Below, piece by piece: positions 1 to 64,000 of a stretch of 64,000 nt of DNA. Below the pieces are notes generated by a model. It worked only from the letters and a program-made list of their open reading frames with translations, was not told the DNA's origin and made no database searches. The position numbers and the translations under genes are program-made. The stretch's first letter is position 1, and the number at the start of each line of letters is the position of its first letter. Origin of the DNA: Rahnella laticis. Lineage in GTDB: Bacteria; Pseudomonadota; Gammaproteobacteria; Enterobacterales; Enterobacteriaceae. The stretch spans positions 1 to 64,000 of the forward strand of contig NZ_JADOBI010000019.1 of assembly GCF_015644585.1 (NCBI RefSeq). Reading direction: 5' to 3'.

Positions 1-123
1 CAGGGAGTCGGTGGAAATCTACAACACGCAGCGGCCCCATCAGTCGTTAAAATACAAAACGCCCGATGAAGTTCATCGGGCGTTTTGAGGCTGAAAAGTG
101 TCAACCTATATCAGGACTGGTCA
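1..123 (+). mobile_element. right end of an IS3-family insertion sequence (partial)
   Basis: The window opens inside the transposase OrfB of an IS3-type element, whose stop codon is at 86-88. The remaining 35 bases end in a typical IS3 right end finishing in CA; read inward from 123 it begins TGACCAGTCCTGATATAGG. The left end and target duplication lie outside the window. The element ends 22 bases beyond the fadL stop codon, so it sits where the fadL terminator would be expected. The boundary at 123 is inferred from the terminal TG/CA rule. The exact IS name cannot be read from this fragment. Confidence 0.75.
2..88 (+). CDS. IS3-family transposase OrfB, C-terminal fragment
   Basis: The frame starting at base 2 encodes 28 residues ending in a stop at 86-88. 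It contains the IS3/IS150-type C-terminal signature YNTQRPHQSL, which follows the last acidic residue of the DDE integrase (rve) domain, then KTPDEV and a short tail. The start lies upstream of the window. In complete elements OrfB is made as an OrfAB fusion by programmed frameshifting and catalyses strand transfer. This is a true C-terminus cut only by the window edge; whether the full copy is intact cannot be told from here. Confidence 0.85.
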   Translation, partial: RESVEIYNTQRPHQSLKYKTPDEVHRAF

Positions 124-145
124 TGTGCTCGGTCGTGAAAAACGA

Positions 146-1423
146 TTAGAAGCTGTAGTTAAAGTTCGCGCCGTACAACATCGCGGTGCCTTTAGCCTGG
201 AACTCATAATTCGGCACGCCGTCAGCCACTTTCTCGCTGATATTCACCGTCTGGCCGTGCATATAGGAGACACCGACGTCCACGGAAGCATCTTTGGTAA
301 ACGCATACGTGGTACCGGCTGAAATCCAGAAACGGTCCTGATCCGGGATAGAAATGGTGCGGTTGTCCGCCGGAACCGGGCTGTCATCAAACGCGATACC
401 GGTACGGAATGTCCAGTTTTCGTCGTAGTAATAGGTGGTACCCAGCGCGATGCGGTAAGCATCATGATAGCCTTCGTCTTTCTGGAACAGCGTCTGGCCC
501 TGAGAACCGGTGGCTTTCAGCTCCTGGAACTGGCTCCAGCTGGTGTACGCCAGGCTATAGTGAATAGCCCATTTCGGTGCGACACGGTTATAACCTGACA
601 ACTCCCACATTTCTGGCAGGTTCAGGGTCAGGGAACCCGGAACCGTGTGGCCACCCGTGCCGCCCAATGCCTGCGGAATGCCGTTGCGGTATTCGCCATC
701 GAAATCGATTTTCACTTCTGAACGATATGTGAAGCCGTAACGGTTGTTGTCATCCACTTCGTACAGGATACCGGCGTTCCAGCCGTAGCCCCATTCGTTG
801 CCTTTCAGCTTAGCGGCTTCGGTATCAGCTGGCAGCAAACCGCCGGTTTTAATCGGCACCAGTTCGCCAGCAGTACGGCGGATTTTCGCTTTCGCATAGA
901 CCGCATCAAAGCCCAGACCGAAGCTGAAATGCTCGTTCAAACGGTAAGCGACGCTTAAGTTATTGTTGATGGTGGTCAGATCGGTTTCGCCACCAATCGG
1001 GCCTGCCGGATAATTATCATTAAACTCTGTCGCCAGACCGTAGTTTGAGGTCGCCGATGCGCCGAAAGCCCATTGCTCATTCAGCGGCATAATAAAGTGG
1101 ATATTCGGAACCCACTGGTTCGGTGCAATGTTATTGGCACTGGTATCAGCACCCGTGACCGGAGACTTGCCTGTAACATCGACATCCGGGTCGACATAGA
1201 TTGCGCCGATGGAAAACGCCGGACGATTAAACATTGTCATCGTCGCCGGGTTACGGCTTCCGGATGCTGCGGTATCAGCGATAGCGCCTTCACCCGAGAA
1301 GGAACGGCCTAAACCGGCGGCGGTGTATTCATTGAGCTGAAAACCTGCCGCGTATACGTTGGAGGAAACAATTGCCACTGCAGCTGCCAGAGCTGATCTT
1401 TTAAACAGGTTTTTCTGGTTCAT
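146..1423 (-). CDS. fadL: long-chain fatty acid outer membrane transporter FadL
   Basis: Outer-membrane beta-barrel that takes up exogenous long-chain fatty acids for the acyl-CoA synthetase FadD. The 425-residue protein has a signal peptide ending near [11 protein letters not shown]. The mature N-terminus with the NPATM motif is the hatch region typical of FadL. The C-terminus ends in Phe (FNYSF), the BamA sorting signal of outer-membrane proteins. A TTG two codons upstream (1429) is possible, but the ATG at 1423 is correctly spaced from the GAGG ribosome site. Upstream are two FadR-like operators (1511-1525, 1537-1549) and a CRP-like site, consistent with repression by FadR and activation by CRP as known for E. 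coli fadL. An IS end lies 22 bases after the stop. Confidence 0.97.
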
Positions 1424-1510
1424 GACCAAAACCTCAATTTTATGTTTTTATCAAACAATGTTACATCAAGTAACAATGAGCGCGGGATTGTAGGGTTCGT
1501 TATCAGTCTG

Positions 1511-1525
1511 ACAAATCAGACCAGT
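1511..1525 (-). promoter_or_regulatory. FadR operator candidate 1 of fadL
   Basis: On the minus strand this reads ACTGGTCTGATTTGT, close to the FadR consensus (AACTGGTCNGACNNGTT type). It lies about 90 bases upstream of the fadL start. Assignment is by motif similarity only. Confidence 0.7.
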
Positions 1526-1536
1526 GAGCGAAGTAT

Positions 1537-1549
1537 AGGTCTGACCTGT
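1537..1549 (+). promoter_or_regulatory. FadR operator candidate 2 of fadL
   Basis: AGGTCTGACCTGT is a near-perfect GGTCNGACC core, 26 bases from the first site. Two FadR sites at fadL match the arrangement known in E. coli. Confidence 0.7.
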
Positions 1550-1691
1550 GGTGTAGTTGCAATGATGTTTCATTGATATTTCTTATTTGATGCAAGAAAT
1601 TGGATCCACTTAACAAAAAACCAACAATAAAAGTTCAATTAAGAAACGCTAAAGTGAGAACGTTGACGTATTAATCATCGATTCATTACAT

Positions 1692-1713
1692 TTACGTGAT
1701 CTGGATCACTTCA
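1692..1713. promoter_or_regulatory. CRP site candidate between fadL and yfcZ
   Basis: CGTGA-N6-TCACT (1695-1710) fits the CRP consensus TGTGA-N6-TCACA with one mismatch at each outer position. It lies between the divergent genes. CRP activates fadL in E. coli, so either gene could be the target. Confidence 0.65.
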
Positions 1714-1839
1714 AAGGCACATAAAAAGTAAGTGCTAGCTGTAGCCCAACCGCTGGCGTAAAATACAGGCTGAAAATAATTCTTTAATTCGCAATCAGGC
1801 CAGACGGTGGACGTTGCCGTTGATGCCGGGGAGAAAATT

Positions 1840-2172
1840 ATGTCTGACGTAACCATGTCCTCTAAATCCACCCAACCTCTGCATTCCATCAACAAATGTG
1901 GCGCCGAAGAAACGGCTGCCTGCTGTTGTGTTGATGTCGGCACCATTATGGACAACACCGACTGTACCGCTTCTTACCTGCGCGTCTTCGAAAACGAAGC
2001 GCAGGCCAAAGAAATGCTGCAAACCCTGACCGAACGCGCACGCGGCGTTGAATCAGAGCCTTGCGAAATTAACAGCAAGATTGAAAAAGTTGACGGTGGC
2101 GTTGAGCTGAAAGTGGATTTCACTTTCTCCTGCCAGGCAGAGACCATGATCTTCCAGCTCGGATTACGTTAA
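1840..2172 (+). CDS. yfcZ: YfcZ/YiiS family protein (DUF406)
   Basis: Small cytoplasmic protein of 110 residues, the expected neighbour of fadL in enterobacteria, with no established function. The ATG at 1840 follows a GGGGAG ribosome site; an upstream alternative at 1807 would add 11 residues without a comparable site. The N-terminal third is Cys-rich, with a CCC cluster in a TAACCCVDVG context and further Cys at DNTDCT, SEPCE and FSCQ. The C-terminal half has alternating beta-type segments ending in IFQLGLR. A rho-independent terminator follows directly, so it is probably monocistronic. Confidence 0.9.
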   Translation: MSDVTMSSKSTQPLHSINKCGAEETAACCCVDVGTIMDNTDCTASYLRVFENEAQAKEMLQTLTERARGVESEPCEINSKIEKVDGGVELKVDFTFSCQAETMIFQLGLR

Positions 2173-2189
2173 TTAATCGTGCTTTTAAA

Positions 2190-2218
2190 ATACCGCTGCC
2201 AGACAGCGGTATTTTTTT
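2190..2218 (+). terminator. rho-independent terminator of yfcZ
   Basis: ATACCGCTG and CAGCGGTAT form a 9-bp stem with a 5-base loop, followed by seven T. Confidence 0.9.
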
Positions 2219-2333
2219 GTCTGCTATTTTTCCAGCCTCTTTCTTTTCACTCTCATTTCAGAAAAATTTGCTGTTGCTCGCACTTCATTACCTTTCACTT
2301 TGCCAAATGTAAATACATAGTTAACACTGAGTT

Positions 2334-2350
2334 ATCAGGTCTGACCTCTT
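2334..2350 (+). promoter_or_regulatory. FadR operator candidate of fadIJ
   Basis: ATCAGGTCTGACCTCTT carries the same GGTCTGACC core as the second fadL site and lies 26 bases before the fadI start, where FadR repression of fadIJ is expected. Confidence 0.7.
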
Positions 2351-2376
2351 AAGACCCTATTTACTCAGGAGCTTGT

Positions 2377-3690
2377 ATGAACAAAGTCATTCCACTGGTT
2401 ACGCGTGAAGGCGATCGCATTGCGATTGTCGATGGTTTGCGCACGCCGTTTGCCAAGCAGGCCACCGCCTATCACGGGATCCCTGCTGTGGATTTAGGTA
2501 AAACCGTGGTCAGCGAGCTGCTGGCGAAAAGTGGAATCGATCCGAAAGACATTGATCAGCTGGTGTTCGGACAGGTTGTCCAGATGCCCGAAGCGCCGAA
2601 TATTGCGCGCGAAATTGTGCTCGGCACCGGAATGAATGTTTCGACCGACGCTTACAGCGTTTCCCGCGCCTGTGCGACCAGTTTTCAGGCGGTGGCGAAC
2701 GTGGCCGAAAGTATTCTCAGCGGCACAGTGCGCGTCGGGATTGCGGGCGGGGCCGATTCCTCATCGGTACTGCCGATTGGTGTCAGTAAACGCCTCGCCC
2801 GGGCACTGGTTGATGTCAATAAAGCGCGCACACTGTCGCAGCGCCTTTCGATTTTCAGCAAACTGAAATTACGCGATCTGCTGCCGGTTCCTCCGGCGGT
2901 GGCGGAATATTCCACCGGCCTGCGCATGGGCGATACCGCTGAACAGATGGCAAAAAGCCATGGGATTTCCCGCGAACAGCAGGATGAGCTGGCGCACCGT
3001 TCGCACACGCTGGCCGCGCTGGCGTGGGAACAGGGCTATCTGAACTCACAGGTGATGGCGGCGCAGGTTCCGCCCTATCGTGAAGTGCTGCAAAAAGACA
3101 ACAACATCCGCCTGAATTCAGAAATCGGGCAGTACGCGAAACTGCGTCCGGCATTCGACCGTAAACACGGCACCGTGACGGCGGCAACCAGTACGCCGCT
3201 CACCGACGGCGCCGCTGCCGTTCTGATGATGAGCGAATCCCGCGCCCGTGAATTAGGGCTTGAGCCGCTGGGCTATCTGAAGAGCTTTGCGTTTTCCGCC
3301 ATTGACGTCTGGGAAGACATGCTTCTCGGCCCGGCATACGCCACGCCGCTGGCGTTAGATCGCGCCGGACTGACGCTGGCGGATCTGGATCTGATTGATA
3401 TGCATGAAGCCTTTGCCGCGCAGACGCTGGCAAATATCAAAATGCTGGCCAGTGACGAATTCGCCCGCGAAAAACTGGGGCGCAGTCAGGCCGTTGGCGA
3501 AATCGACTGGGATAAATTCAACGTTTTAGGCGGTTCGCTGGCCTACGGCCATCCGTTTGCCGCAACCGGCGCACGGATGATCACGCAAACGCTGCATGAA
3601 TTACGCCGTCGCGGCGGAAAATACGGGCTGACCACCGCCTGTGCCGCCGGTGGTCTGGGTGCAGCAATGATTCTGGAGGCAGCGCAATGA
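2377..3690 (+). CDS. fadI: 3-ketoacyl-CoA thiolase FadI (beta-oxidation complex beta subunit)
   Basis: Thiolase subunit of the FadIJ complex, which cleaves 3-ketoacyl-CoA to acetyl-CoA plus a shortened acyl-CoA, mainly in anaerobic beta-oxidation. The 437 residues match the usual FadI length. The nucleophile Cys99 lies in SRACATS. The C-terminal catalytic His is in the [12 protein letters not shown] block, and the second Cys in TTACAAGG. The ATG at 2377 follows an AGGAG site. The stop overlaps the fadJ start by 4 bases (ATGA), so the two are translationally coupled. The FadR-like site at 2334 indicates control by acyl-CoA. Confidence 0.98.
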
Positions 3691-5855
3691 GGGACAATAT
3701 GGACAATTCCGTGCTGGCAGAACAGTCATCCGCAGAGCCGGTTTCCGCTTTCTCGCTGATGTTTACGGCAGAACATGTCGGCATCATCACCATTGATGTT
3801 CCCGGTGAAAAAGTGAATACCCTGAAGGCTGAATTTGCTCAGCAAATCTGCGCTATTTTGCAAAAAGCGCAGCAGTATCCGAATCTGAAAGGTCTGGTGC
3901 TGGTTTCCGGTAAAAGCGACTCATTTATTGCCGGTGCCGACATCACGATGATTTCCGGCTGCAAAACGGCGGCTGAAGCCAGCGAACTGGCGCAAAAAGG
4001 CCAGACGGTCATGTCGCAGATTGCGTCGTTTTCCGTACCGGTCGTCGCGGCTATTCACGGTGCCTGTCTCGGCGGCGGGCTCGAACTGGCGCTGGCGTGC
4101 CATTCGCGCGTCTGTTCGCTGGATGACAAGACGCAGCTCGGCCTGCCGGAAGTTCAGCTCGGGCTGTTACCCGGTTCGGGCGGTACGCAGCGTTTACCAC
4201 GTTTAATAGGCGCGCCGAAAGCGCTGGATATGATGCTCACCGGGCGCAGCATTCGCGCGAAACAGGCGCTGAGAATGGGGCTGGTGGACGACGCCGTGCC
4301 TTATTCTATTTTGCTGAAAACCGCGCTGGAACGTGTCGCCAAAGGCCGAAAATCCCGGCCACCTTTACCGTGGCAGGCGCGGCTGGCGGGCGGTCCGCTG
4401 GGGAAAAGCCTGTTGTTCTATTTTGTGCGCAAACAGACCCGCGCAAAAACGCACGGTAATTATCCGGCCACGGAAAAAATTATTGATGTGGTGAAAACTG
4501 GCCTCGACCAGGGCAGCGGAAACGGCTATCAGGCTGAGGCCAAAGCGTTTGGCGAACTGGTGATGACGCCGCAATCTGCCGCGCTTCGCGGTTTATTCTT
4601 TGCCTCGACGGCGCTGAAAAAAGAAAAAGGCGCTGACGCTGAGCCGTTGCCGGTTCACCGCGTCGGGATCCTCGGTGGCGGGCTGATGGGCGGCGGTATT
4701 GCGAATGTCACCGCGACCCGCGCCGGGCTGCCGGTGCGCATTAAAGATATTAATCACGAAGGCATCCGCCACGCGCTGAAATACAGCTGGGATCTGCTGG
4801 AGAAAAAAGTCCGCAGCCGCAGGCTCACCCGTAACGAACAGCAGCGGCAGATGATGCTGATTTCGGGGACGACGGATTACAGCGGTTTTTCGCAGATTGA
4901 TATCGTGGTGGAAGCGGTATTTGAAGACCTGGCGCTCAAGCAATCCATGGTGGCAGAGATCGAGAAAAATGCGGCACCGCGTACCATATTTGCTTCAAAC
5001 ACCTCTTCTTTGCCGATTCATCAGATTGCGGAAAAGGCCACAAGGCCTGAGCAGGTAATCGGCCTGCATTATTTCAGCCCGGTAGACAAAATGCCGCTGG
5101 TGGAAGTTATTCCCCATGCGGGCACCAGTGCGCAGACGATTTCGACCACGGTAACGCTGGCGAAGAAACAGGGGAAAACGGCGATTGTGGTCGGTGACAG
5201 CGCCGGGTTCTACGTAAACCGCATTCTTGCTCCTTATATCAACGAAGCGGCGCGCTGCCTGCTGGCCGGTGAGCCTGTCGATCACATCGATAATGCGCTG
5301 GTGAACTTTGGCTTCCCTGTCGGGCCAGTTCAGCTTCTCGACGAAGTGGGCATTGATGTCGGCACTAAAATCGGCCCGATTCTGGTGGAGGCGTTTGGCG
5401 AGCGTTTTGCCGCGCCATCCGGCTTTGACGCAGTCCTGCAAGACGACCGCAAAGGCCGTAAAAATGGCAAAGGTTTCTATCTCTACGGCCAGAAAGGGCG
5501 CGGGGCGAAGAAAAAACAGGTCGATCCTTCGGTCTATCGTTTGCTCAATGTCACGCCAAAAGCGCAGCTGTCGGGTGAAGAGATCGCACAGCGCTGCGTC
5601 ATGCTGATGCTGAACGAAGCCGTCCGCTGCCTGGATGAAAATGTTATCCGCAGCGCCCGTGATGGTGATCTGGGCGCAGTCTTTGGTATTGGTTTTCCGC
5701 CGTTTCGCGGCGGGCCGTTCCGTTACATCGACACGCTCGGTGCTGCCAGCGTGGTGAAAACGCTGGAACAACTGGCGCAGCGTTACGGTGAGCATTTCAC
5801 GCCGTGTGACGGTCTGCGTCAGCGGGCGGAGCAGGGCGGGCGTTTCTGTCCCTGA
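3687..5855 (+). CDS. fadJ: fatty acid oxidation complex alpha subunit FadJ
   Basis: Multifunctional alpha subunit combining enoyl-CoA hydratase, 3-hydroxyacyl-CoA dehydrogenase and epimerase activities; it partners FadI. Residues 25-200 form the crotonase domain with an oxyanion-hole HGACLGGG segment, and Glu133 and Glu155 align with the two catalytic glutamates of FadB. A Rossmann NAD site ([11 protein letters not shown]) starts near residue 326. The dehydrogenase motif [13 protein letters not shown] follows, then two C-terminal 3HCDH domains. The length of 722 is close to E. coli FadJ. The ATG at 3687 has a GGAGG site inside the fadI end; an in-frame ATG at 3699 is an alternative. Confidence 0.98.
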
Positions 5856-6302
5856 GAGAGGCGCGCGAAAAGGTCGGCAGAGTGTGACCCTCGTCACTGC
5901 TTAATGCTGAGTTTCGCGACAATCTGGAACAGATCCTGCTTGCCGCCTGACGACAGCGCGCGGGATCTTTTTTATGGTGAGGCCGGCTTTGTGTACGAAC
6001 AATCCCAAGCGGTTGATCTACAACCCGAGTGGTTAAATATTCGCCTGAACAGTTTACAAGCTGTAAGGGTTGGTGTAAAAAACAGCGTTTTCTTTACGCG
6101 AACTTTCAGGCAAAATGCCCGACCGCTGTTGCTGCACAGACAGAATTTGTGGGCACAGCGTGTTAAGTGGATGTACTGCCTTACAGTTATCTTGTCATGA
6201 GAAGGGTCGTCCGAACGGCGATCAAAAAGGCTGGGCAATGGGTAATACAGCACGCAAGGCGTTTCTGTATAGCGCTATTTTTGTTAACAAAAGCGGTGCA
6301 AT
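5856..6302. other. fadJ-sixA intergenic region without a supported gene
   Basis: These 447 bases have no credible coding region. The longest frame (5904-6200) lacks a ribosome site and resembles no family I know. The region presumably carries the end of the fad transcript and the sixA promoter. A perfect 14-bp palindrome sits just before sixA (listed separately). Confidence 0.6.
6279..6292. repeat. perfect palindrome before sixA
   Basis: TTTTGTTAACAAAA is a perfect 14-bp inverted repeat ending 10 bases before the sixA start. It could be an operator; no regulator is recognised. Confidence 0.5.
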
Positions 6303-6791
6303 ATGCAAGTTGTAATTATGCGTCACGGTGATGCGGTTCTTGAAGCAGCCAGCGATTCGGTTCGTCCGTTAAGCGAATGCGGATGTGACGAATCAGTACA
6401 TATGGCGGCATGGCTGAATGGCCGGGGTATCACCATTGACCGCGTTCTGGTCAGTCCGTACCTGCGTGCGCAGCAGACACTCGAAAAAGTTCGTCAGTGT
6501 CTGTCTCTGCCTGAAAACGTTGAGATTGATATTCTGAAAGAACTGACACCGGGCGGCGATCCTGCTCTGGTTGCCAGTGAATTGCAGCATCTGGCGCAAA
6601 CGGGCGTCAATGCGGTGCTGGTGGTTTCCCACCTGCCGCTGGTCGGTTACCTGGTCGCAGAATTGTGTCCGGGAGTTTGCCCGCCGATGTTCGCCACCTC
6701 TGCCATGGCAAGCGTGGAGCTGAATGCGCAAACCGGGCAGGGCAGCTTTGACTGGCAATTCAGTCCGTGCCAGGTGATGGCTAAGGTTTAA
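6303..6791 (+). CDS. sixA: phosphohistidine phosphatase SixA
   Basis: Removes phosphate from phosphohistidine in signalling proteins; in E. coli it acts on ArcB and on the nitrogen PTS protein NPr. The 162 residues match the family. The N-terminal MRHGDA gives the RHG signature of the histidine-phosphatase superfamily with catalytic His8. The second catalytic His lies in VVSHLPLVG near residue 108. Canonical branch-2 motifs are absent, as expected for this minimal family. The ATG at 6303 lacks a strong Shine-Dalgarno sequence. A bidirectional terminator separates it from convergent smrB. Confidence 0.96.
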   Translation: MQVVIMRHGDAVLEAASDSVRPLSECGCDESVHMAAWLNGRGITIDRVLVSPYLRAQQTLEKVRQCLSLPENVEIDILKELTPGGDPALVASELQHLAQTGVNAVLVVSHLPLVGYLVAELCPGVCPPMFATSAMASVELNAQTGQGSFDWQFSPCQVMAKV

Positions 6792-6819
6792 TTTTCCGGG
6801 ACGGAATATTAAACAAAAG

Positions 6820-6852
6820 AAAGGCACAGTCGTGGAAACGCGCTGTGCCTTT
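6820..6852. terminator. bidirectional terminator between sixA and smrB
   Basis: AAAGGCACAG and CTGTGCCTTT make a perfect 10-bp stem with a 13-base loop and A/T tracts on both sides, serving both convergent genes. Confidence 0.9.
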
Positions 6853-6878
6853 CTGCTTTCTGGTATTCGCCAATGTAG

Positions 6879-7418
6879 TCAGCTGATTTTGTCATCCAGT
6901 TCGACAAGCACCAGTAACGCCGCAGTGCCGCCCAACTCTTTGGGGGCCTGATGGAAGGCTTCAACGTCAGGATGCTGAGCCAGCCACAGCGGGGTTTGCT
7001 GCTTGAGAATATGCTTGCCGTGGCCGTGCATGACGCACGCACAGTGAACGTGTTCGCGGCGGCAGGCGGCGATCAGCGCCCCTAATTCCTGCTTTGCTTC
7101 TTTCTGCGTTAAACCGTGCAAATCAAGAAACAGCTCGGGGGAATAATCTCCGCGGCGCAATTTCTTCAATTCAAAATGGCTGACGTCTGGCCGGATGTGA
7201 CGAACCGGGCCTTCTTCCTGCAACATCGGCTGGAATTCATCAGAAAAATAATAACTGGCGTCCACCTGCTCCTGAATCAGCTTTTTCGGCGACAGTTCTG
7301 ACACTTTTTTCCGCAGCGGACGGTGAGTAATTGTATCGTTTTTCAGGCGCTTGACGCCCGGTACGGCTTCACGAAACAGGGCCGCTTCCTCCGGGCTCAG
7401 CCGGTGTTTTTTCTTCAT
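6879..7418 (-). CDS. smrB: ribosome rescue endonuclease SmrB
   Basis: Smr-domain endonuclease that recognises collided ribosomes and cleaves the mRNA between them. The 179-residue protein has the family N-terminus beginning MKKK, a conserved middle ([15 protein letters not shown]) and a C-terminal Smr domain with LDLHGLT and VMHGHGKH, the DLHG and GHG catalytic signatures. I chose the ATG at 7418 because it matches the known MKKK start. The frame continues upstream to a GTG at 7466 that would add 16 residues, and the ribosome site before 7418 is weak, so the longer form remains possible. It is divergent from prmB. Confidence 0.95.
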
Positions 7419-7620
7419 TTTTTTATCGTCATTTTCGCTCAATTCCGACAGTGTACCTTCCGTCACCCTGCGGTTTAAAGAAAACTCAGGGTTAAATTCT
7501 TCGAGGCGTCGCGCAAGTGCGTTGACTAGCTGCTGATTTGTGGCGGGCTTCGTGGCAAACTATGCGGAAAATTACGGGTTAAACGTCTGTTAAAAACCCT
7601 GTACTGCCTGGAGAACAAAA

Positions 7621-8553
7621 TTGGACAAAATTTTCGTCGACGAAGCCGTCAGTGAACTGCATACCATTCAGGACATGCTGCGCTGGACCGTCAGCCGCCT
7701 CAACGCGGCCAATGTTTATTACGGTCATGGCACCGATAATCCGTGGGACGAAGCCGTGCAGCTGGTTTTGCCAAGCGTGTTTTTACCGCTCGACATTCCT
7801 GAAGACATGCACACGGCGCGTCTGACCTCCAGCGAGCGTCACCGTATCGTTGAGCGCGTTATCCGCCGCGTCAACGAGCGCATTCCGGTCGCCTATCTGA
7901 CCAACAAAGCCTGGTTCTGCGACATGGAATTTTATGTCGATGAGCGCGTTCTGGTGCCGCGTTCGCCGATTGGTGAACTGATTAGCCACCGCTTCTCCGG
8001 CATTTTGCACGACAAACCTCAGCACATCCTCGACATGTGTACCGGCAGCGGCTGCATTGCGATTGCCTGTGCTTATGCTTTCCCGGAAACGGAAGTGGAC
8101 GCCGTGGATATCTCCGCGGACGCGCTGGCCGTGGCTGAGCGCAATATCGACACGCACGGCATCGAAAACTGGGTTACACCAATCCGTTCTGACCTGTTCC
8201 GTGAATTGCCGCCGCTGCAATACGACCTGATCGTCACGAACCCGCCGTACGTTGACGAAGAAGACATGTCCGATTTGCCGCAGGAATACCGCCATGAACC
8301 GGTGCTCGGTCTGGCCTCCGGCAGCGATGGCCTGAAACTGACGCGCCGCATTCTGGCCTGCGCACCGGATTACCTGACCGATGACGGCGTGCTGATTTGT
8401 GAAGTGGGCAACAGCATGGTACATCTGATGGATCAATATCCTGAGATCCCGTTCACCTGGCTGGAATTCGAAAACGGCGGTGACGGTGTCTTCATGCTGA
8501 CTAAACAGCAACTGCTTGATTGTGCAGAAGAGTTCCGCGCTTACCGCGACTAA
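7621..8553 (+). CDS. prmB: ribosomal protein uL3 N5-glutamine methyltransferase PrmB
   Basis: SAM-dependent enzyme that methylates a glutamine of ribosomal protein L3 during 50S assembly. It starts with TTG at 7621 behind a CCTGGAG ribosome site; the first residues ([10 protein letters not shown]) match E. coli PrmB, which to my knowledge also uses TTG. The 310 residues include the SAM-binding motif [10 protein letters not shown] (138-147) and the NPPY glutamine-binding catalytic motif (207-210). A strong terminator separates it from aroC. Confidence 0.97.
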
Positions 8554-8562
8554 ATACCCTGT

Positions 8563-8591
8563 TGACCGGCTGTGCGTCAGCCGGTCATTTT
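8563..8591 (+). terminator. rho-independent terminator of prmB
   Basis: TGACCGGCTG and CAGCCGGTCA form a perfect 10-bp stem with a 5-base loop followed by TTTT. It may also act as an attenuator before aroC. Confidence 0.85.
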
Positions 8592-8627
8592 GCAAATAAA
8601 CAACTTATAAATGGTTAAGGAGCCGTG

Positions 8628-9713
8628 ATGGCAGGGAACAGTATTGGGCAGTTTTTCCGCGTCACCACCTTCGGCGAATCTCACGGTGTGGCACTCGGCT
8701 GCATCATTGACGGCGTACCGCCGGGCATCTCGCTGACAGAAGCAGACCTGCAACACGACCTCGACCGTCGTCGTCCGGGAACCTCGCGTTACACCACGCA
8801 GCGCCGTGAAGCGGATGAAGTCAAAATCCTGTCCGGCGTATTTGAAGGCGTAACGACGGGAACCAGCATCGGCCTGATTATCCAGAATACCGACCAGCGC
8901 TCGCAGGATTACAGCGCGATCAAAGACGTATTCCGTCCGGGCCATGCCGATTACACCTACGAACAAAAATACGGCGTACGCGACTATCGCGGTGGCGGCC
9001 GTTCTTCTGCCCGTGAAACCGCAATGCGCGTGGCCGCAGGCGCGGTCGCGAAGAAATACCTGCTCGAAAAATTCGGCGTAAAAGTGCGCGGCTATATGTC
9101 CCAGATGGGCGACATCACCTGCGAACTGAAAGACTGGGATCTGGTCGAAACCAACCCGTTCTTCTGCCCGGATGAAAGCAAACTCGAAGCGCTGGACGAA
9201 CTGATGCGCAGCCTGAAAAAAGAAGGCGACTCGATTGGTGCCAAAATTACCGTGGTTGCCGAGCATGTGCCGGTTGGCCTTGGCGAGCCTGTATTCGACC
9301 GTCTCGATGCCGATCTGGCGCATGCGCTGATGAGCATTAACGCCGTAAAAGGCGTGGAAATCGGTGACGGTTTTGCCGTGGTCAGCAAACGTGGCAGCGA
9401 AAACCGTGACGAAATTACGCCAAACGGTTTTGAAAGCAACCATGCGGGCGGCATTCTCGGCGGGATCAGCAGCGGTCAGCCGGTGGTTGCGCATCTGGCG
9501 CTGAAACCAACGTCCAGCATCACCGTTCCGGGACGCACCATTAACCGTGAAGGCGAGCAGGTCGAGATGATCACCAAAGGCCGTCACGATCCGTGCGTGG
9601 GGATCCGCGCCGTGCCAATCGCCGAAGCCATGATGGCGATTGTGCTGATGGATCACCTGCTGCGTCAGCGTGCCCAGAACGGCGACGTTCATTCCACCGT
9701 GCCACGCTGGTAA
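8628..9713 (+). CDS. aroC: chorismate synthase AroC
   Basis: Last step of the shikimate pathway: converts 5-enolpyruvylshikimate-3-phosphate to chorismate using reduced FMN without net redox change. The 361 residues match the family. The N-terminal FGESHG motif, the RRPG segment and the YRGGGRSS motif are all chorismate synthase signatures. The ATG at 8628 follows AAGGAG; the GTG one codon upstream is less likely because the known N-terminus is MAGN. It heads a run with mepA, yfcA, epmC and yfcL, and mepA begins 7 bases after its stop. Confidence 0.98.
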
Positions 9714-9720
9714 GCCTTCG

Positions 9721-10572
9721 ATGAAATTCTTACGCAACGTTCCTGCGTTTAAAACCGCCTGCGCCAGTCTTCTGGCGCTCGCGCTCTGCGCACCGGCTAT
9801 GGCGGCAACGCCCTGGCAGAAAATTACTCAACCGATTTCCGGCGCGCCGCAGGCAGTGGGAAGTTACGCCAACGGATGTCAGATTGGTGCACAACCTTTG
9901 CCGCTGAATTCACCGGATTATCAGGTAATGCGTACCGATCAGCGTCGTTATTTCGGCCAGCCGGATTTACTGGCGTTCATCACGCGACTCGGTACTCAGG
10001 CGCAGCAAAAAGGGCTGGGAACCATGCTGGTCGGCGATATGGCGATGCCTGCGGGCGGGCGTTTCAGCAGCGGACATGCCAGCCATCAGTCCGGGCTGGA
10101 TGTGGATATCTGGCTGCAACTGCCCCGTCAGCGCTGGAGCGAGCAGATGTTGCTGAAACCACAGCCTATCGATCTGGTCAGTGCTAACGGCAAATCTATT
10201 GTGCCGGGCCAGTGGCAACCGCGTATCGAAACGCTGATCAAAATGGCAGCGCAGGATAAAGACGTGGTGCGCATTTTTGTGAATGCGGCGATCAAACAAC
10301 AGCTTTGTCAGGATGCGGGCGCAGACCGTGAATGGCTGCACAAAGTGCGTCCGTGGTTTGGCCATCGTGCGCATATGCATGTGCGTCTGCGTTGCCCGGC
10401 AGGCAGTACCGAATGTGAAAATCAGGCTCCGCCGCCTCCGGGTGACGGATGTGGTGCCGAGCTGCAAAGCTGGTTCCTGCCACCGAAACCTCCGACAGGT
10501 AAACCGGTGAAATCTGAGCCACCTCCGCTGCCGCCAACGTGTCAGGCGCTGCTGGATAAACACGTTCTTTAA
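9721..10572 (+). CDS. mepA: penicillin-insensitive murein DD-endopeptidase MepA
   Basis: Periplasmic zinc metalloenzyme of the LAS family that cuts D-Ala-meso-DAP cross-links in peptidoglycan. The 283 residues begin with a signal peptide ending APAMA/ATPW. The zinc ligands are visible in [15 protein letters not shown] (His and Asp) and in the distal RAHMHVR motif. The Pro-rich C-terminus ([18 protein letters not shown]) carries Cys residues that probably form disulfides. It sits 7 bases after aroC with no strong ribosome site, suggesting translational coupling. Confidence 0.97.
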
Positions 10573-10619
10573 CAACGTTTCAATAACTCTTCGCCACGTA
10601 AAGCGGGACTGATAGAAAA

Positions 10620-11420
10620 ATGGACTGGTTGATTGTTGCCCCCTGGGTAGTAGGTGTTCTGTTTTTAGTCGCGTTAGTGGCGGGATTTATTGATTCAATC
10701 GCAGGCGGTGGCGGCCTTATCAGCCTGCCTGCATTGCTGGCAGCCGGGGTTTCTCCGGCTCAGGCGATTGCAACCAACAAGCTTTCGGCGGTAGGCGGTT
10801 CTTTCTCCGCCAGCCTGTATTTCGTGCGCCGGAAAGTGGTGGATCTTAACGATCAGAAGCTCAACATTGCCTGCACGTTTGTGGGTTCTGTACTGGGAGC
10901 GATCCTGATCCAGCGTTTACAGGCCGATATGCTGCGTCAGATCCTGCCGCTGCTGATCATCTGCATCGGGCTGTATTTCCTGCTGACCCCTAAACTGGGC
11001 GAAAGCGATCGCCAGCGGCGTCTTTCTGCGCTGCCTTATGCGCTGGTCGGCGGCGGCTGCGTCGGGTTTTATGATGGCTTTTTCGGCCCCGGTGCCGGTT
11101 CGTTTTACGCATTAGGCTTTGTGACGTTATGTGGTTTTAACCTCGCGAAAGCCACGGCGCACGCCAAGGTCCTGAACTTCACCTCAAACTTTGGTGGCCT
11201 GCTGTTCTTCATTTTGGGTGGCAAAGTGGTCTGGGGATTAGGATTTGTGATGATGGCAGGGCAGTTTATCGGCGCACGTCTCGGCGCGCGGATGGTACTC
11301 AGCAAAGGCCAGAAGATGATCCGCCCGATGGTGGTGGTGGTTTCCGTGGTGATGAGCTGTAAACTTATTTATGACAACCACGGTGCTGAAATCCACCAGT
11401 GGCTTGCCCTCCATATTTGA
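10620..11420 (+). CDS. yfcA: TSUP-family membrane transporter YfcA
   Basis: Integral membrane protein of 266 residues in the TSUP (TauE/SafE, DUF81) family, thought to export or import small sulfur-containing or organic anions; the substrate is unknown. It has about eight hydrophobic segments. Two internally related halves begin with the glycine-rich patches GFIDSIAGGGGLISLP and GFYDGFFGPGAGSF, typical of the family's inverted repeat. It lies between mepA and epmC in the conserved enterobacterial order. Confidence 0.94.
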   Translation: MDWLIVAPWVVGVLFLVALVAGFIDSIAGGGGLISLPALLAAGVSPAQAIATNKLSAVGGSFSASLYFVRRKVVDLNDQKLNIACTFVGSVLGAILIQRLQADMLRQILPLLIICIGLYFLLTPKLGESDRQRRLSALPYALVGGGCVGFYDGFFGPGAGSFYALGFVTLCGFNLAKATAHAKVLNFTSNFGGLLFFILGGKVVWGLGFVMMAGQFIGARLGARMVLSKGQKMIRPMVVVVSVVMSCKLIYDNHGAEIHQWLALHI

Positions 11421-11514
11421 AGCTGCAGAATGCTTGCCCGAAGTCATGAAATAGGTCATTCAACCAAGGGTATATTGTCGCCCCTGATCTTACTTACAGA
11501 GTTTCACAGCAAAT

Positions 11515-12072
11515 ATGTCTGATTCGACTGCAACACATAACTATCATCAATTGATGGACATTTTTGATTCCTGTTTCTTTGAGGAATTCAACGTGCGCCT
11601 GGTGAAAGGCGACGACGAACCGATCTACCTGCCCGCCGATGAGCAGGAAACGTTTAACCGCATTGTGTTTGCACACGGCTATTACGCCAGCGGGATGCAC
11701 GAGATTTCCCACTGGTGCGTCGCAGGCGCTGAACGCCGCAAGCTGGTGGATTTCGGTTACTGGTATTGCCCGGATGGCCGCGATGCGCAAACCCAAAGCG
11801 AATTCGAAAAAGTCGAAATCAAACCCCAGTCTTATGAATGGCTGTTCTGTGCCGCTGCCGGCTTTAATTTCAACGTGAGCTGTGACAACCTGAGCGGCGA
11901 TTGCGAACCAGACCGCGTGGGCTTCCAGAACAAAGTGCGTGAGGAAGTGCTCCGCATGCTGGATCAGGGCATCGCTGAAAGACCGGCGCGCTTTATTAAA
12001 GCGTTACAATCGTTTTACAATACCGCCCCTTTAACGCCTGCGGATTTCCCTGCGTTGCAGCCGATTGAATAA
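11515..12072 (+). CDS. epmC: elongation factor P hydroxylase EpmC
   Basis: Hydroxylates the beta-lysyl-lysine modification of elongation factor P after EpmA and EpmB have acted. The 185 residues match YfcM/EpmC. A metalloprotease-like HEISHW motif (62-67) provides iron ligands, and FGYWYCPDGRD is a conserved family block. A TATATT-type -10 element near 11470 suggests a separate promoter downstream of yfcA. The start at 11515 gives the expected MSDS-type N-terminus. Confidence 0.95.
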   Translation: MSDSTATHNYHQLMDIFDSCFFEEFNVRLVKGDDEPIYLPADEQETFNRIVFAHGYYASGMHEISHWCVAGAERRKLVDFGYWYCPDGRDAQTQSEFEKVEIKPQSYEWLFCAAAGFNFNVSCDNLSGDCEPDRVGFQNKVREEVLRMLDQGIAERPARFIKALQSFYNTAPLTPADFPALQPIE

Positions 12073-12102
12073 AAAAACAGAGTCCGGATACGAGGAAGAG
12101 TA

Positions 12103-12381
12103 ATGATCGCAGAATTTGAAACGCGGATTTTAACGCTGATCGACGACATGGTCGAAAGCGCCAGCGACGATGAATTATTTGCCAGTGGTTATCTGCGAGG
12201 CCATCTGACCGTCGCGGTTGCCGAGGCGGAAGAGAATGGCGAACATACCGCCGAAGCGCTGAAAATTCGTGTTCAGGATGGCCTGGATAAAGCCATCAAT
12301 GCCGGTGAATTATCACCGCGCGATCAGGCTCTGGTTCAGGGGATGTGGGAGACTTTGTATCAGGCTTCTTTACCAAACTAG
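12103..12381 (+). CDS. yfcL: YfcL family protein
   Basis: Acidic 92-residue cytoplasmic protein, predicted mainly helical, with no known biochemical role. It follows epmC by 30 bases behind a GAGGAAGAG ribosome site and is conserved there in enterobacteria, which suggests co-transcription and possibly a link to EF-P modification (inference). No Cys, membrane segment or catalytic motif is visible. It is convergent with mnmC across a bidirectional terminator. Confidence 0.92.
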
Positions 12382-12399
12382 CCGGGATTTCTGTAAAAA

Positions 12400-12434
12400 A
12401 AAGCGCAGCACGGTGTTACGGCTGCGCTTTTTTA
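12400..12434. terminator. bidirectional terminator between yfcL and mnmC
   Basis: AAAGCGCAGC and GCTGCGCTTT form a perfect 10-bp stem with an 11-base loop, flanked by A- and T-runs on either side. Confidence 0.92.
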
Positions 12435-12451
12435 TTGCCTGAAAAGGGCAA

Positions 12452-14482
12452 TCAGCGGGATTCGACCGGGCGGCCTTTGAGTAATTTTCTTACCCACATC
12501 CGGTTCGGATTCAGCGCGGCCAGCGTTTCACTGTCCAGCGGCAATGGCTCACCGGCAATCTGCGCGGCCAGCACTTCGGCACCGAGCGGCGCAGAACTCA
12601 GGCCACGCGAGCCGAGTGCGCCAAACAGGAAAAGATTCTCATGCACCGGCGCATTGGCGACCGGACGATGGCGCTGAACGTCGAGATCTAACTTCTGATA
12701 ACTTTCTAAAAGCGCCTCGTAATCGGAAACGGCCCCGATCATTGGCAGGTGATCGCGTGTGGCGCAACGCACGCCGTTCCGCGCCTGTGCGTCACTGACA
12801 TCCACGTCTTTCGGCCATTGTTGCTCCGGCAGACAGTTCAGCAAACGCTGACGGTTTTCCTGCTGATCGTCTTCGCGGTAATCCGTACATTTATCGGCGC
12901 GATGATAGCTGGCACCGATGCAATGATGCTGGTTGAGCGGGTTCACCGGCGTCAGGTAGCCGTCGTAGCACAACACTTGTCTGAGCTTGCTCAGTTCCGG
13001 CGTGGTGGGAATATGCGAAACCTGACCGCTGACCGCGTAGACCGGCAGCTTTTCACTTTGCACGAAATCAGTGATATCTGCGCCATTTGCCAGCACCACA
13101 GCCTGATGGCGGGTTTCATGCCCGTCGGCAAATTTCAGCGTCCAGCTTTCGTTTGCGTCGCGGCTTAATTCCGTGACCCGCTGGCGATAATGCAGCGCTA
13201 ATCCCTGCGTTTGCGCCAGTGCGAGCAGCGAGGCGGTCAGCTCCGCCGGGCATAACCATGCGCCAAGCGGATAGGTAATACCGCCGCTACCGCAAGGCAA
13301 TCCGCATAAGGCTTCGACATCGGTTTCACTCAGCCCTTTCGCCAGCCCTTCCGGCCAGTTGCCGCCCAAAATTCCGTTAATTTTGCCCTGACTTTTTTCG
13401 TCATATCCCAGTTGGGTAACACCGCTCCAGCCGTGATCAAAAGGCACGCCCAGCTTTTCCAGCTGGAAATACTGGCGACGGGCGAACGTAAAGGCATGTG
13501 CAAAGAACTGTTCCAGCGTGTCGCCCCGGCCATTGAGCAGCGGATAAACCGCGCCCTGACGGTTACCGGATGCGCCCAGCGCCGGTTTTTCATCGGCGCA
13601 GTACAGCGTTACGGCATAACCACGGCGCAACAGCGCCAGCGAAAGTACGGCACTGGCGACGCCGCCGCCAAGAATCGCAAATTCAGTGGCATTTTTAGCA
13701 GGCGGGCGGAAATACCACGGTGCAGGATGAGGAATATCAATTCCCGCGGGCAAAACGCCGGATAACATATGCCGCTTTTCACCGAATCCGGGCACTTTTG
13801 CGATGTCAAAACCCGCGTCCTGCAAGCCGCGACGCACAAAACCGGCGACCGTGAAAGTGGCGAACGTTCCCTGCGGGCGGGTCATTTTGGCCATCGAACG
13901 GAAGAGTTCTTCCGTCCACATGTCCGGATTCTTTGATGGCGCAAATCCGTCCAGGAACCAGGCATCGACCTGCTGATTCATACTGGTGTCACATGCAGGC
14001 AGCAGGGTAGTCACATCGCCAAACCACAGGTCGAGCGTGATGCGCCCGCCCGCGAGTAAAAGGCGGTGACAACCGGCGAACGGCATCGGCCATTGTTCGC
14101 AAAGCTCGGCGGAATACGCGGCCAGTTCAGGCCATTGCGCATGGGCAGCAGCCAGATCGCTGGCGGATAAGGGGAATTTTTCGTAGCTGATGAAATGCAG
14201 GCGTTGCAGCGTGGCGTCGGGGCTTTCAGCGCGGAAAGCATCGAACGCCTGCCACAGCGTCAGGAAGTTCAGCCCGGTGCCAAAACCGGTTTCGGCAATG
14301 ATGCAAAGCGGGCGAGGGTGGGCGGAAAAACGCGCCGGAAAATGGTTGCCATTCAGAAAGACATGACGTGTTTCCAACAAGCCGTCCTGATTGGAAAAAT
14401 AGACGTCATCAAAATGTCGGGAAACAGGTGTACCCTGTTCGTTCCAGCTTAATTCAGCCGGCGTGATCGGGTTATGGCTCAC
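12452..14482 (-). CDS. mnmC: bifunctional tRNA mnm5s2U biosynthesis protein MnmC
   Basis: Acts at the wobble uridine of certain tRNAs. The C-terminal FAD oxidase removes the carboxymethyl group from cmnm5(s2)U and the N-terminal methyltransferase then makes mnm5(s2)U. The N-terminal domain (1-240) has a SAM site ([11 protein letters not shown]) and [12 protein letters not shown]. The C-terminal domain starts with a Rossmann FAD motif ([13 protein letters not shown]). The GTG at 14482 behind AGAGAG gives the family start ([10 protein letters not shown]) and 676 residues; the frame extends 20 codons upstream without similarity. It is divergent from fabB. Confidence 0.96.
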
Positions 14483-14568
14483 GTGAAACTCTCTCAGTTC
14501 AAGGCGATGCCGGAGTTTAACGCTGCGTTTGACCTCGCGCAAATTTACCGCGATTTACACAAGGAATT

Positions 14569-14585
14569 GCTGATCGGACTTGTTC
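14569..14585 (+). promoter_or_regulatory. FadR activator site candidate of fabB
   Basis: GCTGATCGGACTTGTTC is essentially the FadR site known upstream of E. coli fabB, where FadR activates transcription. It lies about 70 bases before the fabB start, next to the FabR-like palindrome. Confidence 0.8.
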
Positions 14586-14586
14586 G

Positions 14587-14602
14587 GCGTACAACTGTAC
14601 GC
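14587..14602. promoter_or_regulatory. FabR operator candidate of fabB
   Basis: GCGTACAACTGTACGC is an imperfect palindrome matching the FabR operator of fabA/fabB. FabR represses unsaturated fatty acid synthesis when unsaturated acyl thioesters are abundant. Confidence 0.8.
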
Positions 14603-14651
14603 TAGAGTGCGTGACGAAATCCCAAATGGTGAATAGTACAAGAGGTATTAA

Positions 14652-15872
14652 ATGAAACGTGCAGTGATTACTGGCCTGGGTATCATCTCGAGCATCGGTA
14701 ACAACAAGCAGGAAGTTCTTGCATCTCTGCAGGAAGGTCGCTCTGGGATCACCTTCTCGCAAGAGCTGAAAGATGCCGGGATGCGTAGTCACGTCTGGGG
14801 TGATGTCAAATTAGACACCGCAGGCCTTATCGATCGTAAGATTGTGCGTTTCATGAGTGATGCCTCGATCTACGCTTACCTTTCCATGCAACAGGCGATT
14901 GAAGACTCCGGTCTGACCCCTGAAATGGTTTCTAACGAACGTACCGGCCTGATTGCAGGTTCCGGCGGCGGTTCTCCACGCAACCAGGTTGCGGGTTCCG
15001 ACGGCATGCGTGCCAAAGGCCTGCGCGGCGTTGGCCCTTACATGGTGACCAAAGCGATGGCTTCCGGCGTTTCTGCCTGCCTGGCAACCCCGTTCAAAAT
15101 TCGTGGCGTTAACTATTCCATCAGCTCTGCCTGCGCAACCTCTGCTCACTGCATCGGTAACGCGGTAGAAATGATTCAGCTCGGCAAACAGGACGTTGTC
15201 TTTGCCGGTGGCGGTGAAGAACTGTGCTGGGAAATGGCGTGTGAGTTCGACGCGATGGGCGCATTATCCACCAGCTACAACGAAACCCCTGAAAAAGCCT
15301 CCCGTACCTACGACAAAGCGCGTGACGGTTTCGTCATTGCAGGCGGCGGCGGTATGGTCGTGGTTGAAGAGCTGGAACACGCTCTGGCACGTGGCGCACA
15401 TATCTACGCAGAAATCGTTGGCTACGGCGCAACGTCTGACGGCGCAGACATGGTAGCTCCATCTGGCGAAGGCGCAGTGCGTTGCATGAAAATGGCAATG
15501 AACGGCGTGGATACCCCAATCGATTACGTTAACGTTCACGGGACTTCTACCCCTGTCGGCGACGTGAAAGAACTGGGTGCAATCCGTGAAGTGTTCGGTT
15601 CCAAAACTCCGGCACTGTCTTCCACCAAAGCCATGACCGGTCACTCTCTGGGTGCCGCGGGCGTGCAGGAAGCTATCTACACCTTGCTGATGGCTGAACA
15701 CGGTTTCATCGCGCCAAGCATCAACATCGAAAACCTCGATGAGCAGGCAGAAGGCATGGACATCATCACTAAACCGACTCAGCGCGAGCTGACGACTGTG
15801 ATGTCCAACAGCTTCGGCTTCGGTGGTACCAACGCCACTCTGGTGATGCGTAAGCTGAAAAACGACAAATAA
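14652..15872 (+). CDS. fabB: beta-ketoacyl-ACP synthase I FabB
   Basis: Elongating condensing enzyme of type II fatty acid synthesis, needed for unsaturated fatty acids. The 406 residues equal the E. coli length. The catalytic triad is visible as Cys161 in SSACATS, His296 in [10 protein letters not shown] and His331 in TGHSLGAAG. The glycine-rich FGFGGTNAT block near the C-terminus is typical. The ATG at 14652 follows an AGAGGT site. Adjacent FadR- and FabR-like operators upstream indicate dual control by acyl-CoA and by unsaturated acyl thioesters. A terminator follows. Confidence 0.98.
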
Positions 15873-15896
15873 TTCCTGTCGTTAAGCCATAAATTG

Positions 15897-15921
15897 AAGC
15901 CCGCTTAATGCGGGCTTTTTA
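15897..15921 (+). terminator. rho-independent terminator of fabB
   Basis: AAGCCCGC and GCGGGCTT pair as an 8-bp stem with a 5-base loop, followed by a T-run. It directly abuts repeat copy 1. Confidence 0.9.
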
Positions 15922-16043
15922 TATCCTTCATCCTTCAAGCCGCCTCTGCGTTGGCTTCGTTCGTTCACCCCGGTCACTTACTTCAGTAAGCTCCCGGGTT
16001 CATTCACTTGCCGCCTTGATGCAACTCGAATGATTTTGGATAT
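15921..16043 (+). repeat. dispersed palindromic element, copy 1
   Basis: This 123-bp element starts ATATCC and ends GGATAT. It has imperfect terminal inverted repeats, a conserved GCCTCTGCGTTGGC block near the left end, a central hairpin around CTTACTTCAGTAAG flanked by CCCGG/CCCGGG, and TTGCCGCCTTGATGCAA near the right end. Related copies are at 56501 (same orientation) and 47099 (opposite). It resembles a non-autonomous palindromic (ERIC/MITE-like) intergenic repeat but is not ERIC by sequence. Confidence 0.85.
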
Positions 16044-16100
16044 CTAATCCAACATTTCAGGTACAATTTCGCCGGTTATTATTTTCACCTTGTTGACATA

Positions 16101-16574
16101 ATGCTCTCACTCCAACGCCTTCATCACCGACATCGGCACTTCCCGGCCTGGCTGGGTATTGTGGCGATTTTGATGTTGTTTATCGCACCGGTGGTTTCTA
16201 AATCACGGGTGGCTGAGGGTGCGCAGCACATGATGATGCCCGGAATGGTGATGTCCGATATGGACATGCCGGACGGGGAAATGGCTGACATGGCGTTGTC
16301 AGACACCGAAACATCAGGTGAACATTGCCATCCGCAAGCCTGTAAAACGGCGCAACATGACACCGTGAAAGGGTTGCTTTCCGGCGATATGAGCGATGCT
16401 GCCTGCGGTTATTGTGTGCTGCTGGCGCATTTACCGCTGCTCGGTTTACAGGCCATGCCGATGCTCTGGTCGCTGGAGCTTTCCAGCCGTGCGCCTCCGC
16501 GTTCTCTCAAACAACGTTATGTACCTTCGCTGTTCTTTACCGATTCACAACCCCGCGCTCCGCCTGTTTTCTGA
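16101..16574 (+). CDS. DUF2946-like small Met/His-rich exported protein
   Basis: A 157-residue protein with one N-terminal hydrophobic segment (about 18-34) acting as signal or anchor, then an unusually Met/Asp-rich stretch (about 43-65; runs such as MMMPGMVM and MDMPDGEMADM). CHPQAC and CGYC Cys pairs and a second hydrophobic segment follow. This layout fits the DUF2946 family, often found beside metal-related TonB receptors and PepSY proteins. The Met, His and Cys clusters suggest periplasmic copper or silver binding (inference). It probably forms an operon with the next gene. The start is uncertain because no strong ribosome site precedes 16101. Confidence 0.75.
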   Translation: MLSLQRLHHRHRHFPAWLGIVAILMLFIAPVVSKSRVAEGAQHMMMPGMVMSDMDMPDGEMADMALSDTETSGEHCHPQACKTAQHDTVKGLLSGDMSDAACGYCVLLAHLPLLGLQAMPMLWSLELSSRAPPRSLKQRYVPSLFFTDSQPRAPPVF

Positions 16575-16662
16575 TCTTCCCTTTTTAAGCCATTCCTTTT
16601 CAGGTTAACGACGATTTTTCGCCGTTAGCGATGTGCTATTTGAAATTCAGGAAATCAGATTT

Positions 16663-18141
16663 ATGAACCAGCCTGCAAATCTGCGTGCAAACGCGGGTGA
16701 AAAACTGTCTGCGCAAACCGCGTTTCTGGCCCTGCTGCGGCGGCTGCATTTTTATATTGGTCTGTTTGTCGGGCCGTTTATTTTCGTCGCTGCGCTGACC
16801 GGCACGCTGTATGTGCTGACGCCGCAGTTCGAAAATTACCTGTATGCTGACGCGCTATTCACCGATTCACAGGGTGCATCACAGCCGCTTTCACGCCAGA
16901 CAGAGGCGGCGATAAACGTGGCGGGGGTAAATCCAAAAATTTATGCCGTCAGACCCGCGCCGGAACGCGGAGATACCACGCGGGTGATGTTTTCTGATCC
17001 GCAGCTGGGCGCGTCCAAAAGCCGGGCAATATTCATCGACCCGGTGACGCTGGCGGTAAAAGGCGAAATGACAGTTTACGGAACCAGCGGGATTCTGCCG
17101 TTCCGCACCTGGCTGGATGATTTACATCGCGGGCTGTTACTGGGCGATATTGGCCGCGTGTACAGTGAACTGGCCGCCTCGTGGTTATGGGTAGCCGCGC
17201 TGGGCGGCGTCGTTCTCTGGTTCACCGGACGCAGAAAACCCCGAACGTCACGCAAGCTGAGCGAAAAAATTGAAAAGCAGCAGCGCAGCCGCCACTGGCA
17301 CAGCACGCTGGGCGTGATTCTGCTGGCCGGACTGTTGTTCTTTTCCGCGACGGGGCTGACGTGGTCGCAGTGGGCAGGGGACAATATCGGTGTCTTGCGT
17401 GCCTACATGGGCTGGATGACACCGGCGGTCAAAACCAGTTTATCTCCTGAGTTAGTGGCTGCCCCGGCAGACGAACATGCAGAACATCATGCACATATGG
17501 CCGACATGCCCGATATGCCTGGTATGGACATGTCGGGTGATGTGATGCCCGCCGCACCGGCCACTGTGGCGGTTTCCACGCTCACTTTCGATGGCGTTGT
17601 TCAGGCGGCAAGGGCGTCAGGTATTGAGGCGCACCGGATAGAAATCCGCCCGGCTTATACCGCCGGTAAAGCGTGGACGGTGACGGAAGTTGACCGCAGC
17701 TGGCCGACACAGGTTGATGCGGTTTCCGTGGATCCGGCTTCATTACAGATTACCGATCACGTGCGTTTTGCGGACTTCCCGCTGCTGGCGAAACTCACGC
17801 GCTGGGGCGTTGATGCTCACATGGGCATCCTGTTTGGCGTCTGGAATCAGGTCATTCTGGTTGCCTTTGGCACCGGGCTTTGCGCGATGATTGCTTGGGG
17901 ATACCGGTTGTGGTGGCTGCGCCGTCAGGGCGATGCCGGCAGCAGCAGCCCGGCCATCACCTTGTTGCAAACCTGGAAACGGGTGCCTTTTGCCCTGCAA
18001 TGCCCGATAGCGCTGGTCACTCTGGGTTTAGCCATTTCATTGCCGGTCATGGGCGGCAGCCTGCTGATATTCCTGATGATTGATATTGTGCGTTGGCAGC
18101 GTCAGAAAAAGGCGCTGAAAACGGCCTCAGCCCTGAGCTGA
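16663..18141 (+). CDS. PepSY-associated TM helix (PiuB-like) membrane protein with Met/His-rich insert
   Basis: A 492-residue inner-membrane protein of the PepSY_TM/PiuB group, linked to iron or copper handling and ferric-chelate reduction in some bacteria. Hydrophobic helices are at about 33-55, 178-196, 217-236 and 390-415, with two more near the C-terminus. The first has the family pattern RRLHFYIGLFVGPF. A large periplasmic loop holds a Met/His/Asp-rich tract (about 275-300; HAEHHAHMADMPDM) echoing the upstream protein. The ATG at 16663 follows CAGGAAA; a GTG at 16633 is less likely. The terminator at 18129 overlaps the gene end. Confidence 0.85.
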   Translation: MNQPANLRANAGEKLSAQTAFLALLRRLHFYIGLFVGPFIFVAALTGTLYVLTPQFENYLYADALFTDSQGASQPLSRQTEAAINVAGVNPKIYAVRPAPERGDTTRVMFSDPQLGASKSRAIFIDPVTLAVKGEMTVYGTSGILPFRTWLDDLHRGLLLGDIGRVYSELAASWLWVAALGGVVLWFTGRRKPRTSRKLSEKIEKQQRSRHWHSTLGVILLAGLLFFSATGLTWSQWAGDNIGVLRAYMGWMTPAVKTSLSPELVAAPADEHAEHHAHMADMPDMPGMDMSGDVMPAAPATVAVSTLTFDGVVQAARASGIEAHRIEIRPAYTAGKAWTVTEVDRSWPTQVDAVSVDPASLQITDHVRFADFPLLAKLTRWGVDAHMGILFGVWNQVILVAFGTGLCAMIAWGYRLWWLRRQGDAGSSSPAITLLQTWKRVPFALQCPIALVTLGLAISLPVMGGSLLIFLMIDIVRWQRQKKALKTASALS

Positions 18142-18155
18142 ATTCGGGCTTTTTT
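18129..18155 (+). terminator. terminator overlapping the PepSY gene end
   Basis: AGCCC and GGGCT form a 5-bp stem with a 12-base loop followed by five further T; the stop codon lies in the loop. It is weaker than the second terminator 16 bases on. Confidence 0.6.
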
Positions 18156-18170
18156 GAGGTGAATTCCCTT

Positions 18171-18203
18171 CCGGCACTGCAATATTTGCAGTGCCGGTTT
18201 TTT
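18171..18203 (+). terminator. strong rho-independent terminator after the PepSY gene
   Basis: CCGGCACTGCAA and TTGCAGTGCCGG form a perfect 12-bp stem with loop TAT, followed by six T. Confidence 0.92.
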
Positions 18204-18207
18204 ATTT

Positions 18208-18296
18208 GCGCGATGCCTCGGGGAAATCACTTTTGGAGTGGCAGCAATTAATTTCTTCGGGTAACGTCAGCGCATCGGATAACCGGCTTTTTTGAT
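18208..18296 (+). ncRNA. candidate structured leader RNA of the ybiR-like gene
   Basis: Between the terminator and the next gene an RNA can fold with an outer helix CGATGC (18211-18216) with GCATCG (18272-18277). Inside is a helix GAAAT (18223-18227) with ATTTC (18251-18255), enclosing a hairpin CACT (18228-18231) with AGTG (18237-18240). A CTTCGGGTAACGTC stretch is left unpaired. A short CGG/CCG hairpin and a run of T (18288-18293) follow 12 bases before the start codon. The architecture looks like a cation riboswitch or attenuator, but I cannot assign a class from memory. Confidence 0.4.
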
Positions 18297-18307
18297 TAAG
18301 AAAAACC

Positions 18308-19432
18308 ATGCTTACAACGGCTTTCAGCACAGTTTTTAAACCCTTTCTTCGCGACAGATTCTTGCATCTTCTGGTGTTGCTGGGCGTCGTCCTGACGCTC
18401 TTCCAGACTGAGAAAATCATGCAGTTTCCGCAGTTCGTCGACTGGGACACCATCATCACCTTGCTCGGCCTGCTGATGCTGACCAAAGGCGTTGAGGTCA
18501 GCGGCTACTTTGATTTTGTTGGCCGCAAGATGATTAACGCCATCGACAACGAACGCAGGCTGGCGCTGTTTCTGGTCACGGCTGCCGCCGTGCTTTCCAC
18601 CTTTATGACCAATGACGTCGCGCTGTTTATCGTGATCCCGCTGACGATTACGTTGAAAAAACTGACGTCGCTGCCGGTTACGCGGCTGATCATTTTCGAA
18701 GCACTGGCGGTGAACGCGGGCTCTTTACTGACACCGATTGGCAATCCGCAAAATATCCTTTTATGGAATAAATCCGGCCAGTCATTCCTGCATTTTATCG
18801 GGCAAATGGCTCCGCTGGCGCTGGTAACGCTGGTTGCATTGCTGATTGTCACCGGCTTTTGTTTCCCGTCGCGCAGCCTTAAAAAAACGGCGAACAATCA
18901 GGGCTATCCGTTTCAGAAACGCCTTTTAGCCAGCTGCGGTGTGTTGTATGTCGTGTTTATAGCCTGCGTGGATCTGGGGCTGGCGCTGTACGGATTGCTC
19001 GCGGTGATTTTGTGTTTTCTGCTGCTGGCGCGAAAAGTCCTGCTGCGGATCGACTGGCCGCTGATTCTGGTGTTTATCGTGATGTTTATCGATGTACGCC
19101 TGATTGTCGGTTTAGACGTTTTACAGCCGGTCTTCGCGCGCATTCACGGGCTGCCGGATTACGGACATTATTTGCTGAGCATCGGTTTATCTCAGGTGAT
19201 CAGCAACGTTCCGGCGACGATCCTGATGATCAACTATCTGCCTTCCGGCCCGTTACTCGCCTACGCCGTGAACGCCGGTGGCTTTGGTCTGGCGATGGGA
19301 TCGCTGGCTAACCTGATTGCGCTGCGTATGGCGAATGACAGAAAAATCTGGCTGAAATTCCACTTTTACTCTTTCCCGTTTCTGCTGTTCAGCGGTCTTG
19401 CCGGCTGGTTCCTGCTTCCGTTAGTCAGCTGA
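18308..19432 (+). CDS. ybiR: YbiR-like anion/ion permease (ArsB/NhaD superfamily)
   Basis: A 374-residue membrane protein with about ten hydrophobic segments, strongly resembling E. coli YbiR. It has the permease signatures TFMTNDVALFIVIPLT and AVNAGSLLTPIGNPQN, whose NPQN-type loop is typical of the ion-transporter superfamily. The substrate is unproven; in E. coli ybiR adjoins mntR, hinting at metal or anion transport. The ATG at 18308 follows AAGAAAAACC, a weak ribosome site preceded by a possible structured leader. Its end overlaps the end of the convergent MocR gene by 8 bases. E. coli carries ybiR elsewhere, so this placement is not the ancestral E. coli order. Confidence 0.85.
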   Translation: MLTTAFSTVFKPFLRDRFLHLLVLLGVVLTLFQTEKIMQFPQFVDWDTIITLLGLLMLTKGVEVSGYFDFVGRKMINAIDNERRLALFLVTAAAVLSTFMTNDVALFIVIPLTITLKKLTSLPVTRLIIFEALAVNAGSLLTPIGNPQNILLWNKSGQSFLHFIGQMAPLALVTLVALLIVTGFCFPSRSLKKTANNQGYPFQKRLLASCGVLYVVFIACVDLGLALYGLLAVILCFLLLARKVLLRIDWPLILVFIVMFIDVRLIVGLDVLQPVFARIHGLPDYGHYLLSIGLSQVISNVPATILMINYLPSGPLLAYAVNAGGFGLAMGSLANLIALRMANDRKIWLKFHFYSFPFLLFSGLAGWFLLPLVS

Positions 19433-20900
19433 GCGCGCCGGTATCGAGAGCGGCCAGCCGGTTAACGGCGAAGGTGATTTCAGCGGGCGTAAGGGCTGAA
19501 AAGCCCAGAAGCCAGCCATCACGATGCAGCGCATGCGGTTCGCTCTGATTGAGAAACAGCGGTGAGAGGCGTGGTGTTTCAACACCCGCTTTTGCGGCCA
19601 GTGCGCTGAGCCGCTGCTCTTGTCCGGCGGGCAAATGCGCCGCAAGTTGTAAGCCTCCGGCTGCAACCTGCGGGGTCAGCCAGTCAATTTTTTGCCTGAT
19701 TTGCTCCAGCAGATGATCGCGGCGGCTGTGATAAAGCTGGCGGGAAAGACGCAGGTGCGAGGCGAAATGACCGCTTTGCATAAATTCAGCGGTTACCGCC
19801 TGCATCAGCTGTGAAGAATGGCCGTCACTGACGGTGCGCAGCGTCACCATCGGTGCGACCAGTGACGGAGGCAGCACGATATAAGCCAGACGCAGCGACG
19901 GGAATAAAACCTTCGAGAAGGTGCCCAGATAAATAACCTGCTGATGCTTATCCAGCCCCTGCATGGCCGGAAGCGGGCGTCCGTCGTAATGCAGTTCGCT
20001 GTCGTAATCGTCCTCGATGATCCAGCTTTCGTGACGTCTGGCGTAATCCAGCAAATGCAGACGGCGGGGCAGACTCAGGCTTACGCCGGTCGGATAATGG
20101 TGAGAAGGCGTGAGATAGATCAGGCGCGGCGAAGGAGAGTCGGCAGCAGGATTGATGCCCTGTTCATCCACCGGTATTGCACAAAGGCGCGCACCGGCAC
20201 TGGTAAACGCATTGCGCGCTCCCGGATAACCGGGTTCCTCAAGCCAGACCGTATCGTTGGGATCAATCAGCAACATCGACAGCAGTTGCAGCGCCTGCTG
20301 GGAACTGGTGGTGATCATGATGTGATCAGCGGAACACAGTACACCGCGTGACTGTTGCAGATAACTGGCAATCGCCTCGCGAAGGGGCAAATATCCCTGC
20401 GGATCGCCATATCCCAGCAAACGTTCGCCGTGTGTACGCAGCTGTTTACCGGTGATTTGCTTCCAGATTTTCAGGGGAAACGCGCGTAAATCCGGGGAGC
20501 CTGCTGCAAAAGCCCTGGGAAATTGCGGGTCGTTACAGCCGCCGGTTGCCACAATATTCCGGCCACGTGCTGAAAGCGTGGAAAGTTTCACCGGTGCGCT
20601 GCCATTCGCACGCGGTGCGGAAGGGCGGGGAAGCGACTGGCTGACAAACGTGCCTTTTCCGGTCTGGCGCTGCAAATACCCTTCGGCCTCTATCTGCGCA
20701 TAGGCCGCTTCTACGGTAATGCGTGAGAGTTTTAAATCGGCAGCCAGCACTCGTGAAGAAGGAAGTCGCTGCCCGACGGTCAGCGCACCGGTATTAATGG
20801 CCTGCCGCAGAACTGAGCAAAGCCGGTCGCGCAGGCCGGACATTTCGGCCGCGTTTTCAAAAAGAGTAATCAGTGCTGATGGTTGGGGCAGGGTAGCCAT
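19425..20900 (-). CDS. MocR-family (GntR HTH plus aminotransferase-fold) transcriptional regulator
   Basis: PLP-dependent regulator of 491 residues. An N-terminal GntR winged helix (about 21-86; LPSSRVLAADLKLSRITVEAAY) is joined to a type-I aminotransferase-fold domain (about 130-480). The PLP lysine is visible as Lys330 in GTFSK, and the cofactor Asp/Tyr region in EDDYDSELHYDG. PdxR and GabR belong to this family. The ATG at 20900 gives the usual N-terminus; the frame also reaches 20939 inside the intergenic region. It is divergent from the rhodanese gene, its most likely target, and overlaps the ybiR-like gene end by 8 bases. Confidence 0.9.
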   Translation of the reverse strand: MATLPQPSALITLFENAAEMSGLRDRLCSVLRQAINTGALTVGQRLPSSRVLAADLKLSRITVEAAYAQIEAEGYLQRQTGKGTFVSQSLPRPSAPRANGSAPVKLSTLSARGRNIVATGGCNDPQFPRAFAAGSPDLRAFPLKIWKQITGKQLRTHGERLLGYGDPQGYLPLREAIASYLQQSRGVLCSADHIMITTSSQQALQLLSMLLIDPNDTVWLEEPGYPGARNAFTSAGARLCAIPVDEQGINPAADSPSPRLIYLTPSHHYPTGVSLSLPRRLHLLDYARRHESWIIEDDYDSELHYDGRPLPAMQGLDKHQQVIYLGTFSKVLFPSLRLAYIVLPPSLVAPMVTLRTVSDGHSSQLMQAVTAEFMQSGHFASHLRLSRQLYHSRRDHLLEQIRQKIDWLTPQVAAGGLQLAAHLPAGQEQRLSALAAKAGVETPRLSPLFLNQSEPHALHRDGWLLGFSALTPAEITFAVNRLAALDTGALS

Positions 20901-21000
20901 AATGGGTCTTATTGATAGGCGATAATTGGTATTAATCATAAGGCCAAAAACAGAGATGATGAACCTGTTTTCAACACAGTAAATTGCAGAGGAAAATTTT

Positions 21001-21456
21001 ATGTCGCAGACGTCTTATGTTCTGGCTTACGAACCGCCTTCCCCCGAAGTCAGCGCAGCCTATTTGCAGTCAAAGCTGAGCTTTTATACCGATGCCGCGG
21101 ATGTGGCAGCCGATTTACAAAATGGCGTGACCGGCATTGTGGTTATTGATACCCGTTCTGCTGAACATTATGCGCGCGGTCATGTGCCCGGTGCGGTCAG
21201 TTTTCCCCATAAAAATATGACGGCAGAAAGCACCCGTGATTTCAATAAAGACGTGGTGTATGTGACGTATTGCGACGGGATTGGCTGTAACGGTTCTACG
21301 CAGGGCGCGTACAAACTGGCGAAGCTGGGGTTCCGCGTGAAAGAAATGATCGGCGGGCTGGATTTCTGGACTCGGGACCGGCATCCGGTCGTGAAAGGCG
21401 AAGCGCGCGGAGTTTATCCGGCGGACTCCGCCCCTGAAGATTGTGGCTGTGCGTGA
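21001..21456 (+). CDS. rhodanese-domain sulfurtransferase
   Basis: Single-domain rhodanese of 151 residues. It has the DTR..EHYARGHVPGAV motif and a catalytic-loop Cys in VTYCDGIGCNG, the position that carries persulfide in this family. The C-terminus is Cys-rich (PEDCGCA). It has no signal peptide, so it is cytoplasmic. The ATG at 21001 follows AGAGGAAAA. It is divergent from a MocR-type regulator, suggesting control by a PLP- or amino-acid-linked signal (inference). The physiological sulfur donor or acceptor cannot be read from sequence. Confidence 0.9.
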   Translation: MSQTSYVLAYEPPSPEVSAAYLQSKLSFYTDAADVAADLQNGVTGIVVIDTRSAEHYARGHVPGAVSFPHKNMTAESTRDFNKDVVYVTYCDGIGCNGSTQGAYKLAKLGFRVKEMIGGLDFWTRDRHPVVKGEARGVYPADSAPEDCGCA

Positions 21457-21464
21457 GCAGCGGC

Positions 21465-22514
21465 TTAAAAGACCGCCCACAGCAACAGTACGACGACCAC
21501 AAAAGCGATAAACACTAACGGCTTGCCGCCGAGCGCCTGCATGGAAGGCGGCAACATGGCCACGAAAGGATTCATGATCGGCTGCGGATCGGTGCGCGAA
21601 ACGGTGGCAAAGCTGTCATCGATGTCTTCCGCGCGCGGGGAACGGTCAACGCGCTGGCTGAACAATACGCCAATCAGGTCGCTGAACTGAACCGGCGTCA
21701 GCGGCGTCGATAATGTCGCGCTGAAACGGTTTTCTACATACTCGGTGAGCTGACGTATTTCGTGCGTGCTGGCAGGTTGTTTCAGTACGCTCAGCAGCGT
21801 GGTCAGCGTCGGCGCAGTGGTTTGCTGGCTGAGTGACGCTTTCACCTGCATGAACTGGCTTAACAGCTGAAAATGCTTCGCCGGGATCGAATCTCCGACT
21901 TTTACGCCCACCAGATTGAACAGTTCCTGCCAGACTTTCACCGGCGCTTCACCGGTCGCCGCGCTGAGACGAGTGACCAGTTGTTGCAGGCTGTTATGTT
22001 CCGCAGGCAGCAACGGACGATCGGTGACCGGCGTCTGCTGGGGTTGCGGAATATTCATCTGGCGTGTCTGGATCAAATCCAGCACTTGCTGAAGCTGAGG
22101 ATGTGTCAGCTGGCTCAGAACAGTATGACCAAAGTTCTGACGAATAAAATCGCTGACAGCCTGACGGTTATTGCCCTGCGGCAGCAGCTCGGTCAGCTGC
22201 AACATCAGCTGGCGGGTCGCGTGGCTGTCCTGCGCCTGGGTCAGTTTCCCCTGCAATAACGTCTGCGCCTGAGGAAATTGTGATGAGGTGATTTCTGCGC
22301 CATGAGGCAGCGAAAGATCGTGGCGCAGGTTGGCCCAGATCTCAGCAGATTTTATGGGAGTCAGAGCCATCAGCTTCACAATCAGCTTTTCCAGCGTGGT
22401 GCGCTGTGCCGGTGTGAGCGGTAATTCGCCTCCCGGTTTAACCGGAACGGTCTGACCCTGGGGCTGTGTTCTGTTGTCGCCAACCGGCATGCCCGGGCCG
22501 CTCAAAGGTTGCAT
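21465..22514 (-). CDS. flk: flagellar biosynthesis regulator Flk
   Basis: Inner-membrane-anchored protein reported in Salmonella and E. coli to monitor flagellar hook and ring assembly and affect FlgM export. The 349 residues match the family. A Pro/Gly-rich N-terminus leads to two related helical repeats (each with LLPxxNxxQ-type segments; GNNRQAVSDFIRQNFG is highly conserved). A single C-terminal transmembrane helix (about 330-347) anchors it. It sits one gene pair away from pdxB, as flk does in E. coli. It ends 8 bases from the rhodanese stop. Confidence 0.93.
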   Translation of the reverse strand: MQPLSGPGMPVGDNRTQPQGQTVPVKPGGELPLTPAQRTTLEKLIVKLMALTPIKSAEIWANLRHDLSLPHGAEITSSQFPQAQTLLQGKLTQAQDSHATRQLMLQLTELLPQGNNRQAVSDFIRQNFGHTVLSQLTHPQLQQVLDLIQTRQMNIPQPQQTPVTDRPLLPAEHNSLQQLVTRLSAATGEAPVKVWQELFNLVGVKVGDSIPAKHFQLLSQFMQVKASLSQQTTAPTLTTLLSVLKQPASTHEIRQLTEYVENRFSATLSTPLTPVQFSDLIGVLFSQRVDRSPRAEDIDDSFATVSRTDPQPIMNPFVAMLPPSMQALGGKPLVFIAFVVVVLLLWAVF

Positions 22515-22711
22515 ATCACCGTCCTTCGCTGGAAATTTAAACGTCGCTTGATGAGTAAGCGCGGCGCAAAGCGCAGAAGCGCCTCATCATACCTGCAAAG
22601 TGTTTTAACCGACACCGTGAATAGCAGCCCGGTGAACATTCATGAGGATATTGTTTCTGAAAACGGCGGGTAAAAACATCTTACTGTACGCAAAAGCGTA
22701 AAAGGGGAAGA

Positions 22712-22737
22712 TGCCATCCACCTGAACGGGGGATGGC
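22712..22737 (-). terminator. terminator candidate of the DMT transporter gene
   Basis: GCCATCC and GGATGGC pair as a 7-bp stem (11-base loop) just beyond the minus-strand stop. On the minus strand a C/T-rich tail ending in TTTT follows. Confidence 0.6.
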
Positions 22738-22745
22738 ACTGAGGT

Positions 22746-23651
22746 TTAACGCGTTTCTTTTTGCAGTTCGCCCGGTTTGCGGCCAAACAAAGGCTTGCGC
22801 AGACGCTGTGCGAGGATAACGCCGACCAGCGTGATGCCGCCGCCGATCAGATGGTAGCTTTGCAGGTGTTCATGCAGGAACAACACCGCAATGATTGCCG
22901 TGAAAATGGGTGACAGGTTCATGAAAATAGAGGCTTTGTTCGCACCGAGGCGGATAACGCCCTGGATCCACAAAAAAGGCGCAATGATTGACGCCGGGAT
23001 CCCCGCGAAAAGCACCAGCGGAATGTTGTGTACGGTCAGGCTGACATCTTTCGCCATCAGGAAGTTAGGCAGCAGCAGTAAGACGCCGAAAATGATCTGC
23101 ACGTACAACGATTGCCAGTTAGGCAGCGGGATCGCCCAGCGCTTGGTCAGCACGCCATACAGCGCGTAGGACGCCGACGCGGCAAACATCATCAGTTCCC
23201 CGGTGCCAATACCGTGTTGCAGCAACTGCGCCGGATCCCCTGCGCTCACCAGCCAGATGAGTCCGCCGAGAGAAACAATGCTGCCCACGGCCACGCCAAC
23301 CGTCGGTACCACGCTCAGCACAAACAGGCCGATAAGCACCGTCAGCAGTGGGATCAGGGAATTGAGGATCCCCATAAACAGGGCGCTGACGCTGTGCGCG
23401 GCGTAATACGCCAGGCTCTGATAAAGCACCATTCCGAGCAGGCCGAAGATCAGCAGTTTCCACCAGTATTGTCTGACGGCTTGCAGATTACGCAGAACGC
23501 CGGGCAGGATAAAAGGTGTCAGCGTCACCAGCGCCAGAAGCCAGCGGTAGAAAGAGATTGCAGCCGGATCTATCGCACTTGAAGCCGCCTTGCTGACGAC
23601 CGCATTCAGTGACCAGATCAGCACGGCCAGCAGCGGAAAAAGTACATTCAT
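22746..23651 (-). CDS. DMT-superfamily (EamA) transporter
   Basis: A 301-residue inner-membrane protein with ten predicted helices in two EamA repeats (about 1-135 and 150-285). The N-terminus LLAVLIWSLNAVVSKAA and the second-repeat motif GELMMFAASASYALYGVLTKR are typical. Relatives export amino acids, nucleosides or drugs; the substrate here is unknown. It is divergent from an AraC-family gene and shares a 128-base intergenic region with a strong inverted repeat, so that regulator probably controls it (inference). A hairpin terminator follows. Confidence 0.9.
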   Translation of the reverse strand: MNVLFPLLAVLIWSLNAVVSKAASSAIDPAAISFYRWLLALVTLTPFILPGVLRNLQAVRQYWWKLLIFGLLGMVLYQSLAYYAAHSVSALFMGILNSLIPLLTVLIGLFVLSVVPTVGVAVGSIVSLGGLIWLVSAGDPAQLLQHGIGTGELMMFAASASYALYGVLTKRWAIPLPNWQSLYVQIIFGVLLLLPNFLMAKDVSLTVHNIPLVLFAGIPASIIAPFLWIQGVIRLGANKASIFMNLSPIFTAIIAVLFLHEHLQSYHLIGGGITLVGVILAQRLRKPLFGRKPGELQKETR

Positions 23652-23688
23652 TGGAAATTGTCCCTGAGTAAATCGTAACGCAAGTGTA

Positions 23689-23751
23689 CGATTGTCTTAT
23701 TTGTTAGATATAACGATAATCAGACAACTGTTCACGCAATTAAGACAATCG
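23689..23751. promoter_or_regulatory. inverted-repeat operator candidate between DMT and AraC genes
   Basis: CGATTGTCTTA (23689-23699) and TAAGACAATCG (23741-23751) are perfect 11-bp inverted copies whose centres are 52 bases apart, about five helical turns. A related half-site CAGACAAC lies between them (23721-23728). This suits a dimeric AraC-type regulator acting on one or both divergent genes. Confidence 0.6.
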
Positions 23752-23779
23752 CAATATCGCTCACAGACAAAAGGATTTT

Positions 23780-24586
23780 ATGCCAGCTCCACGTGCTTCA
23801 TCTCAGCAACCATCCTCTCCCCGCTATTATCCGCCGTTGCCGGAAAAAATGCCGGTGACACTGTTGTTTCGCGGCGAGATCGTTGAAGGGAATTCCGAGT
23901 ATGTGCAGCATTCCCATCCGTGGAGCCAGATTATCTGCGTGAAGTCCGGCGTTCTGGCGATGCTGGTGGGAGGGAAGCGCTACCTGGCACCGCGCGAGTT
24001 TGCGATCTGGGTGCCTGCCGGTGTGGAGCATTCCAGCTATAACCGCAAAACGACGCGATTTTGTGCGATTGATATCGCTCCGGCGCTGGATAAAGATCTG
24101 CCTTCCACGCCGTGTTTGCTGACACCGACGGCCATATTCAATGCGATTGCGGATGACTGCTTTTCGCGCAATATGTCGGAGCCGGTCACTGAGGCGGACC
24201 TGCGTATGTGCCGCGTGCTGCTGGACCAAATCAGTCTGGCACCGCGTCAGAATACCTATCTGCCCACTTCCGAAGATAAATTACTCTCGCCGGTGCTGAA
24301 TGCGCTGGAGAAAAATCCGGCAGATAATACGCCGCTGGCGCAATGGGCGACGCAGGTTTATACCACCGAAAGGACGCTTTCGCGCCGCTGCCAGCAGGAG
24401 TTAGGCATGGGATTTGCGGAATGGCGTCAGCGGTTGCGTTTTCTGCATGCCATCTCGTTGTTAGAACAGGGCAAAACCGTACACGAGATTGCGCTGGATG
24501 TGGGATACAGCTCGGCGTCGGCGTTTATCGCCATGTTCCAGCACATTTCCGGCACCACGCCACAACGTTTTCGTAACGACAGGTAA
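23780..24586 (+). CDS. AraC-family transcriptional regulator
   Basis: A 268-residue regulator with an N-terminal cupin sensor (about 25-110; HSHPWSQIICVKSGVL and the PAGVEHSS motif) and a C-terminal double HTH (about 170-265). The second HTH contains the family signature, seen as VGYSSASAFIAMFQHISGTT followed by PQRFR. The cupin His residues suggest a small-molecule or metal pocket. It is divergent from the EamA transporter, so it probably acts as a local regulator of efflux; the inducer is unknown. Confidence 0.9.
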   Translation: MPAPRASSQQPSSPRYYPPLPEKMPVTLLFRGEIVEGNSEYVQHSHPWSQIICVKSGVLAMLVGGKRYLAPREFAIWVPAGVEHSSYNRKTTRFCAIDIAPALDKDLPSTPCLLTPTAIFNAIADDCFSRNMSEPVTEADLRMCRVLLDQISLAPRQNTYLPTSEDKLLSPVLNALEKNPADNTPLAQWATQVYTTERTLSRRCQQELGMGFAEWRQRLRFLHAISLLEQGKTVHEIALDVGYSSASAFIAMFQHISGTTPQRFRNDR

Positions 24587-24675
24587 ACCCGGTTGGGATC
24601 TCATTTCATATCGTGGCAAAATCAGTGTCCTCTTTATTTTCTATTCTTTCTTAGGCCTTGCTGCCGGAGACAAAC

Positions 24676-25803
24676 GTGAAAATCCTGGTTGATGAAAATA
24701 TGCCGTATGCCGTCGAGCTTTTTAGCCGGCTGGGGAACGTGCAGGCCGTGCCTGGCCGCCCAATTCCACAAGATGCGCTCAATGATGCTGATGCGCTGAT
24801 GGTGCGGTCCGTGACGAAAGTGAACGAAAGTTTGCTGGCGGGAAAACAGGTGAAATTTGTGGGTACCGCAACAGCGGGTACCGATCACGTTGATGACGCA
24901 TGGCTTGCCACTCAGGGTATTGGCTTCTCGGCGGCGCCGGGTTGCAATGCGATTGCGGTGGTGGAATATGTCTTTTCTTCACTCCTCATCCTTGCGCAGC
25001 GAGATGGTTTTCAGCTGCGCGACAAAACGGTCGGGATCATTGGCGTCGGTAATGTGGGTTCGCGCCTGAACGCCCGTCTGGAAGCGCTGGGTGTCCGTAC
25101 GCTGCTTTGCGATCCGCCGCGCGCCGATCGTGGCGATGCCGGTGAATTCTGGCCGCTGGAAAAACTGGTCGCCGAAGCCGATATTCTGACGTTCCATACT
25201 CCGCTGAACATGTCAGGCCCATATGCCACGCATCATCTGGTCGATGCGGATTTACTGGCGCGTCTGCCGGCCGATCGCATTCTGATTAACGCCTGCCGCG
25301 GTGAAGTAGTCGACAACGCCGCGCTGCTGGATGCGCTGAACGGCAGCAAAAAGCTGACCGCCGTGCTGGATGTCTGGGAACCTGAACCTGATTTGTCGCT
25401 GGCATTGCTCGATAAAGTCGCCATCGGTACCGCGCATATCGCCGGTTACAGTCTGGAAGGGAAAGCACGTGGCACCACGCAGGTTTTCGAAGCGTTCAGC
25501 CAGTTCATCGGACAACCGCAAACCGTGCCGCTGGAATCCCTGCTGCCTGCGCCTGAATTTGCCGAAGTGACCTTACGTGGCGCGCTCAGCGAAGCCAAAC
25601 TGCTGCGGCTTATTCACTTAGTGTATGATGTGCGCCGCGATGACCGGCCTTTGCGCCGTGTCGCCGGGAAACCGGGCGAATTCGATAAGCTGCGCAAGTT
25701 CTATGAAGAACGCCGCGAGTGGTCGTCTTTACGTGTTATTTGCGATGATGCAGCGACGGCAGACGTCCTGAAAAAGCTCGGATTTAACAGCCAGCCAGGC
25801 TGA
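24676..25803 (+). CDS. pdxB: erythronate-4-phosphate dehydrogenase PdxB
   Basis: Second step of DXP-dependent vitamin B6 synthesis: oxidises 4-phospho-D-erythronate using tightly bound NAD. The 375-residue protein is a D-2-hydroxyacid dehydrogenase with the NAD motif [12 protein letters not shown] (near 117), catalytic Arg in [10 protein letters not shown], Glu in WEPEPDLS and His in GTAHIAGYS. The C-terminal PdxB dimerisation domain follows. The GTG at 24676 behind CCGGAG gives the family start [11 protein letters not shown]. It precedes usg and truA, an order kept from E. coli. Confidence 0.97.
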
Positions 25804-25930
25804 TTTAAATCCCGTCTTAACACGGCCTTAAGCTTTTTAGCCTACAGTGACGCGATAACTATTTGAAAGCAGGGCGGTGATTATTCATCGCCCCTTGTAT
25901 TTGTACTTTTATTTTCTGGAGAAAACCAAC

Positions 25931-26941
25931 ATGTCTGATGGCTGGAATATTGCGCTGCTTGGCGCGACGGGCGCAGTCGGTGATGCGTTACTGGAATTAT
26001 TGGCTGATCGTCAGTTCCCGGTTGGTGAGCTCTTTCCGCTGGCCAGCGACCGCAGTGCGGGTCAGACCGTGCGCTTTAATGGCAAAAGCCTGCGCGTGCA
26101 GCTGGCATCCGAGTTTGACTGGTCACAGGTTCAGCTGGCGTTCTTTGTTGCCGGTACCGAAGCCTCGACGTTATATGCCGAAGAGGCCGCCAATCAGGGT
26201 TGTCTGGTGATTGACAGCAGCGGTCTGTTCTCCCTCGAAAACGATATTCCGCTGGTGGTGCCGGGCGTGAACCCGGACGCGCTGTCCCATTACCGTAACC
26301 GTAATATCGTGGCGGTTGCCGACAGTCTGACCAGCCAGCTTCTGACGGCGATCAAGCCGCTGACCGAACAGGCCGGGCTTGCCCGTCTGCATGTTACTTC
26401 TCTGCTGTCCGTTTCCGCGCTGGGTAAAGCCGCCGTGGACGATCTGGCCGGGCAAAGTGCCCGTCTGCTCAACGGTATCCCGGCAGAAGAAGGCATTTTC
26501 ACCAAGCAGCTGGCGTTTAACCTGTTGCCGCTGGTGAGCGACGAAGAGGGCAGCGTTCTTCAGGAACGTCGTCTGGTCGATCAGGTTCGCAAAGTTCTGC
26601 AAAATGACGGCCTGCCAATTTCCGTCAGCTGTGTGCAGTCACCGGTATTTTACGGTCATGCGCAGGTTGTGCATCTCGAAGGTTTGCGTCCGCTGTCTGC
26701 GGAAGAAGCACGTACTGAACTCGAACGTATCGATGATATCAGCCTCAGCGAAGAAGATGATTTCCCGACACAGGTCAGCGACGCTTCCGGTAACGCGAAC
26801 CTGAGCATCGGTTGTATCCGCAATGACTACGGCGTGCCTGAATTACTGCAATTCTGGTCAGTGGCAGACAACGTGCGTTTCGGCGGTGCCCTGATGGCGG
26901 TTGAGACCGCAGAAAAACTGATTAACGAATACTGGTACTGA
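25931..26941 (+). CDS. usg: Usg, aspartate-semialdehyde dehydrogenase-like protein
   Basis: A 336-residue homologue of aspartate-beta-semialdehyde dehydrogenase with the N-terminal NADP motif [12 protein letters not shown]. The catalytic Cys expected in an NPNC-type motif is absent: the matching segment reads AVADSLTSQ. It is therefore probably not an active dehydrogenase, and its role is unknown. The ATG at 25931 follows CTGGAG. It ends 2 bases before truA, so translation is probably coupled. Confidence 0.93.
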
Positions 26942-26943
26942 TA

Positions 26944-27774
26944 ATGTCCGATGATGTAATTACTGACGTCGCAGCTCCGGTTATTGCGGGGCGCGTGGCG
27001 TTAGGCATTGAGTACAACGGCAGTGAATATTACGGCTGGCAGAGACAGCAGGGCGCGGCGAGCGTCCAGGAATGTCTGGAAAAAGCCCTGAGCCGCGTGG
27101 CGGATGCGCCGATTGTGGTGCTCTGCGCCGGACGTACCGACGCGGGTGTCAGTGCCACCGGGCAGGTGGTGCATTTCGATACGCCGGTTTTGCGCAAAGA
27201 TGCCGCATGGACGATGGGCGTTAATACCCATCTGCCGAAAGATATTGCCGTGCGCTGGTGTGCCAGTGTTCCTGAAGATTTTCATGCACGCTTCAGCGCC
27301 ACCGCACGCCGTTATCGTTACGTGATTTACAATAATCGCTACCGTTCGGCGATTTTGCATACCGGTGTGACGCACGTCCACATGCCGCTTGATGTCGAAA
27401 AGATGCAGCTCGCCGGGCAGGCATTGCTCGGGGAAAACGATTTTACGTCGTTCCGTGCGTCCCAGTGCCAGTCGCGCACGCCGTGGCGCTATGTGATGCA
27501 TCTGAATGTCAGCCGCCACGGCAATTATGTGGTGGTGGATATCAAGGCGAATGCCTTTGTGCATCATATGGTGAGAAATATTGTCGGCAGTCTGGTCGAA
27601 ATCGGTGCCGGAAATCAGCCGGTAGGCTGGATGGCTGAATTGCTGGCAGCGAAAGACCGCAATCTGGCGGCGGCGACCGGAAAACCGGAAGGGTTGTATC
27701 TGGTATCTGTTGATTACCCTGAGAAATTTGCATTGCCTCAGGTCAATATGGGCCCCTTGTTCCTGGAAGATTAA
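26944..27774 (+). CDS. truA: tRNA pseudouridine(38-40) synthase TruA
   Basis: Makes pseudouridine at positions 38-40 in the anticodon stem-loop of many tRNAs. The 276 residues include the catalytic Asp66 in the [11 protein letters not shown] motif. The conserved RRYRYVIYN segment and the C-terminal [11 protein letters not shown] block are family signatures. It begins 2 bases after the usg stop, and dedA follows 59 bases on. Its N-terminus is about 10 residues longer than the E. coli enzyme. Confidence 0.97.
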
Positions 27775-27833
27775 GGAACAGTACACGTGATTTTTACGCC
27801 ACGTTTTAAAGAACACATGGGACGGTAAATCAA

Positions 27834-28502
27834 ATGAGTTTTATCCACTTTATTATTGATTTTATTCTTCATATTGATGTGCATTTAGCGGAGCTGGTTG
27901 CGCAGTACGGCATCTGGGTTTACGGGATTTTGTTCCTGATCCTGTTTTGTGAAACGGGTCTGGTGGTGACACCGTTTTTACCGGGCGATTCGCTGCTGTT
28001 TGTGGCGGGTGCGCTGGCGGCATTGCCGAGTAATGACATTAACGTACACGTGATGGTGTTGCTGATGGCAATTGCGGCGATCCTCGGCGATGCGGTGAAC
28101 TACACTATCGGACGGGTGTTTGGTGAACGGCTGTTCAGCAATCCGGATTCGAAAATTTTCCGTCGCAGTTATTTAGATAAAACGCACAAGTTTTACGAGA
28201 AACATGGCGGCAAAACGATTATTCTTGCGCGCTTCGTGCCAATCGTCCGGACTTTTGCGCCGTTTGTCGCGGGCATGGGGCATATGTCCTACCGCCACTT
28301 TGCGGCCTATAACGTGATTGGTGCGCTGATTTGGGTGCTGCTGTTTACCTACGCGGGCTACCTGTTTGGCGATCTGCCCATTGTTCAGGAAAATCTGAAA
28401 TTGCTGATTGTTGCCATCATCGTGGTTTCGATTCTGCCGGGCGTGGTAGAAATCTGGCGGCACAAACGCGCAGCGGCGAAAGAAAAGCGTCAGCAGGATT
28501 AA
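27834..28502 (+). CDS. dedA: DedA-family membrane protein
   Basis: Inner-membrane protein of 222 residues. DedA proteins are proposed undecaprenyl-phosphate or phospholipid flippases or proton-linked transporters that support envelope integrity. Hydrophobic segments are at about 25-45, 55-75, 140-170 and 178-197. The re-entrant motifs [17 protein letters not shown] and [18 protein letters not shown] carry the conserved Glu and Arg residues of the family. The C-terminus is basic and cytoplasmic. Its place between truA and accD matches E. coli. Confidence 0.95.
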
Positions 28503-28764
28503 TCTGCGGCGATTTTTTGCGCAAGCGCTTTAAAATTTAAGACATTAAACCAGAGGGTGGACCAGTTTTTTATCCACAGTGTCTGGCCGTTATGGTTTAA
28601 TGAGCGACAATTTATGGTCTGTTCCTGCGAACAACCCTTCTGCGATGCGGTGTGTAAGGTTTTTTGACACTCCGTGCGCAGGCGTATTTGGGTAGGTTTC
28701 AGGGGACTTGTTACAGCATGAACAGCGGACTGGCTTCGGCCGGGTTCAAACAGAAAGGTTATCG
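28503..28764. promoter_or_regulatory. accD upstream region
   Basis: This 262-base gap probably holds the accD promoter. A TTGACA hexamer (28664-28669) is followed 15 bases later by TATTTG, a possible but short-spaced -35/-10 pair. AACTGGTCC on the minus strand (28559-28567) resembles half a FadR site. No gene is supported. Confidence 0.4.
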
Positions 28765-29682
28765 ATGAGCTGGATTGAACGAATTCTTAGTAAGAGCACT
28801 GACTCGCAAACCCGTAAGGCAAGTATTCCTGAGGGCGTCTGGACTAAATGTGACAGCTGCGGGCAGGTTCTTTACCGCGCCGAGCTTGAGCGTAACCTCA
28901 TGGTTTGCCCTAAGTGCGACCACCATATGCGTCTTACCGCGCGTATGCGTCTGTCCACTTTCATGGACGAGGGTAGTGAGGTTGAATTAGGCAGCGAGCT
29001 TGAGCCTAAAGATGTTCTGAAGTTTAAAGATTCCAAAAAATACAAAGATCGTCTGGTTGCTGCACAGAAAGAAACCAACGAAAAAGACGCCCTGATCGTC
29101 ATGAAAGGCACGCTGTTCGGCATGCCAATCGTGGTGGCTTCTTTTGAATTTGCCTTCATGGGCGGTTCAATGGCGTCGGTGGTGGGGGCTCGCTTTGTGC
29201 GTGCCGTTGAACAGGCGATGGAAGATAACTGCCCGCTGGTATGCTTCTCTGCCAGTGGCGGTGCGCGTATGCAGGAAGCGCTGATGTCGCTGATGCAGAT
29301 GGCGAAAACCAGCGCCGCATTGGCGAGATTGCAGGAACGCGGTCTGCCGTACATTTCCGTACTGACTGACCCGACCATGGGTGGCGTTTCTGCCAGCCTG
29401 GCAATGCTGGGTGACATCAACGTCGCTGAGCCGAAAGCGCTGATCGGCTTCGCCGGTCCACGTGTTATCGAGCAAACAGTTCGTGAAAAGCTGCCGCCGG
29501 GCTTCCAGCGCAGTGAATTCCTGATTGAGAAAGGCGCGATTGATATGATCGTGCGTCGTCCGGACATGCGCGCCAAACTCGGCAGCGTTCTGGCGAAACT
29601 GACCGGGCAACCGGAGCCGAATGTGTCTGACGTCCATTCTGCTGTCGACGGCTCTGCCGCTGACCATCATCAGGATGCCTGA
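28765..29682 (+). CDS. accD: acetyl-CoA carboxylase carboxyltransferase subunit beta AccD
   Basis: Beta subunit of the carboxyltransferase half-enzyme that, with AccA, moves CO2 from biotin to acetyl-CoA to make malonyl-CoA. The 305-residue protein starts with a four-Cys zinc ribbon (Cys29, 32, 48, 51). The crotonase-like carboxyltransferase core has [10 protein letters not shown] and the [10 protein letters not shown] motif. The ATG at 28765 behind AGAAAGG gives the family start MSWIERI. It lies with folC and dedD as in E. coli. Confidence 0.98.
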
Positions 29683-29711
29683 TCGGACGAGGTAAAAGCC
29701 GGTCAGCTTTT

Positions 29712-29739
29712 CGGGCGGTAACCTGTTGTATGCCGCCCG
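29712..29739 (+). other. hairpin between accD and folC
   Basis: CGGGCGG and CCGCCCG form a 7-bp stem with a 14-base loop in the 172-base accD-folC gap. No T-run follows directly, so it may be a processing or stability element rather than a terminator. Confidence 0.4.
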
Positions 29740-29854
29740 GCACCTCCTGGCTGTGCTTTTACTCTTCGTCAGTTCTGACAAAGAGGGCATTGCCTGCTAT
29801 CACAGTCTGGTGATGTAGTGTCGAAGTGAACCTAACTCAGGTTGAACGGGACTC

Positions 29855-31141
29855 ATGCAAAATCAACTTATCCCTCAAGCCACGTCGCCTTTGGCCACGT
29901 GGCTTTATTATCTTGAAAACCTCCATTCTCAGGCTATCGAGCTTGGCCTTGACCGGGTCAAAGCGGTGGCGACAAAACTTGATTTGCTGGCACCTGCGCC
30001 ACGCGTCTTTACCGTCGCAGGAACCAACGGCAAAGGCACTACCTGTGCGACGCTGGAAGCCATTCTGATGGCCGCGGGTTACCGTGTGGGCGTTTACAGT
30101 TCCCCGCACCTTGTCCGCTACACCGAGCGCGTCCGTATTCAGGGCGAAGAGTTGCCTGAGTCTGCGCACTGTGCCTCTTTTGCGCTGCTTGAAGCCGGAC
30201 GGGGGGATATCTCCCTGACCTATTTCGAGTACGGCACGCTGTCCGCGTTACAGCTGTTCAAACAGGCGAAGCTGGATATTGTTATCCTCGAAGTCGGGCT
30301 GGGCGGGCGTCTGGATGCGACGAATATTGTCGATGCGGACGTCTCGGTCGTCACCAGCATCGCGCTGGATCATACTGACTGGCTGGGCTCCGATCGCGAG
30401 AGCATTGGCCGCGAGAAAGCCGGTATTTTCCGTTCAAACACGCCAGCCGTCGTTGGTGAGCCGGATATGCCGCAATCAATTGCCGATGTGGCAAAAGAGA
30501 AACACGCAGATTTATACCGCCGGGGTGAGAGCTGGAATTTCGCGGCAAACGCCGGAAACTGGCGCTGGGCGGCTTTGCAGGATGGCGAAGAAATCACCAT
30601 ACTGGACGAATTGCCGCTGCCGAATGTTCCTTTGCCAAATGCCGCGACGGCGCTGGCCGCGTTGCATTATTCGACGCTGGATATTCCTGAAGCGGCGTTA
30701 CGCAATGGCTTACAGCGCGCTGCATTGCCGGGGCGTTTCCAGACGGTCAGTGAATCGCCACGCCTGATCCTTGACGTTGCGCACAACCCGCACGCCGCGG
30801 CTTATCTGGCCGGACGCCTGGCTGAACAGCCGCGCCAGGGCGGGAAAGTGCGCGCGGTAGTGGGAATGTTGAAAGACAAAGATATTGCCGGTACGCTGGC
30901 TTGTCTTTCTCCTCAGGTGGATGAATGGTATTGCGCACCGCTGGCAGGGCCACGTGGCGCCAGCGTTGAAGAACTGGCCTCGCACCTGCCTCAGGCGCGC
31001 CGGTTTGATGATGTGGAGTCTGCCTGGAGACAGGCTATGCAGGAGGCGGCTCCTCAGGATATTGTGATTGTCTGCGGTTCGTTCCACACCGTAGCTCACG
31101 TAATGGATGCTATCGACACGGGGAAAACCAGTGGCAAGTAA
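29855..31141 (+). CDS. folC: bifunctional dihydrofolate/folylpolyglutamate synthase FolC
   Basis: Adds glutamate to dihydropteroate to form dihydrofolate and extends folate polyglutamate tails. The 428 residues show the Mur-ligase-type P-loop GTNGKGTT (56-63), the folate synthetase signature LEVGLGGRLDATN and the magnesium/carbamylated-Lys region AGIFR. The C-terminal ligase domain includes LDVAHNPHA. The ribosome site is weak. The last 11 bases overlap the dedD start. Confidence 0.97.
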   Translation: MQNQLIPQATSPLATWLYYLENLHSQAIELGLDRVKAVATKLDLLAPAPRVFTVAGTNGKGTTCATLEAILMAAGYRVGVYSSPHLVRYTERVRIQGEELPESAHCASFALLEAGRGDISLTYFEYGTLSALQLFKQAKLDIVILEVGLGGRLDATNIVDADVSVVTSIALDHTDWLGSDRESIGREKAGIFRSNTPAVVGEPDMPQSIADVAKEKHADLYRRGESWNFAANAGNWRWAALQDGEEITILDELPLPNVPLPNAATALAALHYSTLDIPEAALRNGLQRAALPGRFQTVSESPRLILDVAHNPHAAAYLAGRLAEQPRQGGKVRAVVGMLKDKDIAGTLACLSPQVDEWYCAPLAGPRGASVEELASHLPQARRFDDVESAWRQAMQEAAPQDIVIVCGSFHTVAHVMDAIDTGKTSGK

Positions 31142-31952
31142 GTTTCAAAATCGTCTGGTCGGGACGGTCATTCTGGTGGCGCTGGGCGTTATCATTTTGC
31201 CCGGTTTACTCGACGGCAAGAAAAAGCATTACGAAGACGAATTTGCGTCTATTCCATTGGTGCCAAAACCGGGTGATGTTGAGGAACAGGATTCTGTACC
31301 GCCTGTCACGCAGTCATTGCCCGCTCAGCCGCCGGAAGGCGCAAATCAGGCGATGAACGGTGCGCAGGACATCGACAGTGCGGCGACCAATACTAATGCC
31401 GCCAATCATGGCAACGTAGCGCCGGGGAATACGACGGTCGAAGCACCGCCGGTTACGACGCTGCCTGAGCAGAAGAAACCGGTGCAAACGGCGCCAGCGA
31501 AACCAGCCCAGGTTAAACCTGCGCCTCAGAAACCGAAAGTGATTGAACCTAAACCGCTGGCGGAAGCCAAACCGGTGGCGAAACCAAAACCGGTCGAACA
31601 GCCGAAGCCGGCAGAGCAACCGAAGGTCGTCGCTGAACAGCCGAAACCGGTTGAACAACCGAAAGCCGTGGAACAGCCTAAGCCTGCACCGGAAGAAAAA
31701 GCACCAGCGGGTCAGTCTTATGTTGTGCAGCTCGGCGCATTGAAAAATGCGGCGAAAGCGACCGAGATTGTTGCGACTCTGCGGCTTTCCGGGTTCCGTG
31801 CTTATTCTGTTCCGGCGACGCCGGTGCAGGGACAAATCACGCGGCTTTATGTGGGCCCGGATGCGTCAAAACAAAAACTGGAAGCTTCACTCCCTCAGCT
31901 GCAACAGCTCAGCGGGTTAGGCGGACAGGTGCGCGCTTATTCGGCGCACTAA
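31131..31952 (+). CDS. dedD: cell division protein DedD (SPOR domain)
   Basis: Septal-ring protein that binds denuded peptidoglycan during constriction. The 273 residues start at a GTG inside the folC end (family N-terminus ASKFQNRLVGT). One transmembrane helix is at about 9-27. A long Pro/Lys/Glu-rich periplasmic linker (about 105-195) contains five EQPK units. The C-terminal SPOR domain (about 197-270; YVVQLGALKNAAKA) follows. An ATG at 31107 in the same frame would add 8 residues but lies deeper in folC. Confidence 0.95.
   Translation: MASKFQNRLVGTVILVALGVIILPGLLDGKKKHYEDEFASIPLVPKPGDVEEQDSVPPVTQSLPAQPPEGANQAMNGAQDIDSAATNTNAANHGNVAPGNTTVEAPPVTTLPEQKKPVQTAPAKPAQVKPAPQKPKVIEPKPLAEAKPVAKPKPVEQPKPAEQPKVVAEQPKPVEQPKAVEQPKPAPEEKAPAGQSYVVQLGALKNAAKATEIVATLRLSGFRAYSVPATPVQGQITRLYVGPDASKQKLEASLPQLQQLSGLGGQVRAYSAH
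31590..31700 (+). repeat. EQPK-coding short repeats within dedD
   Basis: Imperfect 18-30 bp units coding for (V/A)EQPK(P/V/A) occur five times in the periplasmic linker, giving a low-complexity tract prone to length change. Confidence 0.7.
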
Positions 31953-32015
31953 TCTTGCGGTTCCCCGTGAGGGCGGGGAAGCCGGAAGGCACTAAAAACA
32001 CAAAAAATACCAGGG

Positions 32016-32043
32016 AGGGCACAAGCGATTTGTGCCCTTTTTC
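32016..32043 (+). terminator. rho-independent terminator of dedD
   Basis: AGGGCACAA and TTGTGCCCT form a perfect 9-bp stem with a 5-base loop and a T-run. A shorter GGTTCCCC hairpin lies just upstream. Confidence 0.9.
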
Positions 32044-32138
32044 TATAAGATCGCCGGGTTGGGATTTTATAGGTTTATGCTGCGGTTGAGGTTTTTTTAA
32101 TCGCTATTATTAATTTGTCTGACCGGCTGATTTCCGCT

Positions 32139-32154
32139 ACGCAAACGTTTTCTT
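32139..32154. promoter_or_regulatory. PurR operator of cvpA-purF
   Basis: ACGCAAACGTTTTCTT is a near-exact PurR box as known in front of E. coli cvpA-purF, just upstream of a TAGAAT -10 element (32162-32167). PurR with hypoxanthine or guanine would repress the operon. Confidence 0.88.
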
Positions 32155-32223
32155 TTTCTGTTAGAATTCGCAGCGATTTGGATGCCGGGGTAGACGCGAC
32201 TAGATTAGACACTGGAATTGTTA

Positions 32224-32715
32224 ATGGTCTGGATTGATTACGTCATCATTGCGGTTATCGGATTTTCTGCTTTAGTCAGTTTAATCCGTGGCTTTGTTCG
32301 CGAGGCTTTATCACTGGTTACCTGGGCTTGTGCCTTCTTTGTAGCCAGTCATTATTACCCGTATCTCGCCATCTACTTCACGCGTTTCGAAGATGAGTTA
32401 GTTCGAAACGGGATCGCAATTGCCATCTTGTTCATCGCGACGTTGATCGTAGGTGCAATTGTCAACTATGTGATCAGTTCACTGGTTGAAAAAACCGGGT
32501 TGTCCGGCACTGACAGGGTGTTAGGTGTGTGCTTCGGCGCACTGCGCGGTGTACTTATCGTCTCCGCGATGCTGTTCTTCCTGGATACCTTCACCAGTTT
32601 TTCGCAAAGTGACGACTGGAAACAATCCCAGTTGATCCCACAGTTCAGTTATATCATCAGGTGGTTCTTTGACTACCTGCAGAGCACGTCGAGTTTCTTG
32701 CCAAAACATATTTAG
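32224..32715 (+). CDS. cvpA: colicin V production/membrane protein CvpA
   Basis: Inner-membrane protein of 163 residues required for colicin V production in E. coli and linked to envelope stress and bile resistance. Four hydrophobic helices are at about 5-25, 30-45, 62-83 and 100-118. The family blocks LIRGFVREALSL and GLSGTDRVLG are intact. The ATG at 32224 gives the known start MVWIDY; the frame extends two codons upstream. It is the first gene of the PurR-controlled cvpA-purF operon. Confidence 0.96.
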   Translation: MVWIDYVIIAVIGFSALVSLIRGFVREALSLVTWACAFFVASHYYPYLAIYFTRFEDELVRNGIAIAILFIATLIVGAIVNYVISSLVEKTGLSGTDRVLGVCFGALRGVLIVSAMLFFLDTFTSFSQSDDWKQSQLIPQFSYIIRWFFDYLQSTSSFLPKHI

Positions 32716-32745
32716 TTCTGGCAGCGCTGAAGAGGAAAAGACAAC

Positions 32746-34263
32746 ATGTGCGGTATTGTCGGTATCGCCGGTTTCATGCCGGTAAACCAGTCGATTTATG
32801 ACGCGTTAACGGTGTTACAACACCGTGGGCAGGATGCTGCTGGCATCACCACCATCGATGCCAATAACAATTTCCGTTTACGGAAAGCCAATGGCCTGGT
32901 GAAAGATGTGTTTGAAGCCCGCCATATGCAACGCTTACAAGGCAACATGGGTATCGGCCATGTTCGCTATCCAACGGCTGGCAGTTCCAGTGCCTCAGAA
33001 GCTCAACCTTTCTACGTCAACTCTCCGTTCGGCATCACACTCGCCCACAACGGTAACCTGACCAATGCTCACGAATTGAGAAGCAACCTGTTCGAAGGCC
33101 AGCGCCGTCATGTGAACACGACTTCCGATTCTGAAATTCTGCTCAATATCCTGGCGAGCGAACTGGACCGTTTCCAGCATTACCCGCTGGAAGCCGACAA
33201 CATTTTCGCCGCTGTGGCTGCCGTGAACCTGAAAATTCGTGGTGCTTATGCCTGCGTGGCGATGATCATCGGCCATGGCATGCTGGCGTTCCGTGACCCG
33301 CACGGTATCCGTCCGCTGGTGATCGGTAAACGTACGCTGGAAGATGGCCGCAACGAGTACATGGTCGCGTCTGAAAGCGTGGCGCTTGATACGCTGGGCT
33401 TTGAGTTCCTGCGTGATGTCGCGCCGGGCGAAGCGGTGTATATCACCGAGAAAGGCCAGCTGTTTACCCGCATGTGTGCTGAGAATCCACAGTACAATCC
33501 ATGCCTGTTCGAGTACGTTTATTTCGCACGTCCTGACTCGTTCATCGACAAAATTTCCGTCTACAGTGCCCGTGTCCGTATGGGTGAAAAGCTGGGTGCG
33601 AAAATTGCCCGTGAATGGGAAGATCTGGATATCGATGTGGTCATTCCGATCCCGGAAACCTCCTGCGATATCGCGCTGGAAATCGCGCGTATTCTGGATA
33701 AACCTTACCGTCAGGGTTTTGTGAAAAACCGCTATGTAGGCCGTACCTTTATCATGCCGGGCCAGCAGGAACGCCGTAAATCTGTACGTCGTAAACTGAA
33801 CGCTAACCGCGCTGAGTTCCGTGATAAAAACGTTCTGCTGGTCGATGACTCCATCGTGCGCGGCACCACCTCTCAGCAGATTGTTGAGATGGCGCGTGAA
33901 GCCGGTGCGCGACGTGTGTATCTGGCCTCTGCGGCGCCGGAAATTCGTTTCCCGAACGTTTACGGCATCGATATGCCAAGCGCAAATGAACTGATTGCCC
34001 ACGGTCGCGAAGTCAGCGAAATCAATCAGATCATTGGTGCTGATGCGTTAATCTTCCAGGATCTGAGCGACCTTATCGCCGCAGTGAAAGAAGACAATAC
34101 CGACATCGAGAAATTCGAATGTTCCGTATTCGACGGTGTTTACGTCACCAAAGACGTTGACCAGAACTATCTGGAATATCTCGAAGCGCTGCGCAACGAT
34201 GATGCTCAGGCATTACGTGGTCAGCAGGAAGCTGAAAACCTCGAAATGCATAACGAAGGCTGA
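32746..34263 (+). CDS. purF: amidophosphoribosyltransferase PurF
   Basis: First committed step of purine synthesis: transfers glutamine amide nitrogen to PRPP to give phosphoribosylamine. The 505 residues begin MCGIVGIAG, where Cys2 becomes the N-terminal nucleophile after Met removal. The class II glutaminase domain (1-235) includes [10 protein letters not shown], and the phosphoribosyltransferase domain has the PRPP loop [13 protein letters not shown]. The AGAGGAAAAG site precedes the ATG. It is co-transcribed with cvpA under the upstream PurR box. Confidence 0.98.
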
Positions 34264-34275
34264 TCCCTTTGAAAT

Positions 34276-34315
34276 GCGCCCGCTCAGGCTGAAAGGCCGG
34301 GCGGGCGCGTTATTA
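34276..34315 (+). terminator. terminator candidate of purF
   Basis: GCGCCCGC (34276-34283) and GCGGGCGC (34301-34308) form a perfect 8-bp stem with a 17-base loop, followed by a T/A-rich tail. Confidence 0.65.
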
Positions 34316-34417
34316 TTGTTTACTCCGCCCGTTTCCCCGCCCCAATTCCCGTGCCTTTAGGTTGCCAATTCCCCGGCATTCCGGCAAAGTCAGACCCATT
34401 CTCCGGCGTGTATACTG

Positions 34418-34451
34418 ATTCATATTGATGGTTCATTCATATTGATTGTTT
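34418..34451 (+). repeat. tandem 17-bp direct repeat before ubiX
   Basis: ATTCATATTGATGGTTC is followed at once by ATTCATATTGATTGTTT (15 of 17 identical). The pair lies between a TATACT -10-like hexamer (34411) and the ubiX ribosome site. Confidence 0.8.
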
Positions 34452-34477
34452 CGCGCGAAATTTCAGAGGCAGTGTTT

Positions 34478-35050
34478 ATGAAACGACTTATTGTCGGTAT
34501 TTCCGGCGCCAGCGGTGCGATTTATGGCGTTAGGTTATTGCAGGTTCTGCAAAGCGTGCCGGATATCGAAACCCATCTGGTGATGAGCAACGCCGCCCGC
34601 CAGACGCTGACGCTGGAAACGGATCTGACACTGCGCGATGTTCAGGCGCTGGCCGACGTGGTGCATGATTCCCGCGATATCGCCGCCAGTATTTCCTCCG
34701 GCTCATTTAAAACCACGGGCATGGTGATTTTGCCTTGTTCGGTCAAAACCCTCTCCGGCATCGTGAACAGTTATACCGATGGTTTACTGACGCGTGCGGC
34801 GGATGTGGTGCTCAAGGAAAGGCGTCGTCTGGTACTTTGCGTGCGTGAAACCCCGCTGCATCTGGGGCATTTACGGCTGATGACGCAGGCCGCCGAGCTG
34901 GGCGCGATTATTATGCCGCCGGTTCCGGCGTTTTATCACCGGCCGGCAACCGTAGAAGATATCATCGATCAGACCGTCAACCGGGTGATCGATCAGTTTG
35001 ATATCGAGCTTCCGGAAGACTTATTTGTTCGATGGCAGGGCAGCCACTAA
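34478..35050 (+). CDS. ubiX: flavin prenyltransferase UbiX
   Basis: Makes prenylated FMN, the cofactor of the decarboxylase UbiD in ubiquinone synthesis. The 190 residues show the FMN-binding start VGISGASGAIYG, the SSGSF motif and the C-terminal PPVPAFYHRP loop. The ATG at 34478 behind CAGAGG gives the family start MKRLIVG; the frame runs 12 codons further up without support. It lies between purF and the his permease genes as in E. coli. Confidence 0.96.
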   Translation: MKRLIVGISGASGAIYGVRLLQVLQSVPDIETHLVMSNAARQTLTLETDLTLRDVQALADVVHDSRDIAASISSGSFKTTGMVILPCSVKTLSGIVNSYTDGLLTRAADVVLKERRRLVLCVRETPLHLGHLRLMTQAAELGAIIMPPVPAFYHRPATVEDIIDQTVNRVIDQFDIELPEDLFVRWQGSH

Positions 35051-35096
35051 ACTTTCTCACTGCGTTACGCACCTCTTTTGCGCAATACCGTTACAT

Positions 35097-35136
35097 TGCA
35101 CCAACAATGATCACAATTTGATTCATTAAGGTGCAG
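35097..35136. promoter_or_regulatory. NtrC enhancer candidate
   Basis: TGCACCAACA (35097-35106) matches the left half of the NtrC consensus, and GGTGCA (35130-35135) the right half of a second site. They lie about 120-155 bases upstream of the sigma54-type promoter, an expected enhancer distance. The halves are not perfectly paired, so confidence is moderate. Confidence 0.45.
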
Positions 35137-35250
35137 TGTTCGCGGGCGCTTCAGCTATTCTTCCTTCAGACCTTTGAAAACTTTCATTATCCCGATGCTT
35201 TTTTGAACGGTTTTCGTTCTTCATGAGATGAAAATCACCTTACGGAGAAA

Positions 35251-35267
35251 CGGCACGGAACGTGCAT
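35251..35267 (+). promoter_or_regulatory. sigma54 (RpoN) promoter candidate
   Basis: GGCACGGAACGTGC gives GG-N10-GC with the surrounding consensus CGGCAC-N5-GTGCA, close to TGGCAC-N5-TTGCA. It lies about 105 bases before the binding-protein gene. Confidence 0.7.
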
Positions 35268-35372
35268 GAGAAAACCTGGCAAAAAGCCATTTGCGCCGTT
35301 CAGCAAACTATAAAAAGACGTTCATTCACGCACACACAACCACAACAGATGAATAATCACTGAGGCTAATGT

Positions 35373-36155
35373 ATGAAAAAGTTGTTCAAGGTTCTTCCGC
35401 TGGTTCTGGTCTTAGCCAGTGCAGGTAGTGCATTTGCTGCCGCGCCTAAAGCAATTAATATCGGTACTGATCCGACTTACGCCCCATTTGAATCAAAAGA
35501 CTCCAGCGGCAAGCTGGTAGGTTTTGATATCGACCTGGCTAATGAGATGTGTAAACGTGCAGCCATCAAATGTACTTATGTTGAAAGTGACTTTGATGCG
35601 CTGATCCCTTCTCTGAAAGCGAAGAAAATTGATGCGATTATCTCTTCCCTGTCGATCACTGAAAAACGTCAGCAGGAAATTGATTTCACAGAAAAACTGT
35701 ACGCGGCTAACGCCCGTCTGATCGCGCCAAAAGGCTCTAAAATTCTGCCAACGCTGGACGCGCTGAAAGGCAAAAACGTCGGTGTTCTGCAAGGTTCTAC
35801 TCAGGAAGCCTATGCAAACGCAATGTGGCAGCCAAAAGGCATCAACGTGGTGGCTTACCAGAACCAGGATCTGATCTACGCCGATCTGGCTTCAGGTCGT
35901 CTGGATGTGGCTTTCCAGGATGAAGTGGCAGGCAGCGAAGGCTTCCTGAAACAGGCTGCCGGTAAAGATTACGCGTTCGCGGGTCCTTCCGTGAAAGACG
36001 ATAAATTCTTTGGTGTGGGCACAGGTATGGGTCTGCGTAAGAACGAAACCGATTTGCAGGCTGCGCTGAACAAAGCGTTCGACAGCATGCGTAAAGACGG
36101 CACTTACGACAAACTGGCCAAAAAATACTTCGATTTTGACGTTTACGGCGGCTGA
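35373..36155 (+). CDS. hisJ: histidine / lysine-arginine-ornithine periplasmic binding protein (HisJ/ArgT)
   Basis: Periplasmic receptor for the HisQMP importer. The 260-residue precursor has a signal peptide ending GSAFA/AAPK. Family motifs are [60 protein letters not shown] and the end YFDFDVYGG. Parts read more like ArgT ([16 protein letters not shown]) and parts like HisJ ([20 protein letters not shown]), so the symbol could equally be argT. Only one such gene is here; E. coli and Salmonella have argT and hisJ in tandem. A sigma54-type promoter lies upstream. Confidence 0.93.
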
Positions 36156-36178
36156 TTTGCGCTGTGAGATGTGCCAAA

Positions 36179-36198
36179 GGGAGCGGTTCGCCGCTCCC
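36179..36198 (+). other. intercistronic hairpin between hisJ and hisQ
   Basis: GGGAGCGG and CCGCTCCC pair as an 8-bp stem closed by a TTCG loop in the 105-base gap. Such a hairpin probably stabilises the upstream mRNA or causes partial termination, giving more binding protein than permease. Confidence 0.75.
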
Positions 36199-36260
36199 TG
36201 CGGTTCTGACGCAGGGTGAGCGTAACCTGCGCCGGGATCCACTGAAGACAGGACAAATAC

Positions 36261-36947
36261 ATGCTGTATGGGTATTCCCAGGTAATTATCCAGGGCACAT
36301 TGGTGACACTGGAGCTGGCGATTTCGTCAGTGATTTTAGCGTTGGTGATCGGGCTTATCGGGGCTGGCGGGAAACTGTCAAAAAGCCGGGTTATTTCGGG
36401 TATTTTTGGCTGTTACACCACGCTTATTCGCGGCGTCCCTGACCTGGTTTTAATGTTACTTATTTTCTACGGATTGCAGATTGCGCTTAACAGCCTGACT
36501 GAATCATTAGGTTTTTCTCAGATTGATATCGATCCTATGAGCGCGGGTATTATTACCCTGGGCTTTATTTATGGCGCCTATTTTACCGAGACGTTCCGCG
36601 GTGCTTTTATGGCGGTTCCCCGCGGTCAGATTGAAGCAGCGACGGCGTTTGGTTTCAGCGGCTCGCAGATTTTTCGTCGTATTTTATTCCCGGCCATGAT
36701 GCGTTTCGCGCTGCCCGGAATTGCCAACAACTGGCAGGTTATTTTGAAAGCCACCGCGCTGGTATCCCTGCTCGGCCTCAATGACGTGGTGAAAGCGACG
36801 CAGCTTGCAGGCAAAGGCACGTATCAGCCTTTTTACTTCGCGATTGTTGCGGGTGTGGTTTATCTGATTTTCACCACGCTGTCGAACGGCGTGCTGGTCT
36901 GGCTTGATCGCCGTTATTCGCTGGGTGTGAAGAGGGCGGACCTATGA
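36261..36947 (+). CDS. hisQ: histidine ABC transporter permease HisQ
   Basis: One of two membrane subunits of the histidine and basic amino acid importer. The 228 residues have about five transmembrane helices and the permease EAA loop, seen as GQIEAATAFGFSGSQIFRRILFP. This loop contacts the HisP ATPase. The N-terminus MLYGYSQVIIQGTLVTLELA is typical of HisQ. Its last four bases overlap the hisM start. Confidence 0.96.
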   Translation: MLYGYSQVIIQGTLVTLELAISSVILALVIGLIGAGGKLSKSRVISGIFGCYTTLIRGVPDLVLMLLIFYGLQIALNSLTESLGFSQIDIDPMSAGIITLGFIYGAYFTETFRGAFMAVPRGQIEAATAFGFSGSQIFRRILFPAMMRFALPGIANNWQVILKATALVSLLGLNDVVKATQLAGKGTYQPFYFAIVAGVVYLIFTTLSNGVLVWLDRRYSLGVKRADL

Positions 36948-37660
36948 TCGAAATTTTACAACAATACGGCATGTCCTTGCTGTACAGCGACGGTTACCGT
37001 TTTACCGGCCTGGCGATTACGTTGTGGCTGTTAATCAGCTCCGTCGTGATGGGCGGATTACTGGCGGTTCCGATGGCGGTTGGCCGCGTTTCCTCCAACA
37101 AATTCCTTCGCTATCCGATCTGGCTTTATACCTATGTCTTCCGCGGAACGCCGCTGTACGTTCAGTTGCTGGTGTTTTACTCCGGCATGTACAGCCTGGA
37201 AATTGTGCGCGGTACGGATTTCCTGAATGCGTTTTTCCGCAGCGGCCTGAACTGTACGATCCTCGCGCTGACGCTTAATACCTGTGCTTATACCACGGAG
37301 ATTTTTGCCGGGGCGATCCGTTCTGTTCCGCACGGTGAAATTGAGGCAGCCAATGCCTACGGTTTCTCACGCTTTAAACTGTATACCTGCATTATTTTGC
37401 CGTCGGCTCTGCGCACCGCGCTGCCTGCGTACAGTAACGAAGTGATTCTGATGCTGCATTCCACTGCGCTGGCCTTTACCGCCACGGTGCCGGATGTGCT
37501 GAAAATCGCCCGTGATATTAACTCCGCGACCTATCAGCCTTTCTACGCGTTCGGGATTGCGGCGGTGATTTATCTTTGTGTTTCTTTTGTCCTGATTGGT
37601 CTGTTCCGCAAGGCGGAAAAACGCTGGCTGGCGCACGTGAAACCTCAGTCAAGCCACTGA
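36944..37660 (+). CDS. hisM: histidine ABC transporter permease HisM
   Basis: Second membrane subunit of the importer, 238 residues with about five transmembrane helices. The EAA loop reads [23 protein letters not shown], and an [13 protein letters not shown] segment marks the HisM/GlnP family. It overlaps hisQ by 4 bases and is followed by hisP after 28 bases, so the three are translated together. Confidence 0.96.
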
Positions 37661-37688
37661 TAAAAATAACTATTGCGGATATAAAATT

Positions 37689-38462
37689 ATGCCAGAAAAC
37701 AAATTAGCGGTTCTCGACTTACACAAACGCTACGGTGACCACGAAGTGCTGAAAGGCGTGTCTTTGTCTGCGAATGCGGGCGATGTCATCAGCATTATCG
37801 GCTCGTCCGGTTCCGGGAAAAGTACCTTTTTGCGCTGCATTAACTTCCTGGAAAAACCGAGCGAAGGTTCGATCAGCGTCAATAATCAGGATATCCGTAT
37901 GGTGCGCGACACCGACGGGCAACTGAAAGTCTTCGACAAAAAACAGCTGCAACTGCTGCGCACTAAACTGACGATGGTCTTCCAGCATTTCAACCTGTGG
38001 AGCCACATGACGGTGCTGGAAAACGTCATGGAAGCGCCGGTTCAGGTGCTGGGATTAAGCAAAGCCGAAGCGCGTGAACGTGCGGTGAAATACCTCGATA
38101 AAGTAGGTATCGACGCCCGGGCGCAGGGAAAATATCCGGTAAATCTGTCAGGTGGTCAGCAACAGCGCGTGTCTATCGCGCGTGCGCTGGCGATGGAACC
38201 GGAAGTGCTGCTGTTCGATGAACCGACGTCAGCGCTTGACCCGGAACTGGTGGGCGAAGTCTTGCGCATCATGCAAAAACTGGCGGAAGAGGGGAAAACC
38301 ATGGTGGTGGTCACACACGAAATGGAATTTGCCCGTCACGTTTCCAGCCATGTGATTTTCCTGCATCAGGGCGTTATCGAAGAGCAGGGTGATCCCGATG
38401 AAGTCTTTGGTAACCCGAAAAGCGCCCGTTTACAGCAGTTCCTGTCCGGTGCGTTGAAGTAA
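37689..38462 (+). CDS. hisP: histidine ABC transporter ATP-binding protein HisP
   Basis: ATPase that powers HisQM. The 257 residues contain Walker [10 protein letters not shown] (near 38-46), Q-loop FQHFNLW, signature LSGGQQQRV, Walker [14 protein letters not shown] and switch His in VVVTHEME. The sequence matches E. coli/Salmonella HisP throughout. Last gene of the operon; a hairpin repeat follows 10 bases after the stop. Confidence 0.97.
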
Positions 38463-38472
38463 TATCCGTACG

Positions 38473-38516
38473 CTCCTTCCCCTCTCACGAGGGGAAGGCT
38501 GGGATGGGGTGAGGGT
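38473..38516 (+). repeat. hairpin-type intergenic repeat after hisP
   Basis: CCTTCCCCTC and GAGGGGAAGG form a 10-bp stem with loop TCAC, followed by CTGGGATGGGGTGAGGG. This pattern of hairpin plus G-rich tail is a common short intergenic repeat in Gram-negative genomes. It probably also ends the his operon transcript and lies between convergent hisP and pepT. Confidence 0.65.
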
Positions 38517-38531
38517 TTTACCTGAGGAAAA

Positions 38532-39764
38532 TCAGCCTTTCGCAGCCAGCAGGCAAAGCTGCACGGTCAGTTCATAGGATTTCACAAACGAATTCACCGG
38601 CAGGAACTCATATTTCGAGTGGAAATTATGCGCGCCGGTGAAGTAGTTTGGCGTCAGCAAACCTTTCGCTGACAGCGCTGCGCCATCGGTACCGCCGCGC
38701 ATCGGGATCACTTTCGGCTCAACGCCAATCTCTTTCAGACCTGCAAAAATCAAATCAATCGCACGACGGTCTTCGCCGATGGCGCTGCTGATATTGCTGT
38801 AGGTGTCGCTGATTTCAACTGACACTTTTGCCGCCGGATATTGCGCGGCAATGTCTTTCGCGACGTCCTGAATCTTCTGCTTACGTGCGGCAAAACTGGC
38901 GCTGTCAAAATCGCGGATGGACGCGTTCAGCTTAGCCCCTTGCTGCGAGGCGCTCATGCCGTTAAACCACACATAACCTTCGCGGCCTTCGGTGTTTTCC
39001 GGCGTCTCAGCGCGGTCGAAATGGCTGATGAAATCCTGTGCCATCAGCAGCGGATTCACCAGTACGCCTTTGGCGGACATCGGGTGCGCGGTGACGCCGG
39101 TGAAGGTAATTTCAGCGGCGGCGGCGTTGAAGTTTTCGTATACCACTTCGCCAAGCTCGCAGCAGTCGATGGTGTAAGCGAAATCCACGTCAAAACGGGC
39201 GAGATCCAGCGCTTTTGCGCCGCGCAGGCCGATCTCTTCATCAGGGACAAATGCCACCACGATATCGCCGTATTCCTGGTCTGCGCCGAGGTTTTCCAGC
39301 AGCGTCATCACCACGGTCACGGCCGCTTTATTGTCCGCGCCGAGTACGCTGGTGCCGTCACTGAAAATAATCTCTTCGCCCAGATACGGTAAAATCTCAG
39401 GTCTTTCCGCAGGACGCAGCCAGATATCCTGTTCTTTATTGAGACACAAATCATCGCCGATGAAACGCAGCGTTTGCGGGTGAATGTCAGGGCGCAGGCC
39501 CACATCCACGGTATCAATATGCGTAATGAAACCGATGCGCGGGCCACCTTTTTTCGTGCCCGGTTTGACGGCAGTAACGGTCGCGTGTTCGTCAATCTGA
39601 ATGTTTTCCAGACCGAGCTGGTGCAGCTCATCGGCCAGTAAACGCGCCATATCATGTTGACCCGGCGTACTCGGCAGCGTGGTCGCGCTGGCGTCACTTT
39701 GTGACGTCACGGAGAGATAGCGGTAGAAACGTTCGGTAAGCTGTTTTGCGATTTGTGTCGACAT
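38532..39764 (-). CDS. pepT: peptidase T (aminotripeptidase) PepT
   Basis: Cytoplasmic M20-family zinc aminopeptidase that removes the N-terminal residue from tripeptides. The 410 residues match the family. Metal-ligand motifs are visible as FITHIDTVD, LGADNKAAV, VPDEEIGLRG (catalytic Glu and metal Glu), the following DCCELGE, and C-terminal GAHNFHSKYEF. The ATG at 39764 gives the usual start. It is divergent from a DppA-like peptide-binding protein gene, suggesting joint roles in peptide use. E. coli pepT is elsewhere on the chromosome. Confidence 0.96.
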   Translation of the reverse strand: MSTQIAKQLTERFYRYLSVTSQSDASATTLPSTPGQHDMARLLADELHQLGLENIQIDEHATVTAVKPGTKKGGPRIGFITHIDTVDVGLRPDIHPQTLRFIGDDLCLNKEQDIWLRPAERPEILPYLGEEIIFSDGTSVLGADNKAAVTVVMTLLENLGADQEYGDIVVAFVPDEEIGLRGAKALDLARFDVDFAYTIDCCELGEVVYENFNAAAAEITFTGVTAHPMSAKGVLVNPLLMAQDFISHFDRAETPENTEGREGYVWFNGMSASQQGAKLNASIRDFDSASFAARKQKIQDVAKDIAAQYPAAKVSVEISDTYSNISSAIGEDRRAIDLIFAGLKEIGVEPKVIPMRGGTDGAALSAKGLLTPNYFTGAHNFHSKYEFLPVNSFVKSYELTVQLCLLAAKG

Positions 39765-39923
39765 CTTGACCTCTGAATGATCGCCAATAAGGTGTGTTGT
39801 TATAAGATTTTCATATATAACAAAGCATTACTAGGTGTTATCCAGATGTTAATCTGTTTTTGCTTTATGTTCCACGATGAAGAAGATCTAAACACTCTCC
39901 GGACAGGGAAAATAGGGAAAAGA

Positions 39924-41519
39924 ATGAAACACAACATCTTAAAAATAAGCACAGGTTTACTGGCATTAGCCATCACCGGCGGCGCCTCAGCGAAAACGCT
40001 GGTTTACTGCTCTGAGGGTTCGCCGGAGCAATTCAACCCGCAACTTTACACCTCGGGCACCTCGGTGGACGCCAGCGCCGTGCCGATTTACAACCGTCTG
40101 GTGGATTTCAAAACCGGCACGACGGAGCTGGTGCCGAGCCTGGCGGAAAGCTGGGATGTCAGCCCGGACGGCAAAACCTACACGTTCCATCTGCGCAAAG
40201 GCGTGAAATTCCAGAGCAGCAAGCTGTTCACGCCGACCCGCGACTTTAATGCTGACGACGTAATCTTCTCGTTCATGCGCCAGAAAGACGAAAATAATCC
40301 TTACCATAAAATTTCCGGCGGCACGTATCTGAACTTCGACAGCCTGAAACTGGGTGATCTGATTGGCAGCATCGACAGGGTGGATGATTACACCGTGCGC
40401 TTCAATCTGACCCGCCCGGAAGCGCCATTTGTCGCCGATCTGGCCTGGTATTTCGCGTCTATCCTCTCGGCAGAATATGCCGATCAGATGCTGAAAGCCG
40501 GTACGCCGGATAAGTTGGATCAGAACCCGATCGGCACCGGTCCGTTTGAACTGGTGCAGTATCAGAAAGATACGCGTCTGCTGTACAAAGCGTTCCCGGA
40601 TTACTGGCAGGGCAAATCTAAAATCGATCGTCTGGTGTACACCATCACGCCGGACGCCTCGATGCGCATGGCCAAGCTTGAGAAAAATGAATGTCAGGTG
40701 ATGCCGTTCCCGAATCCGGCCGATCTTGATCGTCTGCGTGCTAACAAAGACATCAACCTGATGAGTAAATCCGGCCTGAACACCGGTTTCCTGTCGTTCA
40801 ACACCCAGAAGCCGCCGCTGGATAATGTGAAGGTGCGTCAGGCGCTGAGCATGGCGATCAATAAGCCGCAAATCATCGACGCTGTTTTCCACGGCACCGG
40901 AACCGTCGCCAAAACGCTGCTGCCAACGGGTGTCTGGAGTTATAACGATAAGCTGGTGGATTACGATTATTCGCCGGAGAAAGCCAAAGCACTGCTGGCA
41001 GAAGCCGGAATGCCAAACGGTTTTGATATCGATCTGTGGGCGATGCCGGTTCAGCGTCCGTACAACCCGAATGCGCGCCGCATGGCGGAGATGATTCAGG
41101 CCGACTGGGCGAAGATTGGCGTGAAAGCGCACATCATCAGCTATGAGTGGGGCGAATATCAGACCCGTATCCGTAACGGCGAACATATGGCTGCGCTGAT
41201 GGGCTGGACAACGGCCAATGGTGATCCGGATAACTTCTTCGGCCCGCTGTTTACCTGTAATGCGGCAAAAGGCGGTTCAAACTCCGCGAAATGGTGTTAC
41301 CCGCCATTCGACCAGCTGATTACCGAAGCCAAGGAAACCACCGACCATGCGAAGCGTGTCGCGCTCTATGAGCAGGCTCAGCAGATGATGCATGATCAGG
41401 CACCTGCGGTGATGATCGCGCACTCGACGATTTTCGAACCTGTGCGGAAAGAAGTGAGTGGGTATGAGATTGATCCGTTTGGGAAACATGTCTTTTATCA
41501 GACGGATATAAAGGAGTAG
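39924..41519 (+). CDS. DppA-like periplasmic dipeptide-binding protein (orphan)
   Basis: Solute-binding protein family 5, 531 residues, strongly similar to E. coli DppA (LVYCSEGSPEQFNPQL, NPIGTGPF, KNECQVMPFPNPAD, MPVQRPYNPNARRMAEMIQADWAK, MGWTTANGDPDNFF). The signal peptide ends GGASA/KTLVY. The ATG at 39924 follows AGGGAAAAG; the frame extends 49 codons upstream but the added residues are not signal-like. No permease or ATPase genes follow, so it presumably works with a DppBCDF elsewhere. It is divergent from pepT. The known DppA is also a heme receptor, so heme is a second possible ligand. Confidence 0.9.
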   Translation: MKHNILKISTGLLALAITGGASAKTLVYCSEGSPEQFNPQLYTSGTSVDASAVPIYNRLVDFKTGTTELVPSLAESWDVSPDGKTYTFHLRKGVKFQSSKLFTPTRDFNADDVIFSFMRQKDENNPYHKISGGTYLNFDSLKLGDLIGSIDRVDDYTVRFNLTRPEAPFVADLAWYFASILSAEYADQMLKAGTPDKLDQNPIGTGPFELVQYQKDTRLLYKAFPDYWQGKSKIDRLVYTITPDASMRMAKLEKNECQVMPFPNPADLDRLRANKDINLMSKSGLNTGFLSFNTQKPPLDNVKVRQALSMAINKPQIIDAVFHGTGTVAKTLLPTGVWSYNDKLVDYDYSPEKAKALLAEAGMPNGFDIDLWAMPVQRPYNPNARRMAEMIQADWAKIGVKAHIISYEWGEYQTRIRNGEHMAALMGWTTANGDPDNFFGPLFTCNAAKGGSNSAKWCYPPFDQLITEAKETTDHAKRVALYEQAQQMMHDQAPAVMIAHSTIFEPVRKEVSGYEIDPFGKHVFYQTDIKE

Positions 41520-42180
41520 GGCCTGCGGCGGCGAGTACTAGATCGAGAATACTTCGGTTTTTCAATAGCAGTGTTAGCTTAACTCAGGTCAAAACCTTGG
41601 GTTGCCACCCAAACCGGCCTCAAGGGTGGTCTATCGCCACCACCCTTGAGAATCCCGGGCTCTTAAACTGCGCGCTATCGCTGGGTCGACGGACATGTTC
41701 TGTTGCTCCGACGTGTGGCGCGAAATCTTGCCGCTTCGCGGTGCCTTCCCAACGGGCTTCGAGCCTTGCGGTCTCGAACCCTCGGTCAGCAAAATTTCTG
41801 AGCGCGCCATCTCACCTATTTAAAAGATAAAAACAGTCAGCCTTTGAATTTATAAAGCCATTGGCCGCTTTCAAAACGGCGTCGAATGAGCGGTGAGAAA
41901 CGGCGAGAGTCTTTTTTCGCGTAGGTTCGAACCCGAAGTGAGAGCACCGCGCAGCGGCGGCGTTTGCGGCACTAGCCGGAGTTCCTGAAACATAGCCAGC
42001 GAGCGGTAGCGCGCAGTGAAAAGACGCGAGAGATCCAAGAGAGGCCCGTCCTGGCCTCTTTTGGGCGGTTTCGGCGAGAATGTCCGGGCGATCACCGCAA
42101 TTGAGAAACCGAAACTTTTTCGATCCAACCCTCACTGCAAGTGAAAAATCCTCCGAGCGGGTCGAAGGGCAGCAAGCCCT
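41520..42180. repeat. gene-free hairpin-rich block, probable dispersed repeat
   Basis: This 661-base stretch has no credible gene. It contains TTGGGT/ACCCAA (41597-41612) and CTCAAGGGTGGT/ACCACCCTTGAG (41619-41650) hairpins, GAGGCC/GGCCTC (42041-42058) and GAAGGGC/GCCCTTC (42164-42182). Two overlapping minus-strand frames (41812-42135 and 41871-42128) read translations of a kind I recall as recurrent 'hypothetical proteins' in enterobacterial genomes, which suggests a multicopy intergenic element rather than genes. That recollection is unchecked. Confidence 0.5.
41619..41650. other. perfect 12-bp stem hairpin
   Basis: CTCAAGGGTGGT and ACCACCCTTGAG pair perfectly with an 8-base loop and no T-run. 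It is the strongest secondary structure in the gene-free block. Confidence 0.8.
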
Positions 42181-43077
42181 TCACTTAAGCAAATCCTCGA
42201 GTGCTTCCTTCAGCTCCTTATGCCGGTAGGCAAACCCCGCGGCTTCCAGCTGTTTCGGCACGGCCCGTTGCCCGCCGAGAACTAACACCGCCGACTCTCC
42301 CATCAGCAAACGAACCACCGGCGCAGCCGCGCGCATAAACGCCGGGCGGTGCAGGACTTCACCGAGCAGGGCGCTGAACTGTTCATTGCGGGCAGGATAA
42401 GGCGAAACCATATTGAACGGGCCGGAGAGCGTTTCGTGCGTCAGCAGGAAAATGATGCCATCAATCATGTCATCGATATGGATCCACGGCATATATTGCT
42501 GGCCATCGCCCAGCGGACCGCCCAGACCGGCGCGGAAAGGCAGCACCATTTTTGCCAGCGCGCCGCCTTTTTCAGCCAGAACGATGCCGGTACGCAACAG
42601 ACAAACGCGGGTGCGCGGGCTTTCGGCAGTCAGTGCCAGCGCTTCCCAGCGGGCGCACAGTTGCCAGGTAAATTGCTTATTCGGCGGTTCATCCTCCGGC
42701 ACCAGCGCCTGCCCCTGATCGCCGTAATAACCCACTGCGGAGCCGGAAATAAAGACCGAAGGCGGCGTCTGGCTGGCGTTAATCAGCGTCGCCAGCTTTT
42801 CGGTTAACTGCCAGCGGCTTTCGCACAGCAATGCTTTATGCTCTTTCGTCCAGCGTTTGTCGGCGATCGGCTCGCCCGCCAGATTAATTACCGCGTCAAA
42901 ACCTTCCAGCGATGTTATGCCGTCGAGGGTTTCCCAGATCTGAACCTGTGACCCCAGCAGTTTTGCCGCACGTTCAGGCGCACGGCTTAGCGCAGTAATC
43001 TGATGAGATTGCCCGAGAAGCCGTTCCGTGAGTTTACGGCCAATGAGCCCGGTAGCGCCGGTAATCAAGATCTTCAT
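42181..43077 (-). CDS. yfcH: TIGR01777-type epimerase/SDR family protein YfcH
   Basis: A 298-residue atypical short-chain dehydrogenase with NAD(P) motif [12 protein letters not shown] at the N-terminus, the VINLAGEPI block, a YYG motif in SAVGYYGD and the C-terminal DUF1731 region ([16 protein letters not shown]). The biochemical role is not established. In E. coli yfcH lies between hisP and folX; here it keeps the neighbourhood but folX is absent. The stop codon lies within a GAAGGGC/GCCCTTC hairpin. Confidence 0.93.
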
Positions 43078-43196
43078 ATCGTGATCCTTAACTGTCTGAA
43101 TACGCGGGTGAACTGTCTCTAATCATAGATGAGTCATCACCATTAACGCGCGATATGGAGCACAATTAGGAATTATTTATTCAGCGGAAATCAGAA

Positions 43197-43220
43197 CGCC
43201 TCCGGCAGATACCGGAGGCG
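43197..43220 (-). terminator. terminator candidate of yfcG
   Basis: CGCCTCCGG and CCGGAGGCG form a perfect 9-bp stem with a 6-base loop 8 bases beyond the minus-strand stop. The tail is only moderately T-rich. Confidence 0.7.
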
Positions 43221-43227
43221 GGAGGGC

Positions 43228-43857
43228 TTATTGCACAGAGGCCAGCGCGTAGGCTTTTTGGGTGGCCGGGCGCGCTTTAACACGTTCGAACCAGTTGCGG
43301 ACGGCCGGGTATTCAGCCAGATCAACGCGCTGGCGCTCGTGCGCCACCACCCACGGATACGTGGCGATATCCGCAATGCTGTAATGGTCACCGGCGATAT
43401 AGGCGTTTTTTTCCAGCTGGCGGTTCAGAACGCCGTACAGACGCCGGGTTTCCTGAAGGAAACGTTCGATGGCGTAAGGCACCGGCTGCGGGGCGTAATG
43501 CGTGAAGTGATGGTTCTGGCCAAGCATCGGACCAAATCCGGCCACTTGCCAGTAGAGCCATTCCAGCGTGGATGTGCGCTCGCGCAGCTCTTTGCTCAGG
43601 AATTTCCCGGTTTTTTCTGCCAGATACTGCAAAATGGCGCCGGATTCAAAAACGCTGACGGGCGCGCCGCCGTCCACAGGCTGGCTGTCGACAATGGCCG
43701 GGATTTTGTTGTTCGGGGATAGGGCGAGGAATTCAGGTTTGAACTGGTCTCCGGCGCTGATATCAATGCGGTGGAGCCGGTATTGCAGGCCACTCTCTTC
43801 AAGAAAAAGAGAAATTTTATGGCCATTTGGTGTTGGTGCGTAATAAAGATCAATCAT
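43228..43857 (-). CDS. yfcG: GSH-dependent disulfide bond oxidoreductase YfcG
   Basis: Glutathione transferase-like protein (Nu class) with disulfide reductase activity in E. coli. The 209 residues have an N-terminal thioredoxin-like domain (1-85; LYYAPTPNGHKISLFLEE, NNKIPAIVD, SVFESGAILQYL) with the conserved cis-Pro and ESGAI glutathione-binding motif. An alpha-helical C-terminal domain holds SIADIATYPWV. It is cytoplasmic. It lies in the same direction as yfcH. Confidence 0.94.
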   Translation of the reverse strand: MIDLYYAPTPNGHKISLFLEESGLQYRLHRIDISAGDQFKPEFLALSPNNKIPAIVDSQPVDGGAPVSVFESGAILQYLAEKTGKFLSKELRERTSTLEWLYWQVAGFGPMLGQNHHFTHYAPQPVPYAIERFLQETRRLYGVLNRQLEKNAYIAGDHYSIADIATYPWVVAHERQRVDLAEYPAVRNWFERVKARPATQKAYALASVQ

Positions 43858-44172
43858 ATTGCCTCCTGCGTTGTTTTAATCACTCTTGGCGATTTGCGGG
43901 GCGAAATGCGCCTATGTGTTACTGCTAATCACAAGCTTATTATCAGAATTAATAGGGTAACATAACGTGGGTGAATAGGAGTCTATGTCAGAGTTGTCTG
44001 ATGGCGAACTTTGCGCGATAACTTAGCTTTTAGCATGCATCAACGCATCCATAGCTATTGAAGCAACCCCGCAGACCCAGATAGAATCTCCGAACATTAT
44101 CGACGTGTTGCAAAATCACTGCGCACAGACTTATTGCGCACAGACCAGCGCTTAAAAGAGAAGGTTCATCGG
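43858..44172. promoter_or_regulatory. yfcG-yfcD divergent intergenic region
   Basis: This 315-base gap carries the divergent promoters. The only clear structure is a direct repeat TGCGCACAGAC (44120-44130 and 44135-44145) close to the yfcD start. No gene is supported. Confidence 0.5.
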
Positions 44173-44790
44173 ATGTCAGAACAAGAGCAAAACATCAGTA
44201 CGGATGAATGGGTAGATATCGTCAACGAAGAAAACGAGGTCATTGCCCAGGCCAGCCGACAACAAATGCGCGCTCAGGTCCTGCGTCACCGTGCCAGCTA
44301 TATTGTGGTTCATGACGGCATGGGCAATATTTTGGTTCAGCGCCGGACTGAAACCAAAGACTTCTACCCGGGCTGGCTGGATGCCACAGCCGGTGGCGTG
44401 GTGCAAAGCGGTGAAAATATCCTTGATTCTGCCCGCCGTGAAGCGGAAGAAGAGCTGGGCATCGCCGGTGTTCCGTTTGCTGAGCACGGGCAGTTCTACT
44501 TCGAAGAAGAGAATAAGTGCCGCGTCTGGGGCGCGCTGTTCAGCTGCGTCTCTCACGGGCCGTTTGCTTTACAGGAAGAAGAGATTGATGCCGTTCGCTG
44601 GATGACACCGGAAGAAATCACGGCACGTTGCGATGAATTCACGCCGGATTCCCTGAAGGCATTGTCCCTGTGGATGACGCGTAACAACGAAAAAGAACAC
44701 GGTAAACCGCTGACGCGCGAACCGTCTGCGTTAGCTCCGGAAAGCGAGCACAATGAAGACAGCGCGCACTCTGAAGGTGACGCCGAGTAA
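44173..44790 (+). CDS. yfcD: Nudix hydrolase YfcD
   Basis: Nudix-family protein of 205 residues; the substrate in E. coli is not firmly known. The domain (about 15-165) contains the Nudix box starting [14 protein letters not shown] and ending REAEEELGI, with catalytic Glu residues intact. The family N-terminal [13 protein letters not shown] resembles isopentenyl-diphosphate isomerase-like Nudix proteins. A charged, probably disordered tail rich in Glu, Ser and His follows (about 178-205). The ATG at 44173 follows GAAGG; 13 upstream codons in frame fall in the direct repeat. Confidence 0.93.
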
Positions 44791-44828
44791 GGCAGCCGGC
44801 GGGCGATGTTAAGTCGTCCGCCACTTTT

Positions 44829-45845
44829 CTAGCAACTGTCCCGCTTACACAATGACGATGCGATCGTCACTTCTTCCCACTCTTCGTCATTAATCCTCGC
44901 CAGCAGTGCCTGCGCGGCGCGTATCCCAATTTCTTTGTGCGGAATGGCAATCGTGGTCAGCGGCGGCTGGCAGACTTTGCTCACATCTGCGTTACCAAAT
45001 CCGACAACGGCCAGATCGTCCGGCACTTTGATGCGACGGCGCTGACATTCGTACAGTGCGCCGCAGGCCAGATCGTCGGAAACACACACCAGTGCGTCAA
45101 TTTCCGGCCAGGCGAGCAGAAATTCCGGCAACTGTTGTGCGCCGGTTGAGAAGCAGGCCGGTTCGGCGGCGTTAATCACGCGGTGCGGCGACATGTGCGC
45201 CCTGAGCATCGCTTTACGCCAGCCTTGCAGGTGTTGCTGGAAAATCCATTGTTCCTGATTGGCACACAGCATGCCGATGTTCTGATACCCCTTTGCCACC
45301 ACGGTTTGCGTGAGCTGGAACATGGCTTCGACGTAATCAATCCCAATGTTCATGTCTATCGGGGAGTCGGTCAGCGCACCAATTTCAAGAACCGGAATGG
45401 CCAGATTATCCAGCCACTGGCGCACGTTGGTGGAGTGTTCGACGGACAGCAAAATGGCGGCCGCCAGATTATAAGAGAGCAGGGTTTCCAGCAGCTTTTC
45501 CTCACGCTCGATCCGGTGCTGAGACTCGGCGAGCATGATCTGATATCCGGCAGGTTGAAGTACTTTTTGCAGACCGGCGAACATCTCGGCGCAACCGGAT
45601 TCAGAAAGGCTTGGCACAATCATCGCAATAGTATTGGAGGACGCGGAGGCCAGCGAACTGGCGGCCTGATTGGGCAGATATCCCAGCTGACTGACCGCTT
45701 CCTCAATCTTTTCCCGCAGCTTATCGGAGACCTGTTCCGGCGTTCGCAGCGCGCGGGAAACGGTCATGCTTCCCACGCCCGCAAGCTGCGCGACATCGGC
45801 CAGCGTCACTCTTCCGGTACTGCGTCTTTTTTTGTTAATGGACAT
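44829..45845 (-). CDS. LacI-family repressor of the PTS-transketolase operon
   Basis: A 338-residue regulator with an N-terminal LacI helix-turn-helix (about 13-40; VTLADVAQLAGVGSMTVSRAL), a hinge helix (QAASSLASA) and a periplasmic-binding-protein-like effector domain (60-330). It is most like the GntR/IdnR branch by N-terminal pattern. It is divergent from the PTS genes, and the 351-base intergenic region has three palindromes with the AGCGCT-type centre expected for LacI-family operators. The effector is probably a sugar phosphate made by the PTS (inference). Confidence 0.92.
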   Translation of the reverse strand: MSINKKRRSTGRVTLADVAQLAGVGSMTVSRALRTPEQVSDKLREKIEEAVSQLGYLPNQAASSLASASSNTIAMIVPSLSESGCAEMFAGLQKVLQPAGYQIMLAESQHRIEREEKLLETLLSYNLAAAILLSVEHSTNVRQWLDNLAIPVLEIGALTDSPIDMNIGIDYVEAMFQLTQTVVAKGYQNIGMLCANQEQWIFQQHLQGWRKAMLRAHMSPHRVINAAEPACFSTGAQQLPEFLLAWPEIDALVCVSDDLACGALYECQRRRIKVPDDLAVVGFGNADVSKVCQPPLTTIAIPHKEIGIRAAQALLARINDEEWEEVTIASSLCKRDSC

Positions 45846-46033
45846 TCACGATCCTGACTGCGCATCTTGCGCACAAATTATACCCGCAGGCATAGCGAAA
45901 AAAACAGGCCGCAGCAGGACCGGTATCGAACAGGAACCACGGCAGAATTCGGTAAATTATCGGCAATTTCCAGACAAAGTATACCGTTATTTGTACGGCC
46001 AGCGGGCTGATGGTTCCGCGACGGGACTATTTT

Positions 46034-46047
46034 TGATAGCGCTATCA
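46034..46047. promoter_or_regulatory. LacI-type operator O1
   Basis: TGATAGCGCTATCA is a perfect 14-bp palindrome with a central CG, as in LacI-family operators. Confidence 0.8.
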
Positions 46048-46069
46048 CAGATCTCAATGATAGAAGTTT

Positions 46070-46081
46070 GGTAGCGCTATC
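46070..46081. promoter_or_regulatory. LacI-type operator O2
   Basis: GGTAGCGCTATC shares the TAGCGCTATC core of O1; the centres are 35 bases apart. Confidence 0.78.
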
Positions 46082-46083
46082 TT

Positions 46084-46099
46084 TGTGAGTTGTATCACA
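46084..46099. promoter_or_regulatory. CRP site of the PTS operon
   Basis: TGTGA-N6-TCACA (TGTGAGTTGTATCACA) is a perfect CRP core. Its centre lies about 42 bases before the start site implied by a TAGAGT -10 hexamer (46122-46127), a class II activator position. Catabolite control of the PTS operon is therefore likely. Confidence 0.82.
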
Positions 46100-46102
46100 G
46101 AT

Positions 46103-46114
46103 GTTAACGCTACC
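46103..46114. promoter_or_regulatory. LacI-type operator O3
   Basis: GTTAACGCTACC matches the inverse of O2 at 10 of 12 positions. Its centre is 33 bases from O2, between the CRP site and the probable -10 element, where bound repressor would block polymerase. Confidence 0.6.
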
Positions 46115-46196
46115 GCTGAAGTAGAGTCTGGATCGTTGGTGGTGTCTGGGGGAAATTCGACCTGCCATCTTAAAAAAATAAACCGGAGCCATAACT

Positions 46197-46640
46197 ATGC
46201 TGAATGATTGGCTGACTTCTGAGAGGATTCAGATCAGAACAGATATCACAGACTGGCGTGAGGCCGTGGAAGTGAGCGCTGAACCGTTGCTGAAAGAGGG
46301 GACGATTACCCCCGACTATCTGACGGCAATTTTTGCTCAGCGTGAAAAACTGGGCCCGTATTTTGTTCTGGCACCCGGCATTGCGATGCCACATGCCAGG
46401 CCGGAAGAGGGCGCTAACGGATTAGGATTGTCTTTACTGACATTGCCGCACGGGGTGAAATTTAATTCGGAAGATAACGACCCGGTGTATACGGTCGTGA
46501 TGTTATCTGCACCCGATAAGCACCGTCATATTGAGCTTATTTCCGAACTGGCGGAATTGTTCTCCAGCGAAGAAGATATGCAGAAAATATTCCGGGCCAA
46601 AGCCATAGATGAAATACAGGAAGTCATCGCCCGTTATTAA
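46197..46640 (+). CDS. PTS sugar transporter subunit IIA
   Basis: Cytoplasmic EIIA of the fructose/mannitol/ascorbate type, 147 residues. The phosphorylated His66 is in the PGIAMPHARPEEG motif. It receives phosphate from HPr and passes it to EIIB. The ATG at 46197 follows CCGGAGCC. It is the first gene of the operon divergent from the LacI repressor. A 139-base gap without an evident gene or terminator separates it from EIIB. Confidence 0.93.
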   Translation: MLNDWLTSERIQIRTDITDWREAVEVSAEPLLKEGTITPDYLTAIFAQREKLGPYFVLAPGIAMPHARPEEGANGLGLSLLTLPHGVKFNSEDNDPVYTVVMLSAPDKHRHIELISELAELFSSEEDMQKIFRAKAIDEIQEVIARY

Positions 46641-46779
46641 TTTAGGTTAAGTGTTGTTTCGCTTATTAACAGGCTGACGATTTCATTCTCAGAAAAATAG
46701 TGTTTTTCATATGCATTATCCTGCGTAGCGGATACGTGTACCTTACGCCTTTCAAAACAGATAAAAATCAGGTGAATTT

Positions 46780-47061
46780 ATGAAGATTATGGCGATTTGC
46801 GGTTCCGGTTTAGGCAGCAGCTTTATGGTTGAAATGAATATCAAGAAAGTCCTGAAGAAATTAAACATCCAGGCCGATGTTCAGCACTCCGATCTGTCAT
46901 CCGCTATCCCGGGTGAAGCGGATCTGTTTGTCATGGCGAAGGACATTGCCGCCAGCGCCAGTATTCCGGAAAACCAGCTCGTGGTCATTACGAATATTAT
47001 TGATATTAATGAACTTGAAACTAAACTGATTGCGCATTTTGAAAAACACCCAATATCCTGA
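46780..47061 (+). CDS. PTS sugar transporter subunit IIB (ascorbate/galactitol type)
   Basis: Small EIIB of 93 residues with the phospho-acceptor Cys7 in MAICGSGLGSSFM, a pattern typical of UlaB-like subunits. It passes phosphate from EIIA to the sugar on EIIC. The ATG at 46780 follows TCAGGTG. A repeat copy lies between this gene and EIIC. Confidence 0.93.
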   Translation: MKIMAICGSGLGSSFMVEMNIKKVLKKLNIQADVQHSDLSSAIPGEADLFVMAKDIAASASIPENQLVVITNIIDINELETKLIAHFEKHPIS

Positions 47062-47098
47062 TTGGCACTGAAAATACCTGACTAATAAAATTAATATT

Positions 47099-47222
47099 TC
47101 CCCTAAATAATTCGAATGGCAGGAAGGCGGCAAGTGAAGGAATCCCGATGAGCTTACTACTGTAAGTGATTCGAGTGAGTGAACGCAGTCAACGCATCTG
47201 CAGTTCGAAGTATGACGGGGAA
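47099..47222 (-). repeat. dispersed palindromic element, copy 3 (inverted)
   Basis: About 124 bp related to copies 1 and 2 in the opposite orientation. Shared blocks on the plus strand are AATTCGAATGGCAGGAAGG, GGCGGCAAGTGAA, GAGCTTACTACTGTAAGTGA and a GTTCGAAGTATGACGGGG end. It fills the gap between the EIIB and EIIC genes and ends 13 bases before the EIIC start codon. Confidence 0.8.
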
Positions 47223-47235
47223 TAACGAGGTTGAT

Positions 47236-48612
47236 ATGTTTATCCAAGAGACGCTCAAGTTTGTGGTTGATATATTAAAAGTGCCTTCTGTGCTGGTCGG
47301 GCTTATTGCATTAATTGGCCTGGTTGCGCAAAAGAAAAACTTTTCAGATGTCGTCAAGGGAACCGTTAAAACAATACTGGGCTTTTTAGTATTGGCCGGC
47401 GGTGCGACCGTATTAGTGGGCGCATTAAATCCACTCGGCGGCATGTTTGAACACGCTTTTAATATCCAGGGTATTATTCCAAACAACGAAGCCATTGTTT
47501 CCATCGCACTTGAGAAGTTTGGTGCGCCGACGGCCTTAATTATGGCGTTCGGTATGGTGGCAAACCTGGTTGTGGCGCGCTTTACCCGTCTGAAATATGT
47601 GTTTCTGACCGGACATCACACATTTTACATGGCCTGTATGATCAGCGTTATCCTGACCGTTGCCGGTTTTGAAGGAGTTGCACTGGTCTTCACCGGTTCC
47701 CTGACGCTGGGTCTGATCATGGCGTTCTTCCCGGCACTGGCGCAGCGTTATATGCGCAAAATCACCGGCAGCGACGATGTGGCATTCGGCCATTTCGGCA
47801 CCATCGGTTATGTGTTATCGGGCTGGATCGGCAGCAAAGTCGGGAAGGGTTCACGCTCAACCGAAGAAATGAACCTGCCTAAAAATCTCAGCTTCCTGCG
47901 CGACAGCTCAATTTCCATCTCGCTGACCATGATCATCATTTACCTGATTATGGCGGTATTTGCCGGGCAGATTTTCGTCGAGCAAACCTACAGCGCAGGC
48001 CAGAACTATCTGGTGTACTCCATCATCATGGCGATTACCTTTGCGGCTGGTGTGTTCATCATCCTGCAAGGTGTGCGCCTGATTCTGGCGGAAATCGTTC
48101 CGGCGTTCGTCGGCTTCTCCGAAAAACTGGTCCCGAATGCCCGCCCGGCGCTGGATTGCCCGGTTGTGTATCCGTACGCCCCGAATGCCGTGCTGATTGG
48201 TTTTCTGTTCAGTTTCCTCGGCGGTCTGGTCGGTCTGTTCCTGTTAGGCCAGATGCATCTGGTGCTGATCCTGCCGGGCGTCGTACCGCACTTCTTCACC
48301 GGTGCAACGGCGGGCGTGTTTGGTAACGCAACCGGTGGTCGCCGCGGCGCGATGGTCGGTGCATTTGCCAACGGCGTGCTGATTACTTTCCTGCCTGTTC
48401 TGCTGTTACCGGTGCTTGGCGCGCTGGGCTTTGCCAACGCGACCTTCTCTGATGCGGACTTCGGTGTTATCGGCATTCTGCTGGGTAATCTGGCCCGCTT
48501 CATGTCGAAGGAAGGCATCATGGCGCTGATTGTCGGCATCTTCGCGGTACTGGTTGCCTGGAACTATCTCGGCAAAAAACCGGTGGCTGATAAAGAAGTC
48601 ACTGAGAAGTAA
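47236..48612 (+). CDS. PTS sugar transporter subunit IIC, UlaA (ascorbate) family
   Basis: Membrane permease of 458 residues with about ten transmembrane helices, in the UlaA/SgaT family. Typical blocks are TGHHTFYMACM, the SGWIGSKVGKGS loop, the DCPVVYPYAPNAVLIGF segment and LPGVVPHFFTGATAGVFGNATGGRRGA. It differs from E. coli UlaA at many positions, so ascorbate need not be its substrate. The ATG at 47236 follows ACGAGG; the frame reaches back into the repeat, so the upstream Met at 47179 is rejected. Confidence 0.9.
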   Translation: MFIQETLKFVVDILKVPSVLVGLIALIGLVAQKKNFSDVVKGTVKTILGFLVLAGGATVLVGALNPLGGMFEHAFNIQGIIPNNEAIVSIALEKFGAPTALIMAFGMVANLVVARFTRLKYVFLTGHHTFYMACMISVILTVAGFEGVALVFTGSLTLGLIMAFFPALAQRYMRKITGSDDVAFGHFGTIGYVLSGWIGSKVGKGSRSTEEMNLPKNLSFLRDSSISISLTMIIIYLIMAVFAGQIFVEQTYSAGQNYLVYSIIMAITFAAGVFIILQGVRLILAEIVPAFVGFSEKLVPNARPALDCPVVYPYAPNAVLIGFLFSFLGGLVGLFLLGQMHLVLILPGVVPHFFTGATAGVFGNATGGRRGAMVGAFANGVLITFLPVLLLPVLGALGFANATFSDADFGVIGILLGNLARFMSKEGIMALIVGIFAVLVAWNYLGKKPVADKEVTEK

Positions 48613-48656
48613 TTCCCTGCATCAATACGTTTCTTAAATCCATCCGGGAAACACTG

Positions 48657-48685
48657 TCCTGCCTGTTAGCAATAACAGGCCAGGA
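48657..48685 (+). other. intercistronic hairpin before the transketolase genes
   Basis: TCCTG-C-CTGTTA and TAACAG-GC-CAGGA pair as an extended stem with loop GCAA in the 104-base gap. There is no T-run, so it probably affects mRNA stability or processing rather than ending transcription. Confidence 0.6.
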
Positions 48686-48716
48686 TAAGTGCTCACTAAA
48701 ATAAGGACCCATCAAG

Positions 48717-49550
48717 ATGAAAGATGTCCAGGAGGTTCGTGAACTGGCCCGCCATATCCGCATCGAGACGCTGAAAATGCTGACCGGTCTGGGGTTCGGG
48801 CACTATGGCGGCAGTATGTCAGTGGTGGAAACGCTGGCCGTTTTGTACGGTGATGTGATGCGTATCGACCCGGATAAACCGGACTGGCAGGAGCGCGATT
48901 ATTTCGTGCTTTCCAAAGGCCACGCTGGCCCGGCTTTGTACGCCACGCTGGCGCTGAAAGGTTATTTCCCGGTCAGTGAGTTGCAAACGCTGAACCAAAA
49001 CGGCACCCGTTTGCCGAGTCATCCGGATCGTCTGCGCACCACGGGTGTGGATGCCACAACCGGATCACTCGGGCAGGGCGTTTCCATCGCGGCGGGCATG
49101 GCGCTTTCCCATAAGCTGGCAGGCCGTTCCAACCGCGTTTTCTGCATCCTTGGCGATGGCGAACTCAATGAAGGACAGTGCTGGGAAGCCTTCCAGTTCA
49201 TCGCTCACCACAATCTGCACAACCTGACGCTGTTCATTGATTACAACAAACAGCAACTCGATGGCACGCTGGACGAAGTGATTAAGCCGTTTGATCTGGC
49301 AGGAAAATTCAGCGCATTTGGATTTGATGTTCAGACCATTAAAGGTGATGACGTGGTGGCTATCAGTGAAGCCGTTACGCCGATTCGCCATGCAGAACAG
49401 CGTCCGCTGGTGGTGATCCTCGACAGCATAAAAGGGCAGGGCGTGAAGTATCTTGAGCAACTGGCGAACTCCCATCACCTGCGCTTAACGCCTGATGTAA
49501 AACTGGAAATTGAAAACGCTATTGCTGAGCTGGAGGCCGCCCATGTTTGA
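48717..49550 (+). CDS. transketolase, N-terminal subunit
   Basis: Half-size transketolase of 277 residues carrying the thiamine-diphosphate pyrophosphate-binding domain. GDGELNEGQCWEAFQFI (146-162) with DYNKQQLDG is the GDG-N ThDP motif, and SKGHAGPALY, PSHPDR and GSLGQGVS are transketolase signatures. It works with the next gene product as a two-chain enzyme transferring a ketol C2 unit. Placed behind a PTS, its substrate is probably a ketose phosphate (inference). The stop overlaps the partner gene by 8 bases. Confidence 0.93.
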   Translation: MKDVQEVRELARHIRIETLKMLTGLGFGHYGGSMSVVETLAVLYGDVMRIDPDKPDWQERDYFVLSKGHAGPALYATLALKGYFPVSELQTLNQNGTRLPSHPDRLRTTGVDATTGSLGQGVSIAAGMALSHKLAGRSNRVFCILGDGELNEGQCWEAFQFIAHHNLHNLTLFIDYNKQQLDGTLDEVIKPFDLAGKFSAFGFDVQTIKGDDVVAISEAVTPIRHAEQRPLVVILDSIKGQGVKYLEQLANSHHLRLTPDVKLEIENAIAELEAAHV

Positions 49551-50496
49551 AGTCACGCTGGAATTGCAGAAAGATGCGGTTGAGATGCGTAAAGTCTATG
49601 CCAATACCGTGCGCGAGAAGATTGTCGAGAACACACCGATTATCGCGCTGGAAGCGGATCTGATGAGCTCGATGGCAATGGACGGCGTGCATAAAGACCA
49701 CCCGGAACACGTGATTAACTGCGGCATCATGGAAGCCAACGTGATTGGCGTTGCGGCCGGTTTATCGCTGACCGGACGCGTGCCGTTTGTGCATACGTTT
49801 ACCGCTTTTGCCAGCCGCCGCTGTTTCGACCAGTTGTTTATGTCGCTGGATTACCAGAAGAATAACGTCAAAATCATCGCCTCGGATGCGGGCGTCAGCG
49901 CCTGCCACAACGGCGGCACGCATATGTCTTTTGAAGATATGGGCATTGTGCGCGGGCTGGCAAGCTCGGTGGTGATGGAAGTGACCGACGCGGTGATGTT
50001 CCGCAATATCCTGTTGCAGCTGATGGATCTGAAAGGTTTTTACTGGGTGCGGACTATTCGCAAACAGGCCACGCAGGTTTACAAGGAAGGTTCGACATTC
50101 ACCATTGGTAAGGCAAATCTGCTGCGCGACGGCAGCGATGTAACGCTGATTGCCAACGGTATTATGGTGGCGGAAGCGCTGAAGGCGGCAGAAATGCTGG
50201 AGCGCGAAGGTGTCAGCGCCGCGGTGATCGACATGTTTACACTCAAACCTATCGATAAAGACATCATCATTAAGTACGCCGCGAAAACGGGCAAAATCGT
50301 GACCTGTGAGAACCACAGTATTCATAACGGTCTGGGATCGGCGGTAGCCGAAGTGCTGGTAGAGAATCACCCTGTACCGATGCGCCGTGTCAGCGTGAAA
50401 GAGCGTTACGGTCAGGTGGGAACACAGGAATTTTTACAGCAGGAATATGGCCTGACGGCGGAACATATTCTGGAAGCCGCAAAAGCGTTGCTGTAA
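49543..50496 (+). CDS. transketolase, C-terminal subunit
   Basis: Second chain of the split transketolase, 317 residues, with the pyrimidine-binding domain (1-165) and the C-terminal transketolase domain (190-310). The ThDP-activating Glu64 is in CGIMEANVIGVAAGLS. HTFTAFASRR and SACHNGGTHMSFED line the substrate site. The ATG at 49543 behind CTGGAGG overlaps the N-subunit gene; an upstream frame to 49510 is not supported. A strong terminator ends the operon. Confidence 0.93.
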   Translation: MFEVTLELQKDAVEMRKVYANTVREKIVENTPIIALEADLMSSMAMDGVHKDHPEHVINCGIMEANVIGVAAGLSLTGRVPFVHTFTAFASRRCFDQLFMSLDYQKNNVKIIASDAGVSACHNGGTHMSFEDMGIVRGLASSVVMEVTDAVMFRNILLQLMDLKGFYWVRTIRKQATQVYKEGSTFTIGKANLLRDGSDVTLIANGIMVAEALKAAEMLEREGVSAAVIDMFTLKPIDKDIIIKYAAKTGKIVTCENHSIHNGLGSAVAEVLVENHPVPMRRVSVKERYGQVGTQEFLQQEYGLTAEHILEAAKALL

Positions 50497-50513
50497 TTTC
50501 CTTTGTGCCAAAA

Positions 50514-50542
50514 AAAACGCCGGTCATCAAGACCGGCGTTTT
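50514..50542. terminator. bidirectional terminator between the transketolase operon and pta
   Basis: AAAACGCCGGTC and GACCGGCGTTTT form a perfect 12-bp stem with a 5-base loop and A/T tracts on both sides. Confidence 0.93.
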
Positions 50543-50560
50543 GCGTTCAGAGGGTCTGGC

Positions 50561-52720
50561 TTATTTAGCCGGAACCGCCGCTTCTGCCTGAGCAGACTGA
50601 ATCGCAGTCAGGGCAACAGTGTAGACGATATCGTCAACCAGTGCGCCACGGGACAGGTCGTTAACCGGTTTGCGCATACCCTGCAACATCGGCCCGATTG
50701 AGACCAGATCCGCAGAACGCTGAACCGCTTTATAAGTTGTGTTACCGGTGTTCAGATCAGGGAAGATGAACACGGTAGCTTTACCTGCAACCGGTGAGTT
50801 TGGTGCTTTGGATTTCGCTACGTCAGCCATGATAGCGGCGTCGTATTGCAGCGGGCCATCGATGATCAGGTCAGGACGTTTTTCCTGCGCCAGACGGGTC
50901 GCTTCACGCACTTTCTCAACGTCGCTGCCTGCACCGGAGTTGCCGGTGGAGTAGGAGATCATCGCAACGCGCGGCTCGATACCGAATGCAGCCGCGGAAT
51001 CCGCAGACTGGATTGCGATTTCTGACAGCTGTTCAGCTGTTGGATCCGGGTTGATCGCGCAGTCACCGTAAACCAGAACCTGGTCAGGCAACAGCATGAA
51101 GAACACGGAAGAAACCAGTGAGCTGCCCGGTGCAGTTTTGATCAGCTGTAGCGGTGGACGGATGGTGTTTGCGGTGGTGTGGACAGCACCGGAAACCAGG
51201 CCGTCAACGTTACCCTGTTCGAGCATCAGTGTGCCCAGAACCACATTGTCTTCCAGCTGTTCGCGGGCAACCACTTCGGTCATGCCTTTGCTTTTACGCA
51301 GCTCAACCAGACGGGCAACGTATTCTTCACGTACAGCAACCGGATCAACAATTTCGATGCCTTTACCCAGCGTCACGCCCTGAGCGGCTGCAACGCGTTT
51401 GATCTCGTCAGGGTTACCCAACAGAACGCATTCCGCGATACCGCGTTCAGCACACAGCGCTGCGGCTTTCACGGTACGTGGCTCGTCGCCTTCTGGCAGA
51501 ACGATACGTTTGCCGGCTTTGCGGGCCAGTTCGGTCAGCTGATAACGGAAGGCCGGAGGAGACAGACGACGTGAACGCTCGGAGTGCGCGCTCAGGGAGT
51601 TAATCCAGTCAGCGTTGATGTGAGAAGCCACGTATTGTTGCAGTTTCTCAACGCGCTGATGGTCGTCTGCAGGCACTTCCAGATTGAAGCTTTGCAGGCT
51701 CAGGGACGTCTGCCAGGTGTTGGTGTCTACCATGAAGACCGGCAGGCCAGTCTGGAAAGCACGTTCGCACAGCTGGTTGATGCGGTCATCAATTTCATAA
51801 CCGCCGGTCAGCAGGATTGCGCCAATCTCAACGCCGTTCATCGCGGCCAGACAGGCTGAAACCAGCACATCAGGACGGTCTGCGGAAGTCACCAGCAGTG
51901 AACCCGGACGGAAATGTTCCAGCATATGAGGAATGCTGCGTGCGCAGAAAGTCACGGATTTTACGCGGCGGGTTTTGACATCACCTTCGTTGATGATGCG
52001 GGCATTCAGGTGTTTCGCCATGTCGATTGCGCGGGTGGCAATCAGCTCGAAGCTCCACGGAATGCAACCCAGAACCGGCAGCGGGCTGTTGGCAAACAGC
52101 TGAGTCGGGTCAACGTTGGCAACGCTGGCTTTGGTGGAATCATCAAAGATTTCAGACAGGTCAGGCCGTGTACGACCCTGATCGTCAACCGGTGCGTTCA
52201 GTTTGTTGATGATAACGCCGGTGATGTTTTTGTTTTTGCTGCCGCCGAAGCTGCTGCGCGCCAGTTCGATGCGCTCTTTCAGCTGTGCCGGAGAATCGTT
52301 ACCCAGCGCCAGAACGAAGACGATTTCTGCGTTCAGGGTTTTGGCGATTTCATAGTTCAGGGCATTCGCGAACTGGTGCTTACGCGTAGGCACCAGGCCT
52401 TCAACCAGAACGACTTCAGCGTCTTTGGTGTTTTCGTGGTAACGCGCGATGATTTCTTCCATCAGCACGTCTTGCTGGTTTGAACTCAGCAAGGTTTCAA
52501 CGTGGCTCATTTTCAGCGGTTCCGCTGCGGTCACGGTGGAGTTAGCACGAATGATGGTGGTGGTCTGGTCTGGTGCATCACCGCCGGTGCGCGGTTGCGC
52601 GATAGGCTTGAAGATGCTCAGGCTGACGCCTTTTTGTTCCATTGCACGGATCACACCCAGGCTGACGCTGGTCAGACCTACGCTGGTGCCTGTTGGGATC
52701 AACATAATTGTACGGGACAC
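50561..52720 (-). CDS. pta: phosphate acetyltransferase Pta
   Basis: Interconverts acetyl-CoA and acetyl phosphate; with AckA it forms the acetate overflow and acetate activation pathway. The 719 residues comprise an N-terminal P-loop-like domain ([16 protein letters not shown]), a central DRTGG domain ([22 protein letters not shown]) and the catalytic C-terminal PTA domain ([18 protein letters not shown]). The GTG at 52720 behind AAAGAGG gives the family start [10 protein letters not shown]; 12 upstream codons are rejected. It lies downstream of ackA on the same strand. Confidence 0.97.
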
Positions 52721-52854
52721 GGCTAAACCTCTTTGACGGTTGCCAGGCAAGAACATTCGCAGGTTTGTGCAGAGGGGATAATGATCAGCATAAGCGCGAT
52801 GATTATCCTGCGCGGTGCGTCCAAACGGGCGGCGTTTGCCTTTGATGATAGTAG

Positions 52855-52882
52855 AAAAATGACTGCCAGCTTGCGCTGGCAG
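52855..52882 (-). terminator. terminator of ackA
   Basis: CTGCCAGC and GCTGGCAG make an 8-bp stem with a 4-base loop. On the minus strand a T-run follows. Read-through into pta remains possible. Confidence 0.8.
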
Positions 52883-52894
52883 TTTAGGGTCGTT

Positions 52895-54097
52895 TTATGC
52901 GGTCAGGCGCGCGGCGTCTTGTGCAATGACCAGCTCTTCATTGGTTGGGATAACCAGAGCGGTACGGGTGCCTTCTTTGTTGATAGCACCGGATTTGCCA
53001 AAGCGTGCAGCCAGGTTGCGCTCGTGGTCAACTTCAAAGCCCAGCAGAGCCAGTTTGTCCAGAGACAGTTCGCGAACCATTGCCGCATTTTCGCCGATAC
53101 CACCGGTGAACACGATAGCGTCCAGACGGCCTTCCATCAGTGAAGTATACGCACCGATGTATTTCGCCAGACGGTGGCAGAACACGTCCATTGCACGTTT
53201 AGCGTCAGCTTTGGTGGCGTAGTTATCTTCAACATAACGGCAGTCGCTGGTGACTTCAGTCAGGCCCAGCAGGCCGGATTCTTTGGTCAGCATTTTGTTG
53301 ATTTGATCAACGCTCATGCCCAGAGAATCATGCAGGTGGAAGATGATTGCCGGGTCGATGTCACCGCTGCGGGTACCCATGACCAGGCCTTCCAGCGGGG
53401 TCAGACCCATAGAAGTATCAACGCATTTACCGTTACGGATTGCGCTGACAGAACCGCCGTTACCCAGGTGGCAAGTGATCAGGTTCACTTCTTCCACTGG
53501 TTTGTTCAGCATTTTCGCGGCTTCCTGAGTCACATAGAAGTGGCTGGTGCCGTGTGCGCCGTAACGACGGATGTGGTGATCTTTATACAGGCTGTACGGC
53601 AGCGCGTAGAGGTAAGATTCTTCAGGCATGGTCTGATGGAACGCGGTGTCGAAGACAGCAACGTTTTTGTCAGCCAGTTTAGGGAAAGATTTCAGTGCTT
53701 CATCGATACCGATCAGGTGAGCCGGGTTATGCAGCGGTGCAAACGGGATAGATTCTTTGATACCTTCGATCACCGCGTCGTTGATCAGCATGGATTTAGT
53801 CAGCTTCTCGCCGCCATGAACGATGCGGTGGCCGATTGCTACCAGCTCAGCAGACAGTTCAGGTTTTTTGCTCAGAATATTGTTAACGATGAATTTCAGC
53901 GCTTCGCTGTGTGCGGCACCCGCACCTAAAGCGGCTTCTTCTTTGCCACCGTCCATTTTCCACTTAATGCGTGCTTCTGGCAGATGGAAACATTCGGCTA
54001 AACCTGAAATGTGTTCTTCACCGTTTGCTGCATCAATGATGGCAAACTTAAGGGAAGAACTACCACAGTTAAGAACCAGTACAAGCTTACTCGACAT
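52895..54097 (-). CDS. ackA: acetate kinase AckA
   Basis: Converts acetyl phosphate and ADP to acetate and ATP. The 400 residues match the E. coli enzyme. Family signatures are [15 protein letters not shown] at the N-terminus and [11 protein letters not shown], and the conserved HLGNGGS and FTGGIGENA nucleotide-binding segments of the ASKHA fold are present. The ATG at 54097 follows AGGTA. It is upstream of pta and separated by a hairpin terminator. Confidence 0.98.
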
Positions 54098-54616
54098 GGA
54101 AGTACCTATTTATTGTTGGTGCTGTTTAAAAAAAACAATACACGTGGTTAATAAATCGTCAGTCTGACATCAAGCGTAGCGCATAATGGCGGTGACAATT
54201 ATGATTAACATCATGCCAGAGAGCCATAACAGGCATGACGATGAAAAAGCTGAAGAATCGCGGGGAACAGATTTTTTAATCTCCCGGATAACGGTGAAAC
54301 GTCCGTCTTGCAGACGAAAACGTTCCTGTTATGCTTCTTCAGAATGTTGCTAATAAGTAAAAACACTAACAAAAAATACAATAACTAATTACAAAACCAC
54401 CCGACGCAAGGCACTATGCTTAATGTAGGGAGAAAACATTGCAATTTCGCGTTTCCGCCCCAACTTTATATTAACCTTGTCGGCTGAGAGGTATGCAAGG
54501 CTGCGATAGAATACCGACAGGTGCCAGCAAAAACAAAATATATTTTATCGTGGTAAACTCCAGTTTGTGTTTTACAAATATTTTTTAAATTTTATACGTG
54601 AAGTTGAGGTGCATCT
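54098..54616. promoter_or_regulatory. ackA-yfbV divergent intergenic region
   Basis: This 519-base region is gene-free and AT-rich near yfbV. It holds the divergent promoters. GGTTAATAAAT (54147-54157) resembles an ArcA-box half. CTTGTCGG and CCGACAGG (about 54477-54523) can pair as a stem with one wobble and a loop of about 30 bases; its role is unknown. Confidence 0.5.
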
Positions 54617-55072
54617 ATGACGAGTAAGCCAACAGGCTCCGTAGGCTGGTTCCAGGTTTTCCAGCGCGGGCAGCACTACATGAAGACATGGCCGTCAGAT
54701 AAGCGTCTGGCTCCGGTATTCCCTGAGAACCGGATTTCCAGTGCCACCCGATTTGCTGTACGCGTTATGCCCGCCGTGGCCGTTTTCACGCTGAGCTGGC
54801 AAATTGCCATGGGCGGACAACTGGGCCCGGCCGTGGCGACCGCTATTTTTGCCTGTAGCCTGCCGATGCAAGGGTTGTGGTGGCTTGGCCGTCGTTCCCT
54901 GACGCCGCTGCCGCCGACGCTGATGAGCTGGTTCCACGATGTGCGCAATAAACTTGTCGAAGCCGGGCAGGCATTAGCCCCGATTGAAGGCACGCCGACG
55001 TATCAGTCGCTGGCCGATGTACTCAAGCGGGCTTTCAAGCAGCTTGATAAAACCTTTTTAGACGATCTGTAA
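54617..55072 (+). CDS. yfbV: UPF0208 membrane protein YfbV
   Basis: Inner-membrane protein of 151 residues. E. coli YfbV helps insulate the Ter macrodomain, acting with MatP; the mechanism is unclear. Two hydrophobic segments lie at about 47-65 and 68-88. Family blocks are [30 protein letters not shown] and the C-terminal [16 protein letters not shown]. The ATG at 54617 follows TTGAGG. Confidence 0.94.
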
Positions 55073-55249
55073 TTCTGCCCGTCCCGTCATTAACATCGTT
55101 TACGCCGCATTTTGACCGGAGGAACGTCTCCTCCGGTGATTATTTCAGATGAGATCCAGACCCAAATCAAAGAATGGCGTGCTTGCGATTTCGCAGAACT
55201 TTGCGCTATGCCATGCTTTGCTCATTATGCAGACATGAGGATTTTCACG

Positions 55250-55744
55250 ATGGAAATGACGAACGCTCAACGCCTGATTTTGTCGAATCAATATAAAATG
55301 ATGACCATGCTGGACCCCGATAACGCGGAGCGTTATCGCCGGTTACAAACGGTGATCGAACGTGGTTTTGGTTTGCAAATGCGCGAGCTGGACAGGGACT
55401 TTGGCGAATTGCCGGAAGAAACCTGCCGCACCGTAATTAACATTATGGAAATGCATCATGCGATGCAGGTTTCATGGACTAACCTGAAAGACACTCAGGA
55501 TTTGGATCGCCGCCGTATTGATTTCCTCGGTTTTGATGCTGCAACAGAATCCCGCTATTTAAGCTATGTCCGCTTTATGGTGAACACCGAAGGACGTTAC
55601 ACTGATTTTGATGCGGGGACGCACGGCTTTAACGCACAGACCAAAATGTGGGATAAATACCAGCGCATGCTGGCCGTCTGGCAATCTTGTCCTCGTCAGT
55701 ACCATTTGAGCGCCGTCGAGATAGCGCAAATCATAAATGCCTAA
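55250..55744 (+). CDS. yfbU: YfbU family protein
   Basis: Cytoplasmic protein of 164 residues (UPF0304), highly conserved next to yfbV in enterobacteria but without a proven function. Overexpression in E. coli has been linked to toxicity, from memory. The sequence is helical and rich in Met, Arg and Glu ([37 protein letters not shown]). The ATG at 55250 behind ATGAGG gives the known MEMTNAQ start; the frame extends upstream by 46 codons without similarity. Confidence 0.94.
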
Positions 55745-55771
55745 ATTGAGATAACTAAAGAGGAATTGCCT

Positions 55772-56425
55772 GTGGAGTGCAAAGGTTTCTTGTTCGACCT
55801 TGATGGAACGTTAGTGGATTCACTGCCCGCCGTAGAACGCTCCTGGATTAACTGGGCACTCAGTTGGGGGGCCAACCCGCAGGATGTTCTGGCCTTTATT
55901 CATGGCAAACAGGCAATCACTTCTTTACGTCATTTCATGGAAGGCGCAAGCGAAGAAAAGATTCAGGAAGAGTTCGATAAACTGGAAAAGATCGAAGCCA
56001 CTGATACTGAAGGTGTTACGGCGCTGCCGGGCGCTCATCTTATTCTGAGTGAACTCAACCGCATGAACATTCCGTGGGCGATTGTGACCTCGGGTTCCAT
56101 GCCGGTGGCCAGTGCGCGTCATAAAGCCGCGAATTTGCCTGAGCCGGAAGTGTTCATCACCGCAGAACAGGTTAAACACGGCAAGCCTAAGCCGGATGCT
56201 TATCTGCTGGGTGCAGAACGTCTTGGGCTGGCGCCGGAAGATTGTGTCGTGGTGGAAGATGCCGCGGCGGGCGTAATGGCCGGTCTTGCGGCCGGTTGCA
56301 AAGTGATTGCGGTTAACGCGCCGTCTGACACACCGGGAATCGAAGATGTAGATTTCGATCTTTCCTCGCTGAAAGATTTACTGCTTAATCCTTCCGATAA
56401 CGGCGTGACCGTCAGCCTGCGCTAA
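55772..56425 (+). CDS. yfbT: HAD-family sugar phosphatase YfbT (HxpA)
   Basis: Haloacid-dehalogenase-type phosphatase acting on sugar phosphates in E. coli. The 217 residues contain motif I FDLDGTLVDS with nucleophile Asp, motif II IVTSGS, motif III Lys in HGKPKPDAYLLG and motif IV VVEDAAAG. A helical cap (about 18-85) fits subclass C1. The GTG at 55772 follows GAGGAA and matches the E. coli start; a TTG two codons upstream is less well spaced. A terminator follows. Confidence 0.94.
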   Translation: MECKGFLFDLDGTLVDSLPAVERSWINWALSWGANPQDVLAFIHGKQAITSLRHFMEGASEEKIQEEFDKLEKIEATDTEGVTALPGAHLILSELNRMNIPWAIVTSGSMPVASARHKAANLPEPEVFITAEQVKHGKPKPDAYLLGAERLGLAPEDCVVVEDAAAGVMAGLAAGCKVIAVNAPSDTPGIEDVDFDLSSLKDLLLNPSDNGVTVSLR

Positions 56426-56464
56426 GCGCATAAAAAGTACAATTAACGCCTTTTAATTGATATA

Positions 56465-56489
56465 AACCCCGCAGCAGCGGGGTTTTTTT
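56465..56489 (+). terminator. rho-independent terminator of yfbT
   Basis: AACCCCGC and GCGGGGTT form an 8-bp stem with a 4-base loop followed by a run of T. Confidence 0.92.
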
Positions 56490-56500
56490 ATGCCATCCTA

Positions 56501-56625
56501 ATATCCGTCATACTTCAAACTGCCTCTGCGTTGGCCGCCTTCACAAATCCCGGTCACTTACTCTTGTAAGCTCCCGGGATTTATTCCGTTGCCGCCTTGA
56601 TGCAATTTGAATTATTTGGGGTATT
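56501..56625 (+). repeat. dispersed palindromic element, copy 2
   Basis: About 125 bp in the same orientation as copy 1. Shared blocks are ATATCC at the left end, TGCCTCTGCGTTGGC, CCGGTCACTTACT, GTAAGCTCCCGGG and TTGCCGCCTTGATGCAA, closing with GGGGTAT. It lies between the yfbT terminator and the yfbS ribosome site, so it probably forms part of the yfbS leader or promoter region. Confidence 0.85.
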
Positions 56626-56668
56626 CACTGAGTTTATGCCTGCCATCTCAACGCAAAAGGAGTTTGTT

Positions 56669-58501
56669 TTGACCGGTGAATTAATCTGGGTAGTGATACT
56701 GCTTGTGATCGCCATGGTGTTGTTCGCGCGCAATACGCTGCGGATGGATATCGTGGCGTTACTTGTCATCATTGCTTTCGTGCTGAGCGGAACGCTGACC
56801 ATCAATGAAGCGCTGGCCGGATTCAGCGACCCGAACGTGATTCTGATTGCCGCACTGTTTGTTGTCGGGCACGGGCTGGTCAGAACCGGCGTGGCTTATC
56901 AGGTGGGCGACTGGCTGATGAAAGTCGCGGGTAACAGCGAAACCCGTATGCTGGTTTTACTGATGCTGACCGTCGCCGGGCTGGGCGCGTTTATGAGTTC
57001 GACCGGCGTAGTGGCGATTTTCATCCCCGTTGTTATCAGCGTTTCTGCCCGCATGAAAACGTCTCCCGCCCGCCTGATGATGCCACTGAGTTTTGCCGGG
57101 CTTATCAGCGGGATGATGACGCTGGTCGCCACGCCACCCAATATGGTGGTTAACAGCGAATTACTCCGTGAAGGGTTTGACGGTTTTGGTTTCTTCGGCG
57201 TGACGCCGGTGGGGCTGGTCGTGCTGGTAATGGGCGTAGGATATATGCTGCTTGCCCGCCGCTGGCTGTCTTCCGATGACGCCTTACAGGATAAACAGCG
57301 CTGGAAGCGTCGTACTTTTCGTGATCTTATCCGCGATTACCACCTGACCGGCCGTGCGCGGCGGATGACGGTACGTCCCGGATCTCCGCTGGTCGGCCGC
57401 ACGCTGGACGACTTGCATCTGCGTTCCCGCTATGGCGCAAACGTGGTGGGTATTGAACGCTGGCGCAAATTTCGTCGTGTGATGGTCAGTGCAACCGGGA
57501 ACACCGAGCTGTGTGCCCGCGATGTGCTGCTGCTGGATATGGCTGATCCTGATGTTTCTGTCCGCCAGTTTTGTACCGATGAAATGCTTGAGCCGATGGT
57601 TTTACGCGGTGAGTATTTTTCCGAGCAGTCACGGGATGTCGGAATGGCGGAAGTGTCGCTGATCCCAGACTCCGAGCTGCTAGGTAAAACGTTGCGCGAC
57701 GTGGCGTTCCGCTCAACTTACGGCCTGAACGTGGTCGGCATTCGCCGGCAGGGAGAAGCGCTCGACGGCAAGCTGGTTGATGAAGTTTTACTGCTGGGCG
57801 ATATGTTGCTGGTGATTGGCGACTGGAAACTCATCCGCCAGCTACAACAGCAGATGCATGATTTCATTGTGCTGAATCTGCCCGCAGAAGTGGATGAAGT
57901 CGCGCCCGCACTCAGCCAGGCCCCCCATGCGCTGTTTTGCCTGGCGCTGATGGTCGCGTTAATGCTTACCGACGACGTGCCGAATGCCATCGCGGCCATT
58001 ATTGCCTGCATGCTGATGGGCAAGTTCCGCTGCATCACGATGGAAGGCGCGTATAAAGCCATTCACTGGCCGAGTCTGCTGCTGATCGTCGGGATGATGC
58101 CTTTCGCGCTGGCACTGCAAAAAACCGGCGGCGTGGCGCTGATTGTGAAAGGCCTGATGGAAGTGAGCGGAGGATACGGCCCGTACATGATGCTGCTGAG
58201 TTTGTTTGTGCTCTGCGCCGGTATCGGGTTATTTATTTCCAATACTGCAACGGCCGTACTGATGGCGCCGATCGCCATTGCGGCGGCGCATCAGATGGGC
58301 GTTTCGCCTTACCCGTTTACCATGATTATCGCGATTGCGGCCTCGGCGGCGTTCATGACGCCGGTTTCATCACCGGTGAATACGCTGGTGATGGTGCCCG
58401 GCAACTACAAGTTTGGCGATTTCATCCGTATCGGCGTGCCTTTTACGCTGCTGGTGATGGTCGTCAGCATTTTTCTGGTGCCAGTACTTTTCCCGTTCTG
58501 A
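56669..58501 (+). CDS. yfbS: SLC13-family anion transporter with RCK/TrkA_C domains YfbS
   Basis: Membrane transporter of 610 residues, the E. coli YfbS length, with N-terminal and C-terminal membrane bundles. Two central TrkA_C (RCK_C) domains (about 200-370; [14 protein letters not shown] and [13 protein letters not shown]) separate them. Membrane signatures include [29 protein letters not shown] and [13 protein letters not shown]. The substrate is unknown, possibly sulfate or dicarboxylate. The TTG at 56669 follows AAAGGAG; the frame reaches back to 56597 inside the repeat, which I reject as start. Confidence 0.92.
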
Positions 58502-58515
58502 CGCACAGCAGGCGA

Positions 58516-59115
58516 TCAGAGCGGAGAATCGAGGCTGATTTCATCCAGTGACAGACTGAAGCTTGGGATAAAGACTTCCATGAAGTAGTCCATTTCCGGG
58601 CTTTTTCTGTCAGCCAGCGTCTTTTCCAGACGCGCTTTTGCCAGCGTAAATTCGTTATTACCCGCCGACAATTCTTCCAGACATTTCAGGTACGCGCACA
58701 AGGCATCGGCCTGTTTTACCGTCAGTTTTTCATCTTCCGTATAGTAGTGTTCGTCAATCAGCGGACGGAAATCCTCCTGCAATTCTTTCGGCAGCATTTC
58801 AATCAGTTTTTGCTGAGCAATTTTCTCGATCTTTTTGTATTCATGGGCAATTTGCGGATTGTAATACTTGATAGGCGTCGGCATATCGCCGGTCAGCACC
58901 TCGCTGGCGTCGTGATACATCGCCAGAAGGGCGACGCGTTCTGCGCTCAGATTGCCGTTAAATTTACGATTTTTGATCACGGCCAGGGCATGAGCCACGA
59001 AGGCGACCTGGAGGCTGTGTTCGGACACATTCTCGGTGCGGACGTTGCGCATCAGTGGCCAGCGGCTGATCAGTTTAAGACGGGAAAGGTGGGCGAAAAA
59101 ATGGCTTTGACTCAT
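58516..59115 (-). CDS. yfbR: 5'-deoxynucleotidase YfbR
   Basis: HD-domain phosphohydrolase that dephosphorylates deoxyribonucleoside 5'-monophosphates, helping balance dNTP pools. The 199 residues show the metal-binding motifs ENVSEHS (His) and [20 protein letters not shown] (HD pair) and the later [12 protein letters not shown] Asp. It ends 14 bases from the convergent yfbS stop with no clear terminator between. Confidence 0.96.
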
Positions 59116-59197
59116 AGCACTCTCGATAACAACGGTGAATGAGAGTCCATTGTGAGCAGTGCGAAACCGTTATGCAAATGCGGAAATGCGCAGAAAG

Positions 59198-59223
59198 AAA
59201 AAAGGGCGCAGATGTCTGCGCCC
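59198..59223 (-). terminator. rho-independent terminator of alaA
   Basis: GGGCGCAGA and TCTGCGCCC pair as a perfect 9-bp stem with a 2-base loop, 6 bases past the alaA stop. On the minus strand six T follow. Confidence 0.9.
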
Positions 59224-59229
59224 TGATCA

Positions 59230-60444
59230 TTACTGACGGTAGGTTTCGAGGAAACGACCGAACTTGTTCACTGCCATTTCCAGTTCGTCTACGCGCGGGA
59301 GCGTCACGATACGGACGTGGTCAGGATAAGGCCAGTTAAAGGCGGAGCCCTGAACCAGCAGGACTTTTTGCTGTAACAGCAAATCGAGCACCATTTTCTG
59401 GTCATCCTGAATATTGAAACGCTTGGCATCGATTCGCGGGAACATATACAGCGCGCCTTTCGGCTTCACGCAGGACACGCCCGGGATCTGATTAATCAGT
59501 TCCCACGCGCGGTCACGCTGTTCGACCAGGCGCCCGCCCGGCTGAATGAATTCGCTGATACTCTGGTAACCGCCCAGCGCTGTCTGAATGGCGTGCTGCA
59601 TCGGAACGTTGGCGCACAAACGCATCGAGGCCAGCATTTCCAGACCTTCTATATAGCCTTTGGCGTGCTTTTTCGGGCCGTTCAGTACCATCCAGCCCTG
59701 ACGGAACCCGGCAACGCGGTAGGTTTTTGACAGACCATTGAAGGTTACGGTCAGAAGATCCGGCGCCAGCGACGCAATGGAAATGTGCTGAGCCTCGTCG
59801 TACAGGATCTTGTCGTAGATTTCGTCGGCAAAGATGATCAGATTGTGTTCACGCGCAATCTCGACGATCTGCATCAGCAATTCCTTGCTGTACACCGCGC
59901 CGGTTGGATTGTTCGGGTTGATGATCACAATGCCACGGGTGCGCGGCGTGATTTTGTCACGAATATCGGCGATATCCGGGAACCAGTCAGCGCCTTCATC
60001 ACACAGGTAATGCACCGCATTACCGCCAGACAGGGAAACTGCGGCGGTCCACAACGGATAATCGGGCGCAGGCACCAGCATTTCATCGCCCGTGTTCAGC
60101 AATGCCTGCATTGACTGAACGATGAGCTCAGAAACACCGTTACCGATGTAAATGTCTTCAACAGTGATATCGCGCATATCGCGCGCCTGATAGTGCTGCA
60201 TGATCGCTTTACGTGCAGAAAACAGGCCTTTTGAATCACAGTAGCCCTGTGAAGTCGGCAAATTGCGGATTACGTCGATCAGGATTTCATCCGGCGCGTC
60301 GAAACCGAACGGGGCAGGGTTGCCGATGTTCAGTTTGAGGACTTTGTTGCCTTCTTCTTCAAGACGTTTTGCTTCTTTGAGCACCGGGCCGCGAATGTCA
60401 TAACAGACGTTGTCCAGTTTGTGGGATTTTTCAATCGGGGACAT
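59230..60444 (-). CDS. alaA: glutamate-pyruvate (alanine) aminotransferase AlaA
   Basis: PLP-dependent aminotransferase making alanine from pyruvate and glutamate. The 404 residues are of class I/II fold. The PLP lysine is in NGLSKTYRVAGFRQGWM. Other signatures are NPNNPTGAVYSKE, FADEIYDKILYD and PAPDYPLWTAA. The ATG at 60444 follows AGGAGCC-type sequence on the minus strand. It is divergent from lrhA across a very large gap; E. coli alaA is controlled by Lrp. Confidence 0.97.
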   Translation of the reverse strand: MSPIEKSHKLDNVCYDIRGPVLKEAKRLEEEGNKVLKLNIGNPAPFGFDAPDEILIDVIRNLPTSQGYCDSKGLFSARKAIMQHYQARDMRDITVEDIYIGNGVSELIVQSMQALLNTGDEMLVPAPDYPLWTAAVSLSGGNAVHYLCDEGADWFPDIADIRDKITPRTRGIVIINPNNPTGAVYSKELLMQIVEIAREHNLIIFADEIYDKILYDEAQHISIASLAPDLLTVTFNGLSKTYRVAGFRQGWMVLNGPKKHAKGYIEGLEMLASMRLCANVPMQHAIQTALGGYQSISEFIQPGGRLVEQRDRAWELINQIPGVSCVKPKGALYMFPRIDAKRFNIQDDQKMVLDLLLQQKVLLVQGSAFNWPYPDHVRIVTLPRVDELEMAVNKFGRFLETYRQ

Positions 60445-61430
60445 GTAAATAGGAGCCTTTTGCAGTAAAGCCTGTTCTTCCCTGGCGCCAGGCGACCGTA
60501 GAACAGTGCGAAGGGGTCAATTTACTCCCCCGGAGCGGGTGTGAGAAGGGCTGTGCACCGTTTTGGTGAAAAACAGCAGTAATGCGGCCGGAGGTGGTTC
60601 TTTCCCATGCCTTACAGGACACTAAATGGTTTTTAATTCTTATGATTGGCTTTTATGTGATTTTTTATTTTGTAAATGGTGGTTTTATAACCGGTAATTT
60701 CACTGTTTTTGCTGCACTACGATCGCCGTTCCGGTTTTGCGGCTGTGTTCTTTTTGGGCAGAACATCATGAAAACTTACCAAAGCTCGACAAATTCTGAA
60801 AAAAAATCGTGTGCGGATGATAAACAAGGAAAAATGTTTGATGAGAATTAGTTTTATTTATCTAATGATTAATAGTGAGTGCTGGATAAATGATCATGTC
60901 GGGGCAATATCTGAAACCTATTCTTTTTTGAATAAGTGAATGCTTTACTGGCATATATATAATAAAAATCACTATAAACAAAATTTGATGAAACAAGAAA
61001 AATCTTAATGATCATTTAACTAATGACCAGTGGCATTAAATGGTTATTCGTTTGAGCCAATGAATTTAATGGGTTATATTTCCATGCGTTACTTTTATTA
61101 GTTAATTTAGCTTATGTTTCTTCTCCGGCAGATTGGCGATTGTCAGGGTTTTGTCAGCAGCAGGCCAGTATGTAAGGCATGTGGAAGGGTTTCACGGGAC
61201 GGACTATATTAATTAAGACGCTCTAATCATTCCTGCTTTGTGCGGAATTACTGTGCGTGCTTTTAATGGTTCGATGCTCACAAAGTGGAAAACTTTCGTG
61301 CACAAATATTTCTCATTTTCACTTATCAAATGAGTGAGTATCAGCCATATCTGGTATTCTGCTTTTTGCGGGTACTTTGACGCACCATCAGGGTAGCTTG
61401 TTATTAGATTCTATAAAGTGAAGAAAAACT
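60445..61430. promoter_or_regulatory. large AT-rich alaA-lrhA intergenic region
   Basis: This 986-base gap holds no supported gene; the longest frame (60582-60851, 89 codons) lacks a ribosome site and resembles nothing known. It is AT-rich, especially 60840-61130, and has many TAAT/TTAA runs of the kind bound by H-NS or by LrhA-type LysR proteins. A similarly long lrhA leader exists in E. coli, so it probably carries the lrhA promoter and autoregulatory sites. Confidence 0.6.
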
Positions 61431-62375
61431 ATGACAATAGCAAATCGTCCAATCCTCAATCTCGACCTTGACCTGTTGAGGACATTTGTCGCTGTTGCCG
61501 ATTTAAATACGTTCGCTGCGGCCGCTGCTGCCGTGTGTCGTACTCAGTCGGCGGTCAGCCAACAAATGCAACGTCTAGAACAACTCGTTGGAAAAGAACT
61601 GTTTGCCAGACATGGACGCAATAAATTATTAACTGAACACGGTATTCAGTTATTGGGGTACGCACGAAAAATTCTTCGTTTTAACGACGAAGCGTGCACC
61701 TCTTTGATGTACAGCAACGTCCAGGGCGGGATAACGATTGGTGCGTCAGACGATACGGCTGACACCATCTTACCTTTCCTGCTCAGCCGCGTGACTTCGG
61801 TATATCCAAAGTTGTCTATTGATGTCCGCGTGAAACGCAGCCCGTTTATGTTGTCGATGCTGGAAAGTGAGGAAGTCGATTTGGCCATCACGACGATGAC
61901 CAACACCGATCATCCGCATATCGTCCTGCGAACTTCGCCAACATTATGGTATTGCTCGGCTGATTTCGCCTATCCGTCAGGGGACAGTGTGCCGCTGGTG
62001 GTGCTGGATGAACCCAGCCCGTATCGCATGATGGCGATAGAGCATCTCAACCAGGCGGGGATCCCGTGGCGTATTGCGTATGTGGCATCAACATTGTCTG
62101 CTATTCGTGCTGCGGTTCGCGCCGGTTTGGGCGTGACAGCGCGGCCGATTGAAATGATGAGCCCTGAACTGCGTGTTTTGGGTGAGCAGGATGGTCTGCC
62201 ACGCTTGCCGGATACTCAGTACGTGCTGTACAAAAACGCCCGTTGCGAAAATGAACTGGCGATGGCGATTTTCAACGCTGTTGAGCAAGGGAATGATCCT
62301 TATTCTCTCAGTGCCTATGGTCCGCGTCCGGTTGTGGATGACGATCATGAGTTCCTGGCAGACTCTCAAAGTTAA
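61431..62375 (+). CDS. lrhA: LysR-family regulator LrhA (HexA/PecT/RovM type)
   Basis: Global regulator of motility, adhesion and virulence-type genes; E. coli LrhA represses flhDC, and orthologues are HexA, PecT and RovM. The 314 residues have an N-terminal winged HTH (about 11-70; [20 protein letters not shown] and [20 protein letters not shown]) and a LysR substrate-binding domain (about 95-290; [20 protein letters not shown]). The C-terminus [12 protein letters not shown] is family-specific. The ATG at 61431 follows AAAGTGAAGAAA. Its position between alaA and nuoA matches E. coli. Confidence 0.96.
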
Positions 62376-62387
62376 AAATAACCCCGG

Positions 62388-62426
62388 CTTTACCTTCCGC
62401 CTCCGATCATCGGGGCGGGGGTAAAG
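62388..62426 (+). terminator. hairpin terminator candidate of lrhA
   Basis: CTTTACC..CCGCC and GGCGG..GGTAAAG form a long interrupted stem 13 bases after lrhA. The following tract is only partly T-rich. Confidence 0.6.
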
Positions 62427-63077
62427 GTTTCTACCTCTTTAGGGGTGTAAAAGTTGTGTTTTTATCGGTTTACTTTAATAACTCCATCCAAACCTGATTT
62501 TTTCTGCATTAACCCCTTTCCTTTCCCGCTACGACTGTCATTCCCGTTGACTATCACTTCACTAAATGACGCAAAATCCTGAATTTTTTTAGGTTAAAAA
62601 AATGCATCAAATTTTTCCGCAAATCGCTTGTCGTTTTTTGAAAATCAACAAAACTTGTTAAATGTGTGGCCATTTCTGTCTCAAAATTGACAGAACTCTG
62701 ACATGGATCAAAAAAATACCCCTATTAAGAGAGTGGAAGAGCCGACTATTCCTGCGACAATAGGAAAGCCCGAAAGATGTAATAACTCCCATCCCAGGCC
62801 CATGCTTTATCACGGTATTTAACTGACACGATTTAGCTTAAGTACCGTCGCATGATATGTTAATTAAATGCTAAGCATGTAAACTAATGTGGAGATACTT
62901 TTGTCAAAGTTGACAAAAGGTTATAGAAAAGGGTAAAAAGCCCACAACAAATCACTGGCTTAATGCCTTGTTGAGCCGTGAACTGTGTGGTTATTAATCC
63001 TTCCCTTGAATCGATGTGGTACGCAAACTGCCGACCCTAAGAGCAGATGCCAAAGTGCCACTTTTGATGAGTAAGCA
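62427..63077 (+). promoter_or_regulatory. nuo operon upstream region
   Basis: This 651-base gene-free stretch precedes nuoA and should hold the nuo promoters. TTGACA (62687-62692) and TATTAA (62723-62728) are possible promoter hexamers but not ideally spaced. An ArcA-like box (listed separately) lies 204 bases before nuoA. Long nuo leaders with ArcA, NarL and FNR control are known in E. coli. Confidence 0.6.
62859..62874. promoter_or_regulatory. ArcA box candidate of nuo
   Basis: GTTAATTAAATGCTAA matches the ArcA consensus GTTAATTAAATGTTAA at 15 of 16 positions. ArcA represses nuo under oxygen limitation in E. coli. Confidence 0.6.
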
Positions 63078-63521
63078 ATGAGTATGTCAACAGCCACTGA
63101 AGTCATCGCTCAACATTGGGCGTTCGCCGTTTTTCTTATCGTTGCCGTTGGGCTGTGCTGCCTGATGTTACTGGGCGCCGCGTTCCTTGGCGGGAGAGCC
63201 AGAGCACGCTACAAAAACACGCCTTTTGAATCAGGTATCGCCTCGGTGGGCACTGCCCGTCTGCGCCTTTCCGCAAAGTTCTATCTGGTCGCAATGTTTT
63301 TCGTCATTTTCGACGTTGAAGCCCTGTATCTCTATGCATGGTCAACGTCAATCCGCGAAAGCGGTTGGACGGGATTCGTTGAAGCCACCATTTTCATTTT
63401 GGTACTGCTGGCAGGTTTGTTCTATCTGGTGCGAATTGGCGCACTCGACTGGACCCCAACACGTTCGAAAGGACCTGTTAAACCGAGCCCGGCAATTAAT
63501 ACCAACAATCACCCTCAGTAA
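63078..63521 (+). CDS. nuoA: NADH-quinone oxidoreductase subunit A NuoA
   Basis: Small membrane subunit of respiratory complex I (ND3 homologue), 147 residues with three transmembrane helices (about 14-38, 68-90, 98-118). The conserved first-loop motif is NTPFESGI with the functional Glu region; in ND3 this loop senses active and deactive states. [26 protein letters not shown] is strongly conserved. First gene of the nuo operon; nuoB starts 22 bases on. Confidence 0.97.
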
Positions 63522-63543
63522 GCAGTCATAGCGAGGCATTAAG

Positions 63544-64000
63544 ATGGACTATACGCTCACCCGCATAGACCCGGACGGTGAGAACGACCGTTACCCCCTG
63601 CAAAACCAGGAGGTCGTCGGCGATCCTCTTCAGGAGCAGGTTAAGCGCAGCGTTTTCATGGGGAATCTCCAGGAATCATTGCACGGCATGGTGAACTGGG
63701 GACGCAAAAACTCCCTCTGGCCCTACAACTTCGGCCTTTCCTGCTGCTACGTCGAAATGGTGACGTCATTCACTGCGGTGCATGACGTTGCGCGTTTTGG
63801 GGCAGAAGTTCTGCGTGCATCACCCCGTCAGGCTGACTTCATGGTGGTCGCAGGTACCTGCTTCACCAAAATGGCCCCGGTTATTCAGCGCCTGTACGAC
63901 CAGATGCTGGAACCGAAATGGGTGATTTCGATGGGCGCCTGTGCGAATTCCGGCGGCATGTACGATATTTATTCTGTTGTGCAGGGCGTGGATAAATTCC
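63544..64000 (+). CDS. nuoB: NADH-quinone oxidoreductase subunit B NuoB (5' part)
   Basis: Peripheral-arm subunit of complex I that carries the terminal 4Fe-4S cluster N2, which passes electrons to quinone. The window holds 152 codons, and the gene runs past the right edge. Three of the four cluster ligands are visible: the tandem Cys67-Cys68 in GLSCCYVEM and Cys133 in [11 protein letters not shown]. The fourth lies beyond 64000. The ATG at 63544 follows GCGAGGC. The N-terminus [20 protein letters not shown] matches the enterobacterial protein. Confidence 0.97.

Follow-up and report, generated by a model that had tools for sequence, protein, structure and literature searches.

The leader of ybiR in Rahnella laticis carries two overlapping layers of conservation. 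The layer shared across genera consists of two short boxes at fixed spacing, attached to ybiR in different gene contexts, and this widely conserved part is most likely, as far as the sequence allows to judge, a promoter box. The second layer is an RNA hairpin that is confined to Rahnella among the genera compared. Our preferred reading, to which we give a probability of roughly 0.4, is that the boxes form a weak σ70-class core promoter of ybiR and that the hairpin belongs to transcripts entering from upstream.

The ybiR Locus and the Loci Compared

The window is the whole stretch of 64,000 nucleotides that was analysed, and its coordinates are used throughout. The features that matter here are the following.

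16633..18141, forward strand: PepSY_TM gene, 5′ of ybiR (Pfam PF03929, E 6.2e-71)
18171..18205, forward strand: strong intrinsic terminator behind the PepSY_TM gene (stem 18171-18197 and a T-run, terminator scan)
18207..18274, forward strand: sense RNA hairpin, Rahnella only among the genera compared (18207-18215/18265-18274 and 18217-18226/18252-18261; inner stem variable)
18238..18243, forward strand: box 1, GTGGCA (consensus CTGGCR), proposed −35 element (37 of 40 loci have TGG at the corresponding offset)
18244..18261, forward strand: 18-base spacer, constant in length and variable in sequence (alignment, Fitch counts)
18262..18268, forward strand: box 2, TAACGTC, with TAACGT as proposed −10 element plus a C (29 of 40 loci carry it exactly, all 40 have TA...T)
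18274, forward strand: predicted transcription start, the A after a C (placed from box 2; 34 bases before the ATG)
18308..19432, forward strand: ybiR, encoding a CitMHS-type transporter of 374 aa (Pfam PF03600, E 6.7e-43)

The ybiR gene of E. coli, annotated as 'anion transporter', is a distant DNA match of the gene at 18308-19432, and in E. coli SE15 it overlaps mntR. The genes found 5′ of ybiR vary among the 13 neighbourhoods studied (PepSY, a decarboxylase-like gene, a fabB-like gene, a divergent gene and two others; PepSY excepted, these labels were assigned by eye). The strong terminator that the initial annotation had placed before the leader was confirmed, and terminator-like hairpins lie 5′ of the element in all ten undeleted Rahnella loci, this one included.

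Several observations on the neighbouring genes were made in passing. The region 16101-18141 encodes a PepSY_TM protein with a Met/His-rich stretch (HAEHHAHMADMPDMPGMDMSG), and the 157-aa ORF before the PepSY_TM gene is likewise rich in Met and His; such proteins near ybiR suggest a metal theme. Two genes recognized by eye at 19425-21456, one of MocR type and convergent to ybiR, the other rhodanese-like and divergent, accompany ybiR in 10 and 8 of the 13 neighbourhoods, respectively. The end of an mntR-like gene, also recognized by eye, lies directly 5′ in L015, L016 and L020.

For the comparison, ybiR was detected at E ≤ 1e-60 in 162 of 392 family genomes, from which the best 30 loci were taken. 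Together with loci from two further ybiR searches, these make up the set used, 40 ybiR loci with their upstream regions, from eight genera (14 Rahnella, 6 of genus g49 and 20 others). Leaders were anchored on TAACGTC or its nearest variant; for 11 of the 40 the anchor was chosen by eye, knowing the spacing, which favours the conservation counts given below. Changes were counted on a ybiR tree of 39 loci, that is, all but L081 (in genome G410), where the ybiR match covers residues 1-110 only and an altered element (TGGT, TAACGTC) still lies upstream. Alignment A5 omits L002, which is near-identical to L001.

Two Boxes at Fixed Spacing Are Conserved Across Eight Genera

The boxes C/GTGGCR and G-N-TAACGTC, 18 bases apart, were found 5′ of ybiR in the 40 loci. 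The TGGC of box 1 is present in 33 of them, the G at 18260 (position −14) in 39, and the T at 18257 (−17) is mostly conserved. Deviants are L099, which has no box 1, L076 and L078, with TAG instead of TGG, and genus g127, with TACCTTC. Fitch counts on the tree gave 0, 0, 1, 3, 3, 0 and 3 changes along TAACGTC and 1, 1, 1 and 4 at −23 to −20 from box 2, where box 1 lies; in the spacer there were about 10 per site at −15 to −6, 2 at −5 and 1 at −2. Averaged over the 39 loci, box 2 changed 1.4 times per site and positions −23 to −20 1.8 times. The upstream flank had 8.8 changes per site, the spacer 10 and the downstream flank 8.5; the first, second and third codon positions of ybiR gave 3.1, 1.4 and 8.5.

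The shared offset was also measured against shuffled sequences, using one chosen locus per genus, with L088, L095 and L101 anchored by eye. The best 4-mer at a common offset was CTGG, found in 7 of 8 genus representatives, and none of 2000 shuffle sets exceeded 3. The element patterns showed no excess elsewhere in the genomes, with 51 matches against 119 for controls in 17 genomes and, allowing up to 3 mismatches, 547 against 592 in 21 genomes. The accessible part of the literature on ybiR (mntR, promoter, transporter) and on Rahnella riboswitches yielded no description of the element, and a search for TAACGTC as a promoter motif found nothing related.

No fold common to all genera was detected around the boxes: 31 segments covering −30 to +55, a range that excludes the 5′ arm of the Rahnella hairpin, had a mean z of −0.06. 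A search for helices shared across genera found none above 20 column shuffles, a comparison whose ceiling was set by the near-invariant columns. The stems seen by eye in single genera have no common register. As a separate observation, L095 and L098 of genus g64 have the element, around TAACGTG, enclosed in a hairpin (GGGGCUGGC with CAGCCCC or GCCAGCC) in which pairs changed between two species; L098 folds unusually well (z −4.8), and L095 gave −1.8.

A Hairpin Restricted to Rahnella Among the Genera Compared

The segment 18205-18276 of the window folds with a z of −3.02 (3 of 300 shuffles as good), and the longer segment 18205-18310 with −1.64 (14 of 200). Counterparts of the shorter segment gave sense z values of −2.5 to −6.5 in nine of the ten undeleted Rahnella leaders, L014 being the exception at −0.93, and in all ten, which represent only about four lineages, the antisense strand scored weaker, as expected of an RNA stem with G-U pairs. 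For full leaders the mean z was −2.7 in the ten Rahnella loci, +0.65 in the six of g49 and +0.21 in four of g139. A real hairpin thus exists in Rahnella, if a weak one in L014, and none is present in g49 or g139.

RNAalifold on nine of the ten undeleted leaders produced a consensus of 30 pairs at −21 kcal/mol, or −30 when L014 was left out, and 15 to 19 of the 19 outer pairs form in each of nine Rahnella leaders. Covariation, by which the initial annotation had proposed to judge the fold among homologous ybiR leaders, was weak: one of the 30 pairs shows a change on both sides that keeps pairing within Rahnella, and when g49 and g139 were added (19 leaders) the consensus fell to 0 pairs. Of ten distinct 5′-arm changes six preserve the pairing, and the 3′ arm is unchanged apart from the innermost column. 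Of the 14 Rahnella loci, 13 share the block TTCTTCGGGTAACGTCAGCGCAT without any difference and L009 has two, although ybiR itself varies by up to 40% at the third positions of conserved codons (12 loci compared). The 22-base block was looked for in the 392 family genomes, and of the 30 loci inspected, six from Rahnella and two from g49 (L057 and L058) precede ybiR; the remaining matches look like coding coincidences. In L008, L009, L012 and L013, 4 of the 14 Rahnella loci, pairing between the block and the bases that precede the ATG beats 95% of shuffles; the window is not among them.

These data refine a leader that had been described as a set of nested helices. The three proposed helices are indeed complementary (CGATGC/GCATCG at 18211-18216/18272-18277, GAAAT/ATTTC at 18223-18227/18251-18255 and CACT/AGTG at 18228-18231/18237-18240); in the minimum free energy fold of 18205-18310 the two inner ones form, and the outer one is replaced by the register 18207-18215/18265-18274. 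The segment CTTCGGGTAACGTC, described as unpaired, is present, yet most of it is paired in that fold. Over 19 leaders, the 15 proposed pairs were formed in 71.9% of cells, above 500 of 500 shuffles (mean 66.2) and above all slid versions; the covariation score and the number of doubly changed cells also exceeded shuffles, and the number of doubly changed pairs did not (179 of 500). All 15 pairs form in L001, L002 and L003, and 4 to 11 of them in members of g49 and g139. As for the T-run before the start codon, six T are present at 18288-18293 and are not conserved: L001, L002 and L003 carry them and none of the other 17 of the 20 loci compared do. Runs of five T close to the ATG occur in L085 and L086, which belong to another genus, within sequence that is unrelated.

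Two further candidates were discarded. A small hairpin GCGA-N4-UCGC, considered in Rahnella, g49 and g139, was not clearly above controls; and the 72-base hairpin is not a repeated palindrome, having no second copy in its own genome, where the other match is of 23 bases (E 0.67).

A Natural Deletion Separates the Hairpin from the Boxes

Four Rahnella species (L006, L007, L009 and L010) form one clade in the tree, with support 0.976, and have lost the terminator and everything 5′ of box 1. Both boxes are retained, box 1 being CTGGAA in L006, and the PepSY_TM frame now crosses box 1, the spacer and box 2, ending in SSGNVSAF (SSRNVSEF in L009). The frame ends 16-17 bases before the ATG of ybiR (the counterpart in the window is 18120-18307), whereas in seven relatives PepSY ends 120-143 bases 5′ of box 2. 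TGGCAG occurs at the PepSY end and again in the leader, which suggests the route by which the deletion may have arisen. Since this clade lost the 5′ arm and kept the boxes, the hairpin is dispensable, and the clade is a natural experiment that separates the hairpin layer from the box layer.

A Tentative Core Promoter

A pair of boxes around a spacer that is fixed in length and free in sequence matches the plan of a promoter, and we read the element as a weak core promoter. Box 1 (18238-18243) would be the −35 element and TAACGT (18262-18267) the −10 element, 18 bp apart, from which we infer a σ70-type factor and transcription that would begin close to 18274 and leave about 34 bases of 5′ UTR. 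The three zero-change positions of box 2 (T0, A1 and T5) are the best-kept positions of σ70 −10 elements, and T-12, A-11 and T-7 are present as TA...T in 40 of 40 loci, 11 of them anchored by eye. The G two bases before the element, at −14, would be the extended −10 G. In addition, terminator-like hairpins ahead of the element in all ten undeleted Rahnella loci, together with upstream neighbours that vary, would speak for a promoter, as would the lack of a common fold around the boxes across genera and the survival of both boxes in the clade with the deletion. The element does not appear to fit the σ54, σE, σ32 or ECF classes.

As a σ70 (RpoD) core promoter, the element is typical in its two short boxes, T-12, A-11, T-7 and G-14, its 18-bp spacer and its place near the start codon. 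It is unlike one in that TAACGT and CTGGCR are poor matches to the consensus, non-consensus bases are conserved across genera, the element overlaps an RNA hairpin in Rahnella, and its start site is a predicted one. Compared with TTGACA at 18 bp, GTGGCA (the window) and CTGGCA agree at 4 of 6 positions and CTGGCG at 3 of 6, and the scan scores are weak. In that scan, made over 115 positions in each of 25 leaders with a simple σ70 matrix, box 2 scored 2.4-5.0 (0.6 in L076); it ranked first in 5 of the 25 leaders, in the top three in 13 and in the top nine in 24, and fifth in the window. Higher-scoring σ70-like sites lie upstream in L094 (at −60), L101 and L102 (at −20) and L090 (at −75), and if these were used the boxes would be within the 5′ UTR. 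C3, G4 and C6 of box 2, conserved without a σ70 reason, also count against a promoter, as do the partial dyad symmetry of the boxes and the deviants L099, L076, L078 and g127.

In Rahnella the promoter stretch would double as the 3′ arm of the RNA hairpin. As the hairpin spans the boxes, it would form only in RNA begun upstream, for example by read-through of the terminator, and any function it has would concern such transcripts. The higher stability of the sense strand suggests that the leader is transcribed, which counts against a promoter as the whole story; this bias is the strongest sign suggesting that RNA entering from upstream matters in Rahnella.

Alternative Explanations

The sense-strand bias also supports a 5′-UTR element, in which ybiR would be transcribed from upstream (by read-through or from an unseen promoter), the boxes would be a linear RNA signal, and the Rahnella hairpin would present them and tune mRNA stability or translation. 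The 30 consensus pairs, the 5′-arm changes that keep pairing, the upstream σ70-like sites of some genera and the pairing of the block with the pre-ATG bases in four Rahnella loci agree with this idea. We nevertheless consider it unlikely, if the least so of the alternatives: outside Rahnella no fold is shared, L014 folds poorly, four species have lost the 5′ arm, a single pair shows a both-sided change, an RNA signal would not usually consist of a pair of boxes around an unconstrained spacer of fixed length, and a terminator-like hairpin precedes the ten undeleted Rahnella leaders.

The boxes may instead be an operator with inverted half-sites close to TWAYGYCAG, 24 bp centre to centre, for a putative dimeric regulator of ybiR. 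The left box CTGGCRTAA and the right box TAACGTCAG are near inverted repeats, the pattern matches on both strands in L188 and L189 with up to 4 mismatches, bases dispensable for σ70 are conserved, and no excess of other copies was seen. An operator overlapping the promoter would explain both the conserved non-sigma bases and the partial dyad symmetry. Against it, no regulator-like ORF within about 6 kb is common to all 13 neighbourhoods, the MocR-type gene (by eye) reaching 10; the MocR-rhodanese intergenic region of the window has no copy; the left half-site is degenerate in Rahnella; and 24 bp does not make up complete turns of the helix. On balance the operator seems doubtful. Equally doubtful is the wider idea of one sequence used twice, namely a promoter or operator DNA box in eight genera that, in Rahnella only, would also serve as the 3′ arm of a hairpin handling upstream transcripts, one clade having dropped the RNA half by deletion and reusing the DNA half as the coding end of PepSY.

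The initial annotation had read the leader as a small-ion riboswitch or an attenuator, and this is now very improbable. The Rahnella leader does fold, and over 19 leaders the proposed helices score above shuffled and slid versions by several measures. However, the Rfam search that it had called for (Rfam 15) gave 0 matches in the window at gathering thresholds, and no alkali-metal, Mn or Mg class appeared at E ≤ 10 in the window or at E ≤ 5 in 20 leaders; all hits under these relaxed settings lay far below gathering, among them an atoC RNA with 19.9-23.9 bits against a threshold of 50 in 3 of those 20, 5′ of the boxes. The terminator scan found no terminator-like site between 18205 and 18308, the T-run is not kept, and the fold, missing in g49 and g139, has disappeared from one Rahnella clade. 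The Li+-I (nhaA-I), Li+-II (nhaA-II) and Na+-I (DUF1646) riboswitches precede cation transporter genes, according to PMC9646797. Unlike these, the ybiR leader has no match even at E ≤ 10 and its fold is not conserved outside Rahnella. The yybP-ykoY manganese riboswitch has in common a possible Mn link, through the ybiR/mntR overlap of E. coli SE15, and differs in that the leader has no match to it in the window or, at E ≤ 5, in the 20 leaders.

A coding function, either a leader peptide or an antisense peptide on the minus strand (the DALTLPEE frame), is scarcely credible: a minus-strand ORF of 94 codons covers the block in the window, minus frames are open in several loci and in four species the block really is the 3′ end of the PepSY coding sequence, but L085 has a stop in the DALTLPEE frame (by reading), conserved positions ignore codon degeneracy, and in several genera stops at both boxes interrupt the forward frames.

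Implications

The structured leader that had been proposed is real within Rahnella, as the z values and RNAalifold indicate, is confined to that genus among those compared, being absent in g49 and g139 and lost in the deletion clade, and matches no known switch. A riboswitch candidate is thereby narrowed to a testable reading, a promoter plus a hairpin, with its bases named. A private control of ybiR may hint at the condition in which the transporter is used.
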